The position numbers and the translations under genes are program-made. Positions 1 through 34,717 of a stretch of 34,717 nt of DNA are shown piece by piece. The notes beneath the pieces are model-generated. The model saw nothing but the letters and a program-made list of their open reading frames with translations, ran no database searches and was not told the origin of the DNA. The DNA is from a virus. The stretch spans positions 1-34,717 of IMG/VR virus record IMGVR_UViG_3300010392_002350, one strand, 5' to 3'. Numbering within the stretch: the first letter of the stretch is position 1; each line of letters starts with the position of its first letter.

Positions 1-1
1 C

Positions 2-439
2 TATCTTTCTCTAGCAAACCTCTCGCCAGAGAGAAAAAGCCCATATGTCAAAGTAGTTGAAAAAACTTGGGGACAAGAGAGATGGATTGCTAATTCGCCA
101 ATGTATTGTAGCAAATTTCTTGATGTTAAATATGGACATGGAACTAGTATCCATCACCATGAAAAGAAGTTTGAAACGATGGTTGTGATTTCTGGTGGAT
201 TTAGAATCATGATAGAGAACGATTTCGTTTTCATGTATGAGGGAGACATTTTAAATATTTCTCCATATCAAATTCACAAAATAGATGCACTTACACCAGA
301 ACTGTCCTCTTTTAGCGATTACGCTATTATGCTTGAAATTTCTACTCAACATTTCGACGATGATTCAATTAGACATGGCACAGATTTGGAAAAATATTTA
401 GACGAATTAATGAAGGAAGAAGATGGACCAGAAAATTAA
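2..439 (+). CDS. Cupin protein resembling mannose-6-phosphate isomerase, 5' end outside window
   Basis: The frame is open from the left edge, so the gene starts upstream. The visible part begins with a stretch (KTWGQERWIANS, then YCSKFLDVKYGH) that matches the style of type II mannose-6-phosphate isomerase cupins, where W-G-x-E-x-W-I-x-N precedes the metal-binding strand. The first cupin motif is intact: HHHEKKFE gives H-x-H-x4-E followed by a glycine six residues later. The second motif is looser (G-D-I-L-N-I-S-P-Y-Q-I-H) but keeps a histidine. The known family binds a metal and interconverts phosphorylated hexoses; no such activity is proven here. The ATG at 101 would cut off the conserved N-terminal strand, so it is probably not the true start. 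It fits the sugar-related genes at the far end of the window. The next gene overlaps its end by 17 bases. Confidence 0.7.
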   Translation, partial: YLSLANLSPERKSPYVKVVEKTWGQERWIANSPMYCSKFLDVKYGHGTSIHHHEKKFETMVVISGGFRIMIENDFVFMYEGDILNISPYQIHKIDALTPELSSFSDYAIMLEISTQHFDDDSIRHGTDLEKYLDELMKEEDGPEN

Positions 440-926
440 AAACTTAATTGATACTGGGATGCAGAGAAATATTTGTGTATATGACGCTGATGCATGTTCT
501 GGTGAGATAACAGACAGACTTATTTCTATTGCTAAATCTCTGTTTGTTTGCAATGATTTTAATGGCAATAAATACGAACCGGCAAAGTTGTATTTAGGGT
601 ATGGGGCAGTAGGTCAACTCGAAAATCGAATTCTTTATTGTCAAGAAAAAATGATGAACGAACTTCTAGAACAGTCTTATATTACCAAAGGTATTTATAA
701 TGATTTCTTTGCAGACAGTGAGAGAAGATTTGAGGAAATAAAAGGTAAGTTAGTTTCATACTATGGTTTAGAGTTGGTAGTAGTTGATGGTTTTGATGAA
801 ATGGACTCGTATCCAATATGGAACAATTATCTTAACGAATGTAATTTTGATTTTGGTGGACACGATGTTAGCTTAATTATGTTAACAGACTCGAATGATG
901 AAGTACCATTGTTAGGTACTTATTAA
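423..926 (+). CDS. Hypothetical phage protein, 167 aa
   Basis: I do not recognise this protein. It is a soluble-looking mixed alpha/beta protein starting with a hydrophobic strand (NICVYDADACSG) that superficially recalls an Asp-containing nucleotide- or phosphate-binding loop, and has a second hydrophobic strand ending in Asp (LELVVVDGFDEMD). No membrane segment or cysteine cluster is visible. The start ATG overlaps the upstream cupin gene by 17 bases and has a good ribosome binding site (GAAGGAAGAAG just before it). A 70-base gap follows before the ribonucleotide reductase gene; that gap contains only a 17-codon ATG frame at 937-990 without clear support. Confidence 0.7.
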   Translation: MDQKIKNLIDTGMQRNICVYDADACSGEITDRLISIAKSLFVCNDFNGNKYEPAKLYLGYGAVGQLENRILYCQEKMMNELLEQSYITKGIYNDFFADSERRFEEIKGKLVSYYGLELVVVDGFDEMDSYPIWNNYLNECNFDFGGHDVSLIMLTDSNDEVPLLGTY

Positions 927-996
927 GATATATACGATGGAAATAGGATGGCTCGTTTGGATTTACGACAACCACTTTATTAATAGATAGGCAACG

Positions 997-3225
997 ATGC
1001 AAGTTACAAAGAGAAACGGAGAACTGGTAGATTATGACGTACAAAAAATTCACAAAATCCTTTCATGGGCCACTGATGGGATAAAAAACGTTTCTATCAG
1101 CGAGATTGAGATGCACGCGGAACTCAATCTTGAAGATGGAATGAAGACAAGACAAATCCACAAAGTATTAACCGATTCTGCTATCGGATTGGCAACAGCA
1201 GACACACCAGAATATGAGGACGTGGCTTCTCGGTTGCTACTCTATTCACTACGTAAGGACGTATGGGGCGAATCAGAACCCCCTCGTCTTTATGAACATA
1301 TCAAAACAACAATCAAAAAAGGTATTTATCAACCAGAAATTTTGGAATGGTATACTGAGTCTGAAATTCACAAACTAGGCAAGTATATCAAACATAACCG
1401 CGACGAAACACTAAGTCATTCTGGTCTAACTCAACTCATCGATAAATACCTCTTAGCAAATAGAATCACAGGTGAAGTCTACGAGACACCACAATTTGTT
1501 TATATGCTTCTTGCTATGTGTACCTTCCATCGGTATGACAAGAAGACACGCTTAAAGTACGTAAAGGGTTATTACGATAAGATTAGTCAATTCAAGATTA
1601 ATATTCCAACGCCTGAGATGTGCGGACTACGTGCGGGCAATCAATTTGCATCTTGCGTGCTAGTTGACTGTGATGACACAATGGATTCTTATGGGGCATC
1701 TGTATTAGCTGTTGGCAAATATACATCTAAATCTGCTGGTATTGGCTTGAATTTAGGTAGAGTAAGACCAATTGGTGCACCAGTTGATGGTGGAAGAGTT
1801 GTACATACTGGTGTTATCCCATTCCTCAAGACTTTTGAGAGTATGGTTAAAAGTGTATCTCAGTCATCACGTGGTGGTGGAGCTACCGTCAACTTCCCAT
1901 TCTGGCATTTAGAAGCAGAATCGATTATGAAGTTGAAACAGAATACAGAGGTAGATGAGAAGAGCGTTCGTAAACTGGACTACGTCATCCAGTATAGTCG
2001 TATCTTCTATGAAAGACTGCTGGCAGGAAAAAAGGTCACCCTATTCTGTCCTAAAGAATGTGCCGACCTATACGATGCATTTGGTACTCCAGAGTTTGAT
2101 GAGTTATATGAGAAGTACGAAAAAAGGAACGTGCGTAAGAAGCGTGTGTATGCTCATGACTTGTTTGGTATTCATGTAAAAGAGTATCTGGAAACAGGTC
2201 GTATCTACGTTATGAATATTGACCATGCTAATATGTGTGGTTCGTGGGATTACGAGCAGGCTAAGGTTATCATGACAAACCTTTGCACAGAGATTATGCA
2301 TCCCACTATTCCGATTAAACATCCGTATGATGAAAACGGTAGAATTGGTGTATGTCTTCTTCTTGCCATCAATATGCCGAGAATTAAAGACGAGCAAGAC
2401 CTTGAAGAATGCTGTGATTACAGCGTGCGTGCTAAAAATGAGCTGATTGATATTCAGTCATATCCATTCCCTGCTGCTGAAAGGTTCTGTAAGGACTATA
2501 GAAGTCTTGGTATCGGCTTAACTAATCTGGCTGGATATTTAGCCAAGAACAAGATTATGTATGATAGCAAAGAGGCTCTAGAAGCTGTTGACGAGTTTAT
2601 GGAAAAGATGCAGTACTACCTATTGAAAGCATCTTGTAATTTGGCAAAAGAAAGAGGGCCATGTAAAGATTTCGATAAGACTAAATATGCTAAAGGTATG
2701 CTACCTATTGACTGGATGCACCCGAAGGCTGTTGACCTAATTGAGCGTAAGCCAAGTATGGACTGGGAATCAATGCGTGCTGCGATTGCCGAACATGGGC
2801 TTTATAACTGTACACTCACAGCTATGATGCCGTGCGAAAGCAGTTCTGTTATTCAAAACGCTACGAATGGAATTGAGCCAGTAAGAAGCCTACTTGTTTA
2901 TAAAGATTCAAAGAGTGGTAACAATAAGCAAATTGTTCCTTATTACCGTACTAGAAAGCAGTACTACAAAACTGCATTTGAGATGGATAGTAATGAGCCT
3001 ATGTTAAAAATGTGTGCCACAATTCAAAAATGGACTGATATGGGTATTTCATGCAATCTCTATTACGACTATGAAAAGTTTGAAGGTGGGGTTATCCCCC
3101 TCAGTGTAATTAGCTCTGATATTGTTAAAGCATACTCATGGGGAATCAAAACATTGTACTACATTGTTACTCCTGATGGTGATGATGATGCTACTGTGTG
3201 TGCTGGAGGTGCATGTGCAATCTAG
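997..3225 (+). CDS. nrdA: Ribonucleoside-diphosphate reductase class I, large (alpha) subunit
   Basis: Reduces ribonucleoside diphosphates to deoxyribonucleotides with the NrdB subunit encoded just downstream. At 742 residues it is full length. Residues about 1-90 form an ATP-cone allosteric domain (starts VTKRNGELVDYD). The active-site cysteine pair is C220 (FASCVLVD) and C453, the catalytic N-x-C-x-E is N428/C430/E432 (TNLCTEIMHP), the radical-transfer tyrosines are Y721/Y722, and the C-terminal redox pair is C735/C740 (CAGGACAI). The conserved PCESSSVIQNATNGIEP stretch is present. All catalytic residues of a class I enzyme are therefore visible. The 10-base end of this gene overlaps a small GTG-started ORF. 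The gene heads a likely operon nrdA-small ORF-nrdB-mazG. A presumed dATP/ATP control through the ATP-cone follows from family knowledge. Confidence 0.97.
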   Translation: MQVTKRNGELVDYDVQKIHKILSWATDGIKNVSISEIEMHAELNLEDGMKTRQIHKVLTDSAIGLATADTPEYEDVASRLLLYSLRKDVWGESEPPRLYEHIKTTIKKGIYQPEILEWYTESEIHKLGKYIKHNRDETLSHSGLTQLIDKYLLANRITGEVYETPQFVYMLLAMCTFHRYDKKTRLKYVKGYYDKISQFKINIPTPEMCGLRAGNQFASCVLVDCDDTMDSYGASVLAVGKYTSKSAGIGLNLGRVRPIGAPVDGGRVVHTGVIPFLKTFESMVKSVSQSSRGGGATVNFPFWHLEAESIMKLKQNTEVDEKSVRKLDYVIQYSRIFYERLLAGKKVTLFCPKECADLYDAFGTPEFDELYEKYEKRNVRKKRVYAHDLFGIHVKEYLETGRIYVMNIDHANMCGSWDYEQAKVIMTNLCTEIMHPTIPIKHPYDENGRIGVCLLLAINMPRIKDEQDLEECCDYSVRAKNELIDIQSYPFPAAERFCKDYRSLGIGLTNLAGYLAKNKIMYDSKEALEAVDEFMEKMQYYLLKASCNLAKERGPCKDFDKTKYAKGMLPIDWMHPKAVDLIERKPSMDWESMRAAIAEHGLYNCTLTAMMPCESSSVIQNATNGIEPVRSLLVYKDSKSGNNKQIVPYYRTRKQYYKTAFEMDSNEPMLKMCATIQKWTDMGISCNLYYDYEKFEGGVIPLSVISSDIVKAYSWGIKTLYYIVTPDGDDDATVCAGGACAI

Positions 3226-3352
3226 TCTAATTATCTGTGACGCGAGAACCGGCTCAAACCTTTTAGGAATGAGCCTCGGTTTAGATTTAGTAATTAATAA
3301 AGACGAATTAATGGAAGCTGTTAAACATCATCATTTTGAGGAATATCTATGA
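3215..3352 (+). CDS. 45-aa protein encoded between nrdA and nrdB (GTG start)
   Basis: A short frame beginning with GTG at 3215 that has an excellent Shine-Dalgarno sequence (GGAGG at 3205-3209, five bases away) lying inside the end of nrdA. It overlaps nrdA by 11 bases and overlaps the nrdB start by four bases (ATGA at 3349-3352), the signature of translational coupling used throughout this genome. The predicted peptide (MQSSLIICDARTGSN, ending AVKHHHFEEYL) has a single cysteine, so it is not a glutaredoxin or NrdH with a CxxC. A longer frame from 3122 exists but runs inside nrdA. Function unknown; position suggests a role with, or a remnant between, the reductase subunits. Confidence 0.6.
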   Translation: MQSSLIICDARTGSNLLGMSLGLDLVINKDELMEAVKHHHFEEYL

Positions 3353-4407
3353 GAACAGTATATAATCCGAACAACGTTAATACAAAACAACAACCCATTT
3401 TCTTTGGCGAACCTCTCGGTCTTCAGAGATTAGATAGATTAAAATATCCAAAGTTTCTTTCTCTGTATAAGAAACAACTTTCATTCATTTGGCGTCCCGG
3501 TGAGATTAGTCTAGTCAAGGATGCTGCAGATTATGAAATGCTAACTGAGAATGAAAAGTTTATTTTCACGTCTAATCTGAAGTTCCAGACTCTAATGGAC
3601 TCATGCATTAGTAGAGGCGTAGAGACGTTACTGCCTTATATTTCTCTGCCAGAAGTAGAATACTGCTGTAAGGTATGGGGTATGTTTGAGTGTATTCACA
3701 GTGAGTCTTATAACTACATCATCGAAAACGTTTATCCAGACTTCTCTGAAATGCTTGATTCTATCGCTGACGACGAAGAGATTATGAAGCGTGGTAAGAA
3801 AGTAAAAGAGTGGTATGATAAGCTACTTAATGTAGATGAAAACGATAAGCGTAAAACACTTTATAAGACTCTAATCAGCATCAACATTCTAGAAGCTGTG
3901 CAGTTCTTTGTTAGCTTTGTGTGCTCATTTGCATTCGGTAATAATAAGAAGATGATAGGCGACGCCTCTATTATTAAATTGATTCGTAGAGACGAAAATC
4001 TACACCTTCAAATCACACAAAATATGTTGCAAGCATTACATTCAAAACCAGAAGAAGGTTTTATGGATGTAGCACGTGATTGTGCGAAAGATGTAGAGGG
4101 AATGTTTATCCAAGCTGTTGATGAGGAAAAGGAGTGGGCAAGATACCTATTTAAAGATGGGTCTCTACTTGGCCTAACTGAAGCAATTCTATGCGAATAT
4201 ATCGAGTGGATTGCAAATTTAAGATTAAAGACCTTGGGCATGCCAGAAATCTACCCAAAGGCTAGGAACACCATGTCTGGATGGCTGAATTCTTGGATGG
4301 GAGAGGCTAATCAGGTCGCACCACAAGAACAGGAAAATACGGAATATAAAATCGGTGAATCCCGGAACGATATTAAGGGATTTGACTTTGGAGGAATTGA
4401 ACTGTGA
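3349..4407 (+). CDS. nrdB: Ribonucleoside-diphosphate reductase class I, small (beta) subunit
   Basis: The radical-generating partner of NrdA. At 352 residues it is of usual length. The six di-iron ligands are all visible: D84, E114, H117, E182, E216 and H219 (local contexts TLMDS, FECIHSESY, LEAVQFF, RRDENLH). The tyrosine that would carry the radical, Y121, follows the first ligand helix (HSESYNYI), which points to a conventional class Ia type rather than the Tyr-lacking Ic type. The acidic C-terminus ending in GFDFGGIEL resembles the tail that docks on NrdA. It starts with an ATGA overlap on the preceding small gene and its own TGA lies within the GTG start of the mazG-like gene. Confidence 0.97.
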   Translation: MRTVYNPNNVNTKQQPIFFGEPLGLQRLDRLKYPKFLSLYKKQLSFIWRPGEISLVKDAADYEMLTENEKFIFTSNLKFQTLMDSCISRGVETLLPYISLPEVEYCCKVWGMFECIHSESYNYIIENVYPDFSEMLDSIADDEEIMKRGKKVKEWYDKLLNVDENDKRKTLYKTLISINILEAVQFFVSFVCSFAFGNNKKMIGDASIIKLIRRDENLHLQITQNMLQALHSKPEEGFMDVARDCAKDVEGMFIQAVDEEKEWARYLFKDGSLLGLTEAILCEYIEWIANLRLKTLGMPEIYPKARNTMSGWLNSWMGEANQVAPQEQENTEYKIGESRNDIKGFDFGGIEL

Positions 4408-5009
4408 TTGAACTAACTTATCAAGAAGACTCACAATTTTGTGCTGTAGAAGTAACTGAAGAGATTGCTGCACGTTTTAATCAGGAAGTGGCTGACGCTT
4501 TCCACGGTGCTATTGGCATCTCTGGGGAGGTCTCTGAGATTCATGAGGCTTTTTATAATGCTAATTTTTTGCCTGATAAGATTGACACTGTAAATCTTCA
4601 AGAAGAGCTTGGAGATATCTGCTGGTATATTGCTAATATGTGCACAGCACTCAAATACGATGCGAATTGGGCATTACCTCAGACAAAAGTCGAACAGTCT
4701 GCAGATGAGGGGCTGGACAACTTCTTGCTAAAATCCATAAAAATGTCAGTAATTTCAGGAAATATCATGGATGCATTCAAGCGAAAAATCTATTATAATG
4801 TAGAGCTTGATAAAGGAAAGTTGATTGATTGGTTAAACCAGTTAATTAAACTCGTTTATGGTATGGCAGAGAACCTAAAAATCGCATTACCTATTGTTCA
4901 ACAAAAAAATGTTGATAAATTAAGGGAAAGATTTGGAGAAAAATTTTCTGAACATGCTGCTTCCAATAGAAATTTAGAGGCAGAACGAGAAATTTTGGAA
5001 AAAAATTAA
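4404..5009 (+). CDS. MazG-like nucleotide pyrophosphohydrolase
   Basis: A 201-residue all-alpha protein with the metal-binding signature of the MazG/all-alpha NTP pyrophosphatase superfamily: E42-x2-E45 (GEVSEIHEAF) and E68-x2-D71 (EELGDICWYI). The C-terminal part (LRERFGEKFSEHAASNRNLEAER) is typical of the phage-type MazG-like group. Enzymes of this type hydrolyse (d)NTPs to monophosphates and in phages are thought to tune nucleotide pools or alarmones; the substrate here cannot be read from sequence. The start is GTG at 4404, preceded by GGAGG at 4390-4394 and overlapping the nrdB stop by four bases, so it is the last gene of the nucleotide operon. Confidence 0.88.
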   Translation: MIELTYQEDSQFCAVEVTEEIAARFNQEVADAFHGAIGISGEVSEIHEAFYNANFLPDKIDTVNLQEELGDICWYIANMCTALKYDANWALPQTKVEQSADEGLDNFLLKSIKMSVISGNIMDAFKRKIYYNVELDKGKLIDWLNQLIKLVYGMAENLKIALPIVQQKNVDKLRERFGEKFSEHAASNRNLEAEREILEKN

Positions 5010-5032
5010 CAAAATAAAAGAAAAATTGGGTG

Positions 5033-5038
5033 TATAAT
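5033..5038 (+). promoter_or_regulatory. Possible -10 element in the 5010-5116 gap upstream of the PhoH gene
   Basis: The 107-base gap between the mazG-like gene and the PhoH-like gene is one of only two long gaps in the window. It contains a perfect TATAAT at 5033-5038. There is no acceptable -35 box at 16-18 bases; TTAACA at 5006-5011 is 21 bases away. The same gap holds a separated inverted repeat ATTGAC (5041-5046) / GTCAAT (5081-5086). No hairpin with a T run was found, so I see no terminator. Treat as a candidate promoter only. Confidence 0.3.
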
Positions 5039-5116
5039 ACATTGACGAAATGAAAAAGTATTATATGCCCAGTTTATTAAGTCAATTTAGTATTTGGATA
5101 GAATTGGCAGGTTACC

Positions 5117-5854
5117 TTGAGTAAGAAAAAACGCAGAAAAAGAATTCACATCCCAGAGTACAATCAGAAAAAGCAGTTGAAAAATACATTAACGCCAAAA
5201 ACAATTGGTCAAACTGAATATATTAGAGCAATTGCTGAAAATAAGATTATTTTCTGCACTGGGCCAGCAGGTAGTGGTAAAAGTTACTGTGCTGCTGGTA
5301 TAGCGTGTCAAAAACTCTTTGATGGGGAAATCGACACGATTGTTATTACTAGACCAGTAGTAGGAATTGGTAGTAAGTCTATGGGGTTTTTACCGGGAAC
5401 AATGGAAGAAAAAATGGACTTCTATGTTGCTCCGATTATTGCCCACCTTAAACACTTCTTAGGCGAAGAATTATACAATAAGTATAAGCAAGAAAAAAAG
5501 ATTCTTATCTCGCCACTAGAGTTTATGCGTGGTAAGACATTTGACAATGCTTTTGTCCTGCTAGACGAAGCACAGAATACGACATATGGTGAGCTTAAGA
5601 TGTTTATCAGCCGTTATGGACGTGATTCAAAAATGGTATTGAATGGTGACACTAAACAAAGTGACCTAAAGCACACCAGATATGATGATGAAATAGATAA
5701 AATTAACGGTTTCGCTCTTATGATGGATTGGATGAAACAAAAAGAAGAGTTTGGTGTATGTGAGCTGCACTTTGAGGATATTGTCCGTGAAAAAGCTGTA
5801 GCTACATTCCTGAAAACTGTTGAACGAATGGAAAAGGAGATTGGCTTATCATGA
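5117..5854 (+). CDS. phoH: PhoH-like P-loop ATPase
   Basis: A 245-residue protein consisting of a basic N-terminal extension (SKKKRRKRIH) and a PhoH domain. The Walker A motif is G49-S56 (GPAGSGKS) and Walker B is at about residues 147-151 (VLLDEAQN); the conserved ITRPVVGIG and MFISRYGR segments of the PhoH family are present. PhoH domains resemble superfamily 1 helicase cores and are common in phages, where their role is unsettled (RNA metabolism or phosphate stress have been proposed). The start is TTG at 5117, after GGCAGG; no in-frame ATG occurs before the Walker A region. It overlaps the next gene by ATGA. Confidence 0.92.
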   Translation: MSKKKRRKRIHIPEYNQKKQLKNTLTPKTIGQTEYIRAIAENKIIFCTGPAGSGKSYCAAGIACQKLFDGEIDTIVITRPVVGIGSKSMGFLPGTMEEKMDFYVAPIIAHLKHFLGEELYNKYKQEKKILISPLEFMRGKTFDNAFVLLDEAQNTTYGELKMFISRYGRDSKMVLNGDTKQSDLKHTRYDDEIDKINGFALMMDWMKQKEEFGVCELHFEDIVREKAVATFLKTVERMEKEIGLS

Positions 5855-6354
5855 GTTTAGTCAAATGCGAGCCGGAAGAGTTTCAAGCACTTGCTGAGCA
5901 AGAAGATATTATCGAATACTACGAATGTGTTCGCGGGTATATCTGTGAGAACTGTGGAGACAAGTTTGCTGAAATTGGCACCCGTAACGGATATAAATTC
6001 AAGAAGAAATGTCCTAGTTGTAAAAAATTAACCCTTGACTCCCTCATTATGGGGGACGTCAGGGCTTTTGTTAAGGATATTACGACTGTCGGTCAATTGG
6101 CTGAAAAAGACAATAAGAAACTTGGTAAATATGGTGTTGAGGACAAGATTCGGGAAATCAAAGAACAGAAGAAAGCGGCACAAGCGGAAGTTGCTCGTCG
6201 TTCTGGTAGAGATATGAGTCGAGTTATTGAGAAAAAGGAAGACCAGAAAACTTGGTTCAATCCTAATGGTGATAATCTGAGCCACTTGGCAGACCTTAGT
6301 CCTAAAGCACAAGAAAAATATATTGAAACTGGGATTGTAGATAAAAATGCCTAA
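5851..6354 (+). CDS. Zinc-ribbon phage protein, FmdB-like N-terminus
   Basis: A 167-residue protein with an N-terminal zinc ribbon: CENCGDKF (C-x2-C) and KKCPSCKKLT (C-x2-C) about 25 residues later. The middle (ITTVGQLAEKDNKKLGKYG) resembles a stretch found in zinc-ribbon proteins of large phages that are often labelled FmdB-like. This is followed by a charged, probably helical region and an ending that includes TWFNPNG. The ribbon may bind nucleic acid or act structurally; function is not known. The ATG shares ATGA with the end of the PhoH gene, with AAGGAG 11 bases upstream. Confidence 0.78.
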   Translation: MSLVKCEPEEFQALAEQEDIIEYYECVRGYICENCGDKFAEIGTRNGYKFKKKCPSCKKLTLDSLIMGDVRAFVKDITTVGQLAEKDNKKLGKYGVEDKIREIKEQKKAAQAEVARRSGRDMSRVIEKKEDQKTWFNPNGDNLSHLADLSPKAQEKYIETGIVDKNA

Positions 6355-6547
6355 GACTTATTTTTTGACTATGGCAACTTATAGTGACGATACAGAAAAG
6401 TACTATGCTTGGCCTTCAGACTTCCCAGATATGGGTGCAGAGTGGGTTCACGAAGAAATTGAAGAGAACCTAAAATCTTTAACTTATCTTGGGCCGATTG
6501 TTGTATTAGATTATGACAATCTAGAGAGAGGAAAAGTAAATGCCTAA
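6347..6547 (+). CDS. Small hypothetical protein, 66 aa
   Basis: Not recognised. It is a short acidic protein rich in aromatic residues (KYYAWPSDFPDMGAEW) with no cysteine pair or membrane segment. It overlaps the upstream zinc-ribbon gene by 8 bases and the next gene by 8 bases, which supports it as one of a string of coupled small genes. Its own ribosome binding site is weak, so it may depend on translation of the upstream gene. Confidence 0.65.
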   Translation: MPKTYFLTMATYSDDTEKYYAWPSDFPDMGAEWVHEEIEENLKSLTYLGPIVVLDYDNLERGKVNA

Positions 6548-6755
6548 AGCACGTCAAGAGCACGTTGCGATTGTAGATATTCAAATTGCAATTTTTACCA
6601 AAGATGGGCAAGAATTACATGGACCTGTTATGAATCAACAAGATATGTTGGCAGAACAAGTGCCTCATATGAAACGGATTCAAGTCACTGGTTTTGACAA
6701 GTTTGAATGTCTAAAAAAAGTACGTGAAGCAATAAAAAAAATGGAGGATGTATGA
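6540..6755 (+). CDS. Small hypothetical protein, 71 aa
   Basis: Not recognised. A 71-residue protein with a beta-rich start (HVAIVDIQIAIFTKDGQ) and an amphipathic, lysine-rich C-terminal helix (ECLKKVREAIKKMEDV). No metal-binding or membrane motif. A strong GAGAGAGG ribosome binding site precedes the ATG. It overlaps its neighbours by 8 bases upstream and by ATGA downstream. Confidence 0.68.
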   Translation: MPKARQEHVAIVDIQIAIFTKDGQELHGPVMNQQDMLAEQVPHMKRIQVTGFDKFECLKKVREAIKKMEDV

Positions 6756-7072
6756 ATGAACCAATTCCGGGCCACTTAGTTTATGGCTTTACAAAATCAG
6801 AGGAAGATAAGAAAGGGCTATACGAAAAAGATGTTATAACAGTTACTTGCCCTAGCTGTAAGCGTCATTGTGTTGATATTAAAACAGTTGATGACCAACC
6901 TATTTTTCTTAAACATATCATTGTCTGTCCATTCTGTGATGAGGAAAGTTTCATCTATAAAACAGAAGGAAGCTACATTTATGACCTTCCAGACAACGTT
7001 TGTGCGAAAGATATTGTATATGAAGAAAAAGACCAAGTCAAGTTATTTTTAGGGAGTAAAAATGCCAGATAG
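6752..7072 (+). CDS. Small zinc-ribbon protein, 106 aa
   Basis: A 106-residue protein carrying two C-x2-C knuckles, TCPSCKRH and VCPFCDEE, about 26 residues apart, which would form a zinc ribbon. The rest has no known motif. Such stand-alone ribbons are common in phage early regions and may contact RNA polymerase, DNA or RNA, but nothing here shows which. The start is coupled to the preceding stop by ATGA and has GGAGG four bases upstream. Confidence 0.72.
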   Translation: MNEPIPGHLVYGFTKSEEDKKGLYEKDVITVTCPSCKRHCVDIKTVDDQPIFLKHIIVCPFCDEESFIYKTEGSYIYDLPDNVCAKDIVYEEKDQVKLFLGSKNAR

Positions 7073-7394
7073 AAAATCTGATGTGTATGAGAATGTATTC
7101 TACACAAAAGGCAGAAAACGTCTGAGTAACGGGGAATATGCAAGTATTTGCCAAACAACAGACAGTAAACAAATGTGTGCTAGATATGCACTTAACACAG
7201 AATCAAAAGAAGAGTTGTTTTATATCAAGATGCATGGTGGTCGATTGATTGACCCATATCGTCCAGAGAATTCGAAAAACAACCGTTTTACGTACAAAAA
7301 AGTATCGCTACGTAATTTCAAAAAGTATGTTCGTTATTTGCAGACAGGTTCTGAGTATTTATTCAAAGAAGTTGTCCGCGATATCGAAAATTAA
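7062..7394 (+). CDS. Hypothetical basic protein, 110 aa
   Basis: Not recognised. The protein is basic, with a central segment (MCARYALNTESKEELFYIK) followed by HGGRLIDPYRPE and a lysine/arginine-rich C-terminal half that could bind nucleic acid. It overlaps the preceding zinc-ribbon gene by 11 bases and has AGGGAG upstream of the ATG. No membrane segment or signal peptide. Confidence 0.7.
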   Translation: MPDRKSDVYENVFYTKGRKRLSNGEYASICQTTDSKQMCARYALNTESKEELFYIKMHGGRLIDPYRPENSKNNRFTYKKVSLRNFKKYVRYLQTGSEYLFKEVVRDIEN

Positions 7395-7406
7395 GAAGGA
7401 GTAGTA

Positions 7407-7826
7407 ATGGTTAAAAAAGGCCGTTTAAGTAAACTAGAAATCCACTATATCAAAACTAATCCCGGTATGACTAATGAAGAGTTAGCATCAGAATTGGATA
7501 GAAGTGTGGATTCAGTCGCAAAGGTAATTCGTGACACTGTTATCGAATCTGATGATACACAATCAGCAACATCCGAATCAGTAGATACTGATGATTTGAC
7601 AGACGAGCAGAAAGAGGCTTTGAGACGTGTAGAGAATAAGCCTAGAGATGACAACCCAGCAGATGTACGTGCTGTTGATGGTAGTAATCTACCAGTCCGT
7701 AATCTTGGTAAGAATGCAGGTTGGGTTGCATTAACAGCAGCAGAAGCTATGCGTGCTGACAGTATCCCACAAAGATTCTCTGCTAAGAAAGGAACCCCCG
7801 GTGCAAGAAGAGCATTTAAAGAATAG
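7407..7826 (+). CDS. HTH-like N-terminal protein, 139 aa
   Basis: The first 40 residues look like a helix-turn-helix of the kind that reads 'IKTNPGMTNEELASELDRS', with a turn at MTNEE and a second helix VDSVAKVI. An acidic, low-complexity linker rich in Ser, Thr and Asp (about 47-75) separates it from a C-terminal part (GWVALTAAEAMRADS, then RFSAKKGTPGARRAF) with basic residues. It could be a DNA-binding regulator, but no operator is visible. Clear AAGGAG ribosome binding site; its 3' end overlaps the next gene by 26 bases if that gene starts at GTG 7801. Confidence 0.7.
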   Translation: MVKKGRLSKLEIHYIKTNPGMTNEELASELDRSVDSVAKVIRDTVIESDDTQSATSESVDTDDLTDEQKEALRRVENKPRDDNPADVRAVDGSNLPVRNLGKNAGWVALTAAEAMRADSIPQRFSAKKGTPGARRAFKE

Positions 7827-8274
7827 CGAAGTTTGTACCCAGCTTGATAAGTGGATGGACGATACTTGGGTCCATTCCACTCGTTGGGTAGTTGAGTTAT
7901 CTAATGGAGAAACTGTCTGGCAAGATGATGGTAGACCCGGACTAGATGAAGACTCAGCTTGGGTCAGATTGAAAAACTATTGTGAGAATAACGGATACAC
8001 AATTAAGAGTATGCGTCTCCAGTTCAGAAATAATAAGCCAGAACAGGTTTATTCTGGGGGGGAATCATATTTCTTCAGTAAGTTAATTCGTGCTTCATTT
8101 GGTACTTCAAAGAATGACCAAGTTCTGAATACTCATTACTATCTAGTCGGTATGCAAAAGGATGGTGCAGTATATATCGATAAATGGCTTGTTCCAGCAT
8201 TAGTAGTGCAAGATACTTACGTTCGTAGTGTGTATGACTGTCAGGAAAATCTGATTGGAGGATACAATGAATAA
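7801..8274 (+). CDS. Hypothetical phage protein, 157 aa (GTG start preferred)
   Basis: Not recognised by function. The core (RWVVELSNGETVWQDDGRPG, then AWVRLKNYCENNGYTIKSM) resembles conserved uncharacterised phage proteins. The frame is open further upstream, but GTG at 7801 has AAAGGA seven bases before it and is the best-supported start; ATG at 7855 is an alternative that would still keep the conserved core. It overlaps the HTH-like gene by 26 bases and the next gene by 8. Confidence 0.68.
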   Translation: MQEEHLKNSEVCTQLDKWMDDTWVHSTRWVVELSNGETVWQDDGRPGLDEDSAWVRLKNYCENNGYTIKSMRLQFRNNKPEQVYSGGESYFFSKLIRASFGTSKNDQVLNTHYYLVGMQKDGAVYIDKWLVPALVVQDTYVRSVYDCQENLIGGYNE

Positions 8275-8812
8275 TGATTTAATGACTTGGATTGAGCAAA
8301 ACGGTCCAATCAAGAATGAAGAAGAATATCTTGCTCTTAAGCAGTTGATTAAAGATTATGAATCTAACACACAATCAGTTCTGATGAAATATATCAATGA
8401 TGGCATTAGTGTAGATGCAGATGAATTAGAAGGTGAATTAGACTATCCAAGCGACCCTGAGCAGTATGAGAAGTTAAAACAAGAAATTCTCATGTGTGCA
8501 GAAGGATATACTTGGGAGCAAATTGAATTTATCAAAGAACGTGCTAAACAACGCAAAGACTTTATTGTATCTCAAGACCCCAACAAAAAAGCATGTGAAG
8601 CATTTTGGGATGATAATGTCATACCAGATGTTAATTTTGAACAGGCAGACGAATATGGTCCGTATTCTAAATATCGTGCACCAGATAGTCCGCAAAGGTT
8701 TAAAATCAACCGTTTAACAGACTACGGAAAAAGTGGAAAAACCAAGCTAAAAGTATTGAAGTATAAAACTATTGGACTCGTAAGAAAGTGCATGAAATGG
8801 CTAAAAAGGTAA
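8267..8812 (+). CDS. Hypothetical protein, 181 aa
   Basis: Not recognised. Largely helical and acidic in the first two thirds (many Glu/Asp/Lys), then a basic end (KTKLKVLKYKTIGLVRKCMKWLKR). The ATG at 8267 is chosen because GGAGG sits five bases upstream; a TTG at 8255 lies on the wrong side of that site. Overlaps the preceding gene by 8 bases. The charged helical composition and position between an early block and recA would fit a replication or recombination accessory, but this is only context. Confidence 0.68.
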   Translation: MNNDLMTWIEQNGPIKNEEEYLALKQLIKDYESNTQSVLMKYINDGISVDADELEGELDYPSDPEQYEKLKQEILMCAEGYTWEQIEFIKERAKQRKDFIVSQDPNKKACEAFWDDNVIPDVNFEQADEYGPYSKYRAPDSPQRFKINRLTDYGKSGKTKLKVLKYKTIGLVRKCMKWLKR

Positions 8813-9219
8813 CATCCAGAATTAGCGGTAAGGAAATAACGCAAGCTCAGTATATTACTGAGCTTGTTTGCTCTCGTAGGTACAAAAAAAAGGAAGGGGT
8901 TGATGCCAAGACTGGATTCTGGGCTACCAACCACTATTGGGGCAAAGAATATAAAACACAAATCACTAAAGCACATGCTTTGTTAAGAATGTATGACTTT
9001 AGTGTTATCGTGCAGGTCTTAGATAAAGAATCATGGATGTTTTCTCTGCACAACAAAAGTCTCAGCCAGAAACTCTTAGATGCTCAATCTCAGCAGGATA
9101 AGAAAAACGAGGCACTGAAAGACAAAAAGATAGAAGTGGTAAAAACAGATAACTATCGCAGTCGCCAGTTCTCAAACAAAAAAGGCGGTCTGTTGAATAA
9201 ATTGAAGGAAATGGAATAA
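8797..9219 (+). CDS. Hypothetical basic protein, 140 aa
   Basis: Not recognised. Strongly basic, with a central aromatic segment (FWATNHYWGKEYKTQI) and a lysine-rich C-terminal helix. ATG at 8797 is preferred over GTG at 8788 because AAGAAAG lies eight bases before it. The gene ends TAATG, sharing one base with the recA-like gene, so the two are likely co-translated. A nucleic-acid-binding role is possible from composition only. Confidence 0.66.
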   Translation: MAKKVTSRISGKEITQAQYITELVCSRRYKKKEGVDAKTGFWATNHYWGKEYKTQITKAHALLRMYDFSVIVQVLDKESWMFSLHNKSLSQKLLDAQSQQDKKNEALKDKKIEVVKTDNYRSRQFSNKKGGLLNKLKEME

Positions 9220-10325
9220 TGGCTGTAGCAGAATATAAAGAGGGTTTAGATAAAGTTAAAAAAGACATTCTGAAAAAGTATAACTATCAGATGAAGCCGA
9301 TTTCTTGTTTGGCAGAAGAAGATAAGAAAGTACTTTCGATTAGTCCTATGTTTGACTTACAGTTGAGCGGCGGAATCCCAGAAGGTTCTAATGTTTTACT
9401 ATCTGGACCACCGAAATGCGGTAAAAGTACACTGGCGTTACAGATAGCACTTGGAGCACAAGAGCTTGATGGGCGACCAGTTTTTTACTTTGACGTAGAA
9501 GGTAGATTTAAGAAGATGAATCTACATACAGTACACGGATTAGATGGTAGCCAGATTGAGCATATCCGTTCTGAGGAAGGTAAACTACTTTCAGGGGAAG
9601 ACCATCTTAACATGGCATGGGATATTATTCAAAATCTACCACGATGTGTTGTCATCATCGACTCTACTTCTCAGATTTGCTCTGCTGGGGAATTGGCAGA
9701 CGACATCAAAGGCGGTATTCGTGCTTCTGGTCCCCAACTGATGAGTGCTTTTACTCGTAAGCTGGCAACTGCAGTTTCAGTTAACAATTCTATTGTTGTT
9801 ATGATTCAACATATTATTGCAGACACTGGCAGAAGTATGAAAACGAAAGCAGTTTCTGGAGGTAATAAAATCCAGTATCAGGGTGATGTTAACTTAGAAT
9901 GTTCTCACTTCCAAGACTGGCTCAATGGTGAAAAATTAATTGGTAAGATTAGTCACTGGAAAGTCGTTACATCAGCAATGGGCGGGCCTACAGGCTCTTT
10001 TCCTGCCTACATCAGATATGGATATGGTTTAGATAAGACTAATGAAATTCTTGAGCTGGCACAGGATATGGGGCTACTCTCTAAAGCTGGGTCATGGATT
10101 ACGCTGACTAGCCTGATTGATATGGTTGGTATCGACAAGGAATTAACAGCTTATGCTGTTGAGAATGACATTGATATCGAAAAGGTTATGACAGACAAGA
10201 AAACAAAGGAAGCGTTGCAAAAACTATTTAAGTTTCAAGGTGCTGCAAAAACCCGCGATTTCTTAGAGGCTCACCCATATATGTTAAAAGCAATGAATGA
10301 AAAAATTAAGGAAATTCTTCAATGA
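9219..10325 (+). CDS. RecA/UvsX-like recombinase
   Basis: A 368-residue strand-exchange ATPase of the RecA superfamily. Walker A is G63-T71 (GPPKCGKST), Walker B ends at D148 (VVIIDS), and the region following (MSAFTRKLATAVSVNNSIVVMIQH) matches the RecA core, including the strand that ends in a Q. The N-terminal 40 residues are helical and the C-terminal region after about 300 is a separate helical tail. It would form filaments on single-stranded DNA for recombination-dependent replication and repair. It is followed by a PD-(D/E)XK nuclease (4-base overlap) and an unknown helical protein, then helicase and primase. Confidence 0.93.
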   Translation: MAVAEYKEGLDKVKKDILKKYNYQMKPISCLAEEDKKVLSISPMFDLQLSGGIPEGSNVLLSGPPKCGKSTLALQIALGAQELDGRPVFYFDVEGRFKKMNLHTVHGLDGSQIEHIRSEEGKLLSGEDHLNMAWDIIQNLPRCVVIIDSTSQICSAGELADDIKGGIRASGPQLMSAFTRKLATAVSVNNSIVVMIQHIIADTGRSMKTKAVSGGNKIQYQGDVNLECSHFQDWLNGEKLIGKISHWKVVTSAMGGPTGSFPAYIRYGYGLDKTNEILELAQDMGLLSKAGSWITLTSLIDMVGIDKELTAYAVENDIDIEKVMTDKKTKEALQKLFKFQGAAKTRDFLEAHPYMLKAMNEKIKEILQ

Positions 10326-10738
10326 AATTCAAAGGTTTTGATGGTCGGGAATACTCGTTTGAACTAAAATATAGTAAAGTCCGTCCAAAAAGACGATGCT
10401 CTAAGGAACATAAGCGTGCTAGAGTAATTCTGAATGAAATGTTTCCATCTAGCATTATAGTTGAAGAGCTGCCACTTAAGGGCAGCAAGACGCCAAAAAA
10501 TAGTACTCTTGCTGCCGACTTTTATATCCCATCACACAACCTCATTGTCGAGGTTCACGGGCAGCAACATTATGAGTATACACCACATTTTCATACAACA
10601 AAATATGAATTTGTTCGTTCACAAATGCGTGATAGAGTCAAGTCAGAATGGTGTGAGCTAAATAATATCACATTGGTTGTTTTGAAATATTCAGATAAAG
10701 ATGAAGATTGGAGAGTGGCAATTGAGTCAACAAAATAG
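10322..10738 (+). CDS. PD-(D/E)XK-type endonuclease next to recA
   Basis: A 138-residue protein with the compact nuclease motif D66 (AADFYIP) and E77-x-H79 (IVEVHGQQHYEY), i.e. an ExH variant of the PD-(D/E)XK core as in Vsr/DUF559-like enzymes. The N-terminal half is basic (RPKRRCSKEHKRAR). It overlaps recA by four bases. The context suggests a recombination or repair nuclease; a homing-type or nicking function cannot be excluded because the Vsr-like fold is also used by mobile nucleases. Substrate not determined by sequence. Confidence 0.78.
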   Translation: MKFKGFDGREYSFELKYSKVRPKRRCSKEHKRARVILNEMFPSSIIVEELPLKGSKTPKNSTLAADFYIPSHNLIVEVHGQQHYEYTPHFHTTKYEFVRSQMRDRVKSEWCELNNITLVVLKYSDKDEDWRVAIESTK

Positions 10739-11201
10739 TGCAGATAAGACTACTCAACTAAAAAACAAATTGGATGAATTATTAGATAGTGTCGCTTTAG
10801 GGGATGCTAAGAAATTCATTAACAACAATACAAAGAAAATTCTAGAACTAACACCTTCTCAAATGAAGACTATGCATCCAGAAGATTTGTTTGAGGCTGC
10901 ATATCTCTTGAGACAATATGCTGTTAAATTGAATCTAGATTTTAATAGGTACAGTGTTATTGTAGACTGGTGTAGTGCAGAAATTGACGGTCAGGTTATT
11001 GAAGCTGATTTGGCTGACATTTATCAATACGAATTAAAAGTGGCTACTGTGGTAAAGCAAAACAGTTACGCCAAACAGGTTAATACAATACGAAAATACA
11101 ATTCAGCTTATCGTGAGCAGTTGAGGAATATCTCTAAGGATGTCACAAACATGGCTAACACATTAGAGAATTACGCTCGATGGAGGAAATATAATGGATA
11201 G
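10722..11201 (+). CDS. Hypothetical helical protein, 159 aa (TTG start), between recA and helicase
   Basis: Predicted to be almost entirely alpha-helical (LKNKLDELLDSV, EAAYLLRQYAVKLN, NIRKYN-like Lys/Arg/Asn-rich helices). The TTG at 10722 has GGAGAG six bases upstream and is preferred to the ATG at 10701, whose upstream region lacks such a site; TTG-AGT starts are also used for the PhoH gene. Position between a RecA-like recombinase, a nuclease and the replicative helicase, plus size and helicity, recalls recombination mediators such as T4 UvsY or helicase loaders, but I see no diagnostic motif. Overlaps the nuclease gene by 17 bases. Confidence 0.68.
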   Translation: MSQQNSADKTTQLKNKLDELLDSVALGDAKKFINNNTKKILELTPSQMKTMHPEDLFEAAYLLRQYAVKLNLDFNRYSVIVDWCSAEIDGQVIEADLADIYQYELKVATVVKQNSYAKQVNTIRKYNSAYREQLRNISKDVTNMANTLENYARWRKYNG

Positions 11202-11787
11202 AGCAGGCTTAAATGAATTAGTCGGACAGGCTTTGATGAATATAGCTCAGTACGACAAAAACGGTCAATTACATGAAGATGTAAGACAGGTTGCTTATGC
11301 AATGTTCTTAATTACAAATGACGAAGAATGGCTCGATACTTTTGGTATAGCATTAGAAGACTGTCTCACAGAAGAAGAGCATGAGCCAGAGTCAAAACCA
11401 GATTCTGAGTATATTGAGCCGAAGAAAAAAGAAGGGTTCGGCGGACCAATCATTCTTGGACAAAACCAAGATACCGTAGACCCATTTAATATCCCGACAA
11501 CAATAGAACCATTACTGCCACCGCCCGGACATAAGAGGGTCAACAAGTTTAAGGATTATGGTACTGTAGTAGAAAAAGATGATGCTTTGATTGATAGTAA
11601 GATTAAACGTCCTACTTATAGACCAAATAGGCGTGCTCGTGCAGACAGCTACATGAAACAAATGAGATGCACACAATGTAACAGGGAAGATGAAGTAGAT
11701 AGTAGAACTATCTTTAAGGGCAGCTACCAATATGAGCACGGGTATCACTGTCCAAAATGTATGAGGAATTTAGTAAGTAGGAGGTAG
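11194..11787 (+). CDS. Protein with C-terminal zinc ribbon, upstream of helicase, 197 aa
   Basis: An N-terminal helical domain (to about residue 60), a proline-rich, probably disordered middle (IPTTIEPLLPPPGHKR), and a C-terminal zinc ribbon with RCTQCNRE and YHCPKCMRN, 25-30 residues apart. Function unknown. It ends three bases before the DnaB-type helicase gene, and a gene here in many phages encodes a helicase-loading or primosome accessory; that is inference from position. Good GGAGG site upstream of the ATG; overlap with the upstream gene is 8 bases. Confidence 0.72.
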   Translation: MDRAGLNELVGQALMNIAQYDKNGQLHEDVRQVAYAMFLITNDEEWLDTFGIALEDCLTEEEHEPESKPDSEYIEPKKKEGFGGPIILGQNQDTVDPFNIPTTIEPLLPPPGHKRVNKFKDYGTVVEKDDALIDSKIKRPTYRPNRRARADSYMKQMRCTQCNREDEVDSRTIFKGSYQYEHGYHCPKCMRNLVSRR

Positions 11788-11790
11788 CGT

Positions 11791-13200
11791 ATGCAGGATT
11801 TAGCAACAGAACGGGCATTACTTTGTGGATTAGTACAAAATGGGAAAGAGGCATATGTTGATATTCAAGATGTGATTGGGCCTAATTCTTTTACAGAAAC
11901 TCAGAATGCTATTATTTTTAGTTGCTTAGCAACGATGTATGAAGGCAGTTATTCATACGACCTTCCATCATTTTTAAGTGCTGCCGGTTCTCTTGGACAT
12001 AGTGAAGCCATGAAAGAGCCAAAGCAATTAGAATACTTAAAAAGTCTGACCCAGATGAAGGTCGGACTGGACAACGTAAGAAAACATGCTGTCAAACTTT
12101 CAAAGATTGCAGTGATTAATCAGTTGCAAGAAGCATCACGTCAAACATACCGCGACCTTTCTAATCTTAATGGTAATGAATCACTGGAACATATCTTAGC
12201 AGAGGCCGAAAAATCCATCTTTGGCGTTACTATGGATATGCAGACACAGGATGGTAATGGTGTAGAATTTCTTGGCGAAGGTATTCTAGATTATGTCCAA
12301 TGGTTGAGAGACAATAAATGTGATTTTATCGGTGTTCCCTCGCCATATGCAACTTGGAATACTGTTACCGGGGGAGGCTTTAGACGCGGAAAGGTATCAT
12401 TATTCGGTGCCAGACCAAAAGTTGGTAAAACGACAGTCGGTAAGGATATTGGACTCTATGTATCAGACAAGGGTATTCCTGTTTTGTATCTAGATACTGA
12501 GATGGACAGCAAAGACCTTAAGAACAAAGTTTTATCCTGCCTTACAGACATTCCTACCAAAGAAATTGAGACTGGCCAATTCGACAATGTTGAATGGAAA
12601 GTAAACAAGGTTATCGCTGCTGGAGAATATTTTTCAAATTCTAAGTTTGCATATCGTAATATTGCTGGCTATGCATTTGATGATATCATGTCTATCGTTC
12701 GCAGGTGGATTTTTCAACATGTTGGATTTGATGAGAATGGTAATACGAATGACTGTTTAATCATTTACGATTACTTCAAACTACAAGAAGCTGACAAGTT
12801 AAAAGAGATGCAAGAGACTCAGGCTCTTGGTTTTCAAGTAGCCGATATGACAAACTTTGCTATTCAATATGATGTTCCGTTTGCTGCTTTCGTGCAGTTA
12901 AACAGAAGTGCGGAAGATATTGCACAATCAGACAGACTGCTGTGGCTTTGTGCCTCATTTACGAAAATCAGCCGTAAGACAAATGAGGAAATTCTTGAGG
13001 ATGGTCCATCCAATGGTAATATCAAATTCACTCCACTCGAAGCCCGCTTTGGTCCAGCAATGAGAGATGATGACTATATCAATATTCATGTTAATTATGA
13101 GACATCGTCAGTAAGAGAATTAGGACCGAAGAGTTCTATTGAGCGGGAGTATGAAGATGGAAAAATTGGCGACGAAGAAGACGAAGACTTCGAAGATTGA
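11791..13200 (+). CDS. DnaB-type replicative DNA helicase
   Basis: A 469-residue hexameric RecA-fold helicase of the DnaB family. The N-terminal domain (residues 1 to about 150) starts like DnaB proteins (DLATERALLCGLVQNG). Walker A is at 206-214 (GARPKVGKT), Walker B near CLIIYDYFKLQ, and the sensor region AAFVQLNRSAED follows. The C-terminus is an acidic tail (EDGKIGDEEDEDFED) whose last 44 bases also encode the primase N-terminus in another frame. It unwinds the fork ahead of the phage polymerase. Strong AGGAGG site upstream. Confidence 0.93.
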   Translation: MQDLATERALLCGLVQNGKEAYVDIQDVIGPNSFTETQNAIIFSCLATMYEGSYSYDLPSFLSAAGSLGHSEAMKEPKQLEYLKSLTQMKVGLDNVRKHAVKLSKIAVINQLQEASRQTYRDLSNLNGNESLEHILAEAEKSIFGVTMDMQTQDGNGVEFLGEGILDYVQWLRDNKCDFIGVPSPYATWNTVTGGGFRRGKVSLFGARPKVGKTTVGKDIGLYVSDKGIPVLYLDTEMDSKDLKNKVLSCLTDIPTKEIETGQFDNVEWKVNKVIAAGEYFSNSKFAYRNIAGYAFDDIMSIVRRWIFQHVGFDENGNTNDCLIIYDYFKLQEADKLKEMQETQALGFQVADMTNFAIQYDVPFAAFVQLNRSAEDIAQSDRLLWLCASFTKISRKTNEEILEDGPSNGNIKFTPLEARFGPAMRDDDYINIHVNYETSSVRELGPKSSIEREYEDGKIGDEEDEDFED

Positions 13201-14281
13201 TTTAGTAGATTTAACTGAAAAACTTGTAGATAATCTGGAAATTGTCATGAATGCACTTGGCATTCCAGACTATAATAATTATGGCAGGCGAATCACTTTT
13301 CCTTGCCCAATCCACTGTGGTGACAACCCAGAAGGATGCTGTATTTTTACTGACGGTGAAGAAAAAGTCGGTAACTGGGTATGTTGGACTAACAACTGTC
13401 ATGAATGTAATGACAGCCTGTTAGAGTTTATCAGACTCAATTTAAGCAACGGAAAAGAAGCTACATTCAGTGAAGCTATTTCTTGGTCTCTAAAAGTGTT
13501 ATCTTGCGACATAGAGACATTAGCAGATGTTAAATCAAATGATTTCATCAAACTAAATCGTAAAATGGCCACAAAGACCGTTGAACTGAAGGGGACACAC
13601 AGTCGGGAACATATCAGAAAATATCTTGACATTCCTGCACAGTATTATCTTGAAAAAGAAAACGGCTTTCTTCCACAAACTCTAGATAGATATGACGTAG
13701 GGCTATGTCGTGTCCCAAGAAACAAGATGTATCTCCGCGTTGTTAGTCCAGTATATGACGATAATTACCGCTTTGTTGGCTGCTGTGGTCGCACTACACA
13801 GCCAGAATGTCCTAAGTGTGGATATTATCATTATGAGAATAGAAAGTGCCCAGAGAACAACCTAGAGCGTCTATGGGGCCAAAAATGGCTGAATAGTACC
13901 GGCGAATTTGCTGGTAATACATTCTACAACTCTTGGTTTGCTGTTCCACATGTTATTCGTAACGGTGTAGCAATTCTCGTAGAGGGATGTGGAGATATCT
14001 GGAGGTTGGAAGAGGCAGATATCAAAATTGGTCTTGGTATGTTTACAACTAGGACCAGTGAAGGACAGGATATCATACTCAAACGGCTCCCAATTTCCAA
14101 TCTAATTATTGCTACTGATGGCGACGATGCTGGAAAAGAAGGTAGAGATATTTTAATCAATAAATATGAAAGATACTGCAATATTTATCCGGTTGAGTTA
14201 AGCGGCGATATTGCTGATATGGATGTTGAAGAGACAAAAGACACGTTTTATCCAATTTTAAACAGGCTAGGAGTAAAATGA
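13157..14281 (+). CDS. DnaG-type DNA primase
   Basis: A 374-residue primase. An N-terminal zinc-binding domain has C50/H53 (FPCPIHCGDN) and cysteines 76, 81 and 84 (WVCWTNNCHEC). The TOPRIM domain has E276 (VEGCGD) and D321/D323 (ATDGDDAGKEG), the acidic residues that hold catalytic metals. A second cysteine set (CPKCGYYH, RKCPEN) sits in the middle, between the two domains. The start is taken at ATG 13157, seven bases after GGGAG; ATG 13151 and TTG 13139 are poorer. It overlaps the helicase gene by 44 bases, so the two are co-translated primosome partners. Confidence 0.9.
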   Translation: MEKLATKKTKTSKIDLVDLTEKLVDNLEIVMNALGIPDYNNYGRRITFPCPIHCGDNPEGCCIFTDGEEKVGNWVCWTNNCHECNDSLLEFIRLNLSNGKEATFSEAISWSLKVLSCDIETLADVKSNDFIKLNRKMATKTVELKGTHSREHIRKYLDIPAQYYLEKENGFLPQTLDRYDVGLCRVPRNKMYLRVVSPVYDDNYRFVGCCGRTTQPECPKCGYYHYENRKCPENNLERLWGQKWLNSTGEFAGNTFYNSWFAVPHVIRNGVAILVEGCGDIWRLEEADIKIGLGMFTTRTSEGQDIILKRLPISNLIIATDGDDAGKEGRDILINKYERYCNIYPVELSGDIADMDVEETKDTFYPILNRLGVK

Positions 14282-15099
14282 AAAGAGTATTATTAATTGG
14301 TGGATGTAAGCAATCTGGAAAATCCAGTGCTGCAAATTTCATCACAGGATATCAACTAAAGGCCCATGACGTTATCGAGAAGTTCAGTATTGACGACGAT
14401 GGAAGCCTTTGGGTCAATTCCTTCATTCAGGATGAGGAAGGTAATGTTGTTGAAGGCATGGGTGAGCTAGACTTAGCAAGACGTGATTCTGAGTTTGTAT
14501 GGTACGCACAACAAAAAATCTTACCTTACTGTAAAATCAATAACATTGCCGACCCCCTGAAGGAGTCAGTACATACCTTATTTGGAGTTCCTATCGCTAA
14601 GTTGTACGGTAGCGACCAAGATAAGAATGAAGACTCTGGCGTTCCTTGGAAAAATGTGGCTAAGTTCCGTAAAGGGGCTGCTGTTAAGAAGCTGCAAGCA
14701 GAAGGAAAGATGGATAGAAATTTAACTATCCGAGAACTTTTGATTGAATACGGGGATGCATGTCGTACATTTGACGTCAACTGTTTTGTGCGTCCATGTA
14801 TTACTGATATTGTCAATTTTGATGAGCCTTTAACAATCGTTCCAGACTGTAGATTCATTAATGAAATTGAGGCTTTTCAAGAGGCGGCAAAAGCAGGTGA
14901 GTTTGAATTGAAAATGATGTATTTCACTAAAAAGGTTTATGAAGAAGAGCACGAGAGTGAGCAGCTACACAACCGATGTGATATTGACAGTCTTTTTGAC
15001 GCAATTATTGACAATAGTGAAATGACCGTTTCTGAAAAGAACCAGAAAGTACTTAGCTGTCTACTTGATTGGGGATGGGTAAAAGCGGATATGGGGTAA
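14278..15099 (+). CDS. Deoxynucleoside monophosphate kinase-like P-loop protein
   Basis: A 273-residue protein with an N-terminal P-loop (GGCKQSGKSS, K15) and the layout of phage dNMP kinases (T4 gp1 type): an insert after the P-loop, a DPLKESVHTLFGV segment, and RELLIEYGDACRTFD followed by VPDCRFINEIEAF. The family phosphorylates dNMPs to dNDPs, complementing the reductase and MazG genes in nucleotide supply. Start overlaps the primase stop by four bases (ATGA) after TAGGAG. Confidence 0.85.
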   Translation: MKRVLLIGGCKQSGKSSAANFITGYQLKAHDVIEKFSIDDDGSLWVNSFIQDEEGNVVEGMGELDLARRDSEFVWYAQQKILPYCKINNIADPLKESVHTLFGVPIAKLYGSDQDKNEDSGVPWKNVAKFRKGAAVKKLQAEGKMDRNLTIRELLIEYGDACRTFDVNCFVRPCITDIVNFDEPLTIVPDCRFINEIEAFQEAAKAGEFELKMMYFTKKVYEEEHESEQLHNRCDIDSLFDAIIDNSEMTVSEKNQKVLSCLLDWGWVKADMG

Positions 15100-15101
15100 T
15101 A

Positions 15102-16274
15102 ATGAGTTTAGTTACATACTTTCGGTCTAGTTCCCTCGGAGCAATTGATTTTTGTGAGCATAAGTATTTTGGGGAGTATATCCTTGGATTACACAAGCAT
15201 GATTTCTTCGAGGTTAACGAGAGTGTAAAAACTACCGTAGGCACCATTGTTCATAAGACCCTTGAGTGTTTGGCACAAATTAGTGTTGCCAACGCCAAGG
15301 GGCTTAATTTTATAGTGGATGACCATCTTGGTAGAATCACATTCAATCCGAAAAAGTTGATGACTCCAGTTACATTAACTGATGAAGAAGTCGAGTATAT
15401 CAACAAGACGAGAAAAAGCAAGTCTAGATACCTTAATCAGAACTCTTGTAAGATTTCCAGTGGCCATGTTAGGCATGGTGTGGAATTAGTTGACTCAATT
15501 GTCATGAAGAGCTATGATTATTACTCTGCATTGATTGAGCAGGATTGGAAGCCTGTCCATCTTAAAGATATATTCAACTATGTCTATATGGTACTTGACT
15601 ACTCCGTTGGAAAAAGCGGACCAATTTATGACCCGCGTGTTAGAAATGTGGTTGATGTAGAACCATTCTTCGATTTTGAAATAAAAGAAGATTGGGCAAA
15701 ATATAATTACATGTACAAAGGTGAAGAATTAAGTGGATACCTTTCTTTAAAAGGGACTATCGACTTAGTTACAGAGCTAGACCATGAGACTGTAGAAATT
15801 ATTGATTACAAGACTGGTGAGCGAAAAGCGTGGAATGAGCCTGATGAGCCTGTTAAAACACCAGAAAAGCTCGCAACAGATACACAGTTGTTGTTATACA
15901 ATCTTGCAGTCAGAAAGATGTATCCACAATACAAAAACGTTATTTGTACTATCATCTTCATTAGAGATGGCGGGCCATTCTCTATTCCAATGAACGACAC
16001 AACTGATATCGAGTTAATCCAAGAAAGAATCAAGAATAGATTCGATTATGTTAGACAGATGGACCAGCCACAACTACTTGACGTAAATCAAGATAGTTTT
16101 AAGTGTAAATACATGTGTGACTTATATAAAAATAAGTTTCCAAAAAATCAGTCAATGAATTGTTGTCAGTATTTGAAAAAGTACATTGAGAAGTTTGGTA
16201 CACAAAAGGCGATTGACGTATTTACTCCAGAAGACCACCATATTGATGTTTATAAAGCACCGGGAGAAACATAA
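15102..16274 (+). CDS. RecB/Cas4-like PD-(D/E)XK nuclease with candidate Fe-S cysteines
   Basis: A 390-residue nuclease with RecB-family motifs: H51 (GTIVHKTLE), D221 (LKGTIDLV), D235-x-K237 (IIDYKTG) and a QxxxY-like TQLLLYNLA. One N-terminal cysteine (C18, IDFCEHKYF) and C-terminal cysteines C335, C339 and C354/C355 are arranged as in Cas4/AddB-type iron-sulfur nucleases. Such phage enzymes are usually single-strand exonucleases in replication or recombination. The start at ATG 15102, three bases after the upstream stop, is chosen over an ATG at 15069 inside the kinase gene. No cas1/cas2 or repeats nearby. Confidence 0.85.
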   Translation: MSLVTYFRSSSLGAIDFCEHKYFGEYILGLHKHDFFEVNESVKTTVGTIVHKTLECLAQISVANAKGLNFIVDDHLGRITFNPKKLMTPVTLTDEEVEYINKTRKSKSRYLNQNSCKISSGHVRHGVELVDSIVMKSYDYYSALIEQDWKPVHLKDIFNYVYMVLDYSVGKSGPIYDPRVRNVVDVEPFFDFEIKEDWAKYNYMYKGEELSGYLSLKGTIDLVTELDHETVEIIDYKTGERKAWNEPDEPVKTPEKLATDTQLLLYNLAVRKMYPQYKNVICTIIFIRDGGPFSIPMNDTTDIELIQERIKNRFDYVRQMDQPQLLDVNQDSFKCKYMCDLYKNKFPKNQSMNCCQYLKKYIEKFGTQKAIDVFTPEDHHIDVYKAPGET

Positions 16275-16690
16275 TGTACGCGTATGAATTAAGTGTTTAT
16301 ACAGAACTATTTGATTTTGATAATAGCCATGTATTAGGTAAGTTCTATTATTTAGGACCGGACGAAATGCTGCATCCATTAGGTGATGCAATCAAAAAAT
16401 ATATGCAACCGCCTGTGTGCGGCATGTTAGTGTACACAGAAACCAGTAATGTAAAGCCATTTTTTAATGAGCGTCCAGTAATGTCTGTTGGATTAGCACA
16501 ATATGGCACTGCAGAATTAGAGCTTAATTTTGATGCAGAAGCAGGAAATGATTTATTTTTCGATAGAGAGACGTCATTATTAACATTAGACCGTCATCCT
16601 GCAAACGTGCAGGCAATTGGCAGAGTAATTGAAAAACTGGATGGCAATACATACAAAATCGAAATCAATATGGATAAAATCTGGAGATAA
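16274..16690 (+). CDS. Hypothetical protein, 138 aa, before polymerase gene
   Basis: Not recognised. Mixed alpha/beta, mildly acidic; contains FYYLGPDEML and a C-terminal beta-rich part (TYKIEINMDKIWR). TAATG overlap of one base with the nuclease gene and one base from the start of the polymerase gene, so it lies within the replication operon. No metal-binding or nucleotide-binding motif can be seen. Confidence 0.7.
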   Translation: MYAYELSVYTELFDFDNSHVLGKFYYLGPDEMLHPLGDAIKKYMQPPVCGMLVYTETSNVKPFFNERPVMSVGLAQYGTAELELNFDAEAGNDLFFDRETSLLTLDRHPANVQAIGRVIEKLDGNTYKIEINMDKIWR

Positions 16691-16691
16691 A

Positions 16692-18332
16692 ATGCATCTT
16701 ATCAAAAACAGGACACACTACGCAAATGATACTGATAGTGTAATCACATCATACACTAAACCAGAAAAACTGGTTGATTTTGCAAAAGAAAAAGGGTACT
16801 CGGTCTGTGGGATGTGTGACTATGGTAGTATCTCTGGTGCAATTAAGTTTATTGATGAATGTAAGAAGAAAGATATTAAACCTGTTGTATCATGTGAGAT
16901 GACATTGGCAGGGCACAGAGCCATGTTTATCGCTATGAATACTGAAGGATGGTACAGTCTTATTAAGCTGAACTCATCATTCAGGGAGGCTGGTGATATC
17001 AGTTTGGCTGTATATCGAGCATACTCGGACAATGTCACTGTTGTAATGTCCCCTCAATCTGCTGTAGACGAAGACATGCTCCAACTGATTAAGGATAATG
17101 CTTATATTGAGGTTCCAGTTGACCAGTCCCCAGCGACTGATTTACTTAAACCTCTTACAGTTTTTGACTCAAGATATGTGTATGACGATGATTTGGATGA
17201 CTATAAAATCCTACTGGCAGCAAAAAATGGAGTAAAATTCAAAAATGTCGAGATTGTGCATGATTATTGTCTCGAAAAAAACTATAATAAGATTGACCCG
17301 TATGAAAACAACTGGGACGAGTTGATTAATCGTATTGGTGAATACAACGTTCTGAATAAGCCACAGCTACCAAAATTCTGTGAAGGTAGCGAGCTTGAAA
17401 CTCTTACAGAGATGTGTCGTGAAGGCTGGAAAAAGAAGATTCAAGATAAGATTCCACAGTATAAACACAAAGAATATGCTGATAGAATCAAAATGGAGCT
17501 TGCTGTTATCGAGGAAGCTAATCTATCTGGTTACTTTCTAATCGTGCAAGACTTCGTCAACTACTGTAAGGACAGAAAAATTCTTATCGGCCCAGCACGT
17601 GGTTCCGCTGGTGGATGCTTAATTTCTTTCTTGCTAAATATTACCAGTATCGACCCTATCAAGTATGACCTTCTATTCAGCCGGTTCTACAACAAAGGAC
17701 GTAATACTGGCGACCACGTTGAATATCCAGATATCGATATTGATTTTCCCGTTAACCATCGTAAAACTGTTATCGAGTATATCCGTAACAAGTATGGACA
17801 TGAGCGTGTAGCACAAGTTATTACATTCGGCTCATTAAGCGGTAAGGGTGCTCTCAAAGAGGTTCTTAAAGCACACGCTGTTCTAGATAATAAACTCATC
17901 GACGAAATCACAGCCAAGCTGCCACAAGATGCAGAAATCGCTGATAAGATGGAAGACGATGGATATAGCTCAATCATTGAATGGACTCTAGATAAAGAGC
18001 CGGATTTGATGGCTGAGTGGTGCCAAAAAAATAGCAATGGTGACTACACTGGTGAATTATCAAGGTACTTCAGACAGGCTGCAAGAATCGAGGGGACATA
18101 TAAGTCAACAGGTAAACATGCCGCTGGATTAGTAATTGGTCACACTAACTTACATGACGTATATCCCATGTGTAAGGAAAAGGGTGGTCATGAATATATT
18201 GTAGCATTGGAAATGAATGACCTTGCGAAAGCTGGCGGGGTTAAGTTCGATATTCTAGGTCTGGCGGCTTTAGATAAGCTAATGCTGGTTAACGAAATGT
18301 TAAGATATGGTATTGTAACGAGAGAAATTTAA
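16692..18332 (+). CDS. DNA polymerase III alpha subunit, N-terminal part (PHP + palm)
   Basis: First part of a C-family replicative polymerase, 546 residues. PHP-like domain at about 1-70 (HLIKNRTHYAND, then VCGMCDYGSISG), with usual metal-binding histidines replaced (TDHG becomes CDYG). The palm carries GPARGSAGG (300-308), the catalytic aspartates D349 and D351 (YPDIDIDF), and the third aspartate D520 (VKFDILGL). The protein stops 26 residues after that, where full-length DnaE continues into the fingers. The missing part is encoded at 20296-21966. No intein motif is seen at the end. The start at 16692 has GGAG five bases upstream; an upstream ATG lies inside the previous gene. Confidence 0.93.
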   Translation: MHLIKNRTHYANDTDSVITSYTKPEKLVDFAKEKGYSVCGMCDYGSISGAIKFIDECKKKDIKPVVSCEMTLAGHRAMFIAMNTEGWYSLIKLNSSFREAGDISLAVYRAYSDNVTVVMSPQSAVDEDMLQLIKDNAYIEVPVDQSPATDLLKPLTVFDSRYVYDDDLDDYKILLAAKNGVKFKNVEIVHDYCLEKNYNKIDPYENNWDELINRIGEYNVLNKPQLPKFCEGSELETLTEMCREGWKKKIQDKIPQYKHKEYADRIKMELAVIEEANLSGYFLIVQDFVNYCKDRKILIGPARGSAGGCLISFLLNITSIDPIKYDLLFSRFYNKGRNTGDHVEYPDIDIDFPVNHRKTVIEYIRNKYGHERVAQVITFGSLSGKGALKEVLKAHAVLDNKLIDEITAKLPQDAEIADKMEDDGYSSIIEWTLDKEPDLMAEWCQKNSNGDYTGELSRYFRQAARIEGTYKSTGKHAAGLVIGHTNLHDVYPMCKEKGGHEYIVALEMNDLAKAGGVKFDILGLAALDKLMLVNEMLRYGIVTREI

Positions 18333-18568
18333 TGAATGAATTACTATTTATTATGCTAAAAGATGGATATAGTGTCGATTACGGTACTCTGTCAATTTGT
18401 GGCCTTAAAGGAATGCACCCGAAGTGGCAGGTTGTATGTGAAAATTATAGATATCCACAATCTATGTTGTATCCATACACAGATGATGGGCTTAAATCTG
18501 CTATTCGAGACTTCATGAATATTAAACGTGGTATGGAAAAAGATGGAACTAAACATTCTAAGAAGTGA
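18332..18568 (+). CDS. Small hypothetical protein between polymerase halves, 78 aa
   Basis: Not recognised. A 78-residue basic protein beginning with a hydrophobic stretch (NELLFIMLKDG) that is too short and charged to be a confident membrane segment, and containing KWQVVCENYRYPQS. TAATG overlap of one base with the polymerase N-part; its 3' end overlaps the UDG-fold gene by 26 bases. Its position makes it the first of four genes separating the polymerase halves. Confidence 0.66.
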   Translation: MNELLFIMLKDGYSVDYGTLSICGLKGMHPKWQVVCENYRYPQSMLYPYTDDGLKSAIRDFMNIKRGMEKDGTKHSKK

Positions 18569-19103
18569 GATTACGAAGTGTGATTTTTGTGATTTACGCA
18601 AAAATATAAAAGATGAAACACCGCTGCCATCAAAAGGTAGTGGTAAAATCATGTTTGTTACGTCGGCCCCCCAGTTTGAGAACCTGTCATTGGGCCAGCA
18701 CTTTTCTATTAACGAACAACGGTATTTCGACCTTATTCTTAAAGCATGCAAGATAGATAGTAACGATATCTATCTTACCAGCATCACAAAATGCTCGTAC
18801 AATAAGGATAACAAAAAAACTCTTACGTGTAAAGACCTTTGTGCAACAAAATTCTTATTACGTGAGATTCAATTGGTTGAACCAAAGTTAATTGTATGTA
18901 TCGGAAAAGTTCCGGCATGTCATTTTCTGCAGATACCGTTTAGTAGATTGAAATTAGCAGACGTTGTTAACAGAACTTATGACTGTGATGGGATAAAGGT
19001 AATTCCCGTCTACAACATGTCTTACCTCATTCAAAATGGTAAAAAAATGACGCAAGACGTGATTGACTGCATAAAGGAAACCAATGGGATTTGCGAAAGA
19101 TAG
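18543..19103 (+). CDS. Family-4 uracil-DNA glycosylase-fold protein with degenerate active site
   Basis: A 186-residue protein with the layout of iron-sulfur (family 4) UDGs. The four cluster cysteines are present: C13-x2-C16 (CDFCDL) and C84-x15-C100. The strand order KIMFVTSAP, NDIYLTSITKC, PKLIVCIGK and KVIPVYNMSYL matches the family. The catalytic motifs do not: the usual GEAPG/GEGPG reads TSAPQ, and the HPS loop reads NMS. Uracil excision therefore is doubtful; a structural or DNA-binding role near the polymerase is more likely. The start at ATG 18543 after GGAAAAAG is preferred over GTG 18528. Confidence 0.8.
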   Translation: MELNILRSEITKCDFCDLRKNIKDETPLPSKGSGKIMFVTSAPQFENLSLGQHFSINEQRYFDLILKACKIDSNDIYLTSITKCSYNKDNKKTLTCKDLCATKFLLREIQLVEPKLIVCIGKVPACHFLQIPFSRLKLADVVNRTYDCDGIKVIPVYNMSYLIQNGKKMTQDVIDCIKETNGICER

Positions 19104-19578
19104 AGTACGGGGCCTTCGTGGTGAAAAACTAGTTGCTAGAACACTAGAGAATGATGGCATCACATGTGAAATCAACGAAGATAATGAAACTAATATCTAT
19201 TACGATATTGAATGTAAAATGGGTCGGGTAAAATTTACTGTTGAGGTAAAAAGTGACTACATGGCCGAGAGGACTGGTAATCTTGCTATTGAATATTACA
19301 ACTCAAAACAAGGTAAGCCCAGTGGAATCACAGTTACCAAAGCAGATTTATGGGTACACTGTATTAAGGATGGGGATAATTTGACTGTATGGGCAACTTC
19401 TGTTGATACGCTAAAAGCGTTTATTGATGCAGAAGAGCCAATCAAAAAAGTGGAATTTGGTGGGGATAACAATGCTTCACTTCTGCTCTACAATGAGCAT
19501 CATATTCTAGAAATTTTTGAGAGATTAGACAACTTACAGGAAAAACAGATTAAGAAAGCAATTAAGAGGCTGTTATGA
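19084..19578 (+). CDS. PD-(D/E)XK nuclease-like protein within polymerase cluster
   Basis: A 164-residue protein with the PD-(D/E)XK core: E14 (RGEKLVARTL), D41 (YYDIECKMG) and E54-x-K56 (TVEVKSDY), followed by GNLAIEY and KPSGITVTKADLWVH, which resemble phage Holliday-junction-resolvase-like or repair nucleases. The rest is a C-terminal helix. It overlaps the UDG-fold gene by 20 bases (ATG after AAGGAAA) and the exonuclease gene by ATGA. Likely a branched-DNA or repair nuclease; substrate cannot be stated. Confidence 0.76.
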   Translation: MGFAKDRVRGLRGEKLVARTLENDGITCEINEDNETNIYYDIECKMGRVKFTVEVKSDYMAERTGNLAIEYYNSKQGKPSGITVTKADLWVHCIKDGDNLTVWATSVDTLKAFIDAEEPIKKVEFGGDNNASLLLYNEHHILEIFERLDNLQEKQIKKAIKRLL

Positions 19579-20312
19579 AAAACAACGACATTATTTTTTA
19601 CGACTTTGAAACGACAAGTGCTAATCCACGTACATGCCAACCTATCCAGTTGGCTGCTGTCGCAATTGACGGTTTTAGACTGGAAGTAAAAGAAGATAGT
19701 GTATTTCAAAGTTTGATTCGTCCAGAGTTTGACTTAGAGGTGTGCGAGAAGTATAATTTAGACCCACTAACCGAAGAATCTATTGCTATTCACGGAAAAA
19801 CAGAAGAAATGTTACGTGATGCACCACCAGCTAAGGTTGTATGGAGTCAGTTTGTAGAATACACAAACGTGTATAATTACAACGGAAATATGTGGGGACG
19901 ACCAATTGCTGCAGGTCAAAATATTCAGACTTATGATTCTGTGATTTGCGAACGTTTGGCAAAGTCAGAACCATATAAGTTCGGTCCAGTTGATGAGAAA
20001 ACTGGGGAACTGGCATTATTCCAAGTGCGTGACAGATTTGACATGCTGGATGACCTCAGTCGCTGGATGAAGTTTGATAAAAACCAACGGTCTTATTCGA
20101 TGGATAATTTAAGACCTCTGCTTGGTATTGACGCAACAAACTCACACGATGCGTTAAAAGACGTGTTAGACGGTGCATTTATGTTGTGTAAATTCATGAA
20201 ACTATACAAGAAGTTTTCGTCTCAATTTAGTTTTAAAGATTCATTCAAGAAAACAAACACAAACGAACAAATCAGCAGAATTTTAGAGAACTATTATGCA
20301 CAATCAAAATGA
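19575..20312 (+). CDS. DEDDh 3'-5' exonuclease (DnaQ-like, proofreading candidate)
   Basis: A 245-residue exonuclease with the four acidic residues and histidine of the DEDDh group: D10-x-E12 (YDFETT), D121 (NIQTYDSV), H191 and D196 (SHDALKD). It resembles E. coli DnaQ and exonuclease X in order and spacing. Because it lies between the two halves of the polymerase III alpha subunit, and the polymerase PHP domain lacks metal ligands, it is the obvious proofreading subunit. It has no clamp-binding motif that I can see. Overlaps: ATGA upstream, 17 bases with the C-terminal polymerase part downstream. Confidence 0.9.
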   Translation: MKNNDIIFYDFETTSANPRTCQPIQLAAVAIDGFRLEVKEDSVFQSLIRPEFDLEVCEKYNLDPLTEESIAIHGKTEEMLRDAPPAKVVWSQFVEYTNVYNYNGNMWGRPIAAGQNIQTYDSVICERLAKSEPYKFGPVDEKTGELALFQVRDRFDMLDDLSRWMKFDKNQRSYSMDNLRPLLGIDATNSHDALKDVLDGAFMLCKFMKLYKKFSSQFSFKDSFKKTNTNEQISRILENYYAQSK

Positions 20313-21966
20313 TTTTTACCACTTCGATTGCGGATGCCAATTCCAAATCTTCGATGATGGCGAGATTAAAGAATGTGATGGTTTACCACCATTAGAAATT
20401 GATTATGAGAATATCCCGCGTGATTGTCAGATTACGTGGGATATTTATCAATCAGGTCATACAAAAGGAGTATTCCAGCTAGAAAACTCATTAGGACAAC
20501 ATTGGGCTAAAGAGACTGTTGCTTCTTCAATCGAGGACGCTGCTGCATTGATTAGTATTATCCGCCCCGGTTGTTTGAGAAGTAAGATTAACGATGTATC
20601 AATGACCGAATTATACGCGGCAAGAAAAAAGGGTGAGCACATCGACCCAGAGACAATCATCAAACCTCTTGCACCCATGTTATCTAGCACCTTCTTCATT
20701 CTATGTTATCAAGAGCAATCTATGCGTATTGCTATGGATATTGCTGGTTATTCGGAAGAAGAAGCTGATATCTTACGTAAGGCTATTGGTAAGAAGGATG
20801 CTAAACTGATGGCATCTTTGAGAAGTAGTTTTCTAGAGGGCTGTAAGAAGATGGGTCTTGTTACACTTGAGGAAGCTGCTGAGATTTTCGGTTGGATTAG
20901 AGAGAGCCAAAGATACTCATTCAATAAGTCTCACGGTGCTGGATATGGTGATTTAGGATATTGGACTGCTTATGCTAAGGCCCATTTTCCTTTGCATTTC
21001 TTCGCATCATGGATTAATTTTGCACCAGAAAAAATGAAACCTAAGTTTGAGGTGCGTGACCTGCTGTTTGATTGCCAGTTGTTTGACATCCCTGTTTATC
21101 CACCATCTATTCTGGAAATTTACGGTGGTAACACGTCATTCCAAAATGGTAGAGTTCGACTTGGATTGAAACATGTTAGCAACATTGGATATAAGGCTAT
21201 CCACAAGTTAACAAAAACAATCCAGCAAATCGAAATTGATATCGATAAACATGTTAACGATTGGACATGGTACGACTTTCTTATATTCTGTTCCAATGAA
21301 GTTTCTACGACTGTAATCAATAATATGATTGACGTTGGTGCTTTGGACCATATGGGGCTTTCACGTAAAAAAATGGTGAACGAATACAATATATGGGGTC
21401 CTAAGAGCGGCAAAAAGCCACACCTGACTAAAGTTGAGAAAGATTTTTTGAGAAAAAATCGAGAAACTCACCCAAGTCTACTTGAAGGGCTGAAGCTATT
21501 GTGTTATACTAATACCACTGCAGATAGAGTTTCTACCCCCGCCAGAGTTGATATTGTAGCCGGATTCTTGGAACAGTTACAGAGTCCAGCATATAGTATG
21601 CACGATGACGCCACTATTATTGCCAAACGGGAAAGTCATTTGATTGGGAAGTCAATCTCTATCCATAATACTGAGACTTGCTCTATGGCAACAAATACTA
21701 CATGTCGTGAATTCAACGAAGGTAAGAACGGATACATGACCCTTGTTGCAGAAGTCGGATTCGTTAAAGAGTATCCGGGTCGTGGACAAAACAAAGGTAG
21801 AACCATGTGTGCAATGTCACTTGAAGATAAAACTGGTAGGATTAATGCTATGTGTTTCTTTGACCAATACGATGAGTTTGGTGAAGAGTTTATCGAAGGT
21901 AATCTAGTAACTGTGAAGATTACTAGAAGTAAGGATAACAAAGCGATAATAGATAAGGTATTTTAA
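20296..21966 (+). CDS. DNA polymerase III alpha subunit, C-terminal part (fingers, clamp-binding region, OB)
   Basis: Second part of the split C-family polymerase, 556 residues. After a unique start (HFDCGCQFQIFDDG) the sequence joins the fingers region: TKGVFQLEN, ALISIIRPG, LCYQEQSMRIA, ILRKAIGKKDA, and FNKSHGAGYGDLGYW, all standard fingers motifs of DnaE. After the tandem HhH-like region a C-terminal OB fold (TLVAEVGFVKEYPG, MSLEDKTGRINAMCF) closes the protein. Together with the part at 16692-18332 it makes 1102 residues, near the full length of DnaE. The ATG at 20296 has only a weak site, so translation may depend on the preceding exonuclease (17-base overlap). Confidence 0.93.
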   Translation: MHNQNDFYHFDCGCQFQIFDDGEIKECDGLPPLEIDYENIPRDCQITWDIYQSGHTKGVFQLENSLGQHWAKETVASSIEDAAALISIIRPGCLRSKINDVSMTELYAARKKGEHIDPETIIKPLAPMLSSTFFILCYQEQSMRIAMDIAGYSEEEADILRKAIGKKDAKLMASLRSSFLEGCKKMGLVTLEEAAEIFGWIRESQRYSFNKSHGAGYGDLGYWTAYAKAHFPLHFFASWINFAPEKMKPKFEVRDLLFDCQLFDIPVYPPSILEIYGGNTSFQNGRVRLGLKHVSNIGYKAIHKLTKTIQQIEIDIDKHVNDWTWYDFLIFCSNEVSTTVINNMIDVGALDHMGLSRKKMVNEYNIWGPKSGKKPHLTKVEKDFLRKNRETHPSLLEGLKLLCYTNTTADRVSTPARVDIVAGFLEQLQSPAYSMHDDATIIAKRESHLIGKSISIHNTETCSMATNTTCREFNEGKNGYMTLVAEVGFVKEYPGRGQNKGRTMCAMSLEDKTGRINAMCFFDQYDEFGEEFIEGNLVTVKITRSKDNKAIIDKVF

Positions 21967-22232
21967 TGTTTATTTTATATGCAATAACTACACTAATTAC
22001 TCTAAGTCTATCACTAATGCTTGCTAGAGATGTAGATGAATGCTTTGGTAGAGACTACAGGACTGAATTCTATGCTATCATTGGGATGTTATTTATTACA
22101 GGCCCATTCGCCTATGGATTGTTATTAGCCACAGCTTTACTATTTATCCCCGGATATTTGATATACTGTATTGGCGTAGTTTTTTACAGACTTTGTACAG
22201 GTTATTATAAAAAGAAAGAGGAAAATTCGTGA
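21966..22232 (+). CDS. Small membrane protein, 88 aa
   Basis: An 88-residue protein with two or three hydrophobic segments: residues 2-20 (FILYAITTLITLSLSLML) and a hydrophobic run from about 40 to 75 that could span the membrane twice (GMLFITGPFAYGLLLA, then FIPGYLIYCIGVVFY), ending in a basic and acidic tail (KKKEENS). No signal-peptide cleavage site. It overlaps the polymerase gene by one base (TAATG) and the following GT gene by GTGA. Possibly a superinfection-exclusion or membrane-anchoring protein, but that is speculation. Confidence 0.7.
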   Translation: MFILYAITTLITLSLSLMLARDVDECFGRDYRTEFYAIIGMLFITGPFAYGLLLATALLFIPGYLIYCIGVVFYRLCTGYYKKKEENS

Positions 22233-23872
22233 AAACGAGAGTATTATTTGTAAATGAATTTTCGACACATAGCTCTGGTTATGCAAAATACGGTATGGAA
22301 GTCTTAAAGCGTCTATCTGTAAAAAATGACCTAGAAGTAGCTGAGCTTGCATGCTACGGTTCTGAATTCAAAAAAGAAGATGTGTTGGAAGCACAGAAAT
22401 TGCCTTGGACAGTATACTTCAACGTTCCAAATATGAATAACCCGGAACATGTGAAACAATACAAGTCTGCTAAAGAATTTGAGTATGGATTATTCAAGTT
22501 TAATGATGCTTTGTTACACTTTAAGCCCCATATCGTTATGGACATTCGTGACTTCTGGATGCAGTCTTATCAAGAGCGGTCGCCATTTCGTGACATGTTC
22601 AACTGGGTTATTATGACCACAGTTGATGCTAAGCCTCAACACGAGCAATGGATTTACACATTCTGTAATGCAGATGGTGTTTTTACATATACAGATTGGG
22701 GAATGGATGTTCTGAGGGAGCAGGCTGGAGATAATATCAATCTTTTAGGTTCTGCAAGTCCAGCAGCAGAAGCATGTTATAAACATGTAAATAAGAATGT
22801 GGCAAAAGAAAAAGTTGGTATCAGCACAGACACAAAAATTATCGGTACTGTAATGCGTAATCAGGGACGTAAGCTATTTCCAGATTTGTTTCAAGCATTC
22901 AGAAAATACCTTGATGATACTGGACGTACAGATACATATCTCTACTGCCATACAGCTTATCCTGATGTAGCTTGGGACATCCCAGAACTACTAAAACGTT
23001 ACGAGATTGCGAGTCGAACACTTTTCACATACAAATGTGTTAACTGTAAGCATACTTATCCATCATTCTATCAAGGAATCGGGACCGCCTGTCCTAAGTG
23101 TCACCAGCTATCTGCCCGTATGCCACGTGTTGAGGACGGTGTAACAGATGAACAACTTGCAGGTATTATGCAGACATTTGATTTGTATGTACAGCATGTA
23201 ACTAATGAAGGATTCGGTATGCCTGTAGTAGAAGCAGGACAGTGTGGCGTCCCAGTTGTAGCTGTTGGTTATTCCAGTTTGGAGGATGTAACGCCTAAAG
23301 TTGGCGGGGTCACTATCCCACCGCTTGCTTTACAAACAGAACCGCAAACAGGTAGATTAAGAGCTGTGCCTGACAATGATGGTTTGGTAGAATACATGAA
23401 GGATTTCTTTTCTCTGCCATTACCAAACAGAATGATTAAGTCTAGAGATGCTGTTTTACAAACAAGAGAGAACTATAGTTGGGACGATACAGCAAACAAG
23501 TGGTATGACTACTTTAAAACTGTCGATGTTTCACAATATGAACAAAAGTGGCAATCGCCTCTACGTGTCAAGAAACCTGCTCCATATACTGAGCAACAAG
23601 ACATGATGACAAACATGCAGTTTTGCGAATGGTTGATTAAATACGTTTTATGTGACGAACGTCAAATGCATAGTTATCTACATATGCGATTACTACGTGA
23701 CATTAACAACGGTTTCACATTAACTTACGGTAACAATCCATCATACTTTTCTGAAGATAGTGTTGCTGATGGACGTCCGAATGTGACTGATTTCTCTCGC
23801 AAAAAGGCTTACCAAGAAATATTAAACATATGTACGGAGTTTAACCTATGGGAACAAAAAAGATGCAAATAA
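22229..23872 (+). CDS. GT-B glycosyltransferase (GT4-like) with inserted zinc ribbon, 547 aa
   Basis: A glycosyltransferase of the GT-B type. The N-terminal Rossmann half begins VLFVNEFSTHSSGYAKYG; the C-terminal half has the E-x7-E catalytic region E327/E335 (EGFGMPVVEAGQCGVPV) typical of GT4 enzymes. Unusually, between the two halves a C-x2-C / C-x2-C zinc ribbon is inserted at 270-291 (CVNC, then CPKC). After the GT core it carries an extra, helical C-terminal region of about 150 residues. The GTG start with AGAGG seven bases upstream overlaps the previous gene by four bases. The sugar donor and target are unknown. Confidence 0.84.
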   Translation: MKTRVLFVNEFSTHSSGYAKYGMEVLKRLSVKNDLEVAELACYGSEFKKEDVLEAQKLPWTVYFNVPNMNNPEHVKQYKSAKEFEYGLFKFNDALLHFKPHIVMDIRDFWMQSYQERSPFRDMFNWVIMTTVDAKPQHEQWIYTFCNADGVFTYTDWGMDVLREQAGDNINLLGSASPAAEACYKHVNKNVAKEKVGISTDTKIIGTVMRNQGRKLFPDLFQAFRKYLDDTGRTDTYLYCHTAYPDVAWDIPELLKRYEIASRTLFTYKCVNCKHTYPSFYQGIGTACPKCHQLSARMPRVEDGVTDEQLAGIMQTFDLYVQHVTNEGFGMPVVEAGQCGVPVVAVGYSSLEDVTPKVGGVTIPPLALQTEPQTGRLRAVPDNDGLVEYMKDFFSLPLPNRMIKSRDAVLQTRENYSWDDTANKWYDYFKTVDVSQYEQKWQSPLRVKKPAPYTEQQDMMTNMQFCEWLIKYVLCDERQMHSYLHMRLLRDINNGFTLTYGNNPSYFSEDSVADGRPNVTDFSRKKAYQEILNICTEFNLWEQKRCK

Positions 23873-24171
23873 TTAATGTGGCAGACGCGATGTCAGACTG
23901 GTGTTACACATACATTGATGAATATGATGTGTTCTTCACATATTATATTAATGATTGTTATGAAGGGTATGGACAGGCTATCGGTATTAATAAGGATGGT
24001 ACATGTCATGTGTATAATCTTGGTCATTGTTCGTGTTATGGACCGTTAGAGGGGTCTCCTGATGTAACCACTTTGGACGCGTTGTTAAATTCAGAACATG
24101 TATTGTCTGTAGAAATTGAGTACCCAGAACTAAAAGATGCTATTGTAGAATGGCGGAAAAAGAATGGATAA
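23848..24171 (+). CDS. Hypothetical acidic protein, 107 aa
   Basis: Not recognised by function. Tyrosine- and aspartate-rich, with a compact central region (VYNLGHCSCYGPLEG) that could bind a metal through its Cys/His cluster. Overlaps the preceding glycosyltransferase gene by 25 bases (GGAG eight bases before the ATG) and the next one by 8. Its place between two glycosyltransferases may be incidental. Confidence 0.65.
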   Translation: MGTKKMQIINVADAMSDWCYTYIDEYDVFFTYYINDCYEGYGQAIGINKDGTCHVYNLGHCSCYGPLEGSPDVTTLDALLNSEHVLSVEIEYPELKDAIVEWRKKNG

Positions 24172-25315
24172 AATGAAAGTATTATTTATTGGGCATTATC
24201 GAGAGCAGTCTGGGTGGGGAAGAGCAGCATGTGAGTACATTCTAGCTTTAGACGAAGTTGGAGTCGATGTTGTATGCCGTGCTGTCAAGCTGAATGATAT
24301 CCAAGCTGAAATTCCAGAACGTATTAAAGAGCTGGAAAATAAATCTACTGACGGTGCTGAAATCTGCATTCAATGTCTACTTCCCCATCAGTTGCATTAT
24401 AATGGAAATTTTAAACGCAATATCTGTATCCCTTTTATTGATACTATCGAGCTAGACAGACATCCGTGGATTTCTCAGATGGAGAATTTTGAAATCTGGT
24501 CTCCGTGTGTGTCTCTTGATGCTGCAATAGAGGATATTAAGGAATATGAGGATGAAAGCTGTCGTGAGATTAATCGTGCAGCTATCGTCCCTGTCCCATG
24601 TGACCCTTCTAAATACTTATCTACACAAACCCCTTTGGATATCGGTGTTGATTTATCAGGAAAATTTATTTTCTACAGTATTTTCGACTTGACTCCTAGA
24701 AAAAATATGCTAGGATTACTAAAGGCGTTCCATACTGCTTTCGAGCCGTGGGAAGATGTTGCTTTAATTATCAAGACAGGTAAATTTGGTAAGCCTGCAG
24801 ATGAAGTTCGTTCTGTTTGCATCGATATGAATAAAAAGATTTGTCAAAGTCTCAAATTGTACCCAGAAGGGGAATATAATAATCCAATTTTCATTACTGA
24901 GCAATTAACTGACGAACAGATAGAACAATTGCACGTACTTGGAGATTGTTTTGTATTGCCAACTTTTGGAGAGGCGTGGTGCTTCCCAGCATTTGATGCA
25001 ATGGGATATGGTAATAAGCCTATTGTTACTAAAAATACTTCATGTGATGACTATATTACTGACACAACAGGGACATTATGTAAATCAGTCCCACAGCCAG
25101 TAAGTGGCATGACAGACACATTTAGTGAGATTTTTAATGGTCATGAAATATGGCATGAGCCAAGTATTATAGATTTCGCTAGAAGTATGAGAGGTATGTA
25201 TGAAGATAGATATGTTCCAATTCCTAAGAACAATCCTCAAAATGGCTATGAACGGACAATGGACTTCTCGCGTACAGTAGTTGGAAATAAAATGAAAGAG
25301 TTACTGAATGTATAA
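24164..25315 (+). CDS. GT-B glycosyltransferase (GT4-like), 383 aa
   Basis: A GT4-type glycosyltransferase: Rossmann start KVLFIGHYREQSGWGRAACE, FYSIFDLTPRKNM (start of the donor-binding half), and the motif TFGEAWCFPAFDAMGYGNKPIV with E-x7-type acidic residues. It lacks a signal peptide or membrane segment, so it probably acts in the cytoplasm. An internal ATG at 24173 would make MKVLFIGHY; the start at 24164 is kept because GGAAAAAGA precedes it. Second of three GT-B genes in tandem, all differing in length and sequence, so they are not recent duplicates. Confidence 0.86.
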   Translation: MDKMKVLFIGHYREQSGWGRAACEYILALDEVGVDVVCRAVKLNDIQAEIPERIKELENKSTDGAEICIQCLLPHQLHYNGNFKRNICIPFIDTIELDRHPWISQMENFEIWSPCVSLDAAIEDIKEYEDESCREINRAAIVPVPCDPSKYLSTQTPLDIGVDLSGKFIFYSIFDLTPRKNMLGLLKAFHTAFEPWEDVALIIKTGKFGKPADEVRSVCIDMNKKICQSLKLYPEGEYNNPIFITEQLTDEQIEQLHVLGDCFVLPTFGEAWCFPAFDAMGYGNKPIVTKNTSCDDYITDTTGTLCKSVPQPVSGMTDTFSEIFNGHEIWHEPSIIDFARSMRGMYEDRYVPIPKNNPQNGYERTMDFSRTVVGNKMKELLNV

Positions 25316-26303
25316 TCAAGCTGCAACTATTACACATAGAGCAACCAACACAGGCAAATTGAATATCTTGTGTATGGATACACATGAGCGGTATCAATCC
25401 AATTTGGCAAAAACTGGTCACAACTTCTATTCTTTCCATGTTGAAAATCAAAAACAATGGAATACTGTCTATGGAGATGTCCCAGATAATTATCATAGGA
25501 TACTAAATCCAAAAGGTAATTCTGTACATGGTGGAGTTTTCTTCGACCTTATCTTGTCGCAGAACAAGTTTGGTCAATTCCAAATTCTATCCCAGATTGC
25601 GAAACAGACTGGTGCCCCACTCGTAAGTATTGAACATACCTTACCTTATGAAACTTGGTCTACACAAAAACGTGCATATGCTATGGCTATGCGTGGTGAT
25701 TACAATGTGTATCTGTCTGAGTTTAGCAAGAAAAAATGGGGAGGCCGGGGTGACATTATCCATAACGCTGTTGACACCGACCTTTTTTCTCCTGCTGATA
25801 TTAAGAAAGAGCCATATGCTCTATCTATCGTGAACGAATGGAAGACTAGAGACTATTTCTGTGGCTACAACTTATGGACTGAGATTGCAAAACAGGTTCC
25901 GACACATGTACGTGGCGACAATCCGGGTTGGACAACACCTGCTGGCAGTATGGAAGAGCTGGTTGACGAATATCGTAAAGCAACCGTATTCCTAAATACG
26001 TCTTTATATTCGACATGTCCAACGACTGTACTTGAGGCTGCTTCGTGTGGAGTGCCAATTGTGACTACGGCTACTACCATGCTTCCTGAAATCATTCAGA
26101 ATGGATACAATGGTTTTATTAGTAACAATCCTGATGAGCTTGTCATGTACACACAAAGACTTCTAAATAACCCTGACTTAGCATACGAATTAGGACAGAA
26201 TGCTAGAAAGACTATGTTGGAAAAATTCAGTCTGGATAGCTTTGTTGAGAAGTGGAATGTTTTGTTTGAATCAACTAGGAGTTATGTACATAAGGGGAAA
26301 TGA
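25308..26303 (+). CDS. GT-B glycosyltransferase (GT4-like), 331 aa
   Basis: A shorter GT4-type enzyme. Features: SIEHTLPYETWS in the acceptor half, DIIHNAVDTDLFSPAD before the donor half (the classical 'N-x-V-D-x-x-x-F' of GT4), and PTTVLEAASCGVPIVTT with the catalytic-site E, followed by a typical C-terminal NGFISNNPDELVMY. Overlaps the previous gene by 8 bases and the following one by ATGA. Sugar and acceptor unknown. Its similarity to bacterial polysaccharide enzymes is from motif recognition only. Confidence 0.87.
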   Translation: MYNQAATITHRATNTGKLNILCMDTHERYQSNLAKTGHNFYSFHVENQKQWNTVYGDVPDNYHRILNPKGNSVHGGVFFDLILSQNKFGQFQILSQIAKQTGAPLVSIEHTLPYETWSTQKRAYAMAMRGDYNVYLSEFSKKKWGGRGDIIHNAVDTDLFSPADIKKEPYALSIVNEWKTRDYFCGYNLWTEIAKQVPTHVRGDNPGWTTPAGSMEELVDEYRKATVFLNTSLYSTCPTTVLEAASCGVPIVTTATTMLPEIIQNGYNGFISNNPDELVMYTQRLLNNPDLAYELGQNARKTMLEKFSLDSFVEKWNVLFESTRSYVHKGK

Positions 26304-26815
26304 TGGAAGTAATAATGCCGCCTGTAAAATATAGGCTTTATAAAAAAAGTAGAAACACATATGTTGACTTGAACAACCCCCATCATAAATATTTTCTTAA
26401 TCTACAAACAGAAGAAGTAAGTAGATACTACAACTACTATGCTGATAAGTGGGATGAGGTTAGTATAGATGATTATGAATTGGAAAAGTGGACTGGCCTA
26501 AAAGACAGAAATGGAACATACATTTTCGAGAACGATATTGTATTATATTATCCTTATGGAAATAAATATAAGCCGCAACAAGATGTATTCTGGAATAACT
26601 TGCCCGTACTTCGACTGTTAAAAAAAGAACGAGAAGAGAATGAGTTAACAGAACATTACGTTGTGAATTTTTACTGTGGCAGTTACCGTTTGAATGCTAC
26701 TTCAGGATGTTATGGTGGCATTTTATTACACACTATGTTTGAAAAGCATGAATGTGAAGTTGTTGGCAACATTCATGAAAATCCAGAATTATTAGGAGGA
26801 ATGTATGGGCGTTGA
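26300..26815 (+). CDS. YopX-like protein, 171 aa
   Basis: Carries the small-domain signature of the YopX family: VKYRLYKKS near the start, KWTGLKDRNGTYIFENDIVLYY in the middle (the W-T-G-x-x-D-x-x-G-x-x-I-x-x-x-D-I pattern) and VVGNIHENPELL at the end. The family, named after Bacillus SPbeta YopX, is widespread in phages and has no known function. The ATG at 26300 shares ATGA with the GT gene; a start at 26315 (MPPVKY, with GGAAG upstream) is a possible alternative. A second, divergent YopX-like gene is at 28314. Confidence 0.8.
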   Translation: MMEVIMPPVKYRLYKKSRNTYVDLNNPHHKYFLNLQTEEVSRYYNYYADKWDEVSIDDYELEKWTGLKDRNGTYIFENDIVLYYPYGNKYKPQQDVFWNNLPVLRLLKKEREENELTEHYVVNFYCGSYRLNATSGCYGGILLHTMFEKHECEVVGNIHENPELLGGMYGR

Positions 26816-27230
26816 TTTTGTAACTTATGTCGCTTTCGGATATCCAATTACAGATTTGGTTGAAGAGCAAGAACTTGTGCATCAGCGTACAAAATATGAT
26901 GAAGATACTGGTAAGCCATATACAGTTATCGAGGAAGAGGTACAATATCACATTAGAGGGACTGATAAATACTTTGATGAACTATATGAAACAGAAGAGT
27001 TCTTTGAAGATAAAGGTTTACAAGTATGTAAGGCATATGATTATGGTGGGGACCTAGATGATGATGATATTATCGTAGGAAATTATGAATCTATCGACGA
27101 TGATAGCTACACTGCCGAAACATTCTTAGATGAGTTAGAGTCTGTAGAATTGGATATGGCTAATATCATTGATGAGAGTGTACTCGAAAATCTTGTGCCA
27201 GCCATGTATATTTTTAAGAGGATGTGCTAA
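26805..27230 (+). CDS. Hypothetical acidic protein, 141 aa
   Basis: Not recognised. Begins GVDFVTYVAFGYPITDLVEEQELV and is strongly acidic (several runs of D and E, e.g. GGDLDDDDIIV). No membrane segment; a high negative charge is often seen in phage DNA-mimic anti-defence proteins but this is only a compositional remark. Strong AGGAGGAA site; overlaps neighbours by 11 and 1 bases. Confidence 0.68.
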   Translation: MGVDFVTYVAFGYPITDLVEEQELVHQRTKYDEDTGKPYTVIEEEVQYHIRGTDKYFDELYETEEFFEDKGLQVCKAYDYGGDLDDDDIIVGNYESIDDDSYTAETFLDELESVELDMANIIDESVLENLVPAMYIFKRMC

Positions 27231-27403
27231 TGGAATTTGGCGGGCCAGTACATATAATCTTCTGTATATCCTTTTTAGTACTAGCAGTTTATTTTATGAT
27301 TAAACTTATCAATACACTGTCGGATATGTTTGCAATGTTTTTTGTGTTCATGTTTAAAGATGATATTGATGCAGATTTTTTTAAGAAAGACAAAGATGCA
27401 TAA
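27230..27403 (+). CDS. 57-aa single-pass membrane protein
   Basis: A 57-residue frame starting at ATG 27230, sharing one base with the upstream stop (TAATG) and overlapping the next gene by 8. It starts with a short loop (EFGGPVH), then a hydrophobic membrane helix (IIFCISFLVLAVYFM), then KLINTLSDMFAMFFVFMF, a second hydrophobic part, and a charged tail (KDDIDADFFKKDKDA). AGAGG upstream. No signal peptidase site. Its role is unknown; small membrane proteins in phage accessory regions often act in exclusion or lysis control, but nothing here shows it. Confidence 0.62.
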   Translation: MEFGGPVHIIFCISFLVLAVYFMIKLINTLSDMFAMFFVFMFKDDIDADFFKKDKDA

Positions 27404-27872
27404 CATTTACACTTTTTTCTGGCGTGGTGAGTTTAGCAACTGGTATCCATGTGAGTTCCAAGTTGAAGATAAGACTTACAATTGTGTCGAGCAATACATG
27501 ATGTCTCAAAAAGCTCTCCTTTTTAACGACAAAGAATCCTATGACCGAATCATGTCAACTAATGACCCCCGCGAGCAGAAGAAAATTGGTAGACATGTAA
27601 AAGGTTTCAAAGATGAGATTTGGTGGTTTGAATCTTTCAAGGTTGTCGAGGAAGGTGTATTCAGTAAGTTTCTTTGTAATGGTGAACTAGCTCAGAAGCT
27701 GATATCTACTAAAGGAACTATTTTAGTGGAAGCATCACCGTATGACCGTATCTGGGGAATCGGTTATTCAGAACAGGAAGCAATGGAAAACTGTAATGAC
27801 TGGGGAGAGAATCGCTTAGGTAAAATATTAACATATGTAAGAGAGAAATATTTTATGGGAAAAGAAAAATGA
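27396..27872 (+). CDS. NADAR family protein (YbiA-like N-glycosidase fold)
   Basis: A 158-residue NADAR domain protein: FFWRGEFSNWYPCEFQVEDK at the start, YNCVEQYMMSQKA, IGRHVKGF, SPYDRIWGIG and a closing NCNDWGENRLGKIL. This is the complete motif set of the family. Some NADAR proteins cleave ADP-ribose from guanine and serve as antitoxins of DarT-type toxins; others handle riboflavin intermediates. A phage copy may therefore reverse ADP-ribosylation by a defence toxin, but that is inference. The ATG at 27396 is inferred; an earlier ATG at 27330 lies inside the membrane-protein gene. A SLOG gene lies 1.6 kb further on. Confidence 0.88.
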   Translation: MHNIYTFFWRGEFSNWYPCEFQVEDKTYNCVEQYMMSQKALLFNDKESYDRIMSTNDPREQKKIGRHVKGFKDEIWWFESFKVVEEGVFSKFLCNGELAQKLISTKGTILVEASPYDRIWGIGYSEQEAMENCNDWGENRLGKILTYVREKYFMGKEK

Positions 27873-28051
27873 AACCAAAAACGAAACACAAGCGTATCCA
27901 ACGTGCAAAAGAAAGATATGAAGACTGGGACCCTAGAGGCAATTTATGTCCTATATGTGGTAAAGACTTCAGACATGGAAACTGTTCCCATGATGTCAAA
28001 CAAGCCCGCGATGTTTTATTTGAAAGATATATAAAAGAGGTTGCCGGATGA
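27869..28051 (+). CDS. Small zinc-finger-like protein, 60 aa
   Basis: A 60-residue basic protein with a short Cys/His cluster (CPICGKDFRHGNCSH) that could hold one zinc ion, embedded in a helical, lysine/arginine-rich frame. ATGA overlap with the NADAR gene and with the next gene. A nucleic-acid-binding or protein-protein role is possible; not otherwise recognised. Confidence 0.68.
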   Translation: MKPKTKHKRIQRAKERYEDWDPRGNLCPICGKDFRHGNCSHDVKQARDVLFERYIKEVAG

Positions 28052-28320
28052 AATATGAACGCAAAGAGTCGGGCTTGATTGTCCCTCACGTTACTCCTGA
28101 AGAAGCAAGAGAAAAAATGCCTCATTTTACCACTCGATTTTTTGAGTGTTATTACGAATCTGACGTTGACTGCTTCAAAAAACTTGTCCTGAAGAACAAC
28201 GGCTTTTTTGAGCAGTCAGTTCTCGTTCCATTGCTGAATCACAAAAATCAACCTGTGAGTAAGAAGTACATTTGTATTTATCAATATTATGAGAAGATTA
28301 GTATGGAGGTATTGTGTTAG
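28048..28320 (+). CDS. Hypothetical protein, 90 aa
   Basis: Not recognised. Basic, with segments PHVTPEEAREKMPHF and YICIYQYYEKISMEV. No membrane or metal motif. Coupled to the previous gene by ATGA and overlapping the following YopX-like gene by 7 bases. Confidence 0.65.
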   Translation: MKYERKESGLIVPHVTPEEAREKMPHFTTRFFECYYESDVDCFKKLVLKNNGFFEQSVLVPLLNHKNQPVSKKYICIYQYYEKISMEVLC

Positions 28321-28889
28321 ATTTTCCACGTAGAGATTGGAAATTTCGTGCATGGGTTATCCCAGAAAAAAGAATGATGGATTGGAAAGAATTCTTGATG
28401 GGAAATGACAGGTGGAATATGTTTGTTGGATTTGGAAACGAGTGTTATCCTTGCAATCAGCCAAAATACCATTTTCATGTTATGCAGTGGACTGGAATAC
28501 AAGATAGCGATGGGAATGATATCTATGAAGGCGACATAATTGAGTATTTTGCTTACTGTTACGCAGATGGCCCCGGCTGCGAATTCACTTGGGAAAGAGA
28601 AATTGGATACACAGTTAAAGAGTGGTGTATAGACGAATATGCACCAAAAAGAGATATTGTATATTGGGACACAAATTGGCAATCATATGCACCAATTATT
28701 ATCACAAGTTATGATGGATGGGCCTCGTTCGATTTTATCTTAAGAGAGGCTAAAGAAGAAATACCATTAAACTCAAAAGGTAAACCAAATTATCCACCAC
28801 CATATATCAGGGTGATTGGAAATATTTTTGAAAATCCAGAATTAGTTGAGAAATGTAATGAACAACCGTTTCAGAGTTTGGAGTCCTAG
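28314..28889 (+). CDS. YopX-like protein, 191 aa
   Basis: A larger YopX-family protein: WKFRAWVIPEKRMMDW at the start, the core QWTGIQDSDGNDIYEGDIIEYF in the middle, and VIGNIFENPELVE at the end. Between the last two it has an insert of about 90 residues rich in aromatic residues. The start is GTG at 28314 with GGAGG four bases upstream. Second copy of the family in the window. At 28858-28905 a 15-codon frame (MNNRFRVWSPSGVSR) that resembles a YopX N-terminus follows this gene's end. Confidence 0.78.
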   Translation: MLDFPRRDWKFRAWVIPEKRMMDWKEFLMGNDRWNMFVGFGNECYPCNQPKYHFHVMQWTGIQDSDGNDIYEGDIIEYFAYCYADGPGCEFTWEREIGYTVKEWCIDEYAPKRDIVYWDTNWQSYAPIIITSYDGWASFDFILREAKEEIPLNSKGKPNYPPPYIRVIGNIFENPELVEKCNEQPFQSLES

Positions 28890-28901
28890 TGGAGTATCCA
28901 G

Positions 28902-29189
28902 ATGAGTAGGTATCTCATACGTGTAACATTCCCGTATAGTTTTACTGACACAGAAGACTGGAATCATTTTAAGATAAACAGGAAATTCACAAAAGAACAT
29001 TCTTTACAAAAAGAAGTCAATACAAAAAAAGAAGCATTGTCTATCATCAAATATTTTCGCGGTTTTGCGTTTGTTGATGTATATGATTATAAGACCCCGG
29101 TAAATATTGATGACTTTGATGCAAATGTTATGTATTGTGGATATCTTGGTTTTGGCAAATGGTACGATGAGGTACATAATGGACGATAA
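28902..29189 (+). CDS. Hypothetical protein, 95 aa
   Basis: Not recognised. Small, basic, aromatic-rich (RVTFPYSFTDTEDWNHF at the start, YCGYLGFGKWYDE near the end). GGAG lies eight bases before the ATG. Overlaps the next gene by 11 bases. No membrane segment or signal peptide. Confidence 0.66.
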   Translation: MSRYLIRVTFPYSFTDTEDWNHFKINRKFTKEHSLQKEVNTKKEALSIIKYFRGFAFVDVYDYKTPVNIDDFDANVMYCGYLGFGKWYDEVHNGR

Positions 29190-29454
29190 AGACATTTACC
29201 CATATATAGATTTCGGCAGTGATAAAGTCCTATATTTAATACTAGGCCCCGGACACGGATATGTCATATCTGGCATAGGTGGAGCCAAATTATCAGAAGA
29301 AGACTTTAAATCAATTGATGATATTATAATCTCACCAAGTCTCAAAGGTAGATGCTTCGACTGTGACAGTATTTTAGGACATGGTATTTGTCCAGACTGC
29401 CATAATGATAGAATGATAGAATCTCAATGTGAGTATTGCAAACATGCTAATTAG
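29179..29454 (+). CDS. Cys-rich (three CxxC) protein, 91 aa
   Basis: A 91-residue protein with an unremarkable N-terminal half (YPYIDFGSDKVLYLIL, then GPGHGYVISGIGG) and a C-terminal cluster of three C-x2-C knuckles: RCFDCDS, GICPDCHN and QCEYCKH, suggesting one or two zinc ions. The ATG at 29179 is chosen because GAGG lies six bases upstream; the frame extends further up inside the previous gene without support. Function unknown. Confidence 0.7.
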   Translation: MDDKDIYPYIDFGSDKVLYLILGPGHGYVISGIGGAKLSEEDFKSIDDIIISPSLKGRCFDCDSILGHGICPDCHNDRMIESQCEYCKHAN

Positions 29455-29462
29455 GAGAAATA

Positions 29463-29933
29463 ATGATTATTGCCGGAACTGGGCATAGACCCAAATTTTG
29501 CCCATGTAAATACAAAGAGAATCATCCGTGGCTACTTGACTTGAAAGACCGTCTTGCTTTGTCCATGCTTGCTAATAAGGTAACACACGTAATTAGCGGA
29601 ATGGCTATAGGATGGGACACGTGGCTGGCTCAAGTAGCCTTAGAACTTGAAATTCCAGTATGGGCATATGTCCCATTCAAAGGGCAAGGTGGTAACTGGC
29701 CAAGCTCTTCTCGTAAGGAATATGAACGTATTTTAGCAAACAGTGAGATTGTCACATTCTTAGCCGACGAATACGATAAAGATGTATTTCTAGCTCGTGA
29801 CCGTGCTATGGTATTGGACTGCGATGAAGTTTTTTCACTTCTGAATCCAGAAGCTAAAAGTGGTGGGACTTACTATACGGTTCAATACGCCAAAAAACAA
29901 GATAGACCGATTACAAATTTTTGGAGAGATTAG
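29463..29933 (+). CDS. SLOG-fold protein, YpsA/DUF1273-like
   Basis: A 156-residue Rossmann-like protein of the SLOG superfamily, closest to the YpsA (DUF1273) type: IIAGTGHRP at the start, THVISGMAIGWDTWLAQVAL, the conserved AYVPFKGQGGNWPSSSRKEYERIL and LLNPEAKSGGTYYTVQYA near the end. SLOG proteins bind nucleotide-type ligands such as NAD or ADP-ribose derivatives; some act in defence signalling (for example Thoeris ThsA). The biochemical role of YpsA proteins is not settled. It is preceded by an AGGAGA site. NADAR nearby supports an NAD/ADP-ribose-related locus (inference). Confidence 0.85.
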   Translation: MIIAGTGHRPKFCPCKYKENHPWLLDLKDRLALSMLANKVTHVISGMAIGWDTWLAQVALELEIPVWAYVPFKGQGGNWPSSSRKEYERILANSEIVTFLADEYDKDVFLARDRAMVLDCDEVFSLLNPEAKSGGTYYTVQYAKKQDRPITNFWRD

Positions 29934-30130
29934 TGGAAGACGATTTAAACCATATTATGCTGTATGACAAAGATAATAAGCCATCCCTCATGGTATGTCT
30001 AACAGATAAAGGGATAGCAGCAAAAAAAGAGGGACTGGAACTAACAGATGAAAATGGCGAATGGAACTACGAATACGTCGCTGGATTTATTGATTATAAA
30101 GTAATTACAGACTGTTTTTTAGGAGACTGA
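29933..30130 (+). CDS. Small hypothetical protein, 65 aa (GTG start)
   Basis: Not recognised. Acidic (ends DCFLGD), with strand-like segments HIMLYDKDNK and SLMVCLTDKG. GTG at 29933 overlaps the SLOG gene's TAG by one base and has GGAGAG upstream; the TTG at 29921 is less likely because that site would be at its start. One base separates it from the next gene. Confidence 0.6.
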   Translation: MEDDLNHIMLYDKDNKPSLMVCLTDKGIAAKKEGLELTDENGEWNYEYVAGFIDYKVITDCFLGD

Positions 30131-30131
30131 A

Positions 30132-30392
30132 ATGACTGTTGAAGAACTATTGATTAAATGTCAAACATTGGTTGACGCTGGTATGGGTAAATGCAAAGTT
30201 GTCAAATCAAGTGACGACGAAGGCAACAGCTTTCATTATATCAACGGGATTGGTAAAGACTACTTACATCCTTGGCAAAACAGCTACGGAGTTGAGCTTA
30301 TTTGCGAAGAAACGATGGAAGATTGGATTCAAGAATGCAAAGATGACGGAACAACTCCTCCTGATTTTAAAGAGGTAGCATGCATTTGGTAA
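30132..30392 (+). CDS. Hypothetical protein, 86 aa
   Basis: Begins VEELLIKCQTLVDAGMGKCKV, a pattern seen in many short uncharacterised phage proteins, followed by a beta-rich part and an acidic end. No function can be assigned. TAGGAGA site before the ATG. The last gene before the second long intergenic gap. Confidence 0.7.
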   Translation: MTVEELLIKCQTLVDAGMGKCKVVKSSDDEGNSFHYINGIGKDYLHPWQNSYGVELICEETMEDWIQECKDDGTTPPDFKEVACIW

Positions 30393-30405
30393 TTTTTGTC
30401 AAAAA

Positions 30406-30467
30406 CTAACAAATAGTATTGAAATTGTTAGGATGAATAAGTCAAAATGAGCTATAATAATATAGCT
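30406..30467 (+). promoter_or_regulatory. Two inverted repeats and a TATAAT in the 30393-30494 gap
   Basis: The gap separates the accessory genes from the second sugar block. It holds an inverted repeat CTAACAA (30406-30412) / TTGTTAG (30425-30431) with a 12-base loop, and an 18-base palindromic segment AGCTATA-ATAA-TATAGCT at 30450-30467 overlapping a perfect TATAAT (30453-30458). No -35 box with good spacing is present, nor a T run for a terminator. It could be a promoter with an operator over its -10, or chance in AT-rich DNA. The AAAAA-pyrimidine-TAACAAA and TAAGTCAA stretches also occur in or beside the 5010-5116 gap (5001-5014 and 5078-5085). Confidence 0.35.
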
Positions 30468-30494
30468 TCATAATCTATTTATACAAGGAAAGTA

Positions 30495-31301
30495 ATGATA
30501 AACCACGACCTATTACCAAAAATTGAAGATAATCCAGACGCAAAACCAAGCACGTCATGTAAAAAATGTGTGTTCAGTATCCAAGATAGCAATACGCAAA
30601 TTGGATGTAGATACGATAATCGTATTAGTAAGTTCATGGACAAAGAAGATGTTGATGTGTATTCATTGACAGAAGATGGTCAAACATTCTGTGTTCTGAC
30701 GACTATGTGTACAGCTTGTACGCAAAAGGTCCCAGATGGGGAAGATGATGTAAATTTTGTACGTGGGCATCTCCAAAAACAGTTAAATCTGATTATTGAA
30801 ATGACATCAGAAACATCTGAGAAAGAGTTGGTTCATACATACGAAACCGCCATTAATCAACAAATACCACCAGAGAGAATTGTTATTTCATATTGCAATC
30901 GCAACAGTATGAATCCACAAGATGTGTTCATGGCATTGTCTCAATCATCACTTGAAAGAAAAGGAATTCGTTTTGTTATTGTACAAAGTATTAATGGGAC
31001 TTCTTTTGACGAGCATATGCTCGCATGTGTTAATAAGTGTACCAGCCCCTATTTTACGACATTCATTGCAGGAGAGACAATTCCATACAATCTTGGAGAG
31101 ACAGTAGACCAATTGGTAAACTACCAACTTGCTCAATTTATCGCAATTAAAGCTCCAAAGTCTTCTGGTAATGTATGTTTAACTAAGCTGTTCAAAAAAG
31201 CAATGAGAGTTAATCGAGTAGAAGACGGTAAATATGACTATTACAAAGCATTAAATATGCTGACAGGATATAAGGATGGGGTATTACAGTGGAACGTATG
31301 A
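30495..31301 (+). CDS. Cys-rich N-terminal protein with GT-A-like C-terminal part, 268 aa
   Basis: The N-terminal 80 residues carry six cysteines: C22/C25 (CKKCVF), C38 (GCRYDN), C66, C72 and C75 (CTAC), possibly binding zinc or an iron-sulfur cluster. The C-terminal part (VISYCNRNSMNPQD, then MLACVNKCTSPYFTTFIAGET) is arranged like a reduced GT2-type fold lacking a clear DxD. The protein likely assists or belongs to the glycan pathway, with a GT2 gene overlapping it by 13 bases. First gene after the 102-base gap and has an AAGGAAAG site. Function not established. Confidence 0.7.
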   Translation: MINHDLLPKIEDNPDAKPSTSCKKCVFSIQDSNTQIGCRYDNRISKFMDKEDVDVYSLTEDGQTFCVLTTMCTACTQKVPDGEDDVNFVRGHLQKQLNLIIEMTSETSEKELVHTYETAINQQIPPERIVISYCNRNSMNPQDVFMALSQSSLERKGIRFVIVQSINGTSFDEHMLACVNKCTSPYFTTFIAGETIPYNLGETVDQLVNYQLAQFIAIKAPKSSGNVCLTKLFKKAMRVNRVEDGKYDYYKALNMLTGYKDGVLQWNV

Positions 31302-32044
31302 AATCGGTCGGAGTGATTATTCCTTGTCATAATTATGGCAACTATATTGGTGGAGCATTAAAAAGTGTACTTGACCAAGATTATATTGGTGATATTCATA
31401 CAATCGTTGTAAATGATGGCTCAAAGGATAACACATTTGAAGTTGTTGATTTGTATAAGCCGTGTTTTGAAGATAACAGAACACTTGATTACTATGAGCT
31501 GCCAAATCCAACTGGACCAAGTAATGCACGTAATGTCGCGTTGAATGCTTTATTCCAACAATATGATGTGGACTTAATAGCATTTTTGGATGCAGATGAT
31601 AAAATGACTAATGACAAGTTAAGCAGACTTGTCCCTGTTTTTGATGATGGTGCAATCGGGTCAGTCTACGCGGACTATTATCATGTTTATTCGGATGGAA
31701 CGTATGCTATTGAATTGAAAGAGATTTTTGACAGAGAAAGGTTTATTGTCGAAAATATCGGGCCAAATAATACAAGTTTAGTAACTAAAGAGGCTTTACT
31801 AGCAATTCAGGATTCATATGGATTCTTCGACCCATCTTTGAGAACATGCGAAGACTATGACCTGTTCTTACGAATTTCAGAAAAGTACCCTATCAAGCAT
31901 GTAGCTGAGCCTCTGACTTATATTCGTGTACATGATAACAATTCTACAAATACAGTCAATAAGAAAATCTGGCAAGCAAATCGCATGCGTGTAAATCAAA
32001 AGATAAAGGAGAGAATGGATGAGCGACTTAATCAACATCAATGA
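31289..32044 (+). CDS. GT2 family glycosyltransferase
   Basis: A 251-residue GT-A fold glycosyltransferase: SVGVIIPCHNYGNYIGGAL at the start, IVVNDGSKDNT, SNARNVAL, and the metal-binding FLDADDK with D101/D103. ACEDYDLFLR-like ED motif appears as TCEDYDLFLRISE. A complete inverting GT2 core, soluble, no membrane segment. Start GTG 31289 preceded by GGATGGGG; an internal ATG at 31298 is an alternative. Overlaps the GT25-like gene by 26 bases. Confidence 0.9.
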   Translation: MERMKSVGVIIPCHNYGNYIGGALKSVLDQDYIGDIHTIVVNDGSKDNTFEVVDLYKPCFEDNRTLDYYELPNPTGPSNARNVALNALFQQYDVDLIAFLDADDKMTNDKLSRLVPVFDDGAIGSVYADYYHVYSDGTYAIELKEIFDRERFIVENIGPNNTSLVTKEALLAIQDSYGFFDPSLRTCEDYDLFLRISEKYPIKHVAEPLTYIRVHDNNSTNTVNKKIWQANRMRVNQKIKERMDERLNQHQ

Positions 32045-32675
32045 TGTCTTTCCTAACAAGCTGTGTATTAGCTTAGAATCCAGACAAGATAGAAGAGATG
32101 CTACAACTGCAGAACTTGGGAAATATGGAATCGATTTTGAATTCTACGATGCTAAACCTCCAATTTCTGACAGAGTCAGAGAAATTTATAACACCAGACT
32201 CCTACCCGGAGAAACTGGTGCCTTTGAATCACATTACGATGCTTTAAATAAAGCAGAAATGTTGGAATGGGAGTCTGTTTTAATTCTAGAAGATGACGTA
32301 GAGTTAACCCCAAATTTCGATGTAAAATTTGATGAAGCCATTCGCAAAGTCCCTGACAACTGGGACATGATTTATTTTGGTGGCAACCATGAATCAGAAC
32401 CGCAAGTTCTGGGAAATGGTTTGCTGAAATGCACAGAAACATACGCGATTCATATGGTTGCAATACGAAACACTGTATATGAAATGCTCAAAATCACCTG
32501 TCAAATGAATCAATATGCCTTTCCGGTGGACTTTCTGTACGCCACGATTCATTGCCATAGGAACGTGTATGCTTTTTCTCCTGCATTAGCTTTCCAGCGT
32601 ATCGACTATTCAGATATCCAAGGAGAGGTAGTAGATTATACTATTTTAAGAAAGGGGCACAATGCCGAGAAGTGA
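32019..32675 (+). CDS. GT25-like (LPS-type) glycosyltransferase
   Basis: A 218-residue protein resembling GT25 enzymes: CISLESRQDRRDATTAEL at the start (the 'I-x-L-x-x-x-x-D-R-R' pattern), GAFESHYDAL with the G-x-x-x-S-H signature, and LILEDDVEL with E91/D92/D93. These are sugar transferases of LPS or collagen-type glycans. AAGGAGAG lies eight bases upstream. Substrate unknown. Placed between a GT2 gene and a nucleotidyltransferase-like gene. Confidence 0.85.
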   Translation: MSDLININDVFPNKLCISLESRQDRRDATTAELGKYGIDFEFYDAKPPISDRVREIYNTRLLPGETGAFESHYDALNKAEMLEWESVLILEDDVELTPNFDVKFDEAIRKVPDNWDMIYFGGNHESEPQVLGNGLLKCTETYAIHMVAIRNTVYEMLKITCQMNQYAFPVDFLYATIHCHRNVYAFSPALAFQRIDYSDIQGEVVDYTILRKGHNAEK

Positions 32676-33375
32676 CAATGGTTGCAGACCAGCAAGAAAA
32701 AAAGAGGTGCCCTCAGATATCACAGTAGTTTTACTAGCAGGTAATCCCGGATGGCGTATGAAGTCTTATGGGCCACAATGTTTACAGAAGTTATCTACGG
32801 GGCAAACTCTATTAGACAAACAGGTAAGCAGTATTCGTGCTGTTTTACCTGAATCTGAAATTATCATCACATGCAAAGATTATCTCACAAAGATACTGAA
32901 CAATAAGCCATATGACGTTCGTGTCGTACAGTCACAGATTGAAGACTCGAATGAGGTTGAAGAAATACGGCTCGCGTTGAATAATACAATAACTGACAAT
33001 GTATTATTTGTATGCAGTGACATGTACTTTGACCGTAATATATTTAATAGTGTTGATTTCAATGAATCTTTTGTTCTATATGAAACTAACAATATGATGG
33101 CCAGCGACTCTGTTGGTGTAACTATTGTCAACGGTAAGGCCAGTATCATGTCTTATGGCATCGATAATAAGTGGGCAAGAATCTTTTACGTAAATCAACG
33201 TGGAAAAGTATCACTAAATCATTATTGTAAGAACGAACAGAATCAAAAAATGTTTGCTTGGGAAGCTGTAAACTACGTTGTAGATAAATCATCAGTATTT
33301 GCCTATAGAACTGACTCTAATTTATACTGTGTTGAAAACACAAATGACATAAGAAAATTGAAGGGAATGAAATAA
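32662..33375 (+). CDS. Sugar-phosphate nucleotidyltransferase-like protein with altered active-site motif
   Basis: A 237-residue protein with the fold signature of MobA/GlmU-type nucleotidyltransferases: VVLLAGNPGWRMKSYGPQCLQKL. The usual G-G-x-G-x-R-M...P-K is partly changed: GNPGWRM keeps the second Gly and Arg-Met, but the P-K lysine is Gln (GPQ). The metal motif is SDMYFD. It may be a divergent but active enzyme making a nucleotide sugar for the neighbouring GTs, or an inactive relative. The first 18 residues are basic and probably disordered. Overlaps the GT25 gene by 14 bases and ends TAATG into the next. Confidence 0.72.
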   Translation: MPRSDNGCRPARKKEVPSDITVVLLAGNPGWRMKSYGPQCLQKLSTGQTLLDKQVSSIRAVLPESEIIITCKDYLTKILNNKPYDVRVVQSQIEDSNEVEEIRLALNNTITDNVLFVCSDMYFDRNIFNSVDFNESFVLYETNNMMASDSVGVTIVNGKASIMSYGIDNKWARIFYVNQRGKVSLNHYCKNEQNQKMFAWEAVNYVVDKSSVFAYRTDSNLYCVENTNDIRKLKGMK

Positions 33376-34214
33376 TGCCGGGGATTGTAGTAGCACTAGA
33401 GCCGGATATCGAGGTTACTCGCCATCATGTGAGTATGGTATTACCGTTTACACTGGTCGGATTTACCGCACATAAGTGGGACACTAAAATGGTGTCTGCA
33501 TATGATATGATGGATGCCGTAGATGCTAAATTGGTTGTCTGCAGCCATGAAGAGTATCATAAGAATCTTGGTTTACAGCAATACATCGCAAAAAATGGCC
33601 TGCCTTGTCTAATGAGATATGAAGCAGAAGGTGATGCTTTCGGTGGTGCTGGTGGTAATTGTATTACTTATACACGCTATCCAAATACAGAATTCAAAGA
33701 AATATTACCTTCATGTGCCGATATTTTCAACTACAAGCCAGTTGGCGAGTTGGATAAGACCCCATCATATGAAATCTCAATTAAAAACTACGTCAATCCA
33801 AGATTTTTTAGAACAAAAATTGGAGAAAATGAAAAGTTAAATGGTTTCAAAATGTTTAGAGGCTATAATGTTAGAAACGAATATAATTTTGGTGATATGC
33901 CAGATGCTGACTTATGTCCGTTAATTCATCAAGCTAGATATGGTGTGTCACTGTATGTAGATGGGGAAAGCTGTATCACCTCTGACGTTTTCAATATTCT
34001 TCACTGCGGGGTTCCATGTCAGTGTTTGAGCGATACAGAAGAACATATGAGAAAGTTAATTGAGGACACTTTCGGACAAGATACTACCCAATTATTGATG
34101 AAATGTGACCTGCCTAAAAAATACACAAACTTCGACCGTGCCATCACAATCAGTAAACTCTTTAACTTAGGCGTAGAAAAGGACTTACGGAATGAATCGG
34201 TCAAGTATAAGTGA
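33375..34214 (+). CDS. GT-B-like protein, probable glycosyltransferase
   Basis: A 279-residue protein I recognise only in part. Its C-terminal half (HQARYGVSLYVDGE, then SDVFNILHCGVPCQC) resembles the donor-binding region of GT-B enzymes of the CgeB-like type. The N-terminal half has a short glycine-rich loop (GDAFGGAGGNCITY). No membrane segment. TAATG overlap with the nucleotidyltransferase-like gene, AAGGGAA site. Surrounded by sugar genes, which supports but does not prove the assignment. Confidence 0.6.
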   Translation: MPGIVVALEPDIEVTRHHVSMVLPFTLVGFTAHKWDTKMVSAYDMMDAVDAKLVVCSHEEYHKNLGLQQYIAKNGLPCLMRYEAEGDAFGGAGGNCITYTRYPNTEFKEILPSCADIFNYKPVGELDKTPSYEISIKNYVNPRFFRTKIGENEKLNGFKMFRGYNVRNEYNFGDMPDADLCPLIHQARYGVSLYVDGESCITSDVFNILHCGVPCQCLSDTEEHMRKLIEDTFGQDTTQLLMKCDLPKKYTNFDRAITISKLFNLGVEKDLRNESVKYK

Positions 34215-34717
34215 TTATGATAAGTTCAAAAATGCTGTATATGAAGCAGCTACTAATGGATGTAAATTTAGGAATTTTCTAAAACATCCAGCTATTCTGG
34301 AAATTTTCGGACATTATAAATACGAAAATGCTCTAAAAATCTGGGACGAGATGAGAGAGGAAATTTTAACTTCCCCTTATTTTCCAGACAATCAAGATAA
34401 CGGTACATTTTTTAGCAGAAAAGAGCAAGAGGAATGTGGAATCCATACTCCCAGTCAGGCTAAATATTTTCTTCTGCCAGAATACGATAAACTGGATTCT
34501 TTTGCTACTGATGATAGATACTTCGAATTCCAATCATTTTTACTAGAATTTATTCGTGTCGCCCATGATATGAAGAAAAGTCTCGATATCGAGAACTTGT
34601 TCAATTATCAGATTGTGGAGCTTGGTGTCGGTTTTCTAGGACAATATCTTACTTTAAATGGCGATTATCAGCAATATTACCTGATTGATTTACCAGAAGT
34701 ATTGCTACTTGCAGAGA
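34192..34717 (+). CDS. Probable sugar O-methyltransferase, 3' end outside window
   Basis: Starts at ATG 34192, overlapping the preceding gene by 23 bases, and runs open to the window edge (175 codons). After a helical N-terminal region, the SAM-binding motif I starts at residue 141 (IVELGVGFLGQYL), followed by YLIDLPEVLLLAE, which matches the 'putative sugar O-methyltransferase' family (VDLPE after a G-x-G). It would methylate a sugar on the glycan built by the neighbouring transferases; acceptor not determined. The rest of the domain lies outside. Confidence 0.72.
   Translation, partial: MNRSSISDYDKFKNAVYEAATNGCKFRNFLKHPAILEIFGHYKYENALKIWDEMREEILTSPYFPDNQDNGTFFSRKEQEECGIHTPSQAKYFLLPEYDKLDSFATDDRYFEFQSFLLEFIRVAHDMKKSLDIENLFNYQIVELGVGFLGQYLTLNGDYQQYYLIDLPEVLLLAE

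What the first reader, a model, noticed from the sequence alone, without database searches (positions are those of the whole stretch)
16692..21966. Replicative polymerase III alpha split into two genes with four genes between
The N-terminal gene (546 aa) ends 26 residues after the third catalytic aspartate (D520), and the C-terminal gene (556 aa) takes up at the start of the fingers. Together they equal a full-length DnaE. The break separates palm from fingers, not the site where cyanobacterial DnaE is cut, and neither end shows intein block A, block B or the His-Asn terminus, so it looks like a genuinely two-chain polymerase. The intervening genes are coupled by overlaps of 1 to 26 bases, indicating a stable arrangement rather than recent insertion. 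A palm/fingers split would require in-trans assembly of the active site.
Basis: partly seen in the sequence, partly recalled or inferred. Interest (0 to 1): 0.82.

Follow-up and report, generated by a model that had tools for sequence, protein, structure and literature searches.

The report
Two-chain phage DNA polymerase III alpha
In this phage the DNA-copying enzyme (polymerase III alpha) is made as two separate proteins, cut between the catalytic palm and the fingers, with a proofreading nuclease gene between them; the same three-gene layout recurs in about 90 other environmental phage loci, so it looks like an old, working two-piece polymerase and not a broken gene.

Summary
Confirmed. The N-half (PHP + palm/thumb, 546 aa) and C-half (fingers, HhH, OB, 556 aa) are separate ORFs 1.96 kb apart with four overlapping genes between them. 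It is not an assembly accident: the whole window recurs with 5 mismatches in a separately deposited 177,764-bp contig, in which no other C-, A- or B-family polymerase was found. Of 95 with both parts resolved, 89 are split at the same palm/fingers boundary. In all 92 split members (with the window and two MAG contigs) a DEDDh exonuclease ORF lies between the halves. They form one well-supported clade; Rossellomorea phage phiT1 shows a second, independent split at the same place without the exonuclease. Catalytic residues are invariant in all three proteins. No intein or intron signs were found. Best reading: an obligate two-chain C-family replicase whose active site assembles in trans, in an ancestral module alpha-N / epsilon-like exonuclease / alpha-C; the UDG, nuclease-like and 78-aa genes are extra inserts here. 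In-trans assembly and replicase function are inferred, not shown. A split minimal Pol III was described before in other jumbo phages, so this is a new variant of a known kind.

The parts
16692..18332 (+). DnaE N-chain: PHP + palm + thumb, catalytic D347, D349, D520
   Evidence: Pfam PHP and DNA_pol3_alpha; AlphaFold2 model pLDDT 86, pTM 0.86, best PDB match T. aquaticus Pol III alpha E 5.5e-34
18332..18568 (+). 78-aa ORF, no family; homologue between the halves seen only in L084
18543..19103 (+). Uracil-DNA glycosylase superfamily (family 4-like) protein
   Evidence: PF03167 E 1.5e-16; TIGR00758 below cut-off; PDB 1ui0 E 2.6e-16
19084..19578 (+). 164-aa protein, weak NOV_C / possible PD-(D/E)XK-like nuclease
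   Evidence: PF13020 E 0.002, below cut-off; phrog_13596 of unknown function
19575..20312 (+). DEDDh 3'-5' exonuclease (epsilon/DnaQ-like), the conserved gene between the two halves
   Evidence: PF00929 E 1e-14; phrog_192 'DNA polymerase exonuclease subunit'; D10, E12, D121, H191, D196 invariant in 29 sequences; homologue between the halves in 92/92 split loci
20296..21966 (+). DnaE C-chain: fingers, helix-hairpin-helix, OB fold; N-terminal CGC extension
   Evidence: Pfam; invariant RYSFNKSH 206-213 and YQEQ 138-141; AlphaFold2 model pLDDT 87, pTM 0.81; best PDB match M. tuberculosis DNA polymerase E 1e-21
11791..13200 (+). DnaB-type replicative helicase upstream (replication context)
   Evidence: PF03796 / PF00772
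13139..14281 (+). Toprim-domain protein, probably DnaG-type primase (replication context)
   Evidence: PF13662

Best explanation
The two genes encode the two halves of one C-family (DnaE) replicase that folds and works as a non-covalent complex. The N chain carries PHP, palm and thumb with all three metal-binding aspartates. The C chain carries the fingers (with the NKSH motif and the YQEQ and LRKAIGKK helices), HhH and OB fold. The chain break falls in a linker between the last palm helix and the first finger helix, so the two sides of the nucleotide-binding cleft come from different chains. The exonuclease gene between them encodes an epsilon-like proofreader; the ancestral operon is alpha-N / exonuclease / alpha-C, read in one direction with overlapping or closely spaced genes so that the chains are made together. 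In this phage three more genes have entered the operon. Shown: the split, its conservation, its single clade origin, intact catalytic residues, and no other polymerase found in the long contigs. Inferred: complex formation, catalysis, proofreading partnership and the role as phage replicase.
For: Split confirmed in a second contig with no mismatch in the locus. 89 of 95 resolvable IMG/VR loci found by a motif blind to splitting are split at the same boundary, and 92/92 split members have the exonuclease between the halves. All 55 split rows of this clade are one branch with SH-aLRT 100. D347, D349, D520 and H213 (NKSH) are invariant despite 31-43% identity to the window. DEDDh residues are invariant. 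N tails end about 5-20 residues after the palm helix and the shortest C chains start about 20 residues before the TKGxFQLE motif, leaving no room for an intein. No intron family hit in the locus. Exactly one palm and one fingers match per contig in 20 of 20 contigs, and no A- or B-family polymerase in 11 long contigs. Each chain alone gives a confident fold matching its own part of Pol III alpha. N-C, N-exonuclease and C-exonuclease distances correlate (Spearman 0.82, 0.71, 0.69), i.e. no sign of shuffling of the halves.
Against: No physical evidence of complex formation; the two chains could not be co-folded with the tools given. Distance correlation only shows common inheritance. Clade members are all uncultured and most contigs are fragments, so a polymerase elsewhere cannot be wholly excluded. 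The window lineage sits on a long branch (1.61) and has lost PHP metal-ligand positions present in most relatives (K5, R7 where relatives have His). No beta-clamp gene was found in 11 long contigs, so the processivity factor is unknown.
Confidence: 0.82

Rival explanations
1. The halves are joined after synthesis by protein or RNA trans-splicing (split intein or split intron), giving one chain.
For: Split DnaE with split inteins is known in cyanobacteria (general knowledge), and homing elements do interrupt phage dnaE elsewhere (KLEB27-3 has an HNH gene between its halves; L148 has a LAGLIDADG-like ORF at the PDIDID site).
Against: The N chain ends 5-20 residues after a conserved helix and many C chains start almost directly at the fingers, in the window and 58 relatives: no room for an intein. 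The exonuclease is an intact enzyme gene, not a homing element. Rfam gave no intron hit at E<1 in the locus; but Rfam also missed any intron in L012, L017 and L148, so that negative is weak.
Confidence: 0.04
2. A decaying or accessory polymerase: the phage uses the host replicase and the split genes are relics or serve repair (UDG next door).
For: UDG and nuclease-like genes lie in the operon; the window lineage evolves fast; Iyer et al. 2021 (PMC7824862) suggest a repair or one-strand role for another split phage Pol III that co-occurs with a PolB.
Against: Catalytic residues are invariant across a diverse clade; no other polymerase was found in 11 long contigs; helicase, primase, RecA-like, RNR and PhoH genes lie upstream.
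Confidence: 0.09
3. Artefact: misassembly or frameshifts separated one gene.
For: None beyond the general risk in metagenomes.
Against: Four ordered overlapping genes intervene; a second contig agrees; 92 loci share the layout; the cultured phage phiT1 is split at the same boundary.
Confidence: 0.01
4. Each half works with a host partner (e.g. the C chain hijacks host alpha) and not with the other half.
For: Not tested.
Against: In the split loci both halves lie together, collinear and co-inherited.
Confidence: 0.04

Closest known systems
Unsplit bacterial / phage DnaE (Pol III alpha; E. coli 2hnh, T. aquaticus 2hpi, M. tuberculosis 7pu7)
   Same: Same domain order PHP-palm-thumb-fingers-HhH-OB, same catalytic Asp triad and NKSH motif.
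   Different: Here two chains, with the break in the palm-fingers linker; no C-terminal tau-binding domain detected; neither half reaches the full-length NCBIfam cut-offs.
Split minimal Pol III alpha of group 2.2 jumbo phages (Iyer et al. 2021, PMC7824862)
   Same: C-family polymerase in two phage genes, proposed to reassemble.
   Different: There it is a minimal catalytic core without the other Pol III domains, encoded by distant genes, split between an NTP-binding and a Mg2+/template-binding part, and accompanied by a family-B polymerase. Here all domains are present, the halves flank a proofreading exonuclease gene, and no PolB was found.
Cyanobacterial split DnaE (split intein)
   Same: dnaE in two genes.
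   Different: Cyanobacterial halves carry intein pieces and are spliced at the CFN site of the fingers (general knowledge). Here the break is about 200 residues upstream of that motif and there is no intein.
Rossellomorea phage phiT1 gp20/gp18 (PV767480)
   Same: DnaE split at the same palm/fingers boundary.
   Different: A 50-aa ORF instead of an exonuclease lies between; it falls outside the clade (with Moorella phage MTATph1), so it is an independent split.
E. coli alpha-epsilon core / PolC with inserted exonuclease
   Same: C-family polymerase partnered with a DEDDh exonuclease; epsilon binds the PHP domain (PMC3642679).
   Different: The exonuclease gene sits between two polymerase half-genes; nearest solved exonuclease by sequence is a PolC-type one (2p1j E 1e-12).

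Membership tests
C-family DNA polymerase (DnaE) | PHP, palm, fingers, HhH, OB domains | tested here: met
   Pfam hits on the two chains together; OB below its cut-off in Pfam but aligned in the profile search and seen as strands in the model
C-family DNA polymerase (DnaE) | Three catalytic Asp in the palm, invariant | tested here: met
   D347, D349, D520 invariant in 36 sequences
C-family DNA polymerase (DnaE) | Single polypeptide (usual form) | tested here: not met
   Two ORFs 1.96 kb apart, separate ORFs in 92 loci
C-family DNA polymerase (DnaE) | Polymerase activity | not testable with these tools
   needs purified proteins
Split-intein DnaE | Intein halves at the N-chain C terminus and the C-chain N terminus | tested here: not met
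   Tails and heads of 58 relatives plus the window inspected
Group 2.2 jumbo-phage split Pol III (Iyer 2021) | Minimal core lacking other Pol III domains, distant genes, PolB present | tested here: not met
   PHP/HhH/OB present, same operon, no PolB found
DnaQ/epsilon-like proofreading exonuclease | DEDDh residues | tested here: met
   D10, E12, D121, H191, D196 invariant
DnaQ/epsilon-like proofreading exonuclease | Binding to alpha and proofreading | not testable with these tools
   inferred from synteny and homology only; NCBIfam dnaQ cut-off not met

The most novel reading that the evidence does not exclude
A large phage clade replicates its DNA with an obligate three-subunit C-family replicase (alpha-N, exonuclease, alpha-C) in which the active site is built in trans and the exonuclease helps bridge the two polymerase chains, making proofreader binding part of polymerase assembly.
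Probability: 0.3. Interest if true: 0.85.

Novelty: new variant of a known kind. Interest (0 to 1): 0.72.

Why it matters
Cellular DnaE is one chain (or, in cyanobacteria, is spliced back to one); here the palm and fingers of the replicase have been separate proteins through the diversification of a broad phage clade. That gives a natural test of whether a C-family active site can assemble in trans, whether the exonuclease takes part in assembly, and whether splitting lets phages regulate or evolve polymerase, proofreader and fingers separately. It also means automatic annotation of these phages lists two partial polymerases where there is one enzyme.

Tried and rejected
Intein: rejected on termini. 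Intron or homing-element interruption: no intron hit in the window locus; in KLEB27-3 and Jayan the breaks lie elsewhere and look element-driven. Misassembly: rejected. Single-sequence collection searches found only the same phage plus two distant unsplit relatives; a motif scan was needed. Search of isolates: no phage at or above 60% identity. Genome scan: only two MAG contigs (Flavobacteriales and Alphaproteobacteria bins; host not proven). Cellulophaga phage phiST (named in PMC8008677 for its DnaE) is broken at the PDIDxD site instead. Seven literature searches found no description of this clade in the held open-access library; Kazlauskas and Venclovas 2011, the likeliest source, is not held, so prior mention there cannot be excluded. 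Co-folding of the two chains was not possible: the structure tool takes one chain only.

Full report
WHAT IS THERE. The window is a virus record identical, apart from 5 substitutions, to bases 65,470-100,186 of a separately deposited 177,764-bp IMG/VR contig. The polymerase III alpha gene is in two pieces. The N chain (16692-18332, 546 aa) holds PHP and the DNA_pol3_alpha palm domain; the C chain (20296-21966, 556 aa) holds fingers, HhH and an OB fold. Between them lie, in the same direction and overlapping by 1, 26, 20, 4 and 17 bases, a 78-aa ORF, a UDG-superfamily protein, a 164-aa protein and a DEDDh exonuclease. The three catalytic aspartates D347, D349 and D520 are all on the N chain; RYSFNKSH (C 206-213), YQEQ and LRKAIGKK are on the C chain. 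Profiles of the two families align to T. aquaticus alpha 6-637 and 638 onward, so the break is in the linker after the last palm helix.

IS IT A GENUINE ARRANGEMENT? Searching with the single proteins found only the same phage and two distant unsplit relatives. Because the C chain carries RYSFNKSH where the E. coli enzyme has GYGFNKSH (alignment), I scanned IMG/VR for that motif. This query knows nothing of the split. Six-frame HMM analysis gave 89 loci with N and C halves as separate ORFs, 6 with palm and fingers in one ORF, and 25 cut by locus ends or lacking one half. Two MAG contigs from the genome collection are also split. Counting the window, all 92 split members have an ORF homologous to the window's exonuclease between the halves. 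The distance between the open frames is mostly 630-900 bp, that is, just the exonuclease, sometimes with small ORFs. Several contigs are near-duplicates; after dereplication 55 distinct members remain in the tree.

ONE ORIGIN, PLUS A CONVERGENT ONE. In a tree of N+C with unsplit phage and bacterial DnaE, the 55 split members (window included) form one branch (SH-aLRT 100). Rossellomorea phage phiT1, a cultured phage split at the same boundary by a 50-aa ORF, groups with unsplit Moorella phage MTATph1 instead. So the palm/fingers boundary has been cut at least twice. The tree is a quick one with some long branches; the exact sister group is uncertain.

NOT INTEIN, NOT INTRON, NOT DECAY. N-chain tails across the clade end a few residues after the helix LDKIM...; the shortest C chains begin about 20 residues before TKGxFQLE. 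No intein fits there, and Rfam finds no intron (a weak negative, since it also missed suspected introns in other loci). The active-site residues of the polymerase and of the exonuclease are invariant, and each chain folds confidently alone and matches its own part of known Pol III alpha structures. In 20 contigs there is exactly one palm and one fingers domain each, and 11 long contigs have no A- or B-family polymerase match. The absence is qualified: contigs may be incomplete.

MECHANISM. Since the metal ligands and the fingers motif that contacts the incoming nucleotide are on different chains, neither chain alone should polymerise; the working enzyme should be an N:C heterodimer (inferred). 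In E. coli epsilon binds the PHP domain (PMC3642679); the exonuclease here probably does the same and proofreads (inferred from synteny and homology). Overlapping genes read in one direction would favour equal synthesis and co-translational assembly (inferred). In the window lineage PHP ligand positions 5 and 7 are K and R instead of the His found in most relatives, so a separate proofreader would be needed.

A SMALL EXTRA. Most C chains of the clade begin with an extension carrying CGC followed by a third Cys just before the fingers. Of 109 heads examined, 70 have CGC and all 70 also have the third Cys; 13 have the third Cys alone and 26 have neither (the sequences are related, so the p-value overstates it). 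It lies exactly at the chain break and may bind metal or stabilise the junction; this is speculation.

WHAT IS KNOWN. Iyer et al. 2021 (PMC7824862) described a split minimal Pol III in group 2.2 jumbo phages, accompanied by a PolB, encoded by distant genes and lacking the other Pol III domains. The present form is different in domain content, gene order and replicative context. Seven searches of the open-access library found no description of this clade; the 2011 survey of viral replicases is not held. I therefore call it a new variant of a known kind.

Noticed in passing
L158:41632-45232 (Cellulophaga phage phiST); L043; L034; L012 (Jayan): A second recurrent break in phage dnaE lies in the palm just before or inside PDIDxD. 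In phiST the two ORFs overlap by 8 bases and no CDS is annotated there; the N piece ends in YKLTLEDGSIVELPEGTVVKI..., which looks intein/HINT-like. PHROGs 13169, 7513 and 12219 also end or start near there.
   Followed up: partly
L148:3237-4003 and L115: Split-clade member with dnaE in three pieces: the N-half is further interrupted at PDIDID by an ORF with a LAGLIDADG-like stretch (WLGFIFGDGN), then N2, exonuclease, C. No Rfam intron was detected.
   Followed up: partly
window:20296-20430 and C-chain heads of relatives: CGC...C motif at the N terminus of the C chain, at the chain break; CGC never occurs without the third Cys (70/70).
   Followed up: partly
window:19575-20312: The exonuclease family has a conserved C-terminal K-F-K-x-S/A-F motif (F224 invariant), a candidate polymerase- or clamp-binding tail.
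   Followed up: no
window:18543-19103; phrog_4335: UDG next to DnaE parts: the UDG and the C chain both match different parts of phrog_4335, suggesting DnaE-fragment/UDG fusions in known phages; L044 also carries a UDG between its halves.
   Followed up: no
window:22229-26300 and 31289-33375: Several glycosyltransferase genes (GT1, GT2, GT25 families) and a MobA-like nucleotidyltransferase downstream of the replication genes, perhaps for DNA or virion glycosylation.
   Followed up: no
L018-L026 (177-kb contig) and 10 other long contigs: No bacterial-type beta clamp (PF00712) although they encode a DnaE-type replicase; the processivity factor is unknown.
   Followed up: no
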